Positions 1 to 64,000 of a stretch of DNA of 64,000 nt are shown here, in pieces. Location of the stretch: positions 1-64,000 of the forward strand of contig JAUXXH010000051.1 of the NCBI GenBank assembly GCA_030684935.1. Direction: 5' to 3'. The notes beneath the pieces are model-generated. The model did not search any database. It had not been told where the DNA came from and saw nothing but the letters and a program-made list of their open reading frames with translations. Source of the DNA: Pseudolabrys sp. (lineage in GTDB: Bacteria > Pseudomonadota > Alphaproteobacteria > Rhizobiales > Xanthobacteraceae). The translations under genes were made by a program, and so were the position numbers. Position 1 is the stretch's first letter, and every line of letters starts with the position of its first letter.

Positions 1-45
1 ACAATGAGGAACGCCCCCATGGGGCGATCGGCAACAAGCCGCCGA

Positions 46-678
46 TTACGTTGCTGAATCACGATGGCGCAGCCAGCCCGCCATGGTGAAAGAGCCGAAA
101 AACTCTACCCGCCGGCGATCCAAAGTTCGGACCCAGAGCAAACGAATATCGTACAGCAAATTCTTCTGATCTAAATTCCATACTCTCCGTGAAACACTCA
201 CGAGCGCACGATCAATCTCACGCAATGCAGGCCACTTCGGCAATTGAACCGCAATCTCTTCAGGCACTGCGCGACTAAGAACCTGTCGAGTGTACTGGCC
301 TGTCAAACCCTTGTTATATCGCTCGATTCCAACTGTTTGCTCTATGATTACGGCAAACGCCGGGTCCGCTGAGCTATCACGCAGCATGTGAACTGAGCTT
401 TCGGCCGGGCCCGCCCGCAATAATAGTTTCCTGATTAAGCTGTCAGTCGCTAAACGTTCGCTCGCCTGACTTTCGCGTTCGAAGAAGTTGAGCACGAATT
501 TTCCACCGGCTACGCAAATTCCGGCCGCAAAGGCCCATTCCCAATTCCCGTAGCCTTGAAAAAGAAAAATGGCCTGCTGTGTCGCCAGAACACATACAGC
601 AGCCCAGAATAACCAGTATCCTGAAATCAAAACTCTTTCGTTCCAATTCAATTGGTTTACCTTTTTTCCTAAATTCAA
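46..678 (-). CDS. Hypothetical two-TM membrane protein
   Basis: A 210-residue protein that I do not recognise. Residues about 18-38 and 48-64 are hydrophobic and look like two membrane helices; a soluble, charged domain of about 140 residues follows, with several Arg-rich stretches near the C-terminus. The N-terminus is short and basic, so the C-terminal domain is probably cytoplasmic (inference). Base composition is lower in GC (roughly 45-50% in sampled lines) than the genes from purH onward, and the gene stands alone at the window edge, which suggests an acquired or poorly conserved gene. The ATG at 678 gives the longest frame and keeps both helices. No catalytic motif is visible, so no function is proposed. 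Confidence 0.55.
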   Translation of the reverse strand: MNLGKKVNQLNWNERVLISGYWLFWAAVCVLATQQAIFLFQGYGNWEWAFAAGICVAGGKFVLNFFERESQASERLATDSLIRKLLLRAGPAESSVHMLRDSSADPAFAVIIEQTVGIERYNKGLTGQYTRQVLSRAVPEEIAVQLPKWPALREIDRALVSVSRRVWNLDQKNLLYDIRLLWVRTLDRRRVEFFGSFTMAGWLRHRDSAT

Positions 679-1177
679 TTCATCTGGAAAGGCTTAGTAT
701 TCCCCTGCGTCGCAGAGTCGCTAACTGGAACGAACTTCGTGAAGCAGCGCCACGTCTCCGCTTGGGATTCAGATACAATGTTCACCGTGGCAACCTTTCT
801 CGACGTAGGTTTGAGGGAAACCAGAGAAAGGAAGTCGATGTTTCGAAAGTATCGTATTCAGCCCATCATGCATACTCACTCCAGCCATGCCTTACTTGAG
901 ATCCACGACGCAGTCTCGGAGTCAGAAGAAGCCGCGGCGAGGACACTCGGCGACCCTCATGGACGACCCGACTTGTGGGCGATGGTTTGGAGCGTGGACC
1001 TAGGAAGGGCTTGGCTGTTTGATGGTATGGGCCGAGTTACAGTGGTCCAGGACATTCGGCCGCGATGGGGACGTCTCTCGTCCTCATAACTAAGGGAACA
1101 TGATCCTTGTGGACGCCCTCGGCAGATCCCACGCGGCCAATACCCATCGGCCCGCCTCCTATGGTAGCCCCTAGACC
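679..1177. other. 499-bp stretch with no supported gene
   Basis: Several overlapping frames are open here, the longest on the plus strand at 739-1089 (116 residues), but none has a clear ribosome binding site, a recognisable motif or convincing codon use. GC rises from left to right and the purH promoter should lie near the right end. I see no tRNA, repeat or hairpin with a T-tract. It may hold a decayed gene. Confidence 0.4.
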
Positions 1178-2770
<1,593 letters not shown>

Positions 2771-2776
2771 TTGCTG

Positions 2777-2905
2777 CTTATCCCTCCCCTGAAAGGGGAG
2801 GGTCCGGCGCGGAGCGCCGGGGGTGGGGTCATCGTCAAAGACACCCCCACCCGACGGCTCGCTCCGCTCGCCGCCACCCTCCCCCGCAAGCGGGGGAGGG
2901 ATAAG
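2777..2905. repeat. Palindromic intergenic repeat, family A (full copy)
   Basis: A 129-bp near-symmetrical element between the convergent purH and gdhZ genes. It opens with CTTATCCCTCCCC, contains two internal hairpins (2782-2802 and around 2876-2900) and closes with the reverse complement GGAGGGATAAG. A half-length relative lies at 36870-36900. It may form a structure acting as a bidirectional terminator or RNA-end stabiliser (inference). Elements of this style are common between genes in rhizobial genomes. Confidence 0.75.
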
Positions 2906-2910
2906 AAGAA

Positions 2911-5900
2911 TCACTCCCTCGCCAAATCCCCCAGCAAACTCGCCGCCACCGACAGCTTCGACACCGTCAGACCCGAGCCGGCGATGTCGTGGATCGAGGC
3001 GCGGATGCGCTCGACCTCGGCCTGCCGCGGCTTGACCCAGGCCTCGACCGCCCCGGCGCCGGCCGCGCCGTTGCCGACCATGGCCGCGGTGATGCGCCGC
3101 TCGGCATCGCCAATCGAATCCAGCGCGCGGTCGAGCGCCAGCCGGTCGAAGTAATCCGACACGGCAATGCCCGGCACCGCGGCGGCGACGCGGTCGAGCT
3201 GGAAATAGGCTTCATTGGCGAAATAGGTCGCCGCCACCTCCGCCACCGGCTTCTTGGCGCGGTCCGCCACCCACACGATATCGGTCGCGGCCGCGAGCGG
3301 CGGCAGGCTGGCGATGCGCCGCGCCAGATCGTCCGGCACGCCGGCCTTGGTCAGTTCCGCCACCCGCGCAGCGCGCGCCTCCTGCGCCTGCTTCGACAGC
3401 GCGGTGTCGAGCGCCGCTTCGACTTCGGCGATGCCGTCGCGGTAATGCGCCACGATGGTTTCAAGCCCCAGTGTCAGATCGACATTGCGCAGGAACCAGA
3501 CCAGGCGGTCGAGCAGCAGGTCGCGCACCGCGGCGTAGAGGTCGAGCTGGGTTTTACCCGACACCTTGTTGTCGAGGCCGTCGATGGCGGTGTTGAGCGC
3601 CACCATGTCGTAGCTCTGGCGCACCGCGGCGAAGGCCGCTGCGATCGACGCCGAAGTGGCGCCGGTCTGGTCGCCGATCCGCACGATCAGCGTGGCGCCG
3701 CCCCGGTTGATCATCGAGTTGGTCAGCTGCGTGGCAATGATCTCGCGGCGCAGCCGGTGTCCGTCGAGCGCGTCCTGATAACGCTCCGATATCTCCTTCG
3801 GGAAATAGCGGTTCAGTTCGCGGCCGAGATAGGGATCGTCCGGCACATCCGAGTCGAGCAGTTCGCTGTAGAGCGTCAGCTTGGCGTAGGCCAGCAGCAC
3901 CGCCAGCTCCGGCCGCGTCAGCGGTTCGTTGCGCTGGCGCCGGTCGGCCAGCATCACTTCGTCCGGCAGATATTCGACCGCACGGTCGAGCAGGCCGCGC
4001 TTTTCCAGAATCTGCATCAGCCGCTGCTGGAACCCGAGGTCCTCCAGGCCGCGCCGCTGCGCCAGCGAGAGCGCCAGCGACTGCTGGTAGTTGTTGCGCA
4101 GCACCAGCCGCGCCACTTCGCCGGTCATGTCGGCCAGCAGCGTATTGCGGTCGTCGAGGCTCAGCGCGCCGGACTGCAGCAGCGGGCTCAGCGCCACCTT
4201 GATGTTGACCTCGACGTCGGAGGTGTTGACGCCCGCCGAATTGTCGATGGCGTCGGTGTTCAGCCGGACCCCGGACAGCGCCGCCTCGATGCGGCCGCGT
4301 TGGGTCATGCCGAGATTGGCGCCTTCGCCGATCACCTTGCAATTGAGTTGCGCGCCGGTGATGCGGATGGGGTCGTTGGCGCGGTCGCCGGCCATCTCGT
4401 CGGTCTCGGTGGCAGCGCGGACATAGGTGCCGATGCCGCCGAAGAACAGCAGATCGACCTTGGCGGTCAGGATCGCCTTCATCAGCGCCTGCGGCGTCAA
4501 GCTGTCGCCGACGCCGAACAGCTTCTGCGCTTGCGGCGACAGCCGGATTTCCTTCGAGCTGCGCGGATAGACGCCGCCGCCTTGCGAGATCAGATCCTTG
4601 TTGTAGTCCTGCCAGCTCGAGCGCGGCAGCGCGAACAGCCGCTGCCGCTCGGCAAAGCTCGACTTCGGATCGGGCTCCGGATCGATGAAGATGTCGCGGT
4701 GGTCGAAGGCCGCCACCAGCTTGATGGTATCCTCGCGCAACATGCCGTTGCCGAACACGTCGCCCGACATGTCACCGACGCCGACGACCGTGAACGGCGT
4801 CTCCTGGATGTTGACGTCCAATTCGCGGAAATGCCGCTTCACCGATTCCCAGGCGCCGCGCGCGGTGATGCCCATCACCTTGTGGTCGTAGCCGGCCGAA
4901 CCGCCGGAGGCGAAAGCATCGCCCAGCCAGAAGCCGTGCTCAGCGGAAATGCCGTTGGCGATGTCGGAGAAGGTGGCGGTGCCCTTGTCGGCCGCGACCA
5001 CCAGATAGGGATCGTCGCCCTCGTGCCGCACCACCGCATCGGGCGGCACGATCGCGCCGTCGGGGGCGATGTTGTCGGTAATGTCGAGCAGCGTCGAGAT
5101 GAACAATTTGTAGGTGGCGATGCCTTCGGCCTGCACCTCGTCGCGCGAGGCGCCCTTGGGCATCAGCTTGGGCACAAAGCCGCCTTTGGCGCCGACCGGC
5201 ACGATGACGGCGTTCTTGACCTGCTGCGCCTTCACCAGGCCGAGAATCTCGGTGCGGAAATCCTGCGGCCGGTCGGACCAGCGAATGCCGCCGCGCGCCA
5301 CCTTGCCGAAGCGCATGTGCACGCCTTCGACTCGCGGCGAATAGACGAAAATCTCGTACAGCGGCCGCGGCAGCGGCACGTCGCTGAGCTTGCCGCTGGC
5401 AAACTTGATGGCGATCAGCGGTTTGACGTGGCCGCCTTTGTCGGTCTGGAAGAAGTTGGTGCGGATCGCCGACTGCACGGCATTGACGAAGTGACGAAGG
5501 ATGCGGTCTTCGTCGAGACTGGCGACCTCTTCCAGCGCCGCGTCGACGCGCGCGGCGATGTCCTTCTGCCGGGCGTCACGGTCGGCGGCGGCTTCGGGCC
5601 GCGGATCGAAGCGGGCGTGAAACAGCTCGACCACGTCGGCGGCGATACCGGAATGCTTGACCAGCGTCGCCCACATGTAGTCCTGCGAATAGGGCACGCG
5701 GATCTGGCGCAGGAACCGCGACAGCGTGCGGATCAATGCCACATCGCGCCACGCCAGACCGCCGGCCAGCGTCAATGCGTTGTAGCCGTCGCTTTCGGCC
5801 TGGCCGCGCATCACCATCAGGAAAGCCGCTTCCAGCCGCGCCTGGCTTTCGTCGAGATCGATGGCGCCGCCGTCGCTGCGCTCCAACAGCATGTCGTGGA

Positions 5901-7722
5901 ACCAGGTCGTCTGTCCGTCACCGGAAGGATCGATCTGGTAGCTGCGCTCCTCGACGACACGGAAACCCATGTTTTCCAGTACAGGAACGCGCTCCGACAA
6001 CGGCAACGGCCGTCCCAGGCTCCACACTTTCAAGCCGACCGCCCGCTGCTCTTCCTCACTCCGGTGATAGAAGTCGACGCCCAGCGGACGCTGTTCGCTC
6101 AGGCCTTCGATGATGCGAATGTCGCCGGCGGCGACGGCGGGCGAATAGGTATCGTGGAAGCCGACCGAAAACGCATTTCGGTAGCGGGCGAGCAGTTCCT
6201 GCGTTTTGTCCGGCGCATTGTTCAAGGCGAGCGCATCGCCCAGCCCGTCGGTCCAGCTGCGCACGATGGCAGCGATCTCGGTCTCAAGCGTGGCGCGTTC
6301 GACCTCGGGGGTCAAACCGTCGGAGCGGCCGATGATGAAGTGCACCCGCACCAGCGGGCCTTCCGGGAAGAACGGATAATAGGCCGACACCCGGCCCTTG
6401 AAGGCGCCGGCGAGATATTCGCCGATCCTGACACGGATGGCGCTGTCGTAGCGCTCGCGCGGCACGAACACCAGAACCGACACGAAACGGTCAAACCGGT
6501 CGCGCCGCGCCAGCACGCGCACGCGTGGCCGTTCGTCGAGTTGCAGGATCGCCAACGCGAAATCGTAGAGCGTGTCCTCATCGATCTGGAACAGTTCGTC
6601 GCGCGGATACTGCTCCAGCACATTGGCCAGCGACTTGCCGGAATGGCTGCCGGCATTGAACCCGGCACGCTGCTCGATGGCGGCGATCTTGCGCCGCAGA
6701 TAGGGAATGCCGTGGGCATTGCGGGTATAGGCGGTCGAGGTGAACAGACCGACGATGCGGAATTCGCCAACCAGGTTGCCGGCGGCGTCGAAACGCTTGA
6801 CGCCGACATAATCGAGATGCACGCGGCGGTGCACCCGCGCATAGACGTTGCCCTTGGACACGATCAGCAGCCGCGGTTCGTTCAGGAACGCCATGATCTC
6901 TGGCGTAAACTCCAGCAGATCGTCGCCGCGCCTGAGCACGCGCATGTCATGCGAGCGCATGATGCCGAAGCCGCTGTGGAAGTCGGGCGTCAGGCCGTGG
7001 CCGTCGACGGTGTAGTCGCGCAGGCCGAGGAACGTGAAGTTGTCCGCCAGCAGCCATTGCAGGAACTGGATCACCTCGGCGATTTCTTCCACCGGCAGCG
7101 GCGGCGGGTTGGTTTGCAGCTCGGCAACCACCGCGCCGACGCGCTCCAGCATCGGCCGCCAGTCGGCCACCGCGATCCGGACCTCGCCCAGCACCGTCTC
7201 AAGGCTGCGGACGATCGCGACCCGCGTCGCCTCGTCGTCAATCGGCGCGATATGGATGTGGATGTAGCTTTCGCGAGCGCCGGAGGCATCGGGGACGCCG
7301 ACTGCCAGCAACGGACCTCCATCGCGGCGGACGCCGAACACGGGATGCGCCACCAGCCGCACGTCAAGCCTGCGTTCGGCCAGTTCACTCATCACCGAGT
7401 CGACCAGGAACGGCATGTCGTCGTTGACGATCTCGATCACCGAGACCTTGCCCTCGCCGGCGCCGCCGAGCGCGACGGTGTCGCAGCGCAGCTTTGCTGC
7501 ATTCGGCTGCCGGTCTTTCAGAAAATCGTAGGCGCGCTCGGCCAGCACGGCGAGATCGGCGGCGCTGTAGCGCACCACGTCTTCCGGCACGGTGTGACCG
7601 AACAGCTGCGCGACGAAGCCGCGCGGCATCTCGGGCCGGCGGCTGGCGAGGTCGGCGCCGGCATCCTCGATGACCGCATGGCGGGCGGAAGTGTCGTCGC
7701 GGACGGTGCGTTCGAGCATCAA
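2911..7722 (-). CDS. gdhZ: NAD-dependent glutamate dehydrogenase, large (180-kDa class)
   Basis: Oxidatively deaminates glutamate to 2-oxoglutarate with NAD, mainly catabolic, in the cytoplasm. At 1603 residues it matches the very large bacterial GDH class (Caulobacter GdhZ, Pseudomonas GdhB), which has long N-terminal regulatory regions, a central catalytic domain and a C-terminal extension. Visible landmarks are AVIVPVGAKGGFVPK near residue 840 (substrate-binding lysine region) and the dinucleotide-domain segment GEGANLGMTQRGRIE near 1134. The ATG at 7722 gives a normal N-terminus. It is monocistronic, divergent from the AhpD-like gene across 238 bp. Caulobacter GdhZ also links glutamate metabolism to FtsZ; whether that holds here cannot be read from sequence. 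A 1607-residue antisense open frame covers the gene and is a shadow. Confidence 0.96.
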   Translation of the reverse strand: MMLERTVRDDTSARHAVIEDAGADLASRRPEMPRGFVAQLFGHTVPEDVVRYSAADLAVLAERAYDFLKDRQPNAAKLRCDTVALGGAGEGKVSVIEIVNDDMPFLVDSVMSELAERRLDVRLVAHPVFGVRRDGGPLLAVGVPDASGARESYIHIHIAPIDDEATRVAIVRSLETVLGEVRIAVADWRPMLERVGAVVAELQTNPPPLPVEEIAEVIQFLQWLLADNFTFLGLRDYTVDGHGLTPDFHSGFGIMRSHDMRVLRRGDDLLEFTPEIMAFLNEPRLLIVSKGNVYARVHRRVHLDYVGVKRFDAAGNLVGEFRIVGLFTSTAYTRNAHGIPYLRRKIAAIEQRAGFNAGSHSGKSLANVLEQYPRDELFQIDEDTLYDFALAILQLDERPRVRVLARRDRFDRFVSVLVFVPRERYDSAIRVRIGEYLAGAFKGRVSAYYPFFPEGPLVRVHFIIGRSDGLTPEVERATLETEIAAIVRSWTDGLGDALALNNAPDKTQELLARYRNAFSVGFHDTYSPAVAAGDIRIIEGLSEQRPLGVDFYHRSEEEQRAVGLKVWSLGRPLPLSERVPVLENMGFRVVEERSYQIDPSGDGQTTWFHDMLLERSDGGAIDLDESQARLEAAFLMVMRGQAESDGYNALTLAGGLAWRDVALIRTLSRFLRQIRVPYSQDYMWATLVKHSGIAADVVELFHARFDPRPEAAADRDARQKDIAARVDAALEEVASLDEDRILRHFVNAVQSAIRTNFFQTDKGGHVKPLIAIKFASGKLSDVPLPRPLYEIFVYSPRVEGVHMRFGKVARGGIRWSDRPQDFRTEILGLVKAQQVKNAVIVPVGAKGGFVPKLMPKGASRDEVQAEGIATYKLFISTLLDITDNIAPDGAIVPPDAVVRHEGDDPYLVVAADKGTATFSDIANGISAEHGFWLGDAFASGGSAGYDHKVMGITARGAWESVKRHFRELDVNIQETPFTVVGVGDMSGDVFGNGMLREDTIKLVAAFDHRDIFIDPEPDPKSSFAERQRLFALPRSSWQDYNKDLISQGGGVYPRSSKEIRLSPQAQKLFGVGDSLTPQALMKAILTAKVDLLFFGGIGTYVRAATETDEMAGDRANDPIRITGAQLNCKVIGEGANLGMTQRGRIEAALSGVRLNTDAIDNSAGVNTSDVEVNIKVALSPLLQSGALSLDDRNTLLADMTGEVARLVLRNNYQQSLALSLAQRRGLEDLGFQQRLMQILEKRGLLDRAVEYLPDEVMLADRRQRNEPLTRPELAVLLAYAKLTLYSELLDSDVPDDPYLGRELNRYFPKEISERYQDALDGHRLRREIIATQLTNSMINRGGATLIVRIGDQTGATSASIAAAFAAVRQSYDMVALNTAIDGLDNKVSGKTQLDLYAAVRDLLLDRLVWFLRNVDLTLGLETIVAHYRDGIAEVEAALDTALSKQAQEARAARVAELTKAGVPDDLARRIASLPPLAAATDIVWVADRAKKPVAEVAATYFANEAYFQLDRVAAAVPGIAVSDYFDRLALDRALDSIGDAERRITAAMVGNGAAGAGAVEAWVKPRQAEVERIRASIHDIAGSGLTVSKLSVAASLLGDLARE

Positions 7723-7960
7723 GAACCTCGCGCAGTGAGAGAATCGGTCGAGGCGGAAGGGGAGTTTTCACTTTCCGCCGCCGTCCGTCGAGATCAAGGC
7801 AGCATTTATTGACGTTGCCGTGACGGGGCTCGGGCGGTCCCGCCTGTGCAGACCCTAACCGGCTGAGGGAAAAGGCGAAAGCAGGGCCCCAGTGGATATC
7901 GCCGCGAACCCTGCTGTTGTACACTGGCGGCGCGGGGCAAGAACAACACAGGGGCGGGGA

Positions 7961-8641
7961 ATGGCCAGGGCGAACAAGTCGAACAAGCCGGCCAAGACGG
8001 CTGCGAAGGCGACGGCTGCGCGGAAAGCCGATAATTTGGCGAGGCATGCGCCGCCGAAATCGTCCCCGTCAGGCCCGGACGATACGCCGGTGATCGCGCT
8101 CAGCCTGCCGGCGGCGAAACTGTCGCCGGCCATGACTGCCTATTTCAAGAAATGCCAGGACAAGCTCGGCTTCGTGCCGAATGTTCTCGTCGCTTATGCT
8201 TTCGACAATACGAAACTTGAAACCTTCGTCGCCCTGTACAACGATCTCATGCTGGGCGAGAGCGGGCTGAGCAAACTCGAGCGCGAAATGATCGCGGTCG
8301 CGGTGTCGTCGCAGAACCGCTGTTACTACTGCCTGACCGCGCACGGCGCGGCGGTGCGTCAATATGCCGGCAACCCGGTGCTCGGCGAGCAGATGGTGAT
8401 GAATTACCGCGTGGCGCGCATTTCCAGACGCCAGCGGGCGATGCTCGATTTTGCGGTCAAGCTGACCGCGTCGCCCGGGAGCGTAGAAGAAGCCGACCGC
8501 GAACGGCTGCGCCGCGCCGGGTTTTCCGACCGCGACATCTGGGACATTGCCGCCGTCGCCGGATTCTTCAACATGTCGAACCGCATTGCCAGCGCCACCG
8601 ACATGCGGCCCAATACAGTGTATCACGGCCAGGCGCGTTAA
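7961..8641 (+). CDS. AhpD-family peroxidase-related enzyme
   Basis: A 226-residue protein of the carboxymuconolactone decarboxylase / alkylhydroperoxidase (AhpD) superfamily. The redox pair CYYC lies near residues 120-123 in NRCYYCLTAHG, the usual AhpD-like CxxC with a following His, and the rest resembles 'peroxidase-related enzyme' members. The N-terminus is a Lys/Ala-rich tail of about 40 residues that the family usually lacks. I chose ATG 7961 because GGGGCGGGGA sits just upstream; a GTG at 7892 would extend the frame without a good ribosome site. It is divergent from gdhZ and 44 bp upstream of ggt, so it may be cotranscribed with ggt; a role in peroxide or thiol metabolism fits but is inferred. 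Confidence 0.85.
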   Translation: MARANKSNKPAKTAAKATAARKADNLARHAPPKSSPSGPDDTPVIALSLPAAKLSPAMTAYFKKCQDKLGFVPNVLVAYAFDNTKLETFVALYNDLMLGESGLSKLEREMIAVAVSSQNRCYYCLTAHGAAVRQYAGNPVLGEQMVMNYRVARISRRQRAMLDFAVKLTASPGSVEEADRERLRRAGFSDRDIWDIAAVAGFFNMSNRIASATDMRPNTVYHGQAR

Positions 8642-8685
8642 CCGTTGCCGTCGCAGGCGGGGACGACAGCAGGAGTTCTTCCGGC

Positions 8686-10434
8686 ATGACTGTCATCGCC
8701 CGATTCGCGTCGATCACCCTCGCCGCTCTGTTCAGTACCGGCGCGCTGGCGCAGTCACAACCGCAGCTCGACTCGGCGCTCGCCGCAATTCCGCCGGCGC
8801 AGTCGGTTCATGCGCGCGGCGCCATGGTGGTGGCGCAGGAGAGCGCCGCCGCCCGTATCGGCGTCAGCATTCTCGACCGCGGCGGCAATGCGGTGGACGC
8901 CGCGGTCGCGGTCGGCTTCGCGCTGGCGGTGACCTATCCGCGCGCCGGCAATCTCGGCGGCGGCGGATTCATGGTGATCCATCTCGCCAAGGGCAATCGG
9001 AACATCGCCATCGACTACCGCGAGACCGCACCGAAGGCCGCGACCCCTACGATGTTCCTTGATGACAAAGGCGACCCCGATCCGGCGAAGTCGCGCGACA
9101 GCGCGCTGTCGGTCGGCGTGCCCGGCACGGTGGCTGGGCTGGCGCTGGCGCACCAGAAGTACGGTTCAGGCCAACTGACGCTGGCCGAACTGATCGCGCC
9201 GGCGATCAACCTCGCCCGCATGGGCTTCATCATCCGCGACGACCTGGCCGATTCGCTGCCGCGCGCCCGCGACCGGCTGGTGCGCTGGCCGTCGTCACGC
9301 GTGTTCATGAGGACCAGTACCGAAACCTTCGCCAATGGCGACCGCCTGATCCAGCCCGATCTCGCCGACACGTTGCGCGCCATTGCCGCCAGCGGCCCCG
9401 ACGCGTTCTATCAGGGCAGCATCGCCACAAGGATCGCCAACGCCGTCAAGCGCGCTGGCGGCATCATGACGGTCGACGATCTCAAATCCTACCGCGCCAT
9501 CGAGCGCCCGGTCGTGCGCGGGACCTATCGCGGCCACGACATCATCTCGATGCCGCCGCCCTCCTCCGGCGGCGTGCATCTGATCCAGATGCTCAACATT
9601 CTCGAAGGCGACGACCTCGCCAGTCTCGGCCGCGGCGCGCCGTCGCTACATTTGCTGATCGAGGCAATGAAGCGCGCCTATGCCGACCGCGCCTTGTTCA
9701 TGGGCGATCCCGACGCAGTGAAAATGCCGCTCGCGGGGCTGATGTCGAAGCCCTATGCCGAGGCCCTGCGCAAAAGCATCGGCGAGCGCGCCACGCCGGC
9801 CGCCGAATTGCGCGCCGGCAAACCGGCCGATTTCGAAGGCCGCAACACCACGCATTTCTCGGTCATCGACCGCGCCGGCAACGCGGTGTCGAACACCACG
9901 ACGCTCAACTTCTCCTTCGGCCTCGGCCTCGTCGCCGACGGCACCGGCGTGCTGCTCAACAACGAACTGGATGATTTCACCGCCAAGGAAGGCGCATCGA
10001 ACGCCTATGGCCTGGTCGGCTTTACCGCCAATCTGCCGGGTCCGGGCAAGCGCCCGCTGTCGTCAATGACGCCGACCATCGTGCTGAAGGATGGCAAGCC
10101 GTTCTTGGTCACCGGCTCGCCCGGCGGCAGCCGCATCATCACGACGGTGCTGCAGGTCATCAGCAATGTGATCGACTTCGGCATGCCGGTCGCCGACGCG
10201 GTGAGCGCGCCGCGCCTGCATCACCAGTGGCAGCCGGACGAAGTCTTTGTCGAACCCGGCTTCGACCCGGCGGTGCTCGATGCGCTGGCGGCGCTCGGGC
10301 ACACCATCACACCGACGCGCCCGGCCACCGCGGCGAATTCGATCGAAGTCGTTCCCAAGGCGGAGTTCGCGCCGCAACTGTATGCCGGCGCCGCCGACCG
10401 CCGCACGCGCGGGTCGCTGGCCGCGGGGTATTAA
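8686..10434 (+). CDS. ggt: Gamma-glutamyltransferase
   Basis: Periplasmic N-terminal nucleophile hydrolase that cleaves or transfers the gamma-glutamyl group of glutathione and related peptides. It is made as a 582-residue precursor, normal for the family. Residues 1-22 form a signal peptide ending in ALAQ. The autoprocessing and catalytic threonine lies in the NTTHFSV segment near residue 388, splitting the protein into large and small subunits. The glycine-rich NLGGGGFMV and the later GSPGGSRIITTV are standard ggt motifs. It follows the AhpD-like gene and converges on dsbB with only 15 bp between stop codons. Confidence 0.95.
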   Translation: MTVIARFASITLAALFSTGALAQSQPQLDSALAAIPPAQSVHARGAMVVAQESAAARIGVSILDRGGNAVDAAVAVGFALAVTYPRAGNLGGGGFMVIHLAKGNRNIAIDYRETAPKAATPTMFLDDKGDPDPAKSRDSALSVGVPGTVAGLALAHQKYGSGQLTLAELIAPAINLARMGFIIRDDLADSLPRARDRLVRWPSSRVFMRTSTETFANGDRLIQPDLADTLRAIAASGPDAFYQGSIATRIANAVKRAGGIMTVDDLKSYRAIERPVVRGTYRGHDIISMPPPSSGGVHLIQMLNILEGDDLASLGRGAPSLHLLIEAMKRAYADRALFMGDPDAVKMPLAGLMSKPYAEALRKSIGERATPAAELRAGKPADFEGRNTTHFSVIDRAGNAVSNTTTLNFSFGLGLVADGTGVLLNNELDDFTAKEGASNAYGLVGFTANLPGPGKRPLSSMTPTIVLKDGKPFLVTGSPGGSRIITTVLQVISNVIDFGMPVADAVSAPRLHHQWQPDEVFVEPGFDPAVLDALAALGHTITPTRPATAANSIEVVPKAEFAPQLYAGAADRRTRGSLAAGY

Positions 10435-10449
10435 GGACGGAGGCGCAAT

Positions 10450-11001
10450 TCAGCGCCCGCCTTGCAGCATCTCATACCGCACCGGATTGTCCGGGCAGAC
10501 ATCAAGGCCGCATTCCAGAAACGTCGCGGCGGCGTTGGCGGCGGTGATGACGATCATCAACCACACGGCGGCGACCGCGAAGGCCGGCGGCCGCTGCGCC
10601 GCGATCATGATTTCGAACTGGCGCTCGAACAGCATGACGATGGCGATCAGCGCGATGGCAGCGGCAAAGATGATCGCCGCCCACGAATAATAATGCAGGC
10701 CGAAGATGGCGGTGCCGTAGCCGGGGTCGCCCGGCATGATGTGCAGCATCACCTGGCGCAGCGCGATGCCGAAGCCGACCACCGCCGCCAGCAGGCTCAT
10801 CGCATAGTGCCGGGGCCGCGGGCCGAAGCGGATGTTGAGGATCGGCCCAACCGCCAGCGCCACGAACGCCACGCGTTGCAGCAGGCACAGCGGACACGGC
10901 AGTTCGCGGCGCATCACCTGGAAGCCGAAACCCATCAGCAGCACCGCCGCCAGCCCATAAAGCGCCAGCGCGTTAAGCAGGATGGCGGTGCGCGCGGTCA
11001 T
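10450..11001 (-). CDS. dsbB: Disulfide bond formation protein B (DsbB-like)
   Basis: Inner-membrane quinone reductase that reoxidises a DsbA-type periplasmic thiol oxidase. The 183-residue protein has four hydrophobic helices and both expected cysteine pairs: C36-P-L-C39 after the first helix, and C164/C169 (CGLDVC) in the second periplasmic loop. The CxxC is followed by LLQR, as in typical DsbB. It is transcribed after the 52-residue DUF5993-like gene, 9 bp upstream, which suggests a two-gene operon. No dsbA is in the window. Confidence 0.92.
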   Translation of the reverse strand: MTARTAILLNALALYGLAAVLLMGFGFQVMRRELPCPLCLLQRVAFVALAVGPILNIRFGPRPRHYAMSLLAAVVGFGIALRQVMLHIMPGDPGYGTAIFGLHYYSWAAIIFAAAIALIAIVMLFERQFEIMIAAQRPPAFAVAAVWLMIVITAANAAATFLECGLDVCPDNPVRYEMLQGGR

Positions 11002-11010
11002 GGTGGCGTC

Positions 11011-11169
11011 CTAGAACGACAGTTTCAGCGCGTCGGTGGCGTGATGGAAATAATCGGCCACCGTCAGCGCCAGCGCGACGGCGAACAGCGTGGCGGCGAG
11101 CAGGCGCGGCCCGAGCCACGCAGCCAGCATGGCCGCCAGAAACAGCGTGAAGAGGATGGCTTGGTCCAT
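11011..11169 (-). CDS. DUF5993-like small membrane protein, partner of dsbB
   Basis: A 52-residue protein with two closely spaced hydrophobic helices and the ending DYFHHATDALKLSF. This His-His-Ala-Thr-Asp and terminal LSF pattern matches, as I recall, the DUF5993 family of small proteins encoded next to dsbB. The frame is open further upstream to 11337, but that extension runs straight through the tRNA-Gly gene and is artefactual, so I chose ATG 11169. Its stop is 9 bp before the dsbB start, implying cotranscription and perhaps a shared membrane complex (inference). Function is unknown. Confidence 0.72.
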   Translation of the reverse strand: MDQAILFTLFLAAMLAAWLGPRLLAATLFAVALALTVADYFHHATDALKLSF

Positions 11170-11234
11170 GTCGCCCTCCGCCCCGGCCTCAAGGGCGGGA
11201 GGCAAGGACATATGCTGTCGAACGACAGAAAAAC

Positions 11235-11309
<75 letters not shown>

Positions 11310-11405
11310 ATCCGGTAGTACATTGACCGATCGACACGACCGGCCGCCAAGTCCGCTCCTATGCCAAATGCGCGGGCCCTTTGCAACCACGCAAAGCCGG
11401 GGACG

Positions 11406-11669
11406 TCAGCGGCTCTGAACGGCACGCCGCCGCGGCCGGGGGGCCGGTTCCCGGGCCACATAATAAGGATTCGCGTTGCAAAACCCGCGATTGCCGCCCA
11501 GCACATCGATCCGGCAGGCCTCGAAGCTGCGGTAGACGCAGGACTCGACGACGTTATTGTACCCGGTATTGACGTAGGAACACCACGGCGCGGTCGGATA
11601 GGCCTGGCTGGACGGGGTTTGGAACAAAAAAGCGGCCGCCACGGCGGCAAAAGCAACGGCATAACGCAT
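11406..11669 (-). CDS. DUF3551 family small secreted protein
   Basis: An 87-residue protein with a signal peptide (residues 1-23, ending SSQAY) and a mature part rich in Tyr, Asn and Cys: PWCSYVNTGYNNVVESCVY, FEACRIDVLGG and GFCNANPYY. Four cysteines in this spacing with the terminal NPYY are characteristic of DUF3551, a family abundant in Bradyrhizobium relatives and of unknown function. The C-terminal tail is Arg/Pro-rich. Being exported with paired cysteines, it could be a client of the nearby DsbB system, but that is only inference. It is monocistronic and divergent from the proX gene. Confidence 0.8.
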   Translation of the reverse strand: MRYAVAFAAVAAAFLFQTPSSQAYPTAPWCSYVNTGYNNVVESCVYRSFEACRIDVLGGNRGFCNANPYYVAREPAPRPRRRAVQSR

Positions 11670-11735
11670 GATGGCTTCTCACTCCTGTTGTGGCCTGTTC
11701 CGCCTAGCACCTAATCCTTCCGGGTTCGTGTAACA

Positions 11736-12251
11736 ATGGCGGCAACGCCCGGCGACCTGTTCGCGGCGCTCGACGCGCTCGGCATCCCGCACCGCACCGT
11801 ACAGCATCCACCGCTGTTCACGGTCGAGCAGAGCCGGACACTGCGCGGCCAGATCCCGGGCGGCCACAGCAAGAACCTGTTCCTCCGCGACAAGAAGCAA
11901 TCGCTGTTTCTGGTGGTGACCCTGGAGGACGCCGACATCGACCTGAAGGGCCTGCACCGGGTGCTCGGCGCCTCAGGCCGGTTTTCGTTCGGCTCGGCCG
12001 ATCTGCTGCGCGAGGTCTGGGGCGTCATTCCCGGCGCGGTGACGCCGTTCGGTGCCATGAACGATCCCGAGGCGCGCGTCAGCGTCGTGCTCGACGCCGC
12101 GCTGATGGCCCACGAGACGGTCAATTTCCATCCGCTGGTCAACACCATGACCACCTCGATCGGCCGCGACGACCTGGTCCGGTTCCTCGAATCGACCGGC
12201 CATCCGCCCCGGATCGAGGCCGTCTCCGGTCTGACGGCCGTGCCTGATTGA
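11736..12251 (+). CDS. proX: ProX/YbaK-type prolyl-tRNA editing protein
   Basis: A 171-residue free-standing editing domain (YbaK/INS-like) that hydrolyses misacylated Ala- or Cys-tRNA(Pro). Typical features are the N-terminal region HRTVQHPPLFTVEQSRTLRG, the conserved lysine in GGHSKNLFLRDKK near residues 43-55, and the GVIPGAVTPFGAMND segment that lines the substrate pocket. Length matches the single-domain ProX/PrdX group. The start at 11736 keeps the first strand. It sits alone, divergent from the DUF3551 gene and 87 bp upstream of the thioredoxin-TPR gene. Confidence 0.88.
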   Translation: MAATPGDLFAALDALGIPHRTVQHPPLFTVEQSRTLRGQIPGGHSKNLFLRDKKQSLFLVVTLEDADIDLKGLHRVLGASGRFSFGSADLLREVWGVIPGAVTPFGAMNDPEARVSVVLDAALMAHETVNFHPLVNTMTTSIGRDDLVRFLESTGHPPRIEAVSGLTAVPD

Positions 12252-12338
12252 CACGATTGCATTCATGGTGCGGATGCCCATTTAATCGGTCACGGAACCG
12301 GGATTGCCCCGCTGAAGGGCCCGAAAACGCGAGGGACT

Positions 12339-13244
12339 ATGCTGCAAAGTGACGGGATGATCGCGGCGGCAGCCGACAGTGCGGTCAAGGACGCGACCAC
12401 GCAAAGCTTCATGAAAGACGTGATCGAGGAATCCAAGGTCCAGCCCGTGCTGGTGGATTTCTGGGCGCCGTGGTGCGGCCCCTGCAAGCAGCTGACGCCG
12501 ATCCTGGAAAAGGCGGTGAAGGCGGCCAAGGGCAAGGTCAAGCTGGTCAAGATGGACATCGACAAGCATCCGGAAGTGCCGGGGCAGATGGGTATCCAGT
12601 CGATTCCGGCGGTCATCGCCTTCTCCAACGGGCAGCCGGTCGATGGCTTCATGGGCGCCCTGCCCGAGAGCCAGGTGATCGCGTTTCTGGAACGGCTGAC
12701 CAAGGGCAAGATCGGCGGCGAGGAACAGGATCTCCTGAAGACCGCCGACGACATGCTGGCCGCCGGCAATGCCGCCGAGGCCGCCGCCATTTTCGGTCAG
12801 TTGCTGACGGAAGACGGCGGCAATGTCGTCGCGCTGGCCGGGTTGGCGCGGTGCTATATCCAGACCGGCGCGCTCGAGCAGGCCAAGCACACGCTGGCGA
12901 TGGTGCCCGACGCAAAGAAGTCCGATTCGGCGGTCGCCGCCGCGCGTGCCGCGCTCGACGTCGCCGAGCAGGCCAAGCTGGTCGGCCCGGCCGACGAGCT
13001 GGAGCGCAAGGTCGCCGCCGATCCGCTCGATCATCAGGCCCGCTTCGATCTGGCTACCGCGCTCAACGCCGCCGGCAAGCGCGCCGAGGCGGCCGAGCAT
13101 CTGCTGTCGATCGTCAAGCGCGACCGCAAATGGAACGAGGATGGCGCCCGCAAGCAGCTGGTGCAGTTTTTCGAAGCCTGGGGCCCGACCGATCCCGCGA
13201 CGCTGGACGGCCGCAAGCGGCTGTCGTCGATATTGTTTTCGTAG
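12339..13244 (+). CDS. Thioredoxin-TPR co-chaperone (CnoX/YbbN-like)
   Basis: A 301-residue cytoplasmic protein with an N-terminal thioredoxin fold (residues about 20-130) and C-terminal tetratricopeptide-like helices (about 135-290), the architecture of YbbN/CnoX, which protects substrates from oxidation and hands them to chaperones. Unlike E. coli YbbN it keeps the canonical redox motif WCGPC (C46, C49), so it is probably an active thiol oxidoreductase, as in Caulobacter CnoX. The start 12339 follows an AGGGACT segment. It precedes a palindromic repeat and the Lon-domain gene. Confidence 0.92.
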   Translation: MLQSDGMIAAAADSAVKDATTQSFMKDVIEESKVQPVLVDFWAPWCGPCKQLTPILEKAVKAAKGKVKLVKMDIDKHPEVPGQMGIQSIPAVIAFSNGQPVDGFMGALPESQVIAFLERLTKGKIGGEEQDLLKTADDMLAAGNAAEAAAIFGQLLTEDGGNVVALAGLARCYIQTGALEQAKHTLAMVPDAKKSDSAVAAARAALDVAEQAKLVGPADELERKVAADPLDHQARFDLATALNAAGKRAEAAEHLLSIVKRDRKWNEDGARKQLVQFFEAWGPTDPATLDGRKRLSSILFS

Positions 13245-13269
13245 CCGGCGAGGCGCGCCGCAGGCGTTC

Positions 13270-13386
13270 TATCCGTTATCCCGAGGCGGCCGCGCAGCGG
13301 CCCTCGTAGGATGAACGGCCCGTTTCGTCGAGGCTGTGGCCGTCGCCCTTCGAGGCTCGCTGCGCTCGCACCTCAGGGTGACGGAT
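13270..13386. repeat. Intergenic repeat, family B
   Basis: The spacer between the thioredoxin-TPR and Lon-domain genes contains GC-rich inverted segments, including CCCTTCGAGGCTCGCTGCG followed by CTCGCACCTCAGGGTGACG, and an upstream arm TATCCCGAGGCGGCCGCGCAG. This style of 'clean-up' repeat is frequent between genes in Bradyrhizobium-like genomes. No second full copy was seen in the window. Confidence 0.5.
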
Positions 13387-13405
13387 CTAGTCACGGAGTC
13401 CAACT

Positions 13406-14080
13406 ATGCCGATGAACGCAGAGTATCGCGGACCGATTGATCTGCCCGGCACCATCCCGGTATTTCCGCTGCCCGGCGCACTGCTGTTGCCGCGCGGGCA
13501 GATGCCGCTGAATATTTTCGAGCCGCGCTATCTGGCCATGATCGACGACGCTTTCCGCGACGGCCATCGGCTGATCGGCATGATTCAGCCGGACCCCACC
13601 CAGGGCGGATCGGACGACAAGCCCGGCCTGTACAAAGTCGGTTGCGCCGGCCGCATCACCCAGCTCGCCGAGAGCGGCGACGGCCGCTATCTGCTCGAAC
13701 TGACCGGCGTTTCCCGTTTCCGCATCGAGGAAGAACTCGCGGTCCTCACAGCCTACCGGCAATGCCGCGTCACCTTTGCGCCGTTCGCCGACGACTTCGT
13801 CGCGCGCAAGGGCGAAAACGACGTCGACCGCAAAGCCGTGCTGCGCGCGCTGACCGCATTCATGACGGCCAATGACCTGAAGGCCGACTGGGAAGGCATC
13901 GAGAGCGCGCCGAACGAGGCGCTGGTCAACGCGCTGTCCATGATGTCGCCTTATGGCCCGGCCGAGAAGCAGGCGCTGCTGGAAGCGCCCGACCTGAAGA
14001 CGCGCGCGGAAATCCTGGTGGCGATCACCGAAATCGAGCTCGCCAAGAATGCTTCCGAGGGCGAGCCGCAGTTGCAGTAA
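13406..14080 (+). CDS. Lon protease N-terminal-like (LonSB domain) protein
   Basis: A 224-residue protein consisting only of the substrate-binding domain found at the N-terminus of Lon protease (PUA-like fold, then a helical part); no ATPase or protease domain is present. Recognisable are [26 protein letters not shown] at the start and the [23 protein letters not shown] segment. Stand-alone LonSB proteins are widespread and may act as adaptors, but their role is not settled. A hairpin followed by five T lies just after the stop, and the Trm112 gene follows 85 bp on. Confidence 0.9.
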
Positions 14081-14094
14081 TTTGCTGTCGCCGG

Positions 14095-14115
14095 CCCCGC
14101 GGCAGCGGGGTTTTT
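14095..14115 (+). terminator. Rho-independent terminator after the LonSB gene
   Basis: Six-base-pair GC stem CCCCGC / GCGGGG with loop GGCA, followed at once by TTTTT. It begins 15 bp after the LonSB stop codon. Confidence 0.75.
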
Positions 14116-14165
14116 CCTTGTCCCGGGCATGGTATAACCCCGCGGAATTCGCCCGGGAGACCTCC

Positions 14166-14369
14166 ATGTCCATGACGCCCGCCACCGAACGCCCCGCCAG
14201 CGGCGTCGATCCGAAGCTGCTGGAAATTCTGGTCTGCCCGATCACCAAGGGCACGCTGGAGTACGATGCAACCCGGCAGGAGCTGATCTCGCGCAAGGCG
14301 AAGCTCGCCTACCCGATCCGCGACGGCATCCCGATCATGCTGCCGGAAGAAGCGCGCAAGCTGGATTAG
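14166..14369 (+). CDS. Trm112 family protein
   Basis: A 67-residue Trm112-like protein. Bacterial members have the fold of the eukaryotic methyltransferase activator and mostly unknown targets. Characteristic motifs are [17 protein letters not shown] and the C-terminal [18 protein letters not shown] chose ATG 14166, preceded by GGGAGACC, over an upstream in-frame start at 14049 that would overlap the terminator and the preceding gene. Only one Cys remains of the four that bind zinc in some relatives, so it is probably metal-free. Confidence 0.88.
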
Positions 14370-14379
14370 CCGGCCTTGT

Positions 14380-14412
14380 GCTGGATGGCCGGGACAAGCC
14401 CGGCCATGACAA
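14380..14412. repeat. Palindromic repeat, family C (short copy)
   Basis: ATGGCCGGGACAAGCCCGGC followed by CATGAC, an inverted repeat around ACAAG lying between the Trm112 and GST genes. The same core recurs at 47878-47904, and related palindromes with GGGTCAAGCCC cores occur at 15096-15253, 38939-39054 and 61956-62072. Confidence 0.8.
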
Positions 14413-14451
14413 GGTAAAAGCCAAGCGCAAGGAATGGGGAAGGAAAATATT

Positions 14452-15081
14452 ATGATCAAGATCTGGGGCCGCAACACCTCGTCCAACGTGCAGAAGGCGA
14501 TGTGGGCGGTGGGGGAGCTTGGGCTCGCCTACGAACGCATCGATATCGGCGGCGCCTTCGGCATGAACAAAGAGCCGAAGTATCTGGCGATGAATCCGAA
14601 CGGCCTGGTTCCGACGCTTGAAGAAGAAGACGGCTTTCTGCTGTGGGAATCGAATTCCGTGGTGCGCTATCTCGCCGGCAAGCACGACAGGACCGGCGCG
14701 CTGGAGCCGAGAGACGCCAGGCAGCGCGGCCTCGCCAACCAGTGGATGGACTGGCAGCTGACCGTGGTTGGCCCGGCGATCTTTCACGCCTTCTGGGGCC
14801 TGATCCGCACGCCGGAAGAAAAGCGCGACATGGCCGCGATCAAGACGTCGCAGGAGAGGACCACCGAAGCGATGCAGATGCTCGACAAGCAACTGGGCAA
14901 GACCGAATACGTCGCCGGCCCGTCGTTTTCCTACGGCGACATTCCGGTGGGCGTGATGTGCTACCGCTACCGGCAACTGGTGCCGGGCCGGCCGTCAACG
15001 CCGCACCTCGATCGCTGGTACGACGCCATATCCAGCCGCAAGGCGTTCAAGGATGAAGTCGGGAGCGTGCCGCTGAGCTGA
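14452..15081 (+). CDS. Glutathione S-transferase family protein
   Basis: A 209-residue cytosolic GST with an N-terminal thioredoxin-like domain (IKIWGRNTSSNVQKAMWAVG, the NPNGLVPTLEEEDGFLLWES glutathione-binding region including cis-Pro and Glu-Ser) and a C-terminal helical domain. It probably conjugates or reduces electrophiles with glutathione; the substrate cannot be told. Serine residues in RNTSSN take the usual catalytic position. I prefer ATG 14452, with AAGGAAAA just upstream, to ATG 14434, which lies in the ribosome-site region. No operon partners are evident, and palindromic repeats lie on both sides. Confidence 0.9.
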   Translation: MIKIWGRNTSSNVQKAMWAVGELGLAYERIDIGGAFGMNKEPKYLAMNPNGLVPTLEEEDGFLLWESNSVVRYLAGKHDRTGALEPRDARQRGLANQWMDWQLTVVGPAIFHAFWGLIRTPEEKRDMAAIKTSQERTTEAMQMLDKQLGKTEYVAGPSFSYGDIPVGVMCYRYRQLVPGRPSTPHLDRWYDAISSRKAFKDEVGSVPLS

Positions 15082-15095
15082 ACGATTGATGCCTA

Positions 15096-15253
15096 CCCGC
15101 CGTCATTGCCGGGCAACCGGGTCCGGCCTTTGGCCGGCCCGGCCGTGACACTTGACCCGGCAATCCATGATGGCGATTGGCGGCACAAGGCCTCGCAAGG
15201 TTTCGAGGCGAAGCGACTCGTCATAGATACCCGGGTCAAGCCCGGGCATGACA
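15096..15253. repeat. Palindromic repeat, family C (composite copy)
   Basis: A 158-bp composite of two palindromic cores. It starts with CGTCATTGCCGGGCA and TTGACCCGGCAATCCATGA and ends with ACCCGGGTCAAGCCCGGGCA before TGAC, with a variable middle. It separates the GST gene from the convergent ubiquinone hydroxylase gene. Confidence 0.8.
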
Positions 15254-15274
15254 TCGAGAGCCATTGGCGGAACC

Positions 15275-16513
15275 TTACAGCCCCTCGCCCTTCAGCAGCT
15301 TCGGCACCTCGCCGGTGAAGCCGGCCGCCTCGCGGATGAACATGCGCTTGAGCGCCGGTACCCGCTCGACCACGCCGAGGCCGACATCCCGCGCCAGCCG
15401 CAGCACGTCGGACGAGTTCGAGAACAGCCTGTTCAGGCCGTCGGTGGCAACGCCCATCGCCATGGTGTCGAACCGCCGCCAGCGCTGGTAACGCTCGAGC
15501 ACGTCAGGCGCGCCAATATCGAGCCCGAGCCGCGCTGCATCGGCAACCGCTTCGGCCAGCGCCGCGACATCGCGCAGGCCCATGTTGAGCCCCTGCCCGG
15601 CAATCGGATGTATGATGTGCGCGGCATCGCCGATCAGCGCCAGCCGGTCGCCGATGAATTCGCGCGCCGTGAACAGCCCGAGAGGGAAGGCGCGCCGCGG
15701 CCCGATCACCTCGAGGTCGCCGAGATGCAGGCCGAAGCGCTTTTCCAGTTCGACAAGAAACTCGTCGTCGGGAAGCGCGATAACCCGCTCGGCCTCGCGC
15801 GCGGCTTCGGTCCAGACGATCGAAACGCGCTTGCCGGTGAGCGGCAGGATTGCGAACGGTCCGGCGGGCAGGAAATGCTCCTCGGCGCGGCCCTTGTGGT
15901 CGCGTTCATGCCCGACCGTGGTGACAATGGCCGACTGATTGTAATTCCAGCCATGGGTGGCGATGCCGGCCTGGTCGCGGATGCGCGAGCGCGCGCCGTC
16001 GGCGCCGGCCAGCAGACGCGCGGAAATGACGTCGCCATCGGCCAGCGACACGTCGATGCTGGACGCGGACGGCGGATGCGCGAATGACTCGACCGACGAC
16101 GCCCGCAGTTCGATTCCGAGTTGCTTCGCCTTGGTCACCAGCGCGTCGACCAGATGGCGGTTCTCGATCATGTGCGCGAACGGCTCGCCGGGCTCGACCT
16201 CGCCGCCGAAGGTGAGGAAGGTCGGCCGCACCGCGTCATCGAGCTTGGAGTCAGTCACCACCATGTCAAGGATCGGCTGCGCATTGGCGTCGACCGCGTC
16301 CCAGACCTCGATCGCCTCGAACAGCCGTCGCGCGGCGGCGGCGATGGCCGAGGCGCGCGGGTCCTTTGACGTCTCGTTGCCGAGCGCGGGATCGATCACC
16401 GTGATGGAAAAGGTTTGGCCGAGGCCCTGACGCAGCGCGATGGCCAGCGCCAGACCGGCGAAGCCGGCGCCGCCGATCACCACATCGCGCTGCTGTTTTT
16501 GCGTTGCCGCCAT
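15275..16513 (-). CDS. UbiH/UbiF/Coq6-family FAD-dependent hydroxylase
   Basis: A 412-residue flavoprotein monooxygenase of ubiquinone biosynthesis, which hydroxylates the polyprenylated aromatic ring. The three family fingerprints are present: the N-terminal dinucleotide site VVIGGAGFAGLALAIAL, the DG motif in LLAGADGARSRIRD, and GDAAHIIHPIAGQGLNMGLRD, which closes the FAD pocket. Alphaproteobacteria often use a single UbiL or UbiM-like enzyme for several ring positions, so which carbon it attacks is uncertain. I chose ATG 16513 (MAATQK); the frame is open to 16543 but those extra residues are unlike the family. It is monocistronic. Confidence 0.9.
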   Translation of the reverse strand: MAATQKQQRDVVIGGAGFAGLALAIALRQGLGQTFSITVIDPALGNETSKDPRASAIAAAARRLFEAIEVWDAVDANAQPILDMVVTDSKLDDAVRPTFLTFGGEVEPGEPFAHMIENRHLVDALVTKAKQLGIELRASSVESFAHPPSASSIDVSLADGDVISARLLAGADGARSRIRDQAGIATHGWNYNQSAIVTTVGHERDHKGRAEEHFLPAGPFAILPLTGKRVSIVWTEAAREAERVIALPDDEFLVELEKRFGLHLGDLEVIGPRRAFPLGLFTAREFIGDRLALIGDAAHIIHPIAGQGLNMGLRDVAALAEAVADAARLGLDIGAPDVLERYQRWRRFDTMAMGVATDGLNRLFSNSSDVLRLARDVGLGVVERVPALKRMFIREAAGFTGEVPKLLKGEGL

Positions 16514-16726
16514 GGCATTCCCTAACCCGGTTCTATGGCGCACCGCAAAATGTCGCGGACGCCGGACGCTACCCTAGTCTATTCAAGTACTTGGCCGCCG
16601 TCTGTGTAAATTTGGCGCAGGCCCACACACGGAACGCATACTGGTTTAAAGTTTTGCCGTTCGGGGACTCAGAAAAGGTCCGGAACGCCGGCCTTTGGTC
16701 CCTCACCAGCGAAGGAGGGCAATTCG

Positions 16727-16831
16727 ATGCCGATCGACACCGACTCCCGCCAGAGCAGCACGAAACAGGCCCTGATCTGGGCTGCCGCCATGATCGCCGG
16801 CGTCGGCGTGGTGGCGTATTTCGCCGTCTAG
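16727..16831 (+). CDS. 34-residue single-TM small protein
   Basis: A very short gene with a strong ribosome site (GAAGGAGGGC, 6 bp before the ATG). The product starts MPIDTDSRQSSTKQ, then has one hydrophobic helix of about 18 residues (ALIWAAAMIAGVGVVAYF) and stops. A short polar N-terminus plus one helix suggests an inner-membrane microprotein. It lies in the 490-bp gap between the ubiquinone hydroxylase and tesB, which has a lower-GC upstream part suitable for a promoter. No function can be assigned. Confidence 0.6.
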   Translation: MPIDTDSRQSSTKQALIWAAAMIAGVGVVAYFAV

Positions 16832-17004
16832 GGCGGACCCGCCGGCGCGTCGCCGGTTACGTACATTCACGGGGATCGCGGGCGGCAGGCATCTCTGCCG
16901 CCCGGCATGTTTCCAGGCCAGAGCCGCGTGGCGCGCGCGCCATCTTGACTCTGCACCGGCGAGCAGCGTCATTGGCGACTGTTCCGCCCCGAAAGTCTGG
17001 ATCC

Positions 17005-17874
17005 ATGTCCACCGCAGTCCAGGACCTGCTCGCCATCCTCGATCTCGAGCCCCTGGACGTGAACCTGTTTCGCGGCCGCTCGCCGCAGGTCGGCTGGCAG
17101 CGTGTGTTCGGCGGTCAGGTGATCGGTCAGGCGCTGGTGGCCGCGGTCCGCACGGTCGATGTCAGCCGTCCGCCGCATTCGATGCACGCCTATTTCCTGC
17201 TGCCGGGCGATCCGAAAGTACCGATTATCTACGACGTCGACCGCATGCGCGACGGCAAAAGCTTCACCACGCGGCGGGTTACCGCGCGCCAGCACGGCCA
17301 GCCGATCTTCTCGATGCTGGCATCGTTTCACGCCAACGAGGCCGAAGGGCTCGATCATCAGGCGACGATGCCGGATGTGCCGCCGCCGGAAAGCCTGCCG
17401 AGCGAAGCCGAGGTGCGCGAGAAAATCCTGCCGACTATGCCCGATCCGGTGCGGCGCTATTACGAGCGCGAGCGTCCTGTCGAATTGCGTCCGGTCGAGT
17501 TCGAACGCTACCGCGGCAAGAAATTTCCCGATGGCCGCTTCCATGTCTGGATCAAGTCGACCGGCCGGCTGCCGGACGATCCGGCCATCCATCAATGCGT
17601 GCTGGCCTACACGTCCGACATGGGCCTGCTCGATACGGCGCTGGTGGCGCATGGCCGCACGCTGTTCGAAAAAGAATTCATGGCCGCCAGCCTCGATCAT
17701 GCACTGTGGCTGCACCGGCCATTCCGCGCCGACGAATGGCTGCTTTACGCGCAGGATTCGCCCAATCTGCATGGCTCGCGCGGTTTCTCACGCGGTCTCA
17801 TCTTCAAGCGCGACGGCACCCTGGTGGCCTCGGTGGCCCAGGAAGGTCTGGTGCGCCTGCGGCGGGAGCCGTGA
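17005..17874 (+). CDS. tesB: Acyl-CoA thioesterase II
   Basis: A 289-residue double hot-dog thioesterase that hydrolyses acyl-CoA to free fatty acid and CoA. Family landmarks are LFRGRSPQVGWQRVFGGQV at the N-terminus, RPPHSMHAYFLLPGDPKVPI in the first hot-dog, and HRPFRADEWLLYAQDSP in the second, which contains the conserved catalytic Asp; SRGFSRGLIFKRDGTLVASV lies near the end. The frame is open upstream to 16504, but MSTAVQDLL at 17005 is the normal start. The stop is 1 bp before the DUF2927 start, so the two genes are probably cotranscribed. Confidence 0.94.
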   Translation: MSTAVQDLLAILDLEPLDVNLFRGRSPQVGWQRVFGGQVIGQALVAAVRTVDVSRPPHSMHAYFLLPGDPKVPIIYDVDRMRDGKSFTTRRVTARQHGQPIFSMLASFHANEAEGLDHQATMPDVPPPESLPSEAEVREKILPTMPDPVRRYYERERPVELRPVEFERYRGKKFPDGRFHVWIKSTGRLPDDPAIHQCVLAYTSDMGLLDTALVAHGRTLFEKEFMAASLDHALWLHRPFRADEWLLYAQDSPNLHGSRGFSRGLIFKRDGTLVASVAQEGLVRLRREP

Positions 17875-17875
17875 C

Positions 17876-18658
17876 ATGATCGCCGTCATTGCGCTGGCGA
17901 TGCTTCTGTTTGTCGCCGATCATGCCGGCGCCGCCTCAGGCCGGCAACCGCCGCCGCCGGGCGCTTTCAAGGGCGCCCCGTCGCAACTCACACGGTTCAC
18001 CACCGCCGAGTTGACGCGCGGCTTCCTCGCACTGGCCTTCGGCTCCGACCTGCGTATCGGCGCGGCCCCGGTCGGTATCCGCCGCTTCGACCGGCCGATC
18101 CAGCTTCAGATCATCCCTGGCGGCAGCGTCGACCGTACGGCGGCGATGCGGCGCATTGTCGAGGACTACGCAAGCCGGGTTCCCGGTCTCCAGCTCAGCC
18201 TGGCGGCCGAAGGCGCACCGGCCGACATCGAGGTCCGGCTGATCGACGAGAAGAATTTCCGTGCCGCGCTGCAGGCGGCCTTCGGCGTCAACGTCGCCAA
18301 AGCGTTTATCGCCCGCACCGACCCGCAATGCATGACCAGCGTCAAATCGAGTGTCGAGGGCGTGATCCTGAGTTCGGTCACCTTCATCATCGTCGACAAA
18401 GGCGACGCGGTGTTTCTCGATTGCGCCTATCACGAGTTGCTGCACGCCTTCGGGCTGTCGAACCACGACCAGAAAAACCCCTGGACCACGCTCAACCAGA
18501 ACCGGATGGTCGGTTATCTCACCGTCTATGACAGCGCCCTGCTCACGGTGCTGTACGACCCGCGCATCCCTCCGGGCATGACGCGTGCCCGGGCGCGCGC
18601 GGCCCTGCCGGCGGTCATCGAAGACCTCAAGCTTGCCGTGCCGGCGCGCGGCCGGTAA
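17876..18658 (+). CDS. DUF2927 family predicted exported metalloprotease-like protein
   Basis: A 260-residue protein with a signal peptide (residues 1-19, MIAVIALAMLLFVADHAGAA) and a body matching DUF2927. It contains YHELLHAFGLSNH near residue 185, an HExxH-type zinc-site motif with a third His downstream, so a zinc-dependent peptidase is plausible; no substrate is known. The start ATG 17876 directly follows the tesB stop codon. The frame is open much further upstream inside tesB, which is a shadow extension. The link to acyl-CoA hydrolysis is positional only. Confidence 0.8.
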   Translation: MIAVIALAMLLFVADHAGAASGRQPPPPGAFKGAPSQLTRFTTAELTRGFLALAFGSDLRIGAAPVGIRRFDRPIQLQIIPGGSVDRTAAMRRIVEDYASRVPGLQLSLAAEGAPADIEVRLIDEKNFRAALQAAFGVNVAKAFIARTDPQCMTSVKSSVEGVILSSVTFIIVDKGDAVFLDCAYHELLHAFGLSNHDQKNPWTTLNQNRMVGYLTVYDSALLTVLYDPRIPPGMTRARARAALPAVIEDLKLAVPARGR

Positions 18659-18719
18659 GCGGCGCCGGTCTGGCCTGACCCGCACTTTGTGCTTTAATGG
18701 GGAGGCCGCGAACCGCTAG

Positions 18720-19097
<378 letters not shown>

Positions 19098-19326
19098 CGA
19101 TTAGGTTCTGGCCGGCGGGCCGCGACCTCAAAGCCTCTGAAAATTCAGGAAGTTTTGACCTAACGCGCGACAAATGACAGGGCGCGCCAAGGACTGGCTA
19201 TTTTTTAGGCATAGTGGTGTAATCTTGGCGTGACATTGTGCTGAGGCTATCGGCGGTATTCTGGTCCCGCCGCCTGCTCTTTGATTCCACCTTTCAAATC
19301 AAACGCATAGCTTCTCCGCGGCCATC

Positions 19327-19342
19327 TGGCACGGCGTTTGAT
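19327..19342 (+). promoter_or_regulatory. Sigma-54 (RpoN) promoter for glnK-amtB
   Basis: TGGCACG-GCGT-TTGAT matches the -24/-12 consensus TGGCACG-N4-TTGCA at all but one key base, with exact spacing. It lies about 105 bp before the glnK start, leaving a 5' leader of roughly 90 nt. RpoN/NtrC control of glnK-amtB is well established in proteobacteria. The rest of the 349-bp gap (19098-19446) shows no gene. No convincing NtrC palindrome was found upstream. Confidence 0.75.
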
Positions 19343-19419
19343 TCTATTAACGCAGCCCTGCCTGCCAAGCATGCTTTCAGGCCGGGCCCAGTGAACCTGC
19401 CCGCACTGCGTGAATGTAA

Positions 19420-19785
<366 letters not shown>

Positions 19786-19819
19786 TAACCCACACCGCAA
19801 AACAATTCGGAGTTAGACC

Positions 19820-21151
19820 ATGACGTTGAAGAAAGTATCAGGTGCGGGGCTGTTTGCGCTGACCGCACTAGCGATCGGCCTGATCGCCGCCGACGGCGCC
19901 CTCGCGCAAACTCCGCCGCCCGCTGCGCCCGCCACCCCGCCGGCGCCCGCGCTCGACACCGGCGACACCGCCTGGATGCTCACCTCCACCGTCATCGTGC
20001 TGATGATGACGCTGCCCGGCCTCGCCCTGTTCTACGGCGGCATGGTCCGCAAGAAAAACGTGCTGGCGACCGTCACCCAGTGCTTCGCCATCGCCTGTCT
20101 GGCGAGCGTGATCTGGATGGTCTACGGGTATTCGCTCGCCTTCACCGAAGGCGGCATGAACGCCTATATCGGCGGCTTCTCGAAGGCGATGTTCGCCGGC
20201 GTCAGCAACACAACCACCAACTCGCTCGCGGCCACGATCCCGGAGTGGGTCTTCATCATGTTCCAGATGACCTTCGCGATCATCACCCCGGCGCTGATCG
20301 TCGGCGCCTTCGCGGAACGCATGAAGTTTTCGTCGCTGCTCTGGTTCACCGGCCTCTGGCTCACTTTCGTGTACCTGCCGGTCGCGCACTGGGTCTGGGG
20401 TGGCGGCTTCCTCGGTTCGGCTGGCGTGCTCGACTTCGCCGGCGGCACCGTGGTTCACATCAACGCCGGCATCGCCGGCCTGGTGGCCTGCATCATCATC
20501 GGCAAGCGCAAGGGTTACGGCACCGTCTCCATGGCGCCGCATAACCTGGTGCTGTCGATGATCGGCGCTTCGCTGCTGTGGGTTGGCTGGTTCGGCTTCA
20601 ACGCCGGTTCGGCTGTTGCTTCGGGCACCCTGGCGGGCGTCGCCATGCTCAACACCCAGGTTGCCACGGCCGGCGCGGCGCTGGCCTGGATGGTCTGCGA
20701 ATGGATCATTGCCAAGAAGCCGAGCCTGCTCGGGGTCATCTCCGGCGCCATCGCCGGCCTGGTGGCGATCACCCCGGCTGCTGGCTTCGTCAACCCGACC
20801 GGCGGTCTGCTGATCGGCATCCTGTCGGGTATCGGCTGCTACATCGCCTCGGTCCATATCAAGAAGGCGTTCGGTTACGATGACTCGCTCGATGTGTTCG
20901 GCGTCCACGGCGTCGGCGGCATCATCGGCGCCATCCTGACCGGCGTGTTCGCTGACGCTGCAATCAACGAACTGGCCAAGGACGCCAGCGTCGTGACGCA
21001 AATCTACGGCGTCGTGGTCACGATCATCTACACCGCGGTCGTCACGGCGATCATCGTCTACATCGTCAAGGCGATGGTCGGTCTGCGGCCCACTGAACAG
21101 GCCGAGGAAGAAGGCCTCGACATCACGCTGCACGGCGAGACCGTGCAGTAA
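19820..21151 (+). CDS. amtB: Ammonium transporter AmtB
   Basis: A 443-residue inner-membrane ammonium channel with a cleavable signal peptide (residues 1-29, ending GALAQ), a short Pro/Ala linker and eleven hydrophobic helices. The twin pore histidines are visible: H213 in TVVHINAGIAGLV and H362 in VFGVHGVGGIIG. The C-terminal cytoplasmic tail (GLRPTEQAEEEGLDITLHGE) is the conserved GlnK-binding region. It forms an operon with glnK and is followed by a strong terminator 60 bp downstream. The large antisense frame here is a shadow. Confidence 0.97.
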   Translation: MTLKKVSGAGLFALTALAIGLIAADGALAQTPPPAAPATPPAPALDTGDTAWMLTSTVIVLMMTLPGLALFYGGMVRKKNVLATVTQCFAIACLASVIWMVYGYSLAFTEGGMNAYIGGFSKAMFAGVSNTTTNSLAATIPEWVFIMFQMTFAIITPALIVGAFAERMKFSSLLWFTGLWLTFVYLPVAHWVWGGGFLGSAGVLDFAGGTVVHINAGIAGLVACIIIGKRKGYGTVSMAPHNLVLSMIGASLLWVGWFGFNAGSAVASGTLAGVAMLNTQVATAGAALAWMVCEWIIAKKPSLLGVISGAIAGLVAITPAAGFVNPTGGLLIGILSGIGCYIASVHIKKAFGYDDSLDVFGVHGVGGIIGAILTGVFADAAINELAKDASVVTQIYGVVVTIIYTAVVTAIIVYIVKAMVGLRPTEQAEEEGLDITLHGETVQ

Positions 21152-21211
21152 CGCCGGCAACGGCAACAAGCTAGCGGTAGGGGCGGAAACCCGGCACTGT
21201 CCCTTCCGTTC

Positions 21212-21249
21212 GAAGCCCCGGCTCGCAAGAGCCGGGGCTTCACTTTTTT
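21212..21249 (+). terminator. Strong Rho-independent terminator after amtB
   Basis: A perfect 13-bp stem GAAGCCCCGGCTC / GAGCCGGGGCTTC with loop GCAA, then CAC-type spacing and six T (21244-21249). It ends the glnK-amtB transcript and could also serve the convergent small gene at 21279. Confidence 0.92.
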
Positions 21250-21278
21250 GGGGACACGATTGGAAAATGGCGCCGAAG

Positions 21279-21539
21279 TCAGCGGACCGGCAGCGGACGC
21301 CGATGCTGCGCCAGGAACTTCAGTCCGGCGGACGTCACCACAATGCGGACGCCACCTTCACTCTGCGCCAAACGCGCGACCAGTCCACGGTCGACCGCTT
21401 CTTCCCAGACCGCCAGCCGCGGACAGGACGTTCGCCACACATCCATGGTCTGCGCGTAGCTGCGCGGCTCCTTCGCGATCCATTCGAGCAGATCGAGCAC
21501 GAGGCTGCCGAGCGTGCGGTCGGCCGCCGACCCCGTCAC
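21279..21539 (-). CDS. Small hypothetical protein coupled to a TauE-type permease
   Basis: An 86-residue soluble protein starting at GTG 21539 (VTGSAADRTLGS). It contains LVLDLLEWIAKEPRSYAQTM, then CPRLAVWEEAVDRGLVAR and GGVRIVVTSAGLKFLAQHR, a helix-rich pattern compatible with a small winged-helix-like fold. I believe I have seen relatives in Bradyrhizobium but know no function. The GTG overlaps the stop of the upstream permease as GTGA, so translation is coupled and the two likely act together; by shape it could be a regulator, which is inference. A longer in-frame extension over the permease is a shadow. Confidence 0.65.
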   Translation of the reverse strand: MTGSAADRTLGSLVLDLLEWIAKEPRSYAQTMDVWRTSCPRLAVWEEAVDRGLVARLAQSEGGVRIVVTSAGLKFLAQHRRPLPVR

Positions 21540-22297
21540 GGCGACGCTCCGAAAGCTGGCGCGGCGAGCAAATAACCTCCTTGCAGCACGTAGAAGCCGG
21601 AGATCGCCACGATGATGCGCGTGCTCCAGACCCGGTACTGGGTGTTGCTCATCGCTTCGAGAATGCGCCGCGCCGCCGTCGTGCCGAAGATCGACGCGGC
21701 GATGGCGATGATCATCATGGTGCCGTCGACGCCGCCGCCCTGCGCCGCGATGCTGGTGAAGTAGATCAGCTTCATCGCATGGCCGAAGATCTGGCAGAAC
21801 GCCTTGGTCGCCACGATCTCGCGCCGGTCGAGCTTGCCGCCGAGAAAGAACGTATCGACCAACGGTCCGACAACGCCGGTGAGCAGAAGAAGACTCATGC
21901 AGATCGCGCCGTAGACGACGCCGTGATCGAAACGCGCGGCGTCGGGCTTGAGCCGAGCCGGCAACAGATAGACAATGAAAGGTGTGAGACCAAGAAAAAG
22001 AAGGGCTACGGCCTTGTCCGGAACATACCGGAATAGCGACCAGCCGATGAGCCCGAGCACGCTCCCGGCCAGGTATCCGGCTGCCGCTCGCAACCGGATA
22101 TGCCGCCACCACAGCAATGCGCGCCATCCGTTCGACGCCATCTGCGTCACCGCGTGCAACGCCATGGCCGCCGGAAGAGGCAGCACTGCCAGCAGAATTC
22201 CGATCAGAATCATGCCGCCGGCCATGCCGAAAATGCCGGACAGAAAGGCCGTACCGACCATCGAAACGGCGAGCATGAGCATCAAGGACAGCGACAT
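21536..22297 (-). CDS. TauE/SafE family permease
   Basis: A 253-residue inner-membrane protein with about seven to eight hydrophobic helices, belonging to the TauE/SafE (DUF81) sulfite/organosulfonate exporter family. The conserved N-terminal GIFGMAGGMILIGILL motif is present, as is the second repeat region GPLVDTFFLGGKLDRREIVATKA. ATG 22297 (MSLSLML) follows GGAGGGAGCC and is preferred to the 16-residue longer start at 22345. It is divergent from a LysR-type regulator whose start is about 80 bp away, suggesting regulation by that protein. The substrate is unknown. Confidence 0.88.
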   Translation of the reverse strand: MSLSLMLMLAVSMVGTAFLSGIFGMAGGMILIGILLAVLPLPAAMALHAVTQMASNGWRALLWWRHIRLRAAAGYLAGSVLGLIGWSLFRYVPDKAVALLFLGLTPFIVYLLPARLKPDAARFDHGVVYGAICMSLLLLTGVVGPLVDTFFLGGKLDRREIVATKAFCQIFGHAMKLIYFTSIAAQGGGVDGTMMIIAIAASIFGTTAARRILEAMSNTQYRVWSTRIIVAISGFYVLQGGYLLAAPAFGASP

Positions 22298-22377
22298 GCG
22301 GCTCCCTCCACGTGCCGTCCTGCGCCCCTTGCGCGCGGCGCGCAAACGGCGTTATCTGAGGCTAAGGCTTAAATTAT

Positions 22378-23289
22378 TTGATGGTACCGATGCGCCGGCT
22401 GCCTTTCCTGAACGGCATCAAGGCCTTCGAGGCGTCGGCCCGCACCGGCAGTTTCGCGCGCGCTGCCGATGAGCTGAACGTCACCCCGGCCGCCATCAGC
22501 CGCATGGTGCGTTTGCTGGAGGAGCGCATGGGCCTCGCGCTGTTTCAGCGCAAGCCGAACGGATTGGCGCTGACGCCAGCGGGCCGCGCCTACCAAACCG
22601 GCCTGACGCAGATATTCGACGCCCTTGCGAACCTGACCGCCCGGGTCACGGCACTGGCGTCGCCGTCCGTGACTGTCGGCGTCGGGCCGACATTCGCCAT
22701 CCGCTGGCTCATCCCGCGTCTTGCGTCATTCTACGCGCGGCATCCCGACATCGACGTCCGTATCACGACCGGCGGCGCGGCAGCGCCTTTTGCCGAAGAC
22801 TGGACCTGCGGCATCAGGCTCGGCAACGGAACATGGCCGGGCTTCGCGACCGAACCGCTGTTCGCTGCCGACCTGATACCGGTCTGCGCGCCGGCGCTCG
22901 CCACCCAGCTCAAAAATCCGGCGGACCTGGGAAAGGCGGTCCTGTTGCGAGTCGCGCATGCGCCGGACGATTGGCGACGCTGGCTCAAGGCCGCGGGCGT
23001 GGCGCGCATGCCGCCAAAAGGTCCGCAATTCGAATTCTACGGCCAGGCGCTGCAAGCCGCTGTCGACGGGGTCGGGATCGCCATGGGTATCCGCCCCTAT
23101 ATCGATGACGATCTGGCGGCAGGGCGCCTGGTGACGCCTTTTTCGCTAACGGTCCCCAAGGGCGAGCGGTGGTACCTTGTCTACAACCAGGCCCGCCTTG
23201 AAGAGGCCGGCTTTACCGCCTTCCGGGCCTGGATAACCAAGGTTGCGGAAACCGCGGCGAGCTTCCCCCAGCCGCCCGCCGATGGTTAA
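22378..23289 (+). CDS. LysR-type transcriptional regulator (GcvA-like)
   Basis: A 303-residue regulator with an N-terminal winged helix-turn-helix (residues about 8-66; FARAADELNVTPAAISRMVRLLEERMGLALF) and a C-terminal periplasmic-binding-like effector domain. The LPFLNGIKAFEASARTGSF start is typical of the GcvA/AmpR group. It is divergent from the TauE-type permease, the classic arrangement for a LysR regulator and its target, so an anion-responsive role is plausible. The start could be 22378 or one of two ATG/GTG codons within 12 bp. A CtrA-type box overlaps its stop codon region, serving the next operon. Confidence 0.9.
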   Translation: MMVPMRRLPFLNGIKAFEASARTGSFARAADELNVTPAAISRMVRLLEERMGLALFQRKPNGLALTPAGRAYQTGLTQIFDALANLTARVTALASPSVTVGVGPTFAIRWLIPRLASFYARHPDIDVRITTGGAAAPFAEDWTCGIRLGNGTWPGFATEPLFAADLIPVCAPALATQLKNPADLGKAVLLRVAHAPDDWRRWLKAAGVARMPPKGPQFEFYGQALQAAVDGVGIAMGIRPYIDDDLAAGRLVTPFSLTVPKGERWYLVYNQARLEEAGFTAFRAWITKVAETAASFPQPPADG

Positions 23290-23301
23290 TCGCGCCTTAA
23301 C
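23286..23301 (+). promoter_or_regulatory. CtrA-type box upstream of the aminotransferase-ftsK operon
   Basis: TTAA-TCGCGCC-TTAAC is an exact TTAA-N7-TTAAC match to the full CtrA-binding consensus of alphaproteobacteria. It lies 66 bp before the aminotransferase start and immediately at the end of the LysR gene, a normal distance for a promoter-proximal site. The next genes are an aminotransferase and ftsK, a cell-division gene. CtrA itself is not in the window. Confidence 0.65.
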
Positions 23302-23366
23302 CTCGGACTCCCTATTCTGCGGTTCTCTCTTGTGCCGCGGGCGCAAGCGCCGCTTCGTGTCCAGCC

Positions 23367-24599
23367 ATGTCCATGACGACCGCCCAACGCGAAACTCCCT
23401 TTGCTGCCGCGACGGCGGCCGAAAACAGCCGTTCGCCGTTCGTGCGGCTGACCGACCTTATTGCCGGCATCGCGCCGGGCAAGCCGGCCATCAACCTGTC
23501 GGTGGGCGAGCCGCAGCATCCGATTCCGCCCTTCGTCGGGCCGATCCTCGCCGCCCACCTCAACGAATTCGGCCGCTACCCGGCCAACAAGGGCATCGAA
23601 GCCTTCCGCCGTACCGCGGCTGGGTGGCTCAGCCGCCGCTACCGGCTGCCCCGGCCGCTCGATCCGGAGACCGAAGTGCTGGTGCTCAACGGCACCCGCG
23701 AGGGCCTGTTCCTGGCCGCCATTTCGGCGCAGCGCTGGGTCACGCCGAGCGCGCTCAAGCCGGGGCAATTGCCGGCCATGCTGATTCCCAATCCGTTTTA
23801 TGCCGCTTATGCCGCCGGTGCCGTCGCCGCCGGCTGCGAACCGGTGTATCTGCCGGCGACACGCGCCAGCGCCTTCCTGCCCGATCTCGACGCCCTCGAT
23901 GAGGCGCTGCTAGCGCGCACAGTCGCCTTCTACATTGCCTCGCCATCGAACCCGCAAGGCGCCGTCGCCGATCGCGCCTATCTGGAAAAGCTTGCCGCTC
24001 TGGCACAACGTTTCGGCTTCATGGTGTTCGCCGACGAGTGCTATTGCGAAATCTACAGTGAACATCCTCCCGCCGGCATGCTGGAAGCGTCCGGCCCCGA
24101 CTTCGCCAATGTGGTGGTGTTTCACTCGCTGTCGAAGCGCTCGAACCTGCCCGGCCTCCGCGTCGGCTTTGTCGCCGGCGACAAACGCTTCCTCGGACCG
24201 TTTCTGGAACTGCGCAATGTGGCAGCGCCACAGGTTCCGGGCCCGGCGCAACATGTCGGCATCGCCGCCTATAGCGACGAAGCGCATGTCGAGGAAAACC
24301 GGCGGCTCTACAACGCCAAGTTCGATCTGGCCGACCAGATCATCGGCGACCGCTACGGCTACAAGCGGCCGCCCGGCGGCTTCTTTCTCTGGCTCGACGT
24401 GTCGCAATACGGCGGCAGCGAAATCGTGACCAAACGGCTGTGGCAGGAGGCCGGCGTGCGCGTCGTGCCGGGGCGCTATCTGGCGCGCGAGCAGACCGAT
24501 GGCAGCAATCCCGGCGCGGACTATATCCGCGTCGCCATGGTGCAGGACAACGCAATGACGGCGGATGCGCTGCATCGCCTCGTTGCCGTGCTCGGCTAG
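23367..24599 (+). CDS. Class I/II PLP-dependent aminotransferase
   Basis: A 410-residue fold-type I aminotransferase. The PLP lysine lies near residue 257 in [17 protein letters not shown]; other cofactor contacts are [12 protein letters not shown] and [11 protein letters not shown], and the substrate-carboxylate Arg is in DYIRVAMVQ. It resembles the aminotransferases annotated as DapC or succinyl-diaminopimelate transaminase in Rhizobiales, which would place it in lysine and peptidoglycan precursor synthesis, but substrate assignment from sequence alone is weak. Twenty-five bp separate it from ftsK, so the two are probably cotranscribed. Confidence 0.88.
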
Positions 24600-24624
24600 T
24601 GCAGGGCCTGGAAAAGGTGAATTG

Positions 24625-27093
<2,469 letters not shown>

Positions 27094-27203
27094 GACGCGT
27101 TTTCTGCGCGATTTCGCCCGAATCAGCCATGATGCGGGGGTCGCGAAATAGCCACAGCCCGCCCATATGTGACTTTGGGCGCACATACACAGCGGAGATG
27201 GTG

Positions 27204-27929
27204 ATGGCGGCACAGCACAGAACGCGGAACGGCCGGACGGCGGCGTTGGCTGCGGTATTGACGTGCTTGGCGGCCACCCCCGCGCTGGCGCAGAATTCAC
27301 GCCCCGCCGCCCCCGGCCAGGTGGCGCAGGCGCCTGTCACCAATCCTTTCGCCGGCCTGCTCGGCCGGACGACCGCCACCGCCGCGCTGAAGCCCGAGCA
27401 GCGCGCCATCATCGAGCGCGTCAACAATTACCTGTCCGCCATGCAGGTGATGTCCGGCAACTTCATCCAGGTGGGCCCCGACGGCCGCCGCACCAAAGGC
27501 GACTTCTACCTGTCCAAGCCTGGCCGGATTCGTTTCGAATACGACGATCCGAGCCCGATCCAGCTGATCGCCGACGGCAAGTCGGTTGTGATCCGCGACC
27601 GCAAGCTCGCGACCCAGGACGTGTTCCCGCTGTCGCAAACGCCGCTGCGCTTTCTGCTCGCCGACAAAGTCGACCTGATGTCGGACTCCAGCCTGACCGC
27701 GGTCTATGCCGACGAGGTGTTCATCACCGTCGTGGTCGAGGAGCGCAACGGCCTGGTCGGCACCAGCAAGCTGATGATCATGTTCAACGCCAAGGACATG
27801 CAGCTCAAGCAGTGGACGGTGACCGATCCGCAGGGCTACGACACCACCGTGGCGGTCTATAATCTCGACACCACGCGGCGGCCCGATCCCAGCATGTTCA
27901 AGATCGACTACACCACCTACCGCAACTAG
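27204..27929 (+). CDS. lolA: Outer-membrane lipoprotein carrier LolA-like protein
   Basis: A 241-residue periplasmic protein of the LolA fold, which ferries lipoproteins from the LolCDE complex to the outer membrane. The N-terminus is a signal peptide ending ATPALAQN, followed by a Pro-rich linker and the LolA body with MSGNFIQVGPDGRRTKGDFYLSK and GRIRFEYDDPSPIQLIADG. ATG 27204 sits 6 bp after GGAG; the in-frame ATG at 27198 abuts it. The frame is open far upstream inside ftsK, a shadow. No LolB is nearby, as is usual in alphaproteobacteria. It follows ftsK by 110 bp. Confidence 0.88.
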   Translation: MAAQHRTRNGRTAALAAVLTCLAATPALAQNSRPAAPGQVAQAPVTNPFAGLLGRTTATAALKPEQRAIIERVNNYLSAMQVMSGNFIQVGPDGRRTKGDFYLSKPGRIRFEYDDPSPIQLIADGKSVVIRDRKLATQDVFPLSQTPLRFLLADKVDLMSDSSLTAVYADEVFITVVVEERNGLVGTSKLMIMFNAKDMQLKQWTVTDPQGYDTTVAVYNLDTTRRPDPSMFKIDYTTYRN

Positions 27930-28003
27930 CGGTGCGCCGAACAAGCGGTGGATAGGGGATGCGCCGGCTTCGCGGCGCATGACATCCCGACTATATTGCA
28001 TCC

Positions 28004-28819
28004 ATGTCCCTGAAGATCGCCACCTGGAATATCAATTCCGTCCGTCTGCGCATCGATCTGGTCGCCAAGTTCATCAAGGCCGCGCGGCCGGATGTGCTGT
28101 GCCTGCAGGAAACCAAGTGCCCGGACGACGCCTTCCCGCTCAAGCGGTTCAAGCGGCTCGGCTACGAGCACATCGCGCTCAACGGTCAGAAGGGCTATCA
28201 CGGCGTCGCCGTGCTCTCGCGTTTCCCGTTCGACAGCTTTGACGCGCAGAGCTTCTGCGGCAAGACCGACTGCCGCCACATGTCGGTGATCCTCGGCGAG
28301 CGCGCCGGCCTGAGCGAACCGCTGACGCTGCATAATTTCTACGTGCCCGCCGGCGGCGACGAACCGGACCCGGTCGCCAATCCGAAATTCGAGCACAAGC
28401 TGTCGTTCCTCGACGAGATGCGCGCGCACGACAAATTGCGGCCGGAGAGGTCGCGCGCCATTCTGGTCGGCGATCTCAACGTCGCGCCGCTCGAGCACGA
28501 CGTCTGGAGCCACAAGCAGATGCTGCGTGTGGTCTCGCATACGCCGATCGAATGCGAGAAGCTGAACGCGGCGCGTCATGCCGGCGGCTGGATCGACGCC
28601 ATGCGCGTGCACACGCCGGAGCCGGAGAAGCTCTACACGTGGTGGAGCTACCGGGCGATGGACAACTGGCGCGCCGCCGACCGCGGCCGCAGGCTTGATC
28701 ACATTTGGACCTCGGACGCGCTCGCCGACCGGGTGTCGGCCATCAAGATCTTCAAGGACTACCGCGGCGCCGAGCGGCCCTCCGACCACGTGCCGGTGAC
28801 GGCGACGGTGGAAATCTGA
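28004..28819 (+). CDS. xthA: Exodeoxyribonuclease III
   Basis: A 271-residue AP endonuclease and 3'-5' exonuclease for base-excision repair. Motifs of the exonuclease-endonuclease-phosphatase fold are all visible: IATWNINSVRLR, CLQETKC (metal-binding Glu), YVPAGGDEPD, LVGDLNVAP and the C-terminal RRLDHIWTS and PSDHVPV (catalytic Asp-His). Length is normal. The gene is monocistronic and ends in a hairpin with a T-tract. Confidence 0.95.
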   Translation: MSLKIATWNINSVRLRIDLVAKFIKAARPDVLCLQETKCPDDAFPLKRFKRLGYEHIALNGQKGYHGVAVLSRFPFDSFDAQSFCGKTDCRHMSVILGERAGLSEPLTLHNFYVPAGGDEPDPVANPKFEHKLSFLDEMRAHDKLRPERSRAILVGDLNVAPLEHDVWSHKQMLRVVSHTPIECEKLNAARHAGGWIDAMRVHTPEPEKLYTWWSYRAMDNWRAADRGRRLDHIWTSDALADRVSAIKIFKDYRGAERPSDHVPVTATVEI

Positions 28820-28839
28820 GCCGCCGCCTCTTTCACGGA

Positions 28840-28861
28840 ACAGGCATGCTGCCTGTTTTTT
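28840..28861 (+). terminator. Rho-independent terminator after xthA
   Basis: Stem ACAGGC / GCCTGT with loop ATGCT followed by a run of T from 28856, 20 bp after the xthA stop codon. Confidence 0.8.
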
Positions 28862-28939
28862 CCGCTCTGACGGCCTGATGAAATAGGCTAGCCAAGCGCG
28901 TGCCTCGAAAACGAGGCCGCGCGTGGGCAGGAGCGGAGT

Positions 28940-29689
28940 GTGGACGCTGATTTCCTGACGCTGGTGGCGATCGGCTTCTTCGCCCAGATCGTCGACGGCG
29001 CTCTCGGCATGGCGTTTGGCGTGGTCTCGACATCGGCGATGCTGGTGATGGGCTTGCCGCCGGCCCAGGCCAGCGCCATCGTTCACACCGCCGAGATATT
29101 CACCACCGGCGCTTCCGCGGCCTCGCATATCTATCATCGCAATATTGACTGGCGCCTGGTGTTGCGGCTCGGCGTTGCCGGCGTATGCGGCGCGGTGCTG
29201 GGCGCCTGGCTATTGTCGAATGTCGACGCGCAAGCGGCGCGGCCTTTTGTGTTCGGATATCTCCTGCTCATGGGGCTGCTGATCCTGCTGCGGTCGATCC
29301 GGCTGCCGCAACCGCGCACCGCCCCGGCGCGCTGGACGCCACCGCTCGGTTTCGTCGCCGGCTTTCTCGATGCCAGCGGCGGCGGCGGCTGGGGTCCGAT
29401 TTCCACCGGCACCTTGATCGGCGCCGGCCACACGCCGCGGCTGACCGTCGGCTCGGTCAACACCACCGAGTTCTTCGTCACCATTGCCGCAGCAACCACG
29501 TTCTTTGTCGAACTGGGCACTGCGCCGCTGCAGCATCTGCTGCCGCTGATCGTTGGCGGCGTGATCGCCGCGCCGCTGGGAGGCTGGATGGTCAAGCGCG
29601 TGTCGCCGCGCATCCTGATGATCGCGGTCGGCACGCTGATCGTGGCGCTGTCGCTGTGGCAGATCGCGCGCAGCATCAACCTGATGTGA
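28940..29689 (+). CDS. TauE/SafE family permease (second copy)
   Basis: A 249-residue inner-membrane protein with about eight hydrophobic helices, of the TauE/SafE exporter family. The N-terminal repeat has the conserved FFAQIVDGALGMAFGVVSTS and the second has FVAGFLDASGGGGWGPISTG. Translation starts at GTG 28940 with GCGGAG just upstream. It is only distantly related to the permease at 21536. It converges on the cNMP-binding gene with 6 bp between stop codons. The transported anion is unknown. Confidence 0.88.
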   Translation: MDADFLTLVAIGFFAQIVDGALGMAFGVVSTSAMLVMGLPPAQASAIVHTAEIFTTGASAASHIYHRNIDWRLVLRLGVAGVCGAVLGAWLLSNVDAQAARPFVFGYLLLMGLLILLRSIRLPQPRTAPARWTPPLGFVAGFLDASGGGGWGPISTGTLIGAGHTPRLTVGSVNTTEFFVTIAAATTFFVELGTAPLQHLLPLIVGGVIAAPLGGWMVKRVSPRILMIAVGTLIVALSLWQIARSINLM

Positions 29690-29695
29690 GCGGCG

Positions 29696-30157
29696 CTATT
29701 TCCTGGCTGGTTCGATCTTGTTCTTCACCGCGGCCAGCTCCTCGGTCCAGTCCGCCAGCCGCTCCGCCATGTTGTCACGCAGCACCTTGGCGGCATCCGG
29801 ATAGCCTTCCAGCATCTTCTTGAACAGGCTACGCGAAATGCGGATCACCACCGTCGGCTCCTTGGCAATGGCGGTGGCCGGACTGACCATCTCGGTCAGC
29901 AGCGCCAGTTCGCCGACCAGCGTGCCGGGGCCGACGATATATTCCTTGCCTTCGGAAAATGTGCCGGGCTCGAGCAGCAGCGAGCCTTCCTGAACGACGT
30001 AACCGCCGTCGGCCAGTTCACCCGCATAGAACAGCACCGCGCCGGCCTGCAGCTGCCGGGTCTCGGCGCCGATGGCCAGGATCTGCAGCGCCTGCCTGCC
30101 CAGCACCGCGAAAGTCGGCACCTGCGCGAAAAAGGCGATGTCGTCTTCAAGGCCCAT
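29696..30157 (-). CDS. Cyclic-nucleotide-binding domain protein
   Basis: A 153-residue protein made of one cNMP-binding (Crp-like) beta-barrel with no DNA-binding domain. It shows the barrel pattern LQAGAVLFYAGELADGGYVVQEG and IVGPGTLVGELALLT, the phosphate-binding cassette region, then a C-terminal helix pair. It lies 61 bp downstream of a response regulator on the same strand. In Brucella the OtpR/CenR regulator is cotranscribed with a gene annotated as a cAMP-dependent protein kinase regulatory subunit, as I recall; this gene fits that position and fold. It may bind a cyclic nucleotide and act as a partner protein. Confidence 0.82.
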   Translation of the reverse strand: MGLEDDIAFFAQVPTFAVLGRQALQILAIGAETRQLQAGAVLFYAGELADGGYVVQEGSLLLEPGTFSEGKEYIVGPGTLVGELALLTEMVSPATAIAKEPTVVIRISRSLFKKMLEGYPDAAKVLRDNMAERLADWTEELAAVKNKIEPARK

Positions 30158-30218
30158 GATTATCGCTGTCCGTTCCGCCTGCGCGGAAATGAACGCTGTG
30201 CCGGCGCGCCCATTGCGC

Positions 30219-30905
30219 TCACGGCACCAGCTTGTAGCCGCCGGCCTCGGTTACCAGGATCGCCGGCGTCGCGGCATCCTTTTCGACCTTCTGCCGAAGC
30301 CGGTAGATGTGAGTTTCAAGCGTATGCGTGGTGACACCGGAATTGTAGCCCCACACTTCCTGCAACAGCGTCTCGCGCGACACCGGCTTCTGCCCGGCGC
30401 GATAGAGATAGCGCAGGATCGCGGTCTCCTTTTCCGTCAGGCGCACTTTGCTGCCTTTGGGATTTAGCAGAACCTTGGAACTCGGCCGGAACGAATAGGG
30501 CCCGATCGTGAAGACTGCGTCCTCGCTGGCTTCGTGCTGGCGCAACTGGGCGCGGATGCGCGCCAGCAGCACGGCAAAGCGGAACGGCTTGGTGACGTAG
30601 TCGTTGGCGCCCGATTCGAGCCCCAGAATGGTGTCGCTGTCGGTGTCGTGCCCGGTCAGCATGATGATCGGCGCCTTGAAACCGTTCTTCCGCAGGATCC
30701 GCACCGCCTCGCGGCCGTCGACATCCGGCAGCCCGACATCCATCAGCACCAGATCGATCTGGCCACCTTTGGCCGCGGCCACCCCTTTGGTGCCGGAATC
30801 CGCGGCAATGGTGGAGAACTCGTCGTGCAAGGCCAGTTGCTCGACCAGCGCCTCGCGCAGTTCGGTATCGTCGTCGACGATCAGGATGGTTCGGGTATTG
30901 GGCAT
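30219..30905 (-). CDS. OmpR-family response regulator (CenR/OtpR-like)
   Basis: A 228-residue two-component regulator with a receiver domain (residues 1-120; acidic pocket DDD at 11-13, phospho-acceptor D56 in LVLMDVGLPDVDG, Lys in TKPFRF) and an OmpR/PhoB winged helix (about 130-228; TTHTLETHIYRLRQKVE). No kinase gene is adjacent. Sequence style and the downstream cNMP-binding gene suggest orthology to CenR of Caulobacter and OtpR of Brucella, regulators linked to envelope integrity. The divergent L,D-transpeptidase is consistent with a cell-wall role. Orthology rests on context and remembered sequence, not on an alignment. Confidence 0.9.
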   Translation of the reverse strand: MPNTRTILIVDDDTELREALVEQLALHDEFSTIAADSGTKGVAAAKGGQIDLVLMDVGLPDVDGREAVRILRKNGFKAPIIMLTGHDTDSDTILGLESGANDYVTKPFRFAVLLARIRAQLRQHEASEDAVFTIGPYSFRPSSKVLLNPKGSKVRLTEKETAILRYLYRAGQKPVSRETLLQEVWGYNSGVTTHTLETHIYRLRQKVEKDAATPAILVTEAGGYKLVP

Positions 30906-31041
30906 CGCTCAAAAGCCCCCAAGGGGGCGCCGGATCGCGGCGCCCTTGCAATAATCGTGAACGTGAACATTCGGCGCTGAAAGAGCAAGCGCGAACTGGT
31001 ATTTAGCGGCAAAGTGATGAGCCGCCAAGCTTCGGGAAACG

Positions 31042-31572
31042 ATGCCAAAACGATCCCTGTCCCGCATTGTGGTCCGGCGACGTCCGGGGAATCCCCGGCA
31101 GGGCTGGCTGACGGCCGGGCCGCACACAATTCCGGTGGCGCTGGGCCGCGGCGGCGTCAAAGCCAACAAGCGCGAGGGCGACGGCGCCACGCCCCGCGGC
31201 GTTTTCAGGCTGAAGCGCCTGTGGTGGCGCGGCGAGCGGCACCGGCGTCCGGCCACGTCGCTGCCGTCAACCCGAATCAAGTCTGACGATGGCTGGTGCG
31301 AAGACCCGGCCGACCGGCATTACAACCGGCCGGTCAAGGTGCCGCCCGGCAGCACCGCCGACCGGCTGGCGCGGATCGACAATCTGTACGACTTCATCAT
31401 CGAACTCGACCACAACACCCGGCCCCGCATCGCCGGCCGCGGCAGCGCCGTGTTCATTCACGTCGCCCGGCCGCAGTTCGCGCCGACCGCCGGCTGCATC
31501 GCCCTCGACAGCACGGTGTTGCGCCGGTTGCTGACGCGCCTCGGGCCGCGCACGCGAATCGTGGTTGAATAA
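31042..31572 (+). CDS. L,D-transpeptidase (YkuD) family protein
   Basis: A 176-residue protein with the YkuD catalytic signature: FIHVARPQFAPTAGCIALD, giving the His and catalytic Cys (C152) in the usual HX(n)GCIAL spacing. Such enzymes form 3-3 peptidoglycan crosslinks or attach proteins to the wall. No signal peptide or N-terminal membrane helix is visible (the start is basic, MPKRSLSRIVVRRRPG), which fits the YkuD subfamily of unclear export rather than classical Ldt enzymes. It is divergent from the CenR-like regulator gene across 136 bp. Confidence 0.85.
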   Translation: MPKRSLSRIVVRRRPGNPRQGWLTAGPHTIPVALGRGGVKANKREGDGATPRGVFRLKRLWWRGERHRRPATSLPSTRIKSDDGWCEDPADRHYNRPVKVPPGSTADRLARIDNLYDFIIELDHNTRPRIAGRGSAVFIHVARPQFAPTAGCIALDSTVLRRLLTRLGPRTRIVVE

Positions 31573-31740
31573 TCGTTACCGGGCTCATTTCCGCTCTGAC
31601 CCGTCTACCGTTGCTTAAGCATGAAAATGCGCCGTCGGGTTCCCTACCGGCGCGTTAACAGAACCACGAATGCAGCATGGTATTTCTGACGATGCGCCGA
31701 AACTGGGCAAGAAACGAAACACGGGCGCGCCGGGATCTCC

Positions 31741-33672
31741 ATGGACACCACACCGCCCCGCGACCTCTATTCCCGTGAGCCGCTGACGCGCGCGCCGATG
31801 CCGGCTTCATCGATCGGTCGCGTTGTCGCGGTCAACGGTTCGCAATCGACGGTCGAGCTGACTGGACGCCCTTTGAACGGTGAAAACCCCACGGTCGGCA
31901 AATTCATGGGCCTGGCCACCGGCAAGGCGCTGATCGTCGGCATGGTCACCGAGATCGGCGAACAGGCCTTGGGCGGCACCCCCGGCGCCCAGACGTTCCG
32001 CAAGATCGCGCGGCTCGACCTGATCGGCGAAATCCGTGCCGACGAACGCGGCGCGCCGAAATTCCAGCGCGGCGTCACCGAGTATCCAAACATCGGCGAC
32101 GGCGCCATGATGCTGACCGACGTCGAATTGCGCCAGGTCTATGGCGCCGCCGATGCCGATCGCGCCCATATCGGCAACCTGCAGCAGAATCCCAACATTC
32201 ACGTCCACATCGATATCGATCATCTGGTGAGCCGGCATTTCGCCATCCTCGGCGCCACCGGCGTCGGCAAGTCGAGCGGCGTCGCCATCATCCTGCAGAA
32301 GATTCTCGACACCCGGCCGAACCTGCGCATTTTTCTGGTCGACCCGCATAACGAATACGGCCGCTGCTTCGGCGACAAGGCCAATGTGCTCAATCCGCGC
32401 AACCTGCGCCTGCCGTTCTGGCTGTTCAACTTCGAGGAGACCGTCGACGCCTTCTTCGGCGGACGCCCCGGCATCGAGGAAGAGGTCGAAATCCTCTCCG
32501 AGGTTATCCCGCTGGCGAAGGCGGCCTATCTGCAGTATCGCGCCGGCGCGGAAAGGTCTTTCACCAAGAAGCGCGATCAGCGCGACGCCGGCTTCACCGC
32601 CGATACGCCGGTGCCCTACCGCATCGAGGACCTGATCAACCTGCTCGACGAGCGCATGGGCAAGCTGGAGAACCGCTCGCGCGCGACGATCTATCACAAG
32701 CTGATCGGCCGCATTCAGACCTTCCGCAATCATCCGCGCTATGCCTTCATGTTCGAGAACGCGAACATCGGCGGCGACACCATGGCGGAAATCCTCGGCA
32801 GCCTGTTCCGGCTGCCGCCGGACGGCAAGCCGATGACCATCATGCAGCTCGCCGGCTTCCCGGCCGAGGTGGTGGACTCGGTGGTGTCGGTGCTGTGCCG
32901 CATGGCCTTCGACTTCGGCCTGTGGAGCGACGGCGTCGCGCCGCTGCTGTTCGTCTGCGAGGAGGCGCATCGCTACGCCCCCGCCGACAAGACCATCGGC
33001 TTCGGCCCGACCAAGCGCGCGCTGTCGCGGATCGCCAAGGAAGGCCGCAAGTACGGCGTGTTTCTCGGCCTGGTGACGCAGCGCCCGGCTGAAATCGACG
33101 CCACCATAATCTCTCAATGCTCGACGCTGTTCGTGATGCGGCTGTCGAACGACCGCGATCAGGCGCTGATCCGCTCGGCGGTGTCTGACGCCGCCGCCAA
33201 TCTGCTGTCTTTCATTCCCTCGCTCGGCACCCGCGAGGTGTTCACCTTCGGCTCCGGCGTGGCGCTGCCGACGCGCATGCGCTTCCAGGAGCTGGCGGCC
33301 GACAAGCGGCCGAACAGCGAGGCCTCCGGAAATACGCGATCGGATGCCGGCACCAACATGAACCGCGATCTGCTGACGTCGGTGATCGAACGCTGGCGCA
33401 GCGCCAGCATGAGTCACAAGATGAGCGACGACGACGATTACGGGGCTGCCTTCGAGGCGCCGCCGTTGCAGCCGGCCGCGCCGAACTACCCGCCGGTTTA
33501 CGCGCCACCGGGCCAGGCTGCTTACGCCTCGCAGGCGCCGGCCTATGCGCCGCAGCCGCCGGCACCGCCGCCGCGGCCCGAAGGCCTTCGCTCCAGCCTG
33601 TTGAAAAAGCCGCTCGACGCGTCGCTGGGCAATCCGCCGGCCACGCCGGGATTTCCGCCAAGGCATCGGTAG
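31741..33672 (+). CDS. HerA-like ATP-binding protein (DUF87 family)
   Basis: A 643-residue hexameric-type ATPase related to the HerA DNA translocases. An N-terminal beta-rich HAS-barrel region (residues about 15-150) precedes the motor, with Walker A GATGVGKSS near 171-179 and Walker B LLFVCEEAHRYAP near 401; the sensor-like VTQRPAEIDATI follows. The last 90 residues are Pro/Ala/Tyr-rich and low in complexity. In archaea HerA works with the NurA nuclease in end resection; no NurA is adjacent here, and the bacterial role is undefined. The gene is solitary, with 168 bp of gene-free DNA upstream. Confidence 0.85.
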   Translation: MDTTPPRDLYSREPLTRAPMPASSIGRVVAVNGSQSTVELTGRPLNGENPTVGKFMGLATGKALIVGMVTEIGEQALGGTPGAQTFRKIARLDLIGEIRADERGAPKFQRGVTEYPNIGDGAMMLTDVELRQVYGAADADRAHIGNLQQNPNIHVHIDIDHLVSRHFAILGATGVGKSSGVAIILQKILDTRPNLRIFLVDPHNEYGRCFGDKANVLNPRNLRLPFWLFNFEETVDAFFGGRPGIEEEVEILSEVIPLAKAAYLQYRAGAERSFTKKRDQRDAGFTADTPVPYRIEDLINLLDERMGKLENRSRATIYHKLIGRIQTFRNHPRYAFMFENANIGGDTMAEILGSLFRLPPDGKPMTIMQLAGFPAEVVDSVVSVLCRMAFDFGLWSDGVAPLLFVCEEAHRYAPADKTIGFGPTKRALSRIAKEGRKYGVFLGLVTQRPAEIDATIISQCSTLFVMRLSNDRDQALIRSAVSDAAANLLSFIPSLGTREVFTFGSGVALPTRMRFQELAADKRPNSEASGNTRSDAGTNMNRDLLTSVIERWRSASMSHKMSDDDDYGAAFEAPPLQPAAPNYPPVYAPPGQAAYASQAPAYAPQPPAPPPRPEGLRSSLLKKPLDASLGNPPATPGFPPRHR

Positions 33673-33693
33673 GGCTTCGGACTTTCCCGTACC

Positions 33694-34317
33694 CTACTTC
33701 CGCCCCACCACATCGATCAGCGCCGACATGCCGGCATGACCGGCGCCTTCCTCGATCTCGCTGTCGTGTTCGACAATCTCGAGCGTGGAAAAATCGGCGA
33801 AGGCCGATTGCAGCATCTCGCGGGTATACAGGTGGTCGGCGTTGGGCGGACCGCCGGTCTTGTATTCAAGCTGCTTCGGCCGGTAGCCCTGCATCAGCAA
33901 CAGCCCGCCCGGCTTCAGCGTGCGCTTGATGCCGGCGAAAATAGCGGCGCGCTCGGGCGGTGTGGCGAACTGGATGAAGATAGCCGCCACAACGTCGTAG
34001 GCTTCTGGCTCCCAGGACCACGTTGTCATGTCGGCCTGCTCGGTGCGCAAGGTGACGCCGCGCTCGGCCGCGAGTTTCTGCGCCTTGGCCTGGGCCAGCG
34101 GCGAATAATCCACCGACAGGACATCGAGCCCCTGCTCGGCGAGAAACACCCCGTTGCGGCCTTCGCCATCGGCGATCGCGAGCGCGCGCCCTTCCCGGCG
34201 CAACAGCGACGCCTTGCTTTTGAGAAACGCGTTCGGCGCGGTGCCGAACAGATAGCCCGGCTGGGCGAAGCGCTGCTGCCAGCGCTCGAACTCGGTGGTC
34301 GGTGCGGATGATGTCAT
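33694..34317 (-). CDS. Class I SAM-dependent methyltransferase (TehB-like)
   Basis: A 207-residue methyltransferase with a Rossmann fold. Motif I is ALAIADGEGRNGVFLAEQG, the acidic end of strand 2 is LSVDYSPLAQAKAQ, and TLKPGGLLLMQGY is the post-motif strand. The N-terminal FERWQQRFAQPGYLFGTAPN resembles the thiopurine/tellurite-resistance (TehB-like) group. The substrate is unknown. It converges on the HerA-like gene and is divergent from the receptor-like gene across 226 bp of lower-GC DNA. Confidence 0.87.
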   Translation of the reverse strand: MTSSAPTTEFERWQQRFAQPGYLFGTAPNAFLKSKASLLRREGRALAIADGEGRNGVFLAEQGLDVLSVDYSPLAQAKAQKLAAERGVTLRTEQADMTTWSWEPEAYDVVAAIFIQFATPPERAAIFAGIKRTLKPGGLLLMQGYRPKQLEYKTGGPPNADHLYTREMLQSAFADFSTLEIVEHDSEIEEGAGHAGMSALIDVVGRK

Positions 34318-34543
34318 CTTTCTCCAATATCATATCCTGCCGCGGTCATGCGACAGGTTGGGTTCAAGGTCGCGCCCGACCATTTCGATCGCAGCGCCGT
34401 CGTTGCTTCAACGACTTGAAACATCTCGCCTATTCTTTGTGCGCGTTGCCAACTATTGATGCGGCCGTTTGTGCGGTTGCGAAAGGAATTGGAAACCCTA
34501 ACCGGGCAATTTTGATTTTCAGTAATTCCCCGACGAGCCAGCA

Positions 34544-36865
34544 ATGCCCCCGATGCGACTTCGAATCCCGCGACCCGCGCTGTGGATTGCGGTGCCAACC
34601 TTTAGTGTCGGTTTGGCGACGGCCGTCGCGTTACATTTCGGATTTCTGATTGCTATCGTCGTCGCGCTGCTGGGCGCGCTCGCCGTCGGCAGCTTTGCCG
34701 AGTACCGGCTGGCGCGGATCATCGCCTCGATCGGCAAGATCGCGCGCGGCGACCGCTACACCATGCTGCCCAGCGTGGTCGGCGACGGCGCCATTCAGCT
34801 GTTCGCCTCGACCGCCGAGACCGTTCGCAGCGCATTGATCGAGGCCGACACACTGTCGGTCGACCAGCAGCGGCGCGAGACCGAGGCCCGGTTGCATCAT
34901 GCCGGGCGGCTGTTCTTCACCGGCAATTTCCGCCAGGCGGTGCAGGAAGTCGTCAACACCTTCACCAGCGCCGGCGAGCGCATTCGCGGCACCGCCGCCG
35001 ACCTCGCCGAGAGCAACCGTCTGATGGCGCGCCAGGTGACGCAGGCGTCTGACGCCGCAACGCGCGCCGCCGAGGATGTCGCCGGCGTCGCCAATGCCGC
35101 TCGCGACGTGCAGATGCTGGTGATGAGTTCGGCGCGCCAGGTGACGGACGCGCGCACCGCCACCGAACGCACAACCGCCGAGTTGCTCCGCGCCGACGCC
35201 ACCATGCACGCGCTGGCGCAGGCGGCGACCCGGATCGAGGAAGTCATCAAGCTGATCCAGGCGATCGCCGGGCAGACCTCGCTGCTGGCGCTGAACGCCA
35301 CCATCGAGGCAGCGCGCGCCGGCGAGGCCGGGCGCGGCTTTGCCGTGGTGGCCGCCGAGGTGAAGGACCTGTCGCGCCGTACCGCGCAGGCGACCGAGGA
35401 CGTCAGCGCCCAGATTCACGGCATCCAGCAGGCAGTGCGCGACACCGCCGCCGCCATTGCGGCGGTCGACCAGAGCGTTTCCGCCATGGGCGGCGTCAAC
35501 GAAAACATCAACCGCATCATCGAGCAGCAGATCTCACAGCTCGATGTCATCGGCACCGAGGCGATGAAGGTCGCCGGCACCGTCAGCGAAGCGCTGCCCG
35601 GCATCAAGGCGGTGGTGGCGGACGTGGCGATCGCCGGCGACGCCGTACTGGCCACTGCCGACGATTTGATCGGCCGCGCCCAGTCGCTGGTCAGTCAGGT
35701 CAGCCGCTACTTTTCGGATCTGGACCACGGCTCGATCAAGGTCGGCATCCTGCATTCGCTGTCCGGCACGCTGACCGCCAGCGAACGGCCGCTGCAGCAG
35801 ATGCTGGTGATGATGATCGAGACGCTGAACCGCAATGGCGGCCTGCTCGGCCGCCCAGTCGAAGCCGTGATCATGGACCCGCGCTCCGACCCCGCCGCCT
35901 ATGGCGAGCAGGCCCGCGCGCTGCTGGCCGACCACGCCGTCGCGGCGATCTTCGGCTGCTGGACATCGGCGTCGCGCCAGCAGGTGCTGCCGGTGCTGGC
36001 CCGCTATGACGGGCTGCTGTTCTACCCCAGCCAATACGAGGGCGAAGAGCAGTCGCCGCACGTTATCTATACGGGCGCCACGCCGCAGCAGCAGGCGATC
36101 CCGGCGGTCGACCATCTGCTCAAGCTCGGCCGCCGCCGCTTCGTGCTGGTCGGCACCGACTACGTCTATCCGCGCACCACCAACGCCATCATCCGCAATT
36201 ATCTCGCCAGCCGCGGCGTCGGCGCCGACTCGGTCGACGAGATGTACACGCCGTTCGGCGAAAAGAGCTGGCACGACCGCGTGCACGCCATCCGCCGCTT
36301 CGCCGGCCGCAACGGCGCCATCATCGCGACGCTGTCCGGCGACGCCAACGTGCACTTCTTCCGCGAGCGCGCGCGGCAGGGGCTCGACGCCGACATCCTG
36401 CCGGTGATGAGCCTGTCGCTGGGCGAGGCCGAAATGCCGGCCTTGGCCGAGCGCAACCTGATCGGCCACATGGTGGCCTGGACCTATCTGCACACGCTCG
36501 ACACACCGGAGAATCAGGCCTTCATCGCGGCGTGGCGGCAGTTCTGCGGCGATCCCACCGCCACCACCAATGACGCCATGGAAGCGAGCTGGATCGGCTT
36601 CCATCTCTGGGCGCAGGCGGTCAGCGCCGCCGGCAGCACCGATGTTACCGCAGTGCGCGCGGCGCTGGCCGGCCGCAGGCTGCGCGCGCCGAGCGGCTTT
36701 GATGTCGTGCTCGACGCCGAGACCCAGCATCTGCACAAGCCCGCCATCATCGGCCGCATGGACGAGAAGAACACAATCTGGCCGGTGTGGATCAGCGACC
36801 ACCCGATCGCGCCGGAGCCGTGGAGCCGGTGGCTGCCGAAGGACGGGCTGAAATTGGCGGGGTGA
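34544..36865 (+). CDS. Chemoreceptor-like signalling domain fused to an amide/urea-type periplasmic-binding domain
   Basis: A 773-residue fusion. Residues about 12-55 form a hydrophobic hairpin of two helices. Residues about 70-395 are a methyl-accepting chemotaxis-type coiled coil; its hairpin tip carries IAGQTSLLALNATIEAARAG and EAGRGFAVVAAEVKDLSRRT (231-276), the CheA/CheW-contact signature. From about residue 396 (SIKVGILHSLSGTLTASERP) to 760 is a type I periplasmic-binding fold like AmiC/UrtA/FmdD (amide or urea binding). No second membrane helix or signal peptide separates the last two parts, so the binding domain should lie on the same, probably cytoplasmic, side as the signalling tip. 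A HAMP domain is not obvious. The gene is solitary; no che or urt genes are near. Confidence 0.88.
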   Translation: MPPMRLRIPRPALWIAVPTFSVGLATAVALHFGFLIAIVVALLGALAVGSFAEYRLARIIASIGKIARGDRYTMLPSVVGDGAIQLFASTAETVRSALIEADTLSVDQQRRETEARLHHAGRLFFTGNFRQAVQEVVNTFTSAGERIRGTAADLAESNRLMARQVTQASDAATRAAEDVAGVANAARDVQMLVMSSARQVTDARTATERTTAELLRADATMHALAQAATRIEEVIKLIQAIAGQTSLLALNATIEAARAGEAGRGFAVVAAEVKDLSRRTAQATEDVSAQIHGIQQAVRDTAAAIAAVDQSVSAMGGVNENINRIIEQQISQLDVIGTEAMKVAGTVSEALPGIKAVVADVAIAGDAVLATADDLIGRAQSLVSQVSRYFSDLDHGSIKVGILHSLSGTLTASERPLQQMLVMMIETLNRNGGLLGRPVEAVIMDPRSDPAAYGEQARALLADHAVAAIFGCWTSASRQQVLPVLARYDGLLFYPSQYEGEEQSPHVIYTGATPQQQAIPAVDHLLKLGRRRFVLVGTDYVYPRTTNAIIRNYLASRGVGADSVDEMYTPFGEKSWHDRVHAIRRFAGRNGAIIATLSGDANVHFFRERARQGLDADILPVMSLSLGEAEMPALAERNLIGHMVAWTYLHTLDTPENQAFIAAWRQFCGDPTATTNDAMEASWIGFHLWAQAVSAAGSTDVTAVRAALAGRRLRAPSGFDVVLDAETQHLHKPAIIGRMDEKNTIWPVWISDHPIAPEPWSRWLPKDGLKLAG

Positions 36866-36869
36866 CCTG

Positions 36870-36895
36870 CTTATCCCTCCCTGCAAGGGGAGGGA

Positions 36896-36900
<5 letters not shown>
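36870..36900. repeat. Palindromic repeat, family A (half copy) between convergent genes
   Basis: CTTATCCCTCCCTGCAAGGG continuing GAGGGATTAAG, a hairpin with arms TCCCTCCC-type and loop TGCAA. It matches the ends of the element at 2777-2905 and overlaps the last bases of the DUF255 gene. It probably serves as a bidirectional terminator. Confidence 0.7.
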
Positions 36901-38932
<2,032 letters not shown>

Positions 38933-38938
38933 TTTCGG

Positions 38939-39054
38939 CCTGTCATGCCCGGGCTTGACCCGGGCATCCATGATGCTTCTCGAATGGCGGCAGCCTTATG
39001 TGAGGCCAGCCTCGTGGATGGTCATCATGGATTGCCGGGTCAAGCCCGGCAATG
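38939..39054. repeat. Palindromic repeat, family C (paired cores)
   Basis: Two palindromic cores in opposite orientation, TCATGCCCGGGCTTGACCCG and GGATTGCCGGGTCAAGCCCG, about 85 bp apart with a variable middle, between the DUF255 and sorbosone-dehydrogenase-like genes. Confidence 0.8.
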
Positions 39055-39065
39055 ACAACCGCCCG

Positions 39066-40415
39066 CTACTTCGCGCTCGTCTGTGTCGCACCGGTCACGC
39101 GCCAGATCACGTTGCCGACGTCATCCGCCACCAGTAGCGCACCATCCCGGCCAACGGTGACGCCGACGGGACGGCCGAGCGCCTTGTCATCAGCGCTGAC
39201 GAATCCGGTCAGCACATCGATCGGCTGGCCATTCGGCTTGCCGTCGGCGAAGGGAATGAACACCACGTTGTAGCCGTTGCGGGGTTTTCGATTCCACGAG
39301 CCGTGGTTGCCGACGAAGGCGCCGTTGACGAACGGTGCCGACAGCTTGGCGGTGTTGCCGAGCACGTCGGTCGCAAACGTCAGGCCGAGCGGCGCGACAT
39401 GATTGCCGAGTGCATAATCTGGCTTGATCGCCTTGGCGACCAGCTCTGGCCGCTGCGGCTGGATGCGGGTATCGACGATCTGGCCCCAATAGCTATACGG
39501 CCAGCCGTAGAAGCCACCGTCCTGCACCGAGGTCAGATAGTCCGGCACCAGATCGCTCCCGAGTTCGTCGCGCTCGTTGACCACTGTCCACAACGCACCG
39601 GTCTGCGGCTCCCAGCCCATGCCGTTGGGATTGCGCAGGCCGGAGGCGAATACGCGCGTTTCGCGGCTGGCAATATCGATCTCGAGGATCGCGGCGCGGC
39701 GCTCTTCGTTCGCCATGCCGTTTTCGCCGACATTGCTGTTGGAGCCGACAGTGGCAAAGAGCTTTGTGCCATCGCGGTTGGCGATGATGTTCTTGGTCCA
39801 GTGGTGGTTGATCGGGCCGCCCGGCAGATCGGCAATTTTCTCGCCCGGCTCTGTAATCTCCGTCGTGCCTTCCTGATAGCGGAAGCGCACCACGGCATCC
39901 GCATTGGCCACGAACAGTGAGCTCCCGATCAGCGTCATGCCGAATGGCGAATGCAGCCCCTTGAGGAATACGGCCTTGGTTTCGGCAACGCCGTCGCGGT
40001 CCGTGTCGCGGAGCAGTGAAATGCGGTCGGCGCTCGGCACGCCGGCGCCGGCCCGGCCCATCACCAACTGCATGGCCCAGCGCTTCAAGCTCCAGCCCTC
40101 GTCCTCCCGCTTCGGCTTGTTGCTCTCAGCCACCAGTACGTCGCCGTTCGGCAGCACGTAGATCCAGCGCGGGTGATCGAGCCCGGTGGCAAAAGCGTTC
40201 ACCGCCAGCCCGGCGGCGGCGACCGGCTTGGCGCCTTCCGGCCAGCCCGTCGCCTTGGCGATGTTGACCGTTGGGAACCAAGATTTGGTCGGCTCGGGCA
40301 AGGTCGGATTGGGACCGGTGGTGGCCTGCTCCGGCAGCTTGGAAACGTCGCCGCAGGCGGCAAGCCCCAGCGCCATGGCGCCGGCAAGAGCAAGTTTGAT
40401 TCCGGCACGCATCAT
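39066..40415 (-). CDS. Sorbosone dehydrogenase-like (PQQ-type beta-propeller) lipoprotein
   Basis: A 449-residue exported protein. The signal sequence ends in the lipobox ALGLAAC, so it is probably an outer-membrane or periplasm-anchored lipoprotein. The body is a six-bladed beta-propeller of the GDSL/sorbosone dehydrogenase family: [49 protein letters not shown] and a final [19 protein letters not shown]. Relatives oxidise sugars with PQQ, but many lack demonstrated activity. ATG 40415 has GAGG just upstream; ATG 40430 is an alternative. It is solitary. Confidence 0.87.
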
Positions 40416-40487
40416 CACGCCTCGCCGCATCGATTGGTTGCGGTGCGGTAACGGCGCGGGAGCGGGATATGTTCCGGGAGGAAGCTG

Positions 40488-41417
40488 TCAGATGTACTTG
40501 CGCAGAGCCGGCATGGCCTGCTCGACGCAGGTATAGCCTTCCGCCATGGCCTCGCCTGCACGATGAAATTCCATCAAGCCGATATGACGCAGTCGTGGGA
40601 CCAGCATGGCATGCGGCGGCTCACCGGCCAGCCGTGACCGTGTGATCTGGTCCTGCATGATATTGATCGAATTGGCGAGAACATCGAAATAGCCCGGGCC
40701 AGTCGGCGCCGACTCCATAAGTCTGGATGCGATCACCGCCGCTTGATTTCTCATTCCGGCAGGGACCTGCTCGACCAGACGTCGCAGAAATTCCGGTGGC
40801 ATCGGAGCCGTGGCGTTTACAATGGGTTCGGCTGGCGCTGCCTTGAACCGCCGTTCCATGATATCGCCGTTGAGATCGACCGCGATAACGATGTCGGCAC
40901 CGAGGGCGCGGCAGACCGATACCGGCACCGGATTGACCAGGCCACCATCGACCAGCCAGCGGTCGCCGTGGCGGACTGGGCTGAGTAATCCTGGCAGCGC
41001 GATCGATGCGCGAACCGCTTGGTTGATCGGCCCTTCGCGCAGCCAGATTTCCCGGCCGGTCTCAAGATCGGTGGCGATGGCCGCGAAAGGCTTGGCGCAT
41101 TCTTCTATGGGCTGATCGATATTCAGCTTACTCAGGAGGCTGACTATCTCGTTGCCGTTGATGAGACCGCCGCCGGAAAGGCCGACATCGAGGAGGCTTA
41201 CGATCTCGCGCCAGGTGAGCGCCTCGGCAAAGGTCTTGAGGGCCGGCAGTTGATTGGTGACATAGGCCGCGCCGACGACGGCACCGAATGACGAGCCGCA
41301 GACGATGTCAGGCTCGATGCCAGCTTTCTGGAGCGCTTCGAGAATACCGATGTGCGACCAGCCGCGGGCCGACCCGCTTCCAAGCGCAATTCCAATTCGC
41401 GGGCGATGGGCCATCAC
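40488..41417 (-). CDS. Patatin-like phospholipase (RssA-like)
   Basis: A 309-residue serine acyl hydrolase with a Ser-Asp dyad. The oxyanion loop is GSGSARGWSHIG (13-24), the nucleophile is Ser43 in GSSFG, and the partner Asp is in DGGLVNPVPV near residue 155. Length and layout match the bacterial RssA/patatin group, which cleaves acyl groups from phospholipids or lipids; the true substrate is unknown. It has no signal peptide. It stands between the sorbosone-type gene and the MazEF pair with no obvious operon. Confidence 0.9.
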   Translation of the reverse strand: MMAHRPRIGIALGSGSARGWSHIGILEALQKAGIEPDIVCGSSFGAVVGAAYVTNQLPALKTFAEALTWREIVSLLDVGLSGGGLINGNEIVSLLSKLNIDQPIEECAKPFAAIATDLETGREIWLREGPINQAVRASIALPGLLSPVRHGDRWLVDGGLVNPVPVSVCRALGADIVIAVDLNGDIMERRFKAAPAEPIVNATAPMPPEFLRRLVEQVPAGMRNQAAVIASRLMESAPTGPGYFDVLANSINIMQDQITRSRLAGEPPHAMLVPRLRHIGLMEFHRAGEAMAEGYTCVEQAMPALRKYI

Positions 41418-41580
41418 GTCATTCTATGCTGGAAACGTTGATGAATGGAATTGGACCGTAGCGCTTTTTCTGCGTCGGACCTAGGTGATGCGGCAACGGG
41501 GGTCGGGATTGTGCGCTTGACGTGCGGCCGGGATCTCACTTCTTGCGTGCGGGATTTTGTGTTCGGCGTATGCAGCAAAA

Positions 41581-41910
41581 TTATCCAACCAACCCCAAGA
41601 ACATCGCCAAGGCTTGGTTCAACCGAGCAATATCAGCGGCATCCAGTTCGCCGATACGGTAACCAAGCCTGGCCTTCGGGGTCGTCAGAATTTTATCGAC
41701 CATGATGCGGGAGGGATGTTCAAGGCCGTTCAGTGGGCTGGGATTGATCGCAATTCTAAACAGAGGGAGGTCGGTCTGATCGCGGGTGAATCCGCAAAAG
41801 GTAACCGAGTCGAGCGACTCAAAGTATCGATGCTGAATAATGACGACCGGGCGCGGCTTGCCGCCATATGCGGTGCTGCTGGCACTCGACCAGATTTCGC
41901 CGCGCGTCAA
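41581..41910 (-). CDS. MazF/PemK-type toxin (endoribonuclease)
   Basis: A 109-residue toxin of the MazF/PemK/CcdB fold, expected to cleave mRNA at short sequences. The start MTRGEIWSSASSTAYGGKPRPVVIIQ holds the conserved GEIW and the K-P-R-P-V-V-I strand with its catalytic Arg; SRIMVDKILTTPK is the second conserved segment. It overlaps the antitoxin gene by 4 bp (ATGA), the normal antitoxin-first order. It appears intact. Specificity cannot be predicted. Confidence 0.88.
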   Translation of the reverse strand: MTRGEIWSSASSTAYGGKPRPVVIIQHRYFESLDSVTFCGFTRDQTDLPLFRIAINPSPLNGLEHPSRIMVDKILTTPKARLGYRIGELDAADIARLNQALAMFLGLVG

Positions 41911-42146
41911 TCGACGCTTCCCTCAATCATCGAACCGGCCCACGCCTCATCTTCGGCAGCGAATGCAGTTCGATTGGCGAGAAGGCTCTGCCGGCGCGCT
42001 TCCGCTGACAGCTTTGGTGAGCGCATATCGGGTACCCACAGGGTGACGGGGCGCATGCCTTGGGCGCGCAGGCGCGCGCGATGGGTGCGCACCTTGTCGC
42101 GCGATGTCTGAGGCTTCGCCTTCGGTGGCATTTGCTCTGATCCCAT
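41907..42146 (-). CDS. MazE-family (DUF3018) antitoxin
   Basis: A 79-residue antitoxin. RDKVRTHRARLRAQGMRPVTLWVPD is the DUF3018 / 'antitoxin MazE family' DNA-binding and dimerisation region, followed by a disordered toxin-binding tail (RQSLLANRTAFAAEDEAWAG). I chose ATG 42146 because GAGGG lies 5 bp upstream; a GTG at 42152 would overlap that site. The gene overlaps mazF by 4 bp. A palindrome 11 bp upstream is a good autoregulatory operator candidate. The promoter region is shared with divergent mnmE. Confidence 0.85.
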   Translation of the reverse strand: MGSEQMPPKAKPQTSRDKVRTHRARLRAQGMRPVTLWVPDMRSPKLSAEARRQSLLANRTAFAAEDEAWAGSMIEGSVD

Positions 42147-42156
42147 GGGCACCCTC

Positions 42157-42170
42157 GGTTACCTGTAACC
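42157..42170. promoter_or_regulatory. Candidate MazE operator palindrome
   Basis: GGTTAC-CT-GTAACC, a perfect 6+6 inverted repeat just upstream of the antitoxin ribosome site and 49 bp before the mnmE start. Toxin-antitoxin operons are usually autorepressed at such palindromes. The position is also compatible with an effect on mnmE. Confidence 0.5.
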
Positions 42171-42218
42171 TAGGTCGTTTTCGCTTTACCCACAAGCGCG
42201 GATTGGCTTCAACAGGCC

Positions 42219-43940
42219 ATGCCCGGCAGCCATGACACCATCTACGCCCTCTCCTCCGGCCGGCCGCCGGCGGCGATCGCAGTGATCCGGATTTCTGGGC
42301 CCCGCGCCGGCGACGCGCTGAAGGCACTGACCGGCCGGATCCCCGAACCGCGCAAGGCCCAACTGGCGCGGCCGCGCGATCCGCAAAGCGGCGAGATCAT
42401 AGACGAGGCGCTGGGCTTGTGGTTTCCCGGGCCGAACAGCGAGACCGGTGAGGACACCGCCGAGTTGCAATTGCACGGCGGCCGCGCCGTGATCGCCGCG
42501 ACGCTGGCCGCGCTCGGAGCCATCGACGGCTTGCGCCCGGCCGAGGCCGGCGAGTTCACCCGCCGCGCCTTCGAGAACGGCAAGCTCGACCTGACTGCGG
42601 TCGAGGGCCTCGCCGACCTGGTGAGCGCCGAGACCGAGGGCCAGCGGCGTCAGGCGTTCCGGCAGATGAAGGGCCTGCTCGGTGACCGCGCCGAGGGCTG
42701 GCGGCAGCGGCTGATCCGGGCGCTGGCGCTGGTCGAGGCGCGGATCGACTTTTCCGACGAGGCCGACGTGCCGGAGGATCTGGTGTCCCCGGCACTGGCC
42801 ATCGCCCGCGACCTCGCGGACGAGATCGAGGCGGCGCTGGCCGATGGCGGCCGCGGCGAGCGGCTGCGCGAAGGACTGGTGGTGGCCATTGCCGGCCCGC
42901 CCAACGCCGGCAAATCGACGCTGCTCAACCGCATCGCCCAGCGCGAGGCGGCGATCGTCTCGCCTTACGCCGGTACCACCCGTGACGTGATCGAGGTGCA
43001 TCTCGACCTCGGCGGCCTGCCGGTGACCCTGCTGGACACCGCGGGGATCCGCGATACCGACGACCCGGTTGAGCGCGAGGGGGTGCGCCGCGCCCGCGAC
43101 CGCGCCGCCGCCGCCGATCTGGTGCTGTGGGTGGAGGACGCCAGCGATCCGGCGGGTGGGGCAGTGGCCGACATCCCCGGCTCGCCGTCACCGGGTCAGC
43201 CAATGGGCGCGCTAAAGCCAATTGGCGGGACTGCGGAACTGGCAGCTGCGGCGGGGGCTTCGCGGTTCCCTGTTGAGGCCAGGCAACGGGGCGACCTGCC
43301 GGGAGAGGCGCCAGAGCCACCGGACCCCCTGGAGGTCGTCGCAAGTACCGAAGCTTTCGTTGCGCGCGCACCGGCCGGGGCCTTCGCCCCCATGATGTGG
43401 CGGATTCTCAATAAAATCGACCTCAAGGATTGCTCCGATAAGAGTGAAGAAAAAATCAAGACCAATCTTAAGAATGAATCACAAAATCTATCTTATAACC
43501 CTCTGTCAACTAAGCTTAAGGATCCCTTAATCGATAAAAATGAACAATTGGAGCGAACTAACCCTCAGTTAACGAACGTGGTTAACGAAAGGTTAACGGG
43601 TAGAAGTGAATTTGCAACCGCCGGCGTCGAGACGACATTCGATTTGTCGGCCACAACGGGCCAGGGATTTGCGCCGTTATTGACCGCTTTGTCGGAGTAT
43701 GCGGCCGCGTTTCTGACAGGAGCTGAATCCGCGCTCATCAGTCGGGCCCGCCATCGACGGGAGCTCGCGGACACCGCCGCAGCGATGCGCCGAGCACTCA
43801 GCCCGCGACTCTCCGGCCACGAGGACCTTGTCGCGGAAGAGCTTCGGATCGCCGGCCGCGCCCTCGGCCGGCTGACTGGCCGCGTCGACGTCGAAGACAT
43901 CCTCGACGTCATTTTCCGCGACTTTTGCATCGGTAAGTAG
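42219..43940 (+). CDS. mnmE: tRNA modification GTPase MnmE with two in-frame insertions
   Basis: With MnmG, this GTPase adds the aminomethyl group to U34 of certain tRNAs. All motifs are present: N-terminal [14 protein letters not shown], folate-domain [17 protein letters not shown]1 GPPNAGKST (226-234), G3 DTAG (273), G4 NKID (398), G5 SATTGQG (about 480), and the catalytic C-terminal FCIGK. At 573 residues it is about 120 longer than the usual 440-455. The excess is a Pro/Ala-rich GC-rich insert between G3 and G4 (about 60 residues) and a Lys/Asn-rich insert between G4 and G5 (about 55 residues; 43420-43610) with 55-72% AT. The frame is unbroken and the enzyme is probably active. Confidence 0.93.
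43516..43531 (+). promoter_or_regulatory. CtrA-type box 1 inside the mnmE insert
   Basis: TTAA-GGATCCC-TTAAT, a TTAA-N7-TTAA match within the AT-rich insert; the arms TTAAGG / CCTTAA are also an inverted repeat. It lies 52 bp before a better match. Confidence 0.4.
43582..43597 (+). promoter_or_regulatory. CtrA-type box 2 inside the mnmE insert
   Basis: TTAA-CGAAAGG-TTAAC, an exact TTAA-N7-TTAAC consensus. A third GTTAACG lies at 43568-43574, so GTTAACG occurs three times in 31 bp. Whether CtrA binds here is untested; the codons are also translated. Confidence 0.5.
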
Positions 43941-44045
43941 CCACTCCGGTTGTGGCAATGCGTCGCCGTGGCAACCGGTCCTATGCCTTTGCCCGGTGGC
44001 TTGGGTTGAGATGGCGTATCTGTCGCCACAGCCAGGGAGCGCGCC

Positions 44046-44159
44046 ATGGCCACCACCCGGACGTTGACGAGAACCTTGCGGGAATCGGGTGCCTTGGGGT
44101 GGATCGCGCTATTCGCGGTCATTGTCCTCGTGGTTGGCGGTGTGTTCATCTTCGGCTGA
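44046..44159 (+). CDS. 37-residue single-TM small protein
   Basis: A short gene in the 317-bp gap between mnmE and mnmG, with CAGGGAGC 7 bp before the ATG. The product MATTRTLTRTLRESG is basic and Thr-rich, followed by one hydrophobic helix ALGWIALFAVIVLVVGGVFI and a short FG tail. It would insert in the inner membrane with its N-terminus in the cytoplasm. It is not in the usual mnmE-mnmG gene order that I know. The function is unknown; coding potential rests on the ribosome site, the helix and the clean stop. Confidence 0.55.
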   Translation: MATTRTLTRTLRESGALGWIALFAVIVLVVGGVFIFG

Positions 44160-44180
44160 GCGCCCCGCGGAGCGGATGGA

Positions 44181-44200
44181 AATGTTTCACGTGAAACATT
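44181..44200. other. parS: parS centromere site 1
   Basis: AATGTTTCACGTGAAACATT is a perfect 20-bp palindrome containing the ParB-binding consensus TGTTTCACGTGAAACA (44183-44198). It sits 58 bp before mnmG, about 3.7 kb from parB. Confidence 0.95.
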
Positions 44201-44257
44201 CCCGGGCTACCGGTTGCTTTTGACGCTTCCCGGCGGCTCGGCTACAACGCCGCCTCC

Positions 44258-46135
44258 ATGCGCACCACGCAAACCCAGTTCGACGTCATTGTCATTGGCG
44301 GCGGCCACGCCGGCTGTGAAGCCGCGGCGGCCGCGGCCCGCATGGGCGCGCGCACGGCGCTGATCACGCACCGGTTCGCCACGGTCGGCACCATGTCGTG
44401 CAACCCGGCCATCGGCGGGCTCGGCAAGGGCCACCTGGTCCGCGAGATCGATGCGCTTGATGGCTTGATGGGCCGCGTGGCGGACCAGGGCGGCATTCAA
44501 TTCCGCGTTCTCAACCGCCGCAAAGGTCCGGCCGTGCGCGGGCCGCGCGCGCAGGCGGATCGCAAGCTCTATGCGGCGGCGATGCAGATGGCGATCCAGC
44601 AAACGCAGAACCTCGATGTCATTGAAGCCGAAGTCGACGATCTGATCATCAACGATGCGCGCGTGTGCGGCGTCAGGCTGATCGATGGCCGCGAATTCAT
44701 GACCTGCGCCGTGGTTCTGACCAGCGGCACGTTCCTGCGCGGCCTCATTCATATCGGCGAGACGCAAATTCCCGCCGGCCGCGCCGGCGAAGCGCCGGCT
44801 TTGGGTCTGTCGCGCACGCTCGAGCGCGCCGGCTTCACGCTCGGCCGCCTTAAAACCGGCACGCCGCCCCGTCTCGACGGCCGAACCATCGACTGGTCGT
44901 CATTGGAAATGCAGGACGGCGACGATCCGCCCGAACCGTTCTCGCTTCTGACCGAGCGCATCACCAATCCTCAGATCCGGTGCGGCATCACTCGCACCGT
45001 CCCGGCGACGCATGCGATCATTCGCGACAATGTGCATCGTTCGCCGATGTATTCAGGCCAGATCGCCAGCCGCGGGCCGCGCTACTGTCCGTCGATCGAA
45101 GACAAGATCGTCAAGTTCGGCGAACGCGACGGCCACCAGATATTCCTGGAGCCCGAAGGCCTCGACGATTCCACCGTCTATCCGAATGGCATCTCGACAT
45201 CGCTGCCGGAAGAGGTGCAGCACGCGCTCGTCGCGACCATTCCCGGCCTTGAGAACGCAAAGTTCGTCCGGCCCGGCTATGCCATCGAATACGACTATGT
45301 CGATCCGCGCGAACTCGATCCGACGCTGCAGACCAAGAGGTTGCGAGGGCTCTATCTCGCCGGCCAGATCAACGGCACCACGGGCTACGAAGAGGCTGCG
45401 GCACAGGGACTTCTGGCCGGTCTGAACGCAGCCAGCCAGGCCGGTGGCGGCCAAGACATCATTCTCGACCGCGCCCAGGCCTATATCGGCGTCATGATCG
45501 ACGACCTGGTGACGCGCGGCGTCAGCGAACCCTATCGCATGTTCACATCGCGCGCCGAATATCGACTGCAGCTGCGCGCCGACAATGCCGACCAGCGTCT
45601 GACCGGTCTCGGCATCGCGATCGGCTGCGTCGGTCCGCAACGCGCAGCGCTCCATGGCGAGAAGAGCAAGGCGCTCAACGAAGCGCGCGCTTTCGCCAAG
45701 TCGGTGACGCTGACGCCGAAGCAGGCGGAGCCTCACGGCCTCACGCTCAACAAGGACGGCCAGCGCCGCTCGGCGTTCGAGCTGTTGTCCTATCCGCACA
45801 TCGGCATGACCGATCTGGCAAAAATCTGGCCGGAGTTCGCCGCACTGAGCCCGAAGATCGCCGAGCAGATCGAGATCGATGCCAAATACGACGTCTACCT
45901 GTCACGGCAGAACGCCGACGTGGCCGCGTATCGTCGCGACGACAGCTTTGCGCTGCCGGAAGACCTTGATTACGCGGCACTGCCGGGCCTTTCCAACGAG
46001 ATGAAACAGAAACTCCTGAGCCACCGGCCGCGCACCATCGGTCATGCCGGCAAGATCGACGGCATGACGCCGGCGGCGCTGACGCTCGTCGTCGCTTACG
46101 TCAAGCGCGGACACGGCGCAAAGAAAAGCGCGTGA
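44258..46135 (+). CDS. mnmG: tRNA uridine-5-carboxymethylaminomethyl modification enzyme MnmG
   Basis: The FAD-dependent partner of MnmE in making cmnm5U at tRNA position 34. The 625-residue length is normal. Visible motifs are the N-terminal dinucleotide site [20 protein letters not shown], the [21 protein letters not shown] block, the GidA signature [15 protein letters not shown], and the C-terminal helical part ([13 protein letters not shown]) that binds MnmE. Start ATG 44258 is preceded by the parS site. The stop overlaps the rsmG start (GTGA), so the two are translationally coupled. Confidence 0.97.
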
Positions 46136-46794
46136 GCAAGCGCGGGCAGGACGTGGTCGATTTCAGCGCGGACAAAGCAGCCGCGCTAAAACTGCAAAAT
46201 GTTTCACGTGAAACATTGCAGCGCCTCGAACACTTTGTCGACCTGCTGCTGCTCTGGCAGCAGAAAATGAATCTGATCGCACCGTCGACCATCCCGTTTA
46301 TCTGGACGCGTCACGTCGCCGACTCTCTGCAGCTGCTCGAGCACGCGCCGGATGCCAAAATCTGGCTCGACTTTGGATCAGGTGGCGGATTCCCGGCCAT
46401 CCCGATCGCGTGTGCGCTGGCAGAGCGGACGGGCAGCATGGTCCACCTGGTCGAAAGCAACGGCAAGAAAGCAGCGTTTCTGCGAGAAGCCGTGCGGGTC
46501 ACCGGCGTCCGGGCCCAGGTCCACCTCGCGCGCGCGGAAAAATTTAGTTTGAGCCCTGTGGAGAGCGTGGACGTCGTCACCGCGCGCGCCCTGTCGCCGT
46601 TGAAACTGCTATGCGATCAGGCGTTTCCTTGGATCGAGAAAGGCGCATTGGCCTTGTTCCCCAAGGGCCAAGATATAGATGCGGAATTGACCGAAGCCAC
46701 TAAATATTGGACTATCGAGGCTGAGGTGGCTCCGAGCAAAACCAGCGCAACCGGTTGCATCGTGATCGTCCGCCATCTGCACCCGGTCGGATAG
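46132..46794 (+). CDS. rsmG: 16S rRNA (guanine-527-N7)-methyltransferase RsmG
   Basis: A 220-residue methyltransferase that modifies G527 of 16S rRNA (formerly GidB). Motif I is [19 protein letters not shown], then [17 protein letters not shown] and [13 protein letters not shown]. It starts at GTG 46132 overlapping the mnmG stop by 4 bp. The codons for the NVSRETLQ segment near residues 22-29 are the second parS site, so the protein sequence there is constrained by the centromere. The gene is followed by 108 bp and then parA. Confidence 0.95.
46198..46217. other. parS: parS centromere site 2 (inside rsmG)
   Basis: AATGTTTCACGTGAAACATT again, identical to site 1 over 20 bp, with flanking TGCA/TGCA-like bases extending the symmetry. 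It lies within the rsmG coding sequence, 0.7 kb before parA. Confidence 0.95.
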
Positions 46795-46902
46795 ACTGAA
46801 CGGATCGCCGCTGCGATTCGCTGATTTTTTTCCTACCGCGCGACCGCCGCCCGGTGTGGCCCGCGACGACGACCGAATGCCAACTCCGATGGAAGTAGCG
46901 TC

Positions 46903-47814
46903 ATGACCGATCAGCCCCCCGCCGACACCGACGTCCTCGATGCGAAGGTTCAGGACACGAAAGTTATGGAGCCGCAGGTCGTGCCGTTCGCCAAACCGGT
47001 CGCGACCACCGAAGCGGCGCGGCCGCGGGTGCTGTCGATCGCCAACCAGAAGGGCGGCGTCGGCAAGACCACCACGGCGATCAATCTCGGCACCGCGCTG
47101 GCCGCGATCGGCGAACATGTTCTGATCGTCGACCTCGATCCGCAGGGCAACGCCTCGACCGGGCTGGGCATTGACCGCCGCGCGCGCCGCACCTCGACCT
47201 ATGACGTCCTCGCCGGCACCATGCCGATGCGCGAGGCTATTCTCGCCACCGCGGTGCCGCAGCTCTACATCGCGCCGTCGACCATGGATCTGTCCGGCCT
47301 CGAACTGGAGATCGGCCAGGCCCGCGACCGCGCCTTCCGCCTGCGCAGCGCGCTCAACGACATCAACGCCGGATCGCCGTCGTTCAACTTCACCTATGTG
47401 CTGGTCGACTGCCCGCCGTCGCTGAACCTGCTGACGGTCAATGCAATGGCCGCGGCGGATTCGATCCTGGTGCCGTTGCAATGCGAGTTCTTCGCGCTCG
47501 AAGGTCTGTCGCAACTGTTGAAGACCGTCGACGAGGTGAAGAAGACGCTCAACCCGACCCTGTCGATCCACGGCGTCGTGCTGACCATGTACGACTCGCG
47601 CAACAACCTCTCCAACCAGGTCGTCGCCGATGTGCGCCAGTTCATGGGTCGCAAGGTCTACGACACGGTGATCCCGCGCAACGTGCGCATCTCCGAAGCG
47701 CCGTCCTACGGCAAGCCGGTGCTGGTCTACGATCTCAAATGCGTCGGCAGCGAAGCCTATCTGCGGCTGGCGACCGAGATCATCCAGCGCGAGAAGGAAT
47801 TGAAGGCGGGGTGA
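46903..47814 (+). CDS. parA: Chromosome partitioning ATPase ParA
   Basis: A 303-residue Walker-type ATPase that binds nucleoid DNA and pulls the ParB-parS complex. The deviant Walker A motif is KGGVGKTTT (50-58), followed by LIVDLDPQGNASTGLG and the Walker B region YVLVDCPPSLNLLTVNAM. The N-terminal 40 residues form an acidic, probably flexible extension typical of alphaproteobacterial ParA. It lies directly before parB. A palindromic repeat falls between the two genes, so parB may have its own signals or simply be cotranscribed. Confidence 0.96.
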   Translation: MTDQPPADTDVLDAKVQDTKVMEPQVVPFAKPVATTEAARPRVLSIANQKGGVGKTTTAINLGTALAAIGEHVLIVDLDPQGNASTGLGIDRRARRTSTYDVLAGTMPMREAILATAVPQLYIAPSTMDLSGLELEIGQARDRAFRLRSALNDINAGSPSFNFTYVLVDCPPSLNLLTVNAMAAADSILVPLQCEFFALEGLSQLLKTVDEVKKTLNPTLSIHGVVLTMYDSRNNLSNQVVADVRQFMGRKVYDTVIPRNVRISEAPSYGKPVLVYDLKCVGSEAYLRLATEIIQREKELKAG

Positions 47815-47818
47815 GCTT

Positions 47819-47908
47819 CCTGTCGTCACCGGGCTTGTCCCGGTGACCCCGCTTATGGACGCATTGCGTTCATAAACGGGATGGCCGGGACAAGCCCGGC
47901 CATGACAA
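47819..47908. repeat. Palindromic repeat, family C, between parA and parB
   Basis: CACCGGGCTTGTCCCGGTGA and GGATGGCCGGGACAAGCCCG, two palindromic cores around a variable middle with its own ATTGCGTTC/GAACGCAAT-type symmetry. It lies inside a conserved two-gene operon, which is unusual for such elements. Confidence 0.75.
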
Positions 47909-47947
47909 AACATACAAGCAGAAAAACCTAAAAAGTAAGAGGCAAGC

Positions 47948-48844
47948 GTGAGCAAGAGTTCAGGAGCGGCGGCGATGGCGGATCACTCGCGACTGGGACG
48001 GGGCCTGGCGGCGCTGATGGGCGACGTCGGCGAAGAAGCACAAGTCAGCGGCGACGCATCGCGCCGGCCCCGCAAGGCACCGATCGAGAACATCACCGCC
48101 AATCCGCGCAACCCGCGGCGCAATTTCACCGAGACCGAACTGGCCGAGCTGACCGCCTCGATCAAGGAGCGCGGCATCATCCAGCCGATCGTGGTGCGGC
48201 CGGTGCGCGGCAAGGACGATCACTACGAGATCATCGCCGGCGAACGGCGCTGGCGTTCGGCGCAGCGCGCCGGTCTGCATGAAGTGCCGATCACGGTGGT
48301 CGAGGCGACCGACGCACAGGCGCTCGAATTCGCCATCATCGAAAACGTGCAGCGCGCCGATCTCAATCCGATCGAAGAAGCCGCGGGCTACCTTGCCCTG
48401 ATGGACGAGTTCAACCACACCCAGGAAGACGTCGCGCAGATCGTCGGCAAGAGCCGGTCGCATGTCGCCAACATGGTGCGGCTGACCAAGCTGTCGGAGC
48501 CGGTCAAGGCGCTGATCCAGTCCGGCGAATTGTCAGCCGGCCATGCGCGGCAATTGCTCGGCCAGCCGAATGCGCTGCAGCTCGCGCAGGAGATCATCAA
48601 GCGCGGCTGGAACGTGCGCCAGGTCGAAACGGCGATGCGCAAGGACGGCGCGGGGCAGGCGCGCGAGGTGCGTGGCACGGCGCGGGTGAAGGACGCCGAC
48701 ACCAAGGCGCTGGAGCGCCGGGTGTCGGACGCGCTCGGCCTCGAGGTGACGGTGGATCACCGCGCCGACGGCGGCGGCACGCTGCACATCAAGTACAGCG
48801 ATCTCGACCAGCTCGATGGTGTGTTGCGCAAGCTGGACCGGTAG
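47948..48844 (+). CDS. parB: Chromosome partitioning protein ParB
   Basis: A 298-residue CTP-dependent DNA clamp that loads at parS. The order is an N-terminal ParA-interacting segment (HSRLGRGLAALMGDV), the CTPase/nuclease-like domain with the arginine motif GERRWRSAQRAG near residue 98, the helix-turn-helix (TQEDVAQIVGKSRSHVANMVRL), and a C-terminal dimerisation domain. GTG 47948 has AAGAGG upstream; an ATG at 47975 (MADHSRLGR) is a good alternative start. It serves the two parS sites upstream. A long hairpin lies beyond the stop. Confidence 0.96.
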   Translation: MSKSSGAAAMADHSRLGRGLAALMGDVGEEAQVSGDASRRPRKAPIENITANPRNPRRNFTETELAELTASIKERGIIQPIVVRPVRGKDDHYEIIAGERRWRSAQRAGLHEVPITVVEATDAQALEFAIIENVQRADLNPIEEAAGYLALMDEFNHTQEDVAQIVGKSRSHVANMVRLTKLSEPVKALIQSGELSAGHARQLLGQPNALQLAQEIIKRGWNVRQVETAMRKDGAGQAREVRGTARVKDADTKALERRVSDALGLEVTVDHRADGGGTLHIKYSDLDQLDGVLRKLDR

Positions 48845-48873
48845 GCCTCGCGCCACCCCCCGGTATCACGCCC

Positions 48874-48906
48874 GGAGCGCAGCCGTCCGAAGGACGGCGT
48901 CGCTCC
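48874..48906. repeat. Long hairpin between convergent parB and a small gene
   Basis: Stem segments GGAGCG / CGCTCC and GCCGTCC / GGACGGC around loop GAA. There is no T-tract, so it is more likely a repeat element or processing structure than a simple terminator. Confidence 0.55.
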
Positions 48907-48960
48907 GAGCGCCTATGCCACTTGCATCCCTGATGCCTCGCTCGCGCGCGGCGGCTCGGA

Positions 48961-49218
48961 CTATCGATAGCCGCGGTCGTACCGATTGCTGCGACCGTCA
49001 CGCGTCCGAATGCCCGTGGTCTCGCGTCGCGGCGCAACGTACCTTTTGGTTGCCTTCTTCCTGACGTGGCCCGGCGCATAACCGGAGGCACCTGGCGACC
49101 CGGCAACCGATCCTTTTTGTAGCATCATTTGACCGGGAGCCTTTGATTTTTGCGCGAAAGCAAGCGTCGGAGTCGTAACGATAATAAGGGCGGCTGCAAT
49201 CAGCATTAAAGACTTCAT
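48961..49218 (-). CDS. Small secreted basic hypothetical protein
   Basis: An 85-residue precursor with a clear signal peptide (MKSLMLIAAALIIVTTPTLAFAQ) and a mature part rich in Lys, Arg, Gly and Tyr (GHVRKKATKRYVAPRRETTG). I do not recognise a family. ATG 49218 gives the signal peptide directly, with AGGGA upstream; a longer start at 49254 adds residues that would mask it. The mature protein is strongly basic and lacks cysteine; it might bind an anionic surface or nucleic acid (inference). It converges on parB. Confidence 0.6.
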   Translation of the reverse strand: MKSLMLIAAALIIVTTPTLAFAQKSKAPGQMMLQKGSVAGSPGASGYAPGHVRKKATKRYVAPRRETTGIRTRDGRSNRYDRGYR

Positions 49219-49365
49219 GAATTTATTCCCTTTGGTTTCCTCGTCCGACGCCAACGCACAACTGACCGATGCGTTCCGTGTCTATAAAATGCAGGCAATA
49301 TGGGTCTTTCCGATAGCTTACGCCGCCGCCCCGGCGTAAGCATTGCCTTTGAAACGGAGCGAGCC

Positions 49366-49512
49366 ATGCAGAACGGCGCCGGCGGCAAGAAGAAAACCAA
49401 GTGCGCAAATTGCGAGGGCAAGGGGCTGGTCAAGCAGGGCGACAAGAAGATGAAGTGCCAGCGCTGCGGCGGCACCGGCTTCAAGTCCCCGGCCAACCGC
49501 CCGGCGCGGTAG
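49366..49512 (+). CDS. Small DnaJ-type zinc-finger protein
   Basis: A 48-residue protein carrying two CxxCxGxG repeats, CANCEGKG and CQRCGGTG, 16 residues apart. This is the half-site of the DnaJ cysteine-rich domain and should bind one zinc ion. The rest is Lys-rich. Such mini-zinc-finger proteins exist but are usually unannotated; the role may be as a zinc-binding chaperone fragment or nucleic-acid binder (unknown). ATG 49366, with CGGAGC upstream, is preferred to ATG 49300, whose extra residues have no similarity to anything I know. Confidence 0.72.
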   Translation: MQNGAGGKKKTKCANCEGKGLVKQGDKKMKCQRCGGTGFKSPANRPAR

Positions 49513-49599
49513 TGGAGAACCGCGCACTTTGCCGCGGGAACGGAAGCCCTTCGATACTGTTGGCTACGAAGGCCCTTTTTATCGGAAGGAGACCGTGCA

Positions 49600-49800
49600 A
49601 TGTCCGGCCCGCTTCAAGCGATAAAGCAGGCGTTCCAGCGGCTGTTCCGTTCCGAACCCGCCAGGTCTGATCTGCCCCCGGTCATCATTCACGACCCGGC
49701 GGCACAAAAAGCGCACGACCTGGACGATCCGTTCTTCGACGAAAAAGTACAGACCCGCATCGGCGACGTCATCGCCGGCACCAAACACAAGCCCCAGTGA
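49600..49800 (+). CDS. Hypothetical 66-residue protein
   Basis: A small soluble protein with a good ribosome site (GGAAGGAGACC). It starts with an amphipathic helix MSGPLQAIKQAFQRLFRSEP and continues with a polar, acidic segment DLPPVIIHDPAAQKAHDLDD, ending in IGDVIAGTKHKPQ. I know no family. It lies between the zinc-finger gene and the sensor kinase, all on the plus strand, but spacing does not prove an operon. Confidence 0.6.
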   Translation: MSGPLQAIKQAFQRLFRSEPARSDLPPVIIHDPAAQKAHDLDDPFFDEKVQTRIGDVIAGTKHKPQ

Positions 49801-49903
49801 CGACGCGACGTCGCAATCCGGCCTGACCCCTAACAGGATACCGCTGACGCCTTGAATGTCAGCTTTCATTTCGCGGACGCGAAAACCGTGCTAGCGCACG
49901 CCC

Positions 49904-51124
49904 ATGACCTCAACACAACAAACGCCGGTGATCGAGCCGACGCCGGCGGACACCGTTCCCGACGAAATGACCGGGCGTGCACTGCGGCTGCGCATCCGTC
50001 AGCAAGAATTGCTGGCAGAACTCGGCGTGCTGGCCCTGCAAGGCACCAGCTTCAGCGGCATGCTGGAACACACCGCGCGGATGACCGCTGAAGGGCTCGG
50101 CGCCGAATACTGCAAGGTTCTCGAATACCTGCCTGCGGACAACCGCCTGCTCGTGCGAGCCGGCGTCGGCTGGGACGACGGGGTCGTCGGCCACGCCACC
50201 GTCGGCGCCGACCTGGCGTCGCCCGCCGGCTATGCCCTGCATACGGGCAAACCGGTGATTTCCAATCATCTCGAAAACGAGCAACGCTTCAGGACCCCCG
50301 AACTGCTGGTCGAGCACGGCATCCGCCGCGCCATGAACGTGATCCTGCAAGGCGATGGCTCACCGTTCGGGGTGCTCGAAGTCGACAGCCGCTCCGAAGG
50401 CGAATTCAGCGAACCCGACGTCGCCTTTCTGCAAGGCGCCGCCAACATTCTCGGCATGGCGATCGAGCAGCAGCAATATCAGCGCAAGCTGCAACAAGCG
50501 CTGGACCGGCATCAGGTGCTGCTCAAGGAAGTCAATCACCGCGTCAAGAACAGCCTGCAGGTGGTGTCGAGCATGCTGCACCTGCAATCGGCCGCGGTCG
50601 GCGACCCGGCGCTGAGCGAACGGCTCACCGAGGCGTCCAACCGCATTTCCGCTGTCGGCCGCGCCTACGAGCGGCTGGCCTATAATGCCGACTACGAGAA
50701 CATCGACCTCGTCGCCTATCTGCGCGAGGTGATCGACGACCTAGAAAAATCCGCAGCGCCATTCAAGATCGAATTCGTCGCCCCTGAGGAGATCCAGTTT
50801 GCCGCCGACCGCGCCATCCTGGTCGCGCTGATTATCAACGAACTGGTGCTGAACGCCGGCAAATACGCTTACCCCGGTGCCGCCAGCGGATCGATCTTTG
50901 TCCGGCTGGTGCAGATGGATTCTAAATCGGTGCAGGTTTCGGTCCGCGACGAGGGCATCGGCATGCCGGCCGGTTTCGATCCGGCGGCCAGCAAGCGGCT
51001 CGGCACCCGCCTGGTCAACGCGCTGGCGCGGCAACTCGATGCCGAACTGACGCGCCCGGACAGCGCGGTCGGCACCAATTTCACGCTGCAGGTGCCGCTC
51101 AGCGCGCCGAACGTCAATGCCTGA
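49904..51124 (+). CDS. GAF-domain sensor histidine kinase (HWE/HisKA_2 type)
   Basis: A 406-residue cytoplasmic sensor kinase. A GAF domain (residues about 35-180; EYCKVLEYLPADNRLLVRAGVGW, LEVDSRSEGEFSEPDVAFLQ) precedes the HisKA_2 dimerisation helix with the phospho-acceptor His near 211 in EVNHRVKNSLQVVSSMLHLQS, then a HATPase (ILVALIINELVLNAGKYAY, VRDEGIGMP). This class is typical of general-stress-response and light- or redox-sensing kinases in Rhizobiales. No cognate response regulator is adjacent, and the GAF ligand is unknown. There are no membrane helices. Confidence 0.92.
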   Translation: MTSTQQTPVIEPTPADTVPDEMTGRALRLRIRQQELLAELGVLALQGTSFSGMLEHTARMTAEGLGAEYCKVLEYLPADNRLLVRAGVGWDDGVVGHATVGADLASPAGYALHTGKPVISNHLENEQRFRTPELLVEHGIRRAMNVILQGDGSPFGVLEVDSRSEGEFSEPDVAFLQGAANILGMAIEQQQYQRKLQQALDRHQVLLKEVNHRVKNSLQVVSSMLHLQSAAVGDPALSERLTEASNRISAVGRAYERLAYNADYENIDLVAYLREVIDDLEKSAAPFKIEFVAPEEIQFAADRAILVALIINELVLNAGKYAYPGAASGSIFVRLVQMDSKSVQVSVRDEGIGMPAGFDPAASKRLGTRLVNALARQLDAELTRPDSAVGTNFTLQVPLSAPNVNA

Positions 51125-51218
51125 GGCGCGCTTCTTTGCTGGATTTTCCCACGGCCATGCCGGGCATGACCCGGTAGATGACGCGCTTTCGCGGCCATAG
51201 ATTGCCTGATGCCACATG

Positions 51219-51470
51219 TCAGGTGATCGGGCCTTCGAAAAGTCCGAGGCGCTTCTGCACGTCCTCCGGCATGTTCGCTACCCGCAACGGCCGGCCCATG
51301 AACGTGGTCCAGGGCTTTTCAGCGATCGGCTGAAGCTGCGCAAATGTCCAGAACTGGCGTTCGGTCATTTCGACTTCGGTGACGTTATGTTCAAGGATCC
51401 AGTTGCGCAGCGAGCCGAACCGCGCCTGTTCGGTCTCGTTGAACATCGTCGTCGGCAATGCTCTTCTCAT
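51219..51470 (-). CDS. Hypothetical 83-residue protein
   Basis: A small soluble protein containing FGSLRNWILEHNVTEVEMTER, QFWTFAQLQPIAEKPWTTFMG and VANMPEDVQKRLGLFEG. The composition is balanced, with three Trp, and looks like a real folded domain, but I do not recognise the family. A frame on the opposite strand (51216-51497) covers the same DNA; the minus-strand product is the more protein-like. ATG 51470 has GAGAGC upstream, and an in-frame ATG at 51446 is possible. It sits between the sensor kinase and another small gene. Confidence 0.6.
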   Translation of the reverse strand: MRRALPTTMFNETEQARFGSLRNWILEHNVTEVEMTERQFWTFAQLQPIAEKPWTTFMGRPLRVANMPEDVQKRLGLFEGPIT

Positions 51471-51560
51471 CGCGCTGCTCTCATGGCCCGAGCATAACCC
51501 GCAGGCGCTTAACGACGGCTGACGAAAGCAATTAGATTGTATCTTTAAGACAAGAAAGCG

Positions 51561-51839
51561 TTAGCCGCGCAGCCGGCGGCTGTTGGCGCGGACCGTACGA
51601 CGGTACGGCACATAGGCCTTGACCGCGGCGACCTCGAGGCTGGTGCCGGTCATCAGCGCCGTCATCAGCACGCCCTGCGCTTCGCCGAACGCTGCTACCT
51701 TCTCCGACACCATACGCTGGCATTCGGTTTCCGCCAGCGGGCCGCCGGAGGCCAGCCGCATCATGCGCAAAGCGACCACCTGCTGCATGTCGGCGGCGAA
51801 TCGAGCGGCTTCAAACCAGGTATTCATGAAGTTGTACAA
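51561..51839 (-). CDS. Hypothetical helical 92-residue protein
   Basis: A mostly helical protein: FMNTWFEAARFAADMQQVVALRMM, ECQRMVSEKVAAFGEAQGVLMTALM and a basic tail YRRTVRANSRRLRG. The pattern of amphipathic helices without cofactors suggests a phasin-like or scaffold role, and I believe similar proteins occur in Bradyrhizobium, but no function is known to me. The frame begins at TTG 51839 with GGAGCACC upstream; ATG 51827 (MNTWFEAARF) is the alternative. It is transcribed toward the 83-residue gene. Confidence 0.62.
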   Translation of the reverse strand: MYNFMNTWFEAARFAADMQQVVALRMMRLASGGPLAETECQRMVSEKVAAFGEAQGVLMTALMTGTSLEVAAVKAYVPYRRTVRANSRRLRG

Positions 51840-52000
51840 GAGGGGTGCTCCTTCGCCGTCCCGGGGGCCCGGGCCAACACGCCGAAGGAACTACCGTTCC
51901 ACGGCCCGGCACCATGCGCCGGGCCCGGCCGGTCCACAAGCAACCGCGACGATAGCGCCGGCCGGTCCGCAAGCGTGCGGTCGCAGCGGTGCGGCAGCGC

Positions 52001-52309
52001 CTATTCGGTGAAAGCGGAGCCGCGCGGCTGTAGTTTGTCGCGCAAATCCTCGGTGCCGGTCACGGTCTTGACCACCGTATCGAAAGCGCTGGAAATGCGG
52101 TCGCCGATGGTCGGCGGCTTGCGGCGCCGGGCGGTCTTCTTCCTTCTGGTCTTCAGCGCCGGCCGCGATTTCTTCTTCGCGGACTTCTTCACCGCCTTCT
52201 TCGCCGACTTCGCGCGTGTGGCCACCTTTGTCTTGGCCTTTGTCTTGGCCTTCTTTTTGGACTTCTTGGTCGTCTTACGGCTCGCGGCCTTCTTGCTCTT
52301 TTTGGCCAT
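52001..52309 (-). CDS. Lys/Ala-rich histone-H1-like basic protein
   Basis: A 102-residue, extremely basic protein. Residues 1-65 are almost entirely Lys, Ala, Arg, Ser and Thr in short repeats (KKSKKKAKTKAKTKVATRAK), like the tails of histone H1 and the bacterial Hc1/BpH1 proteins; the C-terminal 35 residues (IGDRISSAFDTVVKTVTGTE) form a short ordered segment. It probably binds DNA or RNA and compacts the nucleoid (inference from composition). GGGGGAAG precedes ATG 52309. It is divergent from the metallo-hydrolase gene. Confidence 0.75.
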   Translation of the reverse strand: MAKKSKKAASRKTTKKSKKKAKTKAKTKVATRAKSAKKAVKKSAKKKSRPALKTRRKKTARRRKPPTIGDRISSAFDTVVKTVTGTEDLRDKLQPRGSAFTE

Positions 52310-52474
52310 CGGAAACTTCCCCCCTCGGTGATTGCGGAATCACGGGTTGCAGCATAGGCGCGAGAATCCGCCGCCGCCAGTGGCGCTCTTTTGCAAAGAG
52401 GTGTCTGGATCGGGGGCCGGTTTAGCTGCTAGTCATGCCTCCATACCGGCCAACAAGGCGAGGGAGGAATACCA

Positions 52475-53380
52475 GTGTCAGCTTCTCTACAAGGCGAAAC
52501 GCAGCCGACCGTCTACCGTTTCAAGCTCGGCGGCTTCGAGGTCGCAACCATTCTGGACAGCAAGGCGGTCCGCGACGGGCTGCATCCGAACTACGGCGCC
52601 AATGCCTCGGCCGACGAGGTCCACGCACTTGCCCGCGCGAACAACATCGACACCCAGCGCTTCGAGCACAACAACATCCCGACCCTGGTCAATACCGGCA
52701 AGCAGCTCATTCTGTTCGATACCGGCAACGGCGCGCTGCCGCGCGAATACGAGGCGCTCAAGGCCCGGATGCCGCCCGGCAACCTTGCGACCCGCCTCGG
52801 TCTGCTCGGCCACAAGCCGGAAGACATCGACCTCATCGTCTCCACGCACGGCCATCCCGACCATATCGGCGGCCTGGTCGAGGGCGGCAAGCCGGTCTAT
52901 CCGAACGCCAAGTATGTGTTCGGCGCAGCCGAGTACGATTTCTGGAAGAAGAACGAAAACGTCCGTGAGGCGCGCAAGTTCAACCAGAAGCTTTTCATGA
53001 CCATCTGCGAGCCGCTGGCCGACCGTTCGACCTTCATCAAGCCGGGCGACGAAGTCGCGCCGGGCATCCGGTCGGTCGATGCCGCCGGCCATTCGCCCGG
53101 CCTGATGGCGTTCCATATCGAGAGCGACGGCAAGCAGTTCATGATCACCGCCGATACCGTGACGCAGTTCGTCATGGCGGTGCAGCGGCCGGAATGGTTC
53201 TTCGACATGGACGACGACAAGGACAAGGCGGTCGCGACGCGGAAACGCATCCTCGACATGCTGGCGACCGACCGGCTGTTCTTCGCCAGCTTTCACATGC
53301 CGTTCCCCGGCATCGGCTATGTCGAGAAGGCGCAAGGCGGCTACCGCTGGGTACCACACAGCTATCAGCTGAACCTGTAG
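52475..53380 (+). CDS. Metallo-beta-lactamase-fold hydrolase
   Basis: A 301-residue MBL-fold hydrolase. The zinc motif HxHxDH appears as STHGHPDHIGGL near residues 122-133, with later His/Asp residues in DAAGHSPGLMAFHI and ITADTVTQ. Relatives include lactonases and thiol-ester or phosphodiester hydrolases, so specificity is open. The start at 52475 follows AGGGAGG. No signal peptide is present. The stop is 3 bp from that of the convergent holA. Confidence 0.9.
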   Translation: MSASLQGETQPTVYRFKLGGFEVATILDSKAVRDGLHPNYGANASADEVHALARANNIDTQRFEHNNIPTLVNTGKQLILFDTGNGALPREYEALKARMPPGNLATRLGLLGHKPEDIDLIVSTHGHPDHIGGLVEGGKPVYPNAKYVFGAAEYDFWKKNENVREARKFNQKLFMTICEPLADRSTFIKPGDEVAPGIRSVDAAGHSPGLMAFHIESDGKQFMITADTVTQFVMAVQRPEWFFDMDDDKDKAVATRKRILDMLATDRLFFASFHMPFPGIGYVEKAQGGYRWVPHSYQLNL

Positions 53381-53383
53381 GCG

Positions 53384-54415
53384 TTACGACTCGCGCCGCC
53401 GTGCACCGACGGCGATCGACAGCAGCGTGCGCTGGGCGATCGCCTCGGCCAGCACGGCGTTGCGGCGCATGTCGAGTGAGGCGTCGGCGAGCTGCTCCAT
53501 CGTGCGCAGCAGCTTGGCCGGCGACCAGGCGCGCAACGCGGTGCCGACGTCGCGTTCGCGGCTGAAATGCACCGGCGGCGCGCCGCGCTTCATGGCGAAC
53601 TCGACCGAATCACCGCTCTCGATCGCCAGCTTCATCTTGTGCAGATTGGCGACCTGGCGGATCGCCGCCGATACGATCGCCGCCGGCGACGATCCGCCGG
53701 CCCGCGCCTTGCCGAACTCGGTTTCGACATCCGCGGTCTTGCCGGCAAAGGCGGAATCGATCACGCCGTCGAGCGCCAAGGCCGAGGCATCGGCCACCAC
53801 CGCCATCACATCGGTGAGTTCGACGCGGCCGGTGCCTTGCGCATACAGCGCAAGCTTGCGGACCTCGTTGCGCGAGGCGAGCCGGTCGCCGCCGAGCAGG
53901 CCGAGCAGCATGGCGCGAGCATCGGAAGCGATCTGCAGATTGGCGCCGCACATTTCGTCGTCGATCAGCCGCGCCAGATCGCGCTCGCCGTCGGCGTAGC
54001 AGGGAAGCGCGACGGCGACCTTCGATTTTTCGCACAGCGTGCGCAGCGGCGCGGTCTTCTTCAGATCGCCGGCCTCGATGATGACCCGGCATTCGTTCGA
54101 CGGCGCCGCGATCACCGGTTCGACCGCGGCGACAATGTTGCGGCCACCCGCCTTCACCAGCACCGCGCGGCGTCCGCCGAACAGCGGCACCGTGTGCGCT
54201 TCCTCGACCAGCCGCGACGGATTGCCGGCAAGGTCTTCGCCCTCGATGCGCACAAAGCTGAATGGGTCGTTCGGGTCGTCGACCGAAGCCTTCACCAGCG
54301 CGTCGGCGCGCTCGCGCACCAGACCGGCGTCAGGCCCGTAAATGAGCACGATCGGCATCGCCGGATCGGGCCGGGCGATGAAGCGGTCGACGTCGGCGGC
54401 TTTGATGGCGGTCAT
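53384..54415 (-). CDS. holA: DNA polymerase III delta subunit
   Basis: A 343-residue subunit of the clamp-loader complex that opens the beta sliding clamp. It shows the HolA N-terminal block MTAIKAADVDRFIARPDPAMPIVLIYGPDAGLVRERADAL, typical of alphaproteobacterial delta, and the C-terminal helices (RNAVLAEAIAQRTLLSIAVGA). It is preceded on the same strand by lptE and leuS (leuS-lptE-holA), with a palindromic repeat between lptE and holA. This trio is conserved near parB in rhizobia. Confidence 0.93.
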   Translation of the reverse strand: MTAIKAADVDRFIARPDPAMPIVLIYGPDAGLVRERADALVKASVDDPNDPFSFVRIEGEDLAGNPSRLVEEAHTVPLFGGRRAVLVKAGGRNIVAAVEPVIAAPSNECRVIIEAGDLKKTAPLRTLCEKSKVAVALPCYADGERDLARLIDDEMCGANLQIASDARAMLLGLLGGDRLASRNEVRKLALYAQGTGRVELTDVMAVVADASALALDGVIDSAFAGKTADVETEFGKARAGGSSPAAIVSAAIRQVANLHKMKLAIESGDSVEFAMKRGAPPVHFSRERDVGTALRAWSPAKLLRTMEQLADASLDMRRNAVLAEAIAQRTLLSIAVGARRRES

Positions 54416-54424
54416 GATCTAAGT

Positions 54425-54474
54425 GTCCCGGGCGCAGCGCAGCACGGCTCCGTGGTGCGCTGCAGACCCGGGAC
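54425..54474. repeat. Inverted repeat between holA and lptE
   Basis: GTCCCGGGCGCAGCGCAGCA at the left and TGGTGCGCTGCAGACCCGGG at the right form long matching arms around a short loop. This style (a GGTCCCGGGTCTGCGC-type element) recurs between genes of Bradyrhizobium-like genomes. It may stabilise the operon transcript. Confidence 0.7.
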
Positions 54475-54509
54475 CTTACAGGCCTCGGGGGTTTGGAACG
54501 GCCCCGGCC

Positions 54510-55076
54510 TCACGTCCCGGCGACGAAATATGACGCCAGGCGGTTGCGAATATTTTCGACGATCACGCTGGCGGCGCGATTCTCGGCATCGCGCAGGCCG
54601 CGGTCGCCGGCGAAGCGCTGCTGCTGGCCGGGAATGTTGTAGGACACCCGCGAGAATGTCGTGCCATTGACGACGACCTTGCCGGTGGTGACATCGGTCA
54701 GTGTAAAGCTCGAGTCGATACCGTAATTCTGAATGTCGGGGCGCGCGGTGTTGATGTCGACGATCACCTGCAGATTGGTGGACGACAAATTGACCTTGAG
54801 CCGGTAATTGGGCGCCGCCGGGGCGCTGCCGCCGGTCAGCGCAAAGATCAGTTCGTCGCGGACGCTGACGCCCAGCCGGGCGAGCCTGGTGCCCTGCGGC
54901 GCATTGATCTGCTCAACCTCGACCGAGGCGAGCTTGCTGCCAATCCCGGAGCCGGCAGCGCCGCCGCCGACCAGGGCGCGGTCGCCATACATCGGCTGGA
55001 AACAGCCGGCCACGAGCGCAGCCAGCCCGAGGGCGGCCAGCAATCTGATCGAACGCGGGAATTCAGGCCACGACAT
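54510..55076 (-). CDS. lptE: LPS assembly lipoprotein LptE
   Basis: A 188-residue outer-membrane lipoprotein that plugs and supports LptD in lipopolysaccharide export. The signal sequence ([25 protein letters not shown]) ends with a lipobox VAGC at Cys25, then FQPMYGDR, a classic LptE start. The start at ATG 55076 makes a 14-bp overlap with leuS; the frame is open further inside leuS but those residues are shadow. The order leuS-lptE-holA is the standard rhizobial arrangement. Confidence 0.9.
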
Positions 55077-57699
55077 TGACGATCCTCTGCGGGACGACAA
55101 TGACCTTTTTCGGGCTTTTGCCATCCAGCGCCTTTATTACCGCATCGAGGGCCAGAACGGCAGCCTCAATCTCTTCTTTTCCAGCATCCCGGGGCACCGT
55201 GACGTCGGCGCGCTTCTTGCCGTTGATCTGTACGGGAAGCGTCAGCGTGTTTTCGACCAGCAGCGCGGTCTCCAGAACCGGCCAGGCCTCGGTCGCCACC
55301 AGGGTCTTGTGCCCCAGCGCCGCCCAGCATTCCTCGGCCAGATGCGGCATCATCGGGTGAAACAGCCGTACCAGAATGTCGCCGGCCTCGCGCAGCGCCC
55401 AGGCCATGTCCGGGGCCGTCGCGGTCTCGACCTCGCCAATGGCATCCGACAGCGCATTGGCGAAGTCGTAGATATGGGCAATGCAGCGGTTGAAGCGCAG
55501 CTTGTCGATGTCCTCGGAGACGTTGTTCAACGCCCGGTGCGCCGCCTTGCGCACCGCCAGAGCGGCGGGACCGAAATCAGCGGGCCGCTCGGCAGGCGCC
55601 GTCACCTGTGCAATTTCGCCGACCATGCGCCACAGCCGCTGCACGAAGCGCGAGGCGCCCTTGACGCCTTCCTCGCTCCAGATCACGTCGCGCTCGGGCG
55701 GACTGTCGGACAGCATGAACCAGCGCGCGGTGTCGGCGCCGTAGTCGGCGATGATGTCGTCGGGGTCGATGGTGTTCTTTTTCGACTTTGACATCTTCTC
55801 GATCGAGCCGATCTCGACCGGCTCGCCGCTGGCAATCAGCGTGGCGCTGCGCACGTCACCGGCTGTCTCGACCTTGACGCTGGCGGGTTCGACCCAGTCG
55901 CCGCTTTTGCTGCGATAGGTTTCGTGCACCACCATGCCCTGCGTGAACAGGCCGGCGAACGGCTCGTCGAGGCCGACATGACCGGTCTTGCGCATGGCGC
56001 GGGTGAAGAAGCGCGAATAGAGAAGGTGCAAAATCGCGTGCTCGATGCCGCCGATATATTGATCGACCGGCAGCCATTCGTTGGCAGCGGACGGCGTCGT
56101 GGGGGCTTCAGTATTCCACGGATCGGTGAAGCGGGTGAAGTACCAGGACGAGTCGACGAAGGTGTCCATGGTGTCGGTCTCGCGCCGCGCCGGCCCGGCG
56201 CATTGCGGGCACGCAACGTGCTTCCAGCTCGGATGATGATCCAGCGGATTGCCGGGCCTGTCGAACGACACATCCTCGGGCAGCGTCACCGGCAGATCCT
56301 TCGCCGGCACCGGCACCACGCCGCATTTGTCGCAGTGGACGATCGGGATCGGGCAGCCCCAGTAGCGCTGGCGCGAAATGCCCCAGTCGCGCAGGCGATA
56401 ATTGATCTGCCGCTGCGCCACAGCGCGGTTGCCGGCGGTGGATCTCTCCAGCCGCTTCGCCACTTCTTCCCTGGCTTCGTCGATGGTCATGCCGTCGAGG
56501 AAACGGGAATTGATCATGCGGCCATCGCCGTCATACGCCACGTCAGTGATGACGAATGTCGCCGGGTCCTGGTTCGGCGGGCATACCACCGGCGTATTGC
56601 CGAGGCCGTATTTGTTGACGAAATCGAGGTCGCGCTGATCATGCGCCGGGCAGCCGAAAATCGCGCCGGTTCCGTAGTCCATCAGGATGAAGTTCGCGAC
56701 ATAGACCGGCAAGGTCCACGACGGATCAAACGGATGCACCGCCCTGATGCCGGTGTCGAAACCGAGCTTGTCGGCGGTGTCGATCTCCTGCTGCGAGGTG
56801 CCCATGTGGCGGCACTGCTCGATGAAAGCGGCGAGCTTCGGATTCTTCGCGGCGGCGGCCTGCGCCAGCGGATGGTCCGGCGCCAGCGCCATGAATTTCG
56901 CGCCGAACAGCGTGTCCGGCCGGGTGGTGAAGATCTCGAGTTCGCTCTCTTTGTTGGGCGTCGTTGCCTGATCGAGCATGAAGCGCACCAGCAGGCCTTC
57001 CGACTTGCCGATCCAGTTCTTCTGCATCAGCCGGACCTTGTCCGGCCAGCGCTCGAGCCCGTCGAGCGCATTGAGCAGGTCTTCCGAATAGTCGCTGATC
57101 TTGAAGAACCACTGGATCAGCTCGCGCTGTTCGACCAGCGCGCCGGAGCGCCAGCCGCGGCCGTCGATCACCTGCTCATTGGCGAGCACGGTGTTGTCGA
57201 CCGGATCCCAGTTCACCTTCGATTTCTTGCGCTCGACCAGTCCCGCCTTGACGAAGTCGAGAAACATCTTCTGCTGATGCTTGTAGTAGCTCGGGTCGCA
57301 GGTCGCGACTTCGCGCGCCCAGTCCAGCGACAGGCCCATCGACTGCAGCTGCTTCTTCATCGACGCGATGTTGGCGTAGGTCCATTCCTTGGGATGCACC
57401 TTGCGGTCGATGGCGGCGTTTTCCGCCGGCATGCCGAAGGCATCCCAGCCCATCGGGTGCAGCACGGCGTTGCCCATGGCCCGTTTGAACCGCGCCACCA
57501 CGTCGCCCATGGTGTAATTGCGGACGTGGCCCATGTGGATGCGCCCGGACGGGTAGGGGAACATCTCCAGCACGTAGTATTTCGGCCGCGGGTCGTCGTT
57601 CCGGGTGGCGAAGATGCCCTTCGCGTCCCAGGCGCGCTGCCAGCGGGCCTCTGCCTCGCGGGCGTTGTAGCGGTCATATTTGCTTGGATCGGCGGTCAT
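55063..57699 (-). CDS. leuS: Leucyl-tRNA synthetase
   Basis: An 878-residue class I synthetase, normal length. HIGH-type motif HMGH (residues 55-58 in [14 protein letters not shown]) and KMSKS-type KMSKSK near residue 635 are intact. The large CP1 editing domain (about 230-430) lies between, with the zinc-like region [20 protein letters not shown]. The start 57699 gives [13 protein letters not shown]. It heads the leuS-lptE-holA operon. The plus-strand frame covering it is a shadow. Confidence 0.97.
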
Positions 57700-57832
57700 T
57701 TCCGGCTCTTTTCAGGGTGCCGGGAACAGACACGAAACCGCTTTGCCGGTCAACGGCGGAACGGTCTGCGCTCGAAACAGAGGAACCCACCGCCTCCTGT
57801 CCGGGTTAACCCCCAAAACAGGAGGCAAAACC

Positions 57833-58069
57833 ATGATCAAGACTGAAAACATCAAGGGACATATGGAAGTGATCGGCTCCGATGGCGAACACGTCGGGAC
57901 CGTGGACCACCTCGAGGGGTCTGACAAGATCAAGCTTACCAAGACCGACCCCGCTGCCGGCGGCAAGCACCACCTGATCCCGGTCGGCTGGATCGATCAC
58001 GTCGACGCCCACGTCCATCTCAACAAGCCGGCCAAGGACGTGATGAAGCAGTGGCAGGCCGCGGCCTGA
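57833..58069 (+). CDS. DUF2171 family small protein
   Basis: A 78-residue protein matching the DUF2171 pattern: MIKTENIKGHMEVIGSDGEHVGTVDHLEGSDKIKL, then HHLIPVGWIDHVDAHVHLNKP. The fold is PRC-barrel-like. A very strong ribosome site (CAGGAGGCAAAACC) precedes ATG 57833. The function is unknown; members are often stress-induced in rhizobia, though that is recollection. It is divergent from leuS. Confidence 0.82.
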   Translation: MIKTENIKGHMEVIGSDGEHVGTVDHLEGSDKIKLTKTDPAAGGKHHLIPVGWIDHVDAHVHLNKPAKDVMKQWQAAA

Positions 58070-58073
58070 CCGT

Positions 58074-58523
58074 TCAAGACAGAACGTTGTCATCGCCCGC
58101 ATCTGCGGGCGGTGGCATTTTGGGCAGGACGATTTGTTTGGGCCGCCCCTCAAGCGCGCGCACAACGGCGGCCACCAGCAGCGGCGCCTCGTACGGCTTT
58201 TCGACCACCGGCGCATCGGGAAAATGCATCTCGTCGAGATCGGACTGTCGCATGCCGGTCAGAAAGACGACGGGCGTGCCGCGCTTCGCCAGATCGCCGG
58301 CGATGGTCAGGCTGGTCCCGGATGCATCGCTTAATTTCACGTCCAGCACGGCCAGATCGATGCGAGGCCCCCTGGCCAACGCCGCGAGCGCGTCGTCGAC
58401 CTTGCTGACGCAAACGACGCTGGCGCCCGCCGCTTCCAGGATTTGCTGAATGTCGAGGGCGATCAAAAATTCGTCGTCAAGAACCAGGCAACGCCTCCCG
58501 GCCAATGGCCTAATGTCCGACAC
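58074..58523 (-). CDS. Single-domain response regulator
   Basis: A 149-residue receiver-only regulator. The acidic pair is DD in CLVLDDEFLIALD, the phospho-acceptor is D61 in LAVLDVKLSDASG, and the Lys is in VVEKPYEAPLL. No output domain is present, as in single-domain regulators of phosphorelays. I chose GTG 58523 (VSDIRPLAG), preceded by GGGGAT; the frame is open to 58652 but the extra residues are unlike the family. It is divergent from a Crp/Fnr regulator, which may control it. Confidence 0.87.
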   Translation of the reverse strand: MSDIRPLAGRRCLVLDDEFLIALDIQQILEAAGASVVCVSKVDDALAALARGPRIDLAVLDVKLSDASGTSLTIAGDLAKRGTPVVFLTGMRQSDLDEMHFPDAPVVEKPYEAPLLVAAVVRALEGRPKQIVLPKMPPPADAGDDNVLS

Positions 58524-58638
58524 CCGACATATCCCCTCGTTCCCTGTTTGGAACTCGATTTCTCGTACACACCGCATCCGGCGGCATTTAAAAAAGACAC
58601 ATGCTGGCGATTTAAAAGCAGCCGGGGCAAGATGCCTC

Positions 58639-59394
58639 ATGATCGTGGGCAATCAACGGCCCGGCCAATACACACCGTGCGAGCAATGTCCGCTCCGCAA
58701 GCGGCCGAACTTGCGGGAATTCACGCCGGACGAGCTGGAATTCGTCAAACAGTTCAAAATGGACGAACTGCGGGTCGAGTCCGGGGCCAGCTTTCTGCGC
58801 CAGGGTACGAGCAGCGAGCATCTCTACACGGTGCTGAGCGGCTGGGCCTTCCGCTACAAGATGCTCGACGACGGCCGCCGTCAGATCCTCAATTTCGCCC
58901 TGCCGGCCGACATGCTCGGCCTGCAGGGCACGCTGATGAAGGAGATGGAACACTCGGTCGAGGCGCTCACGCCGCTGGTGCTGTGCGTCTTTCCGCGCAG
59001 CAAGCTGTGGGACCTGTACAGCCGTTTTCCGTCACTCGCTTTCGACATCACCTGGCTGGCGGCGCGCGAGGAGCAACTGACGGATGAGCACATGGTCAGC
59101 CTCGGCCGCCGCACCGCGCTGGAGCGCACCGCTTTCCTGTTGCTGCATCTCTATGTGCGCGCCGAGGAAGCCGGGATGACCCGGAACGGAACGATCCAGT
59201 TCCCGTTCACGCAGCAGCATCTGGCCGACGCGCTCGGCATGTCACTGGTGCACACCAACAAGACGCTGAAGCGGCTGATGGCGACCAAGGCGGTGCGCTG
59301 GCAGGACCGCGTGTTCGCCCTCGCCGATCGCAGCGCGCTAGCCGAGATCGCGGGCGACGACGTAACGCTTCAGACAGGCCGGCCGTTCATCTGA
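58639..59394 (+). CDS. Crp/Fnr-family transcriptional regulator
   Basis: A 251-residue regulator with an N-terminal Cys pair CEQC (residues 14-17), a cNMP-type beta-barrel (LRVESGASFLRQGTSSEHLYTVL to LPADMLGLQG) and a C-terminal winged helix-turn-helix (FTQQHLADALGMSLVHTNKTLKRL). FNR proper uses four Cys to hold an iron-sulfur cluster; only two N-terminal Cys are seen, so classic oxygen sensing is doubtful. ATG 58639 is chosen because an upstream frame to 58450 overlaps the divergent regulator's promoter region. Confidence 0.9.
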   Translation: MIVGNQRPGQYTPCEQCPLRKRPNLREFTPDELEFVKQFKMDELRVESGASFLRQGTSSEHLYTVLSGWAFRYKMLDDGRRQILNFALPADMLGLQGTLMKEMEHSVEALTPLVLCVFPRSKLWDLYSRFPSLAFDITWLAAREEQLTDEHMVSLGRRTALERTAFLLLHLYVRAEEAGMTRNGTIQFPFTQQHLADALGMSLVHTNKTLKRLMATKAVRWQDRVFALADRSALAEIAGDDVTLQTGRPFI

Positions 59395-59406
59395 AGACGA
59401 ATTCGT

Positions 59407-61143
59407 TCAGCCCGCCTTCGACAGAGCCGCCGTGGATGCGACCACCCGATTGCGGCCCTGCCGTTTGGCCTGATAAAGCGCGGCATCGGCCCGTTCGACG
59501 AGATCTTGCTGGCAGTCGACATCCGTCGGCAGCACGGATGCGGCGCCGATGCTGATCGACAGAAAACCGGAAGCCGAGCCGCTGTGCACGATCCGCAGCT
59601 TTTCGACCGCGGTCCGCAGTCGCTCGGCCACACGCAAGGCGATATCGATGTCGGCGCCCTGGAGCAGCACCGCGAACTCCTCGCCGCCGTAGCGCGCCGC
59701 AAAATCCGCACGACGGGCGCGGCCGCCGACGCGGCTGTACGAAGGCGGCAGTTCGGCCTCGGGCGCAGAACCGCCCGCATGCATGCGGGTGCCTTCGATC
59801 AGGGCGCCGCCCACTTTGCGCAAACAGTCGTCGCCCTGGATATGGCCATGGTGATCGTTGAACAACTTGAAATGGTCGACGTCGATCATCAGGATCGCGA
59901 TCGGCTGACCCAGCTTGACGGCTATCGCGCACTCGGCCGCGAACCGCCCGTTGAAGGCGCGGCGGTTGCCCAGTCCGGTCAGGCCGTCGACTTCGGCAAG
60001 CTCGCGTAGTTGCGCGTTGCTGTCGCGCAGTTCCTGTTCGCGCATGTGCAATTGCCCGGCCATGTCGTCAAGCGCCGCCGCGAGCGGCACGAACTCCGCC
60101 GCCCAGGGCAATTCCCATGCATGGGTCTTGACGTCGCCCCGGCCGATCCGGGTCGCGGTATCGGCCAGTGCACGAATCGGGCGCACCAGCAGCCGTTCGC
60201 CGCCGAACCAGATGCTCAGCAGAACCAGGAACGAGACAAGCCCGACCTCGACGATGGCCTGCCACATCGCGCGATTGACGCGGGCCAGCACGTCGCTCTC
60301 GGCAAAGCCGACCGCGATGCGGGTCGACGTGTCGGGCAACTGGACATAGCCGAAGATACGGCGAACGCCGTCAGGCGCGGCCTCCGTCACGAAGCCTTCC
60401 GGCCGCGCCAGCATCGCCTTGACCAGAGGGTGGTCGTCCAGTTTCTGGCCGATCAGATCGCCCGGACTCGGGTTCGGATACTGCGCCAGGATCGTCCCCG
60501 TGCCATCGATCATCAACATCGCGGCCGAGGCCGGGACAAACGTCCTGGCTACATTCTCGAACCAGCTCAGATCGAGCAGTCCCACGACAATCGCGGTCGT
60601 CTCGCCGTCCGGCCCGGTCTGCGCAAGGGCGGCGGTGATGACCGGGGCCTTGATCCGCGCCGCCACGAAATAATCGCTGATCGAGAAGCCGCCATACTCG
60701 ACTGCCGACCTGAAATAGGGACGTTCGGAAATATCCAGGCCGATCGCTCCAGGAAAGCTGGAACAGAAAATCCGGCCGTCGAGATCGGCGACAGAGAACG
60801 TTTTGATCCATGGAATCGGCTCGGCGATCCTCGCCAGGAACCGATTGCAGTCGGCATTGGGTAAGTTGAAGCTCGCGCGGGCACTCGCGATCACGCGCAG
60901 TAAAGAACGCGCCGACGCGAAGACCTCGTTCTGCGCGGTCGCCCCCTGGCGCGCAAAATCAAGAGCATTTCTGTAGGCCGCCTCGATGCGCTCCTTGCGG
61001 TCGCGCTCCTCGCTATAGAAGCCGAGCAGAAGCAGCGGCAGAATGGCGCCAACCGCCAACAGCATCAGCCGGACCCGAACACTTATCGAACGCTTCGGCC
61101 GATCGGTTCCCAAACTTGCTGCCTGCGGAGCGGCGTGTGGCAT
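59407..61143 (-). CDS. Membrane diguanylate cyclase (CACHE-HAMP-GGDEF)
   Basis: A 578-residue enzyme making cyclic-di-GMP. Two membrane helices (near 25-45 and 290-310) flank a periplasmic dCACHE-like sensor, followed by a HAMP (LVRPIRALADTATRIGRGD) and GGDEF domain. The catalytic signature is RYGGEEFAVLL and an RxxD inhibitory site (RRAD) lies 5 residues before it, so product inhibition is likely. About 25 extra residues (HAGGSAPEAELPPSYSR region) separate the usual helix from this loop. It converges on the Crp/Fnr gene. Target pathway is unknown. Confidence 0.92.
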   Translation of the reverse strand: MPHAAPQAASLGTDRPKRSISVRVRLMLLAVGAILPLLLLGFYSEERDRKERIEAAYRNALDFARQGATAQNEVFASARSLLRVIASARASFNLPNADCNRFLARIAEPIPWIKTFSVADLDGRIFCSSFPGAIGLDISERPYFRSAVEYGGFSISDYFVAARIKAPVITAALAQTGPDGETTAIVVGLLDLSWFENVARTFVPASAAMLMIDGTGTILAQYPNPSPGDLIGQKLDDHPLVKAMLARPEGFVTEAAPDGVRRIFGYVQLPDTSTRIAVGFAESDVLARVNRAMWQAIVEVGLVSFLVLLSIWFGGERLLVRPIRALADTATRIGRGDVKTHAWELPWAAEFVPLAAALDDMAGQLHMREQELRDSNAQLRELAEVDGLTGLGNRRAFNGRFAAECAIAVKLGQPIAILMIDVDHFKLFNDHHGHIQGDDCLRKVGGALIEGTRMHAGGSAPEAELPPSYSRVGGRARRADFAARYGGEEFAVLLQGADIDIALRVAERLRTAVEKLRIVHSGSASGFLSISIGAASVLPTDVDCQQDLVERADAALYQAKRQGRNRVVASTAALSKAG

Positions 61144-61245
61144 GATAGCGTTGCGCTCTCGAATTCAATACCGTGCACCGGTTAAGGGACATTGCAACGA
61201 ATTGCGTTGCCTTTCTCTAAATGGCCGGAATAATGCATTACCATC

Positions 61246-61926
61246 ATGTCCATGCCTGAAACGACGAATGCGCCTGCCGGCCTCGAGAAGGTCCGCGCCG
61301 AAATCGCCCACGCCTGCCAGGATGCCGGGCGCGATCCGGCCGGCGTGACGCTGATCGCGGTGTCGAAGACATTTCCGGTTGAGGCGATCGAGCCGGTGAT
61401 CGGCGCCGGGCAGCGTGTGTTCGGCGAGAACCGCGTGCAGGAAGCCAAATCGAAATGGCCGACGCTGCGCGAGAGGTATCCGGATGTAGCGCTGCATCTG
61501 ATCGGACCGCTGCAATCCAACAAGACCAGGGAAGCGGTGGCGCTGTTCGACGCCATTCATGCGGTCGACCGGCCGAGCCTGTGCGAAGCGCTGGGCAAGG
61601 AGATCGCCAGGCAGGGGCGGACACCATTGCTGTTTGCGGAGATCAATACCGGCGCCGAACCGCAGAAGGCGGGCGTGCTGCCGCAGGACGCCGACGCCTT
61701 CCTGGCGGCATGCCGTGACCGCTACGGGCTGACGATGGCGGGGCTGATGTGCATTCCGCCGCAGGACGAAGCGCCGGCGCCGCACTTCGCGCTGACCGCC
61801 AAGATTGCGAAACGCAACGGCCTGAAATTGTTGTCGATGGGCATGAGCGCCGACTTCGCCACCGCCATCGCGCTCGGCGCCACCCACGTGCGGGTCGGCT
61901 CGGCGATTTTCGGCGGGCGCGGCTGA
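61246..61926 (+). CDS. yggS: YggS-family pyridoxal-phosphate homeostasis protein
   Basis: A 226-residue PLP-binding TIM-barrel protein that keeps free PLP levels in check. The Schiff-base lysine is K41 in LIAVSKTFPVEAI, and FGENRVQEAKSK, HLIGPLQSNKTREAV and SMGMSADFATAIALGATHVRVG are family motifs. It follows 100 bp after the divergent diguanylate cyclase gene. A palindromic repeat separates it from rho. Confidence 0.94.
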   Translation: MSMPETTNAPAGLEKVRAEIAHACQDAGRDPAGVTLIAVSKTFPVEAIEPVIGAGQRVFGENRVQEAKSKWPTLRERYPDVALHLIGPLQSNKTREAVALFDAIHAVDRPSLCEALGKEIARQGRTPLLFAEINTGAEPQKAGVLPQDADAFLAACRDRYGLTMAGLMCIPPQDEAPAPHFALTAKIAKRNGLKLLSMGMSADFATAIALGATHVRVGSAIFGGRG

Positions 61927-61955
61927 ATGGATAACAAACGCGCGGATCCCTCCGC

Positions 61956-62072
61956 TGTCATTGCCGGGCTTTTGACCCGGCAATCCATGAGGGCGTCCGT
62001 CATCGGCAGGCTTGCGTAAGGCCTTTCCGGCCCGTGAGGGCATCATGGATGCCCGGGTCAAGCCCGGGCATG
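61956..62072. repeat. Palindromic repeat, family C, between yggS and rho
   Basis: TCATTGCCGGGCTTTTGACC at the left and ATGCCCGGGTCAAGCCCGGG at the right, with a variable middle, as in the copies at 15096 and 38939. It lies at the junction between the mnmE-yggS block and rho. Confidence 0.8.
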
Positions 62073-62109
62073 ACTCCGAGATCGGAGATGCGTCAGCGAT
62101 AAACGCATC

Positions 62110-63378
62110 CTACGTATTCATGCTCTCGAAGAACTCGGCGTTGCTCTTGGTGTTGCGCAACTTGTCGAGCAGGAAGTCGATCGCATCCATGGTGCCCATC
62201 GGGTTGAGGATGCGGCGCAGGACGTACATCTTCTTGAGCACGGCCGGTTCGGTGAGCAGTTCTTCCTTGCGGGTGCCGGAGCGCGTGATGTCCATGGCCG
62301 GGAAGGTGCGCTTGTCGGCCACCTTGCGGTCGAGGATGAGCTCCGAGTTGCCGGTGCCCTTGAATTCCTCGAAGATCACTTCGTCCATGCGGCTGCCGGT
62401 ATCGATCAGCGCGGTGGCGATGATGGTCAGCGAGCCGCCTTCCTCGATGTTACGCGCGGCGCCGAAAAAGCGCTTCGGCCGTTGCAGCGCGTTGGCGTCG
62501 ACGCCGCCGGTCAGCACCGTGCCGGATGACGGCACCACGGTGTTGTAGGCGCGGCCGAGACGGGTGATCGAATCGAGCAGGATGACCACGTCGCGCTGGT
62601 GTTCGACCAGGCGCTTGGCTTTTTCGATTACCATTTCCGCCACGGCGACGTGCCGCGTTGCCGGTTCGTCGAAGGTCGAGGACACCACCTCGCCCTTCAC
62701 CGAGCGCTGCATGTCGGTGACTTCCTCGGGCCGCTCGTCGATCAGCAGCACGATCAGGTAGCACTCGGGATGATTGGTGGTGATGGCGTGCGCGATATTC
62801 TGCAGCAGCACGGTCTTGCCGGTGCGCGGCGGCGACACGATCAGCGCGCGCTGGCCCTTGCCGATCGGCGCGACGATGTCGATGACCCGCGACGACAGAT
62901 CCTTGCTCTTGGTCGGATCGTCGTGCTCCATCTTCAGGCGCTCGTCGGGATAGAGCGGCGTCAGGTTGTCGAAATTGATCTTGTGGCGCGCCTTCTCGGG
63001 GTCCTCGAAATTGATGGTATTGACCTTGAGCAGCGCAAAATAGCGTTCGCCTTCCTTGGGCGAGCGGATCTGGCCTTCGACGGTGTCGCCGGTGCGCAGG
63101 CCGAAACGGCGGATCTGGGACGGCGAGACATAGATGTCATCGGGCCCGGACAGGTAATTGGATTCCGGCGAGCGCAAGAAACCGAAGCCGTCGGAGAGAA
63201 CCTCGACGACGCCTTCGCCGATGATGTCGATCTCGGCGGTGGCGAGGTTCTTGAGGATCGCGAACATCAGCTCCTGCTTGCGGAGCGTGCTGGCGTTCTC
63301 GACCTGATGCTCTTCGGCAAAGGCGGTGAGCTCGGCCGGGGTCTTGGACTTGAGGTCTTGGAGTTTCATTTCCCGCAT
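62110..63378 (-). CDS. rho: Transcription termination factor Rho
   Basis: A 422-residue RNA helicase that ends transcripts at rut sites. The N-terminal RNA-binding part contains [20 protein letters not shown] and [20 protein letters not shown]; the motor has Walker [12 protein letters not shown] near 180 and Walker [14 protein letters not shown]-like residues. ATG 63378 (MREMKL) matches rhizobial Rho; the frame is open to 63639 through the leader. It is transcribed away from yggS and follows hemJ on the same strand, with a 274-bp C-rich leader between them. Confidence 0.97.
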
Positions 63379-63652
63379 GGGGAGTTTACGTCCTTGAAGA
63401 GGTAACCCGGCGGGAGTCTGGAAAATGAATGACTCGGGATGCCGGTGTACTGGGGGAGAGCAGAGTAGTCGCAGGTCTGGGGTGGCGAGATCGGTTGGGA
63501 AGAGCCCGGAACCCGATGCAGCGACCGGCCCGAACACGGGGAGCCGGAACGCGACTGCATCCGCCTGCGTTCGGAGGGATGCGTTCAACATAAGAGACGC
63601 CGCGATTCCGCGCAAGGGGCAGCAACGCACCGCCAGCAAAAATGGCTAACGG
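63379..63652 (-). promoter_or_regulatory. C-rich leader of rho (candidate autoregulatory rut region)
   Basis: The 274 bp before rho hold no gene. In the rho transcript sense, 63421-63480 contains 25 C against 9 G, the C>G bias expected of a Rho-loading (rut) site. E. coli and other bacteria autoregulate rho by termination in such a leader. Confidence 0.5.
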
Positions 63653-64000
63653 TCAGAACGGCTTGATCACCGCCAGCAGCACGATGAGAACCATCAAGAC
63701 TGTCGGTACCTCATTGATCATACGATAGAATTTTGCCGGTCGCACGTTCGCGTCGCGGCCGAATTCGGCGGTCCAGGCGGCCAGTTTGCCGTGCATCGCC
63801 GACATCCCCAGCACCAGCGCTAACTTGGCGTAAAACCAGCCGAAGGCATGGGCGCCGGTTTCCCAGACCAGCCAGAGCCCCAGCACCCAGGTCACGGCCA
63901 TGGCCGGGGTCATGATGTAGCGCAGCAGCCGGTGCTCCATCACCTTGAAGGTCTCGGACTGCTCGGAGCCCTTCGCCGCCGCGGCGTGATAGACGAACAG
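63653..64000 (-). CDS. hemJ: Protoporphyrinogen oxidase HemJ, 5' end cut by the window edge
   Basis: A partial membrane protein of heme synthesis. The frame runs off the right edge at 64000; read on the minus strand it begins LFVYHAAAAKGSEQSETFKV and continues MEHRLLRYIMTPAMAVTW to INEVPTVLMVLIVLLAVIKPF. HemJ converts protoporphyrinogen IX to protoporphyrin in organisms lacking HemG or HemY. The visible part has three hydrophobic helices and the conserved Lys/Arg-rich loop NVRPAKFYRMINEVP. An internal ATG at 63943 is not the start. It precedes rho. Confidence 0.9.
   Translation of the reverse strand: MFVYHAAAAKGSEQSETFKVMEHRLLRYIMTPAMAVTWVLGLWLVWETGAHAFGWFYAKLALVLGMSAMHGKLAAWTAEFGRDANVRPAKFYRMINEVPTVLMVLIVLLAVIKPF

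Follow-up and report, generated by a model that had tools for sequence, protein, structure and literature searches.

Architecture of the fusion gene

The window analyzed here, a stretch of 64,000 nucleotides from Pseudolabrys sp. (contig JAUXXH010000051.1), contains an open reading frame with an ATG start that encodes a single protein of 773 residues plus stop codon, in which a short membrane hairpin is followed by an MCP signaling domain and then by a binding domain of the UrtA/AmiC type (Table 1). Pfam places MCPsignal at residues 202 to 360 (E 1.5e-26; 93.8 bits against a curated PF00015 cut-off of 34.6) and Peripla_BP_5 at residues 398 to 764 (E 1.7e-131), the latter covering profile positions 1 to 361 of 363. 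Both domains are present in all 30 aligned homologs (PF00015 at E up to 1), and in each of these proteins, as in that of the window, the ligand-binding-type domain lies C-terminal to the signaling domain on one polypeptide. The order of hairpin, MCP part, and binding domain described in an initial annotation, made from the sequence alone, is therefore correct.

Table 1. Features of the fusion gene and of its convergent neighbor (positions in the window).
Feature	Position	Strand	Evidence
Complete gene: membrane hairpin, MCP signaling domain, UrtA/AmiC-type binding domain	34544..36865	+	ORF, Pfam, homologs, dN/dS
Membrane hairpin, residues ~12-30 and ~34-52, loop of ~3 residues	34577..34699	+	Kyte-Doolittle scan, charge counts
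HAMP-like linker, residues 55-115	34706..34888	+	G69-D70-R71 and P76 invariant in 30 aligned sequences
MCP helical hairpin, residues 116-393, ending about where ordinary MCPs of the same genome end	34889..35722	+	Pfam, comparison with MCPs of the same genome
Signaling tip, residues 243-273 (GQTSLLALNATIEAARAGEAGRGFAVVAAEV)	35270..35362	+	Alignment
Junction YFSDLDHGSI, residues 389-398, without added linker	35708..35737	+	Alignment, side-by-side paralogs
Type I periplasmic-binding fold (Peripla_BP_5), residues 398-764, no preceding signal peptide	35735..36835	+	Pfam, solved chains, tree
Convergent neighbor Thioredox_DsbH/DUF255, outside the system	36896..38971	-	Scan of neighboring ORFs, genus-mate loci

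The linker behind the hairpin was considered as a HAMP domain. It is in register with the corresponding regions of paralogs, but the match is weak (E 0.0083 one-against-one, probability 4.8%) and Pfam reports no HAMP for the window protein nor among the best 25 of 50 families for 30 members, and we dropped this assignment.

Distribution and conservation

We searched for the same domain order, as suggested in the initial annotation. Of 296 genomes from the family, 29 (counting that of the window, and spread over 5 of 47 genera) have a full-length homolog, as do three genomes of other families. The other 28 family copies share 52% to 95% identity with the window protein. Class and phylum searches considered at most two candidates per genome under strict E-value limits, so that weaker fusions could be missed; with this proviso, both halves are covered in G335, G459, and G338, each of another family, among 385 sampled class genomes, and in G338 and our own genome among 398 sampled phylum genomes. 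In 58 further genomes of the class sample, not counting our own, matches are confined to the binding domain or its surroundings, and in 27 genomes of the phylum sample to the binding domain itself. A separate contig collection holds two full-length relatives, one from a Pseudolabrys bin and one from an uncultured Rhizobiales bin, and 60 plasmid records have a match, none of which covers 80% of the query. Left out before counting were L013 (probably the same organism as L016), the partial copies in G271 (L037), G031, G152, and G275 among the matches listed for the 296 family genomes, and a contig-end fragment of the gene in G110.

In six close pairs, dN/dS is 0.03 to 0.20 in the hairpin, MCP, and binding parts alike, and the values of 0.05 to 0.10 for the binding domain show that it is under purifying selection. 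Given the full-length homologs within and beyond the family, the fusion is real and conserved and no chance joining.

A whole receptor joined to a binding protein

Distances across the junction, measured from the first L of the LALNA motif, are much alike in fusions and ordinary receptors. Seven of the eight other MCPs found in the same genome end 151 to 152 residues after this point, and the binding domain of the fusions starts at +150 in 30 of 33 sequences, at +153 in two, and at +156 in one. Side by side, the paralogs end in sequences such as 'LRREVEGFLARVAA' where the fusion reads 'LVSQVSRYFSDLDHGSIKVGILHS', and Y389, F390, L393, and I398 are invariant in the 30-sequence alignment, which has no gaps at the junction. 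Because the binding domain begins where seven of eight MCPs of this genome end, the fusion reads as a whole ordinary receptor joined, with no linker added, to a UrtA-like protein minus its signal peptide. The eighth MCP (L010, 610-2430 on the minus strand of G000:C33) continues beyond its MCP part with a PilZ domain and about 180 residues that have no Pfam match at E 1e-4.

Location of the binding domain

Three positive charges precede the hairpin of the window protein and four positive and one negative charge lie in the 15 residues behind it; both ends of the hairpin are probably inside the cell. Its loop of only about three residues leaves no space for a periplasmic sensor. We scanned 33 sequences for membrane segments using 19-residue Kyte-Doolittle hydropathy with a cut-off of 1.6, which both hairpin helices pass in most sequences. 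Only one helix passes in L017 and L042, and neither in G459, where the region looks hydrophobic by eye. The G338 homolog has no segment above the cut-off in the whole protein, and visual inspection of the 240 bases upstream of its ORF, in three frames, shows no hairpin either; it may for these reasons be soluble. This protein (L095, 6625-9027) is also the most divergent of the fusion homologs, and its frame is about 10 residues shorter at the end than most.

Beyond residue 110, no third segment exceeds the cut-off in any of the 33 sequences. The highest value in the window protein is 1.59 at residues 354 to 372, within the C-terminal helix of the MCP part, and the maxima of the other 32 sequences range from 1.02 to 1.57; a hidden membrane helix between the two domains, which the initial annotation had considered as an argument against its own reading, was thus not detected at this threshold. 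All 37 free UrtA-type relatives have a signal-peptide-like start by eye, and at this place the fusions carry MCP sequence, in agreement with the earlier statement that the binding domain lacks an export signal.

With no third membrane helix in the set and one homolog that seemingly has no hairpin at all, the binding domain very probably resides in the cytosol. Since the second helix of an MCP hairpin runs back to end close to the membrane, the domain should sit at the inner membrane face. Internal sensing, as initially proposed, is the best-supported reading.

Signaling tip and methylation sites

The tip positions that match Tsr N381, E385, R388, F396, V398, and E402, which we take to be the CheA/CheW contact residues in Tsr numbering, are identical in all 33 homologs. 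Equivalents of Tsr E391 and R394 are each kept in 27 of 33 (R394 is replaced by K in the remaining six), and the N376 equivalent is S in 30 of 33. The tip is hence intact as claimed before, and a loss of the presumed contacts across relatives, considered initially as a possible objection, is not what we see.

Methylation sites present a different picture. When the same region was scanned using consensus patterns as we presume them to be, the strict pattern was found in one of 33 fusions compared with five of eight MCPs of the same genome, and the relaxed pattern in seven of 33 compared with eight of eight; the window protein is not among the matching fusions in either case. As the patterns are scarcer in the fusions than in the MCPs of the same genome, it is plausible that methylation is reduced or lost in these receptors.

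Kinship and ligand of the binding domain

By sequence, the nearest solved chain is 8tg1 (2.6e-99), and 7s6e, 7s6f, and 8hic, all named urea-binding proteins, are also near; the AmiC chains 1pea and 1qnl are matched at 1.3e-51, a distant sequence match. Together with the Peripla_BP_5 match, these chains bear out the AmiC/UrtA fold recognized in the initial annotation. On the UrtA profile TIGR03407, the fusion domain scores 421.3 bits and stays below the cut-off of 492.75, which the separate UrtA of the same genome passes with 557.5 bits. The fusion domains share 44% to 50% identity with UrtA, and in a tree that combines 33 fusion domains with 38 other proteins (37 UrtA-type and one distant protein as root) all 33 form one clade with a support of 0.999, apart from the 37 UrtA-type proteins. 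These comparisons point to a domain that is related to UrtA but is not UrtA.

At 66 positions, fusions and UrtA are alike conserved to at least 97%, among them W473, S475, Y494, and D539, and at 25 otherwise conserved positions they differ consistently. S496, S598, L624, and A629 are found in 29 to 31 of 33 fusions where all 37 UrtA-type proteins have V, N, F, and E, respectively. Judged by alignment to AmiC and by part of its contact residues, these residues probably lie near the ligand cleft. An AmiC-like instead of a UrtA-like specificity was considered and dropped: at the 21 of the 25 positions that were compared, AmiC agrees with the fusion at seven, with UrtA at four, and with neither at 10, too little to decide.

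We lean toward urea or a short amide as the ligand. UrtA kinship makes the urea- or amide-like ligand of the initial annotation a fair inference, but the score below the UrtA cut-off and the 25 differing positions weaken it; because of this score and the four replacements named above, the ligand may be something other than urea. Among 10 neighboring ORFs scanned in the window, there are no urt, urea, or amide genes beside the fusion and no AmiR-like protein; one OmpR-type regulator is encoded there.

Genomic context

A chemotaxis cluster elsewhere in this genome (G000, 89.6% complete) comprises a hybrid CheA of 882 residues, CheW, a lone receiver, CheB, and CheR, and adjoins a ChpT-like (HPTransfase) gene. 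The hybrid CheA, the only CheA found in the genome, has Hpt, dimerization, ATPase, and CheW-like domains and a C-terminal receiver. A CtrA-like regulator, a FliI-type ATPase, and FliJ are encoded further along the same stretch; the names ChpT, CtrA, and FliI are our reading of Pfam matches. In this cluster (L085, 8519-19320 of G000:C22, outside the window), the gene order is ChpT-like gene, hybrid CheA, CheW, receiver, CheB, and CheR, and a link of chemosensing to a CtrA relay through this cluster is possible. The fusion receptor probably couples to this CheA. Of the 29 genomes that bear the fusion, 28 have a CheA (missing in G216), which says little since 13 of 15 genus-mates that have no full-length copy possess one too; these 15 include G110, G271, and G275 with their partial copies. 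A tie of the fusion to one CheA type was considered and dropped, as frames of the 882-residue size are common in genus-mates lacking a full-length copy. On another stretch of the genome, UrtA and UrtB, both above their cut-offs, are encoded together with another permease, an ABC protein, and urease subunits.

In the window, the fusion gene is flanked by a methyltransferase gene and the Thioredox_DsbH gene. Across 14 Thioredox_DsbH loci fetched from genus-mates, the fusion adjoins in four and a fragment of it in G110; G208 has its fusion elsewhere, and eight have none in the stretch fetched. The gene also adjoins or is near the fusion in two g38 genomes. We know of no functional link between the two genes. 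A conserved operon partner was considered and dropped: among the neighbors compared in eight other genomes, Thioredox_DsbH, MnmE, and MnmG alone recur from the window, all of them restricted to the two g38 genomes. The neighbors in other genera mostly differ.

Relation to known systems

Canonical transmembrane MCPs such as Tsr and Tar share the signaling hairpin and tip with the fusion, but the latter has no periplasmic sensor, carries its sensor at the C-terminus, and shows no methylation consensus in the window protein. With UrtA (TIGR03407), the fusion domain has in common the full-length fold and the near-invariant positions described above, and it differs by its missing signal peptide, its attachment to an MCP, its score below the family cut-off, and its separate clade. 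AmiC, the Pseudomonas amide sensor (1pea, 1qo0), belongs to the same fold family and is a precedent for a cytosolic member of it. Its partner is the antiterminator AmiR, on which it acts, whereas the fusion domain is joined to an MCP, and AmiC has Y where fusion and UrtA have W473.

That sensing follows signaling was implied to be novel in the initial annotation, and this was overstated. C-terminal ligand domains have been described as a "poorly characterized chemoreceptor subfamily" with at least 17 types in Pfam, of which CZB is the type most commonly placed after the signaling domain (PMC7390727), and Peripla_BP_5 may be among these types. As a chemoreceptor ligand domain, Peripla_BP_5 is listed with one cluster and one sequence in Table 3, on plant-specific clusters, of a study whose pipeline, as described there, counts any Pfam domain except MCPsignal and HAMP as an intracellular ligand domain (PMC8547431). 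Further work covers cytoplasmic receptors of archaea, some of which have C-terminal domains (PMC9680633), cytoplasmic arrays (PMC3964821), and the cytosolic receptor TlpD, whose C-terminal domain is of the CZB type (PMC13001251). CZB receptors such as TlpD resemble the fusion in having the sensor after the MCP domain, but TlpD is a soluble protein whose zinc domain is small, and the fusion has a membrane hairpin and a two-lobed fold of about 370 residues attached without added linker. The open-licence literature searched yielded no experimental work on receptors that carry a UrtA-type domain at the C-terminus. The fusion is probably a new variation, with an internal sensor, within a known but neglected group of receptors with C-terminal sensors.

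Proposed mechanism and alternatives

On balance, we favor a model in which the fusion is a membrane-tethered chemoreceptor that senses a cytoplasmic solute. The N-terminal hairpin would serve as an anchor only, without a periplasmic domain. From there, the signaling hairpin would extend into the cytoplasm to reach CheA and CheW, and its second helix would come back toward the membrane, carrying the two-lobed UrtA-related domain directly at its end. Ligand-induced closure in each half of the dimer could then displace both returning helices at their ends and in this way bias the tip and CheA, a mechanism for and against which we see about equal chances. The receptor would report an internal urea or amide pool whose size depends on uptake by Urt and breakdown by urease.

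Several other readings of the same gene deserve attention. The internal sensor could serve an output other than swimming, passing from the hybrid CheA to the ChpT-like phosphotransferase and the CtrA-like regulator and so acting on gene regulation or the cell cycle. It would fit this reading that the sole CheA found is a hybrid with a receiver, adjoins the HPTransfase gene, and has a CtrA-like regulator nearby, but the FliI-type ATPase, FliJ, CheB, CheR, and the lone receiver lie on the same stretch and a second CheA may be missing because the genome is incomplete, and we regard it as unlikely. Alternatively, the binding domain could have lost small-molecule sensing and become a module for protein-protein contact or localization, as might be suspected from the fusion-specific changes at 25 UrtA-conserved positions and the lack of uptake genes among the scanned neighbors. 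We consider such a loss improbable, because this domain is under purifying selection in all six pairs and W473, S475, and Y494 hardly vary in either the fusions or UrtA.

A periplasmic binding domain, brought about by an inverted or unusual topology, appears very unlikely to us. Its free relatives appear exported by eye and residues 354 to 372 fall just short of the hydropathy cut-off, but that stretch belongs to the C-terminal MCP helix and none of the 33 sequences has a later segment above the cut-off; moreover, the CheA/CheW contacts must be cytoplasmic, no export signal follows them, and the G338 homolog shows no membrane segment whatsoever. That the gene is decaying or chimeric and without function is barely credible and already largely refuted: its presence within the genus is patchy, but length and joint are conserved, the family copies counted are full-length, and dN/dS is well below 1.

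Returning to the membrane-tethered internal sensor, a more far-reaching version of it would be an inside-out, possibly methylation-independent receptor in which a cytosolic, two-lobed urea or amide domain drives the signaling bundle from its C-terminal end close to the membrane, with the cell steering by nitrogen-source uptake minus breakdown. We put this forward tentatively and hold it to be doubtful as a whole. As the sensor is probably inside the cell, the receptor may report solute that has been taken up instead of solute outside. With a well-understood binding fold joined to a signaling bundle without added linker, the fusion is a clean case in which to ask if a chemoreceptor can be driven from its far end, by what means, and also whether bacteria steer by their internal nitrogen pool.
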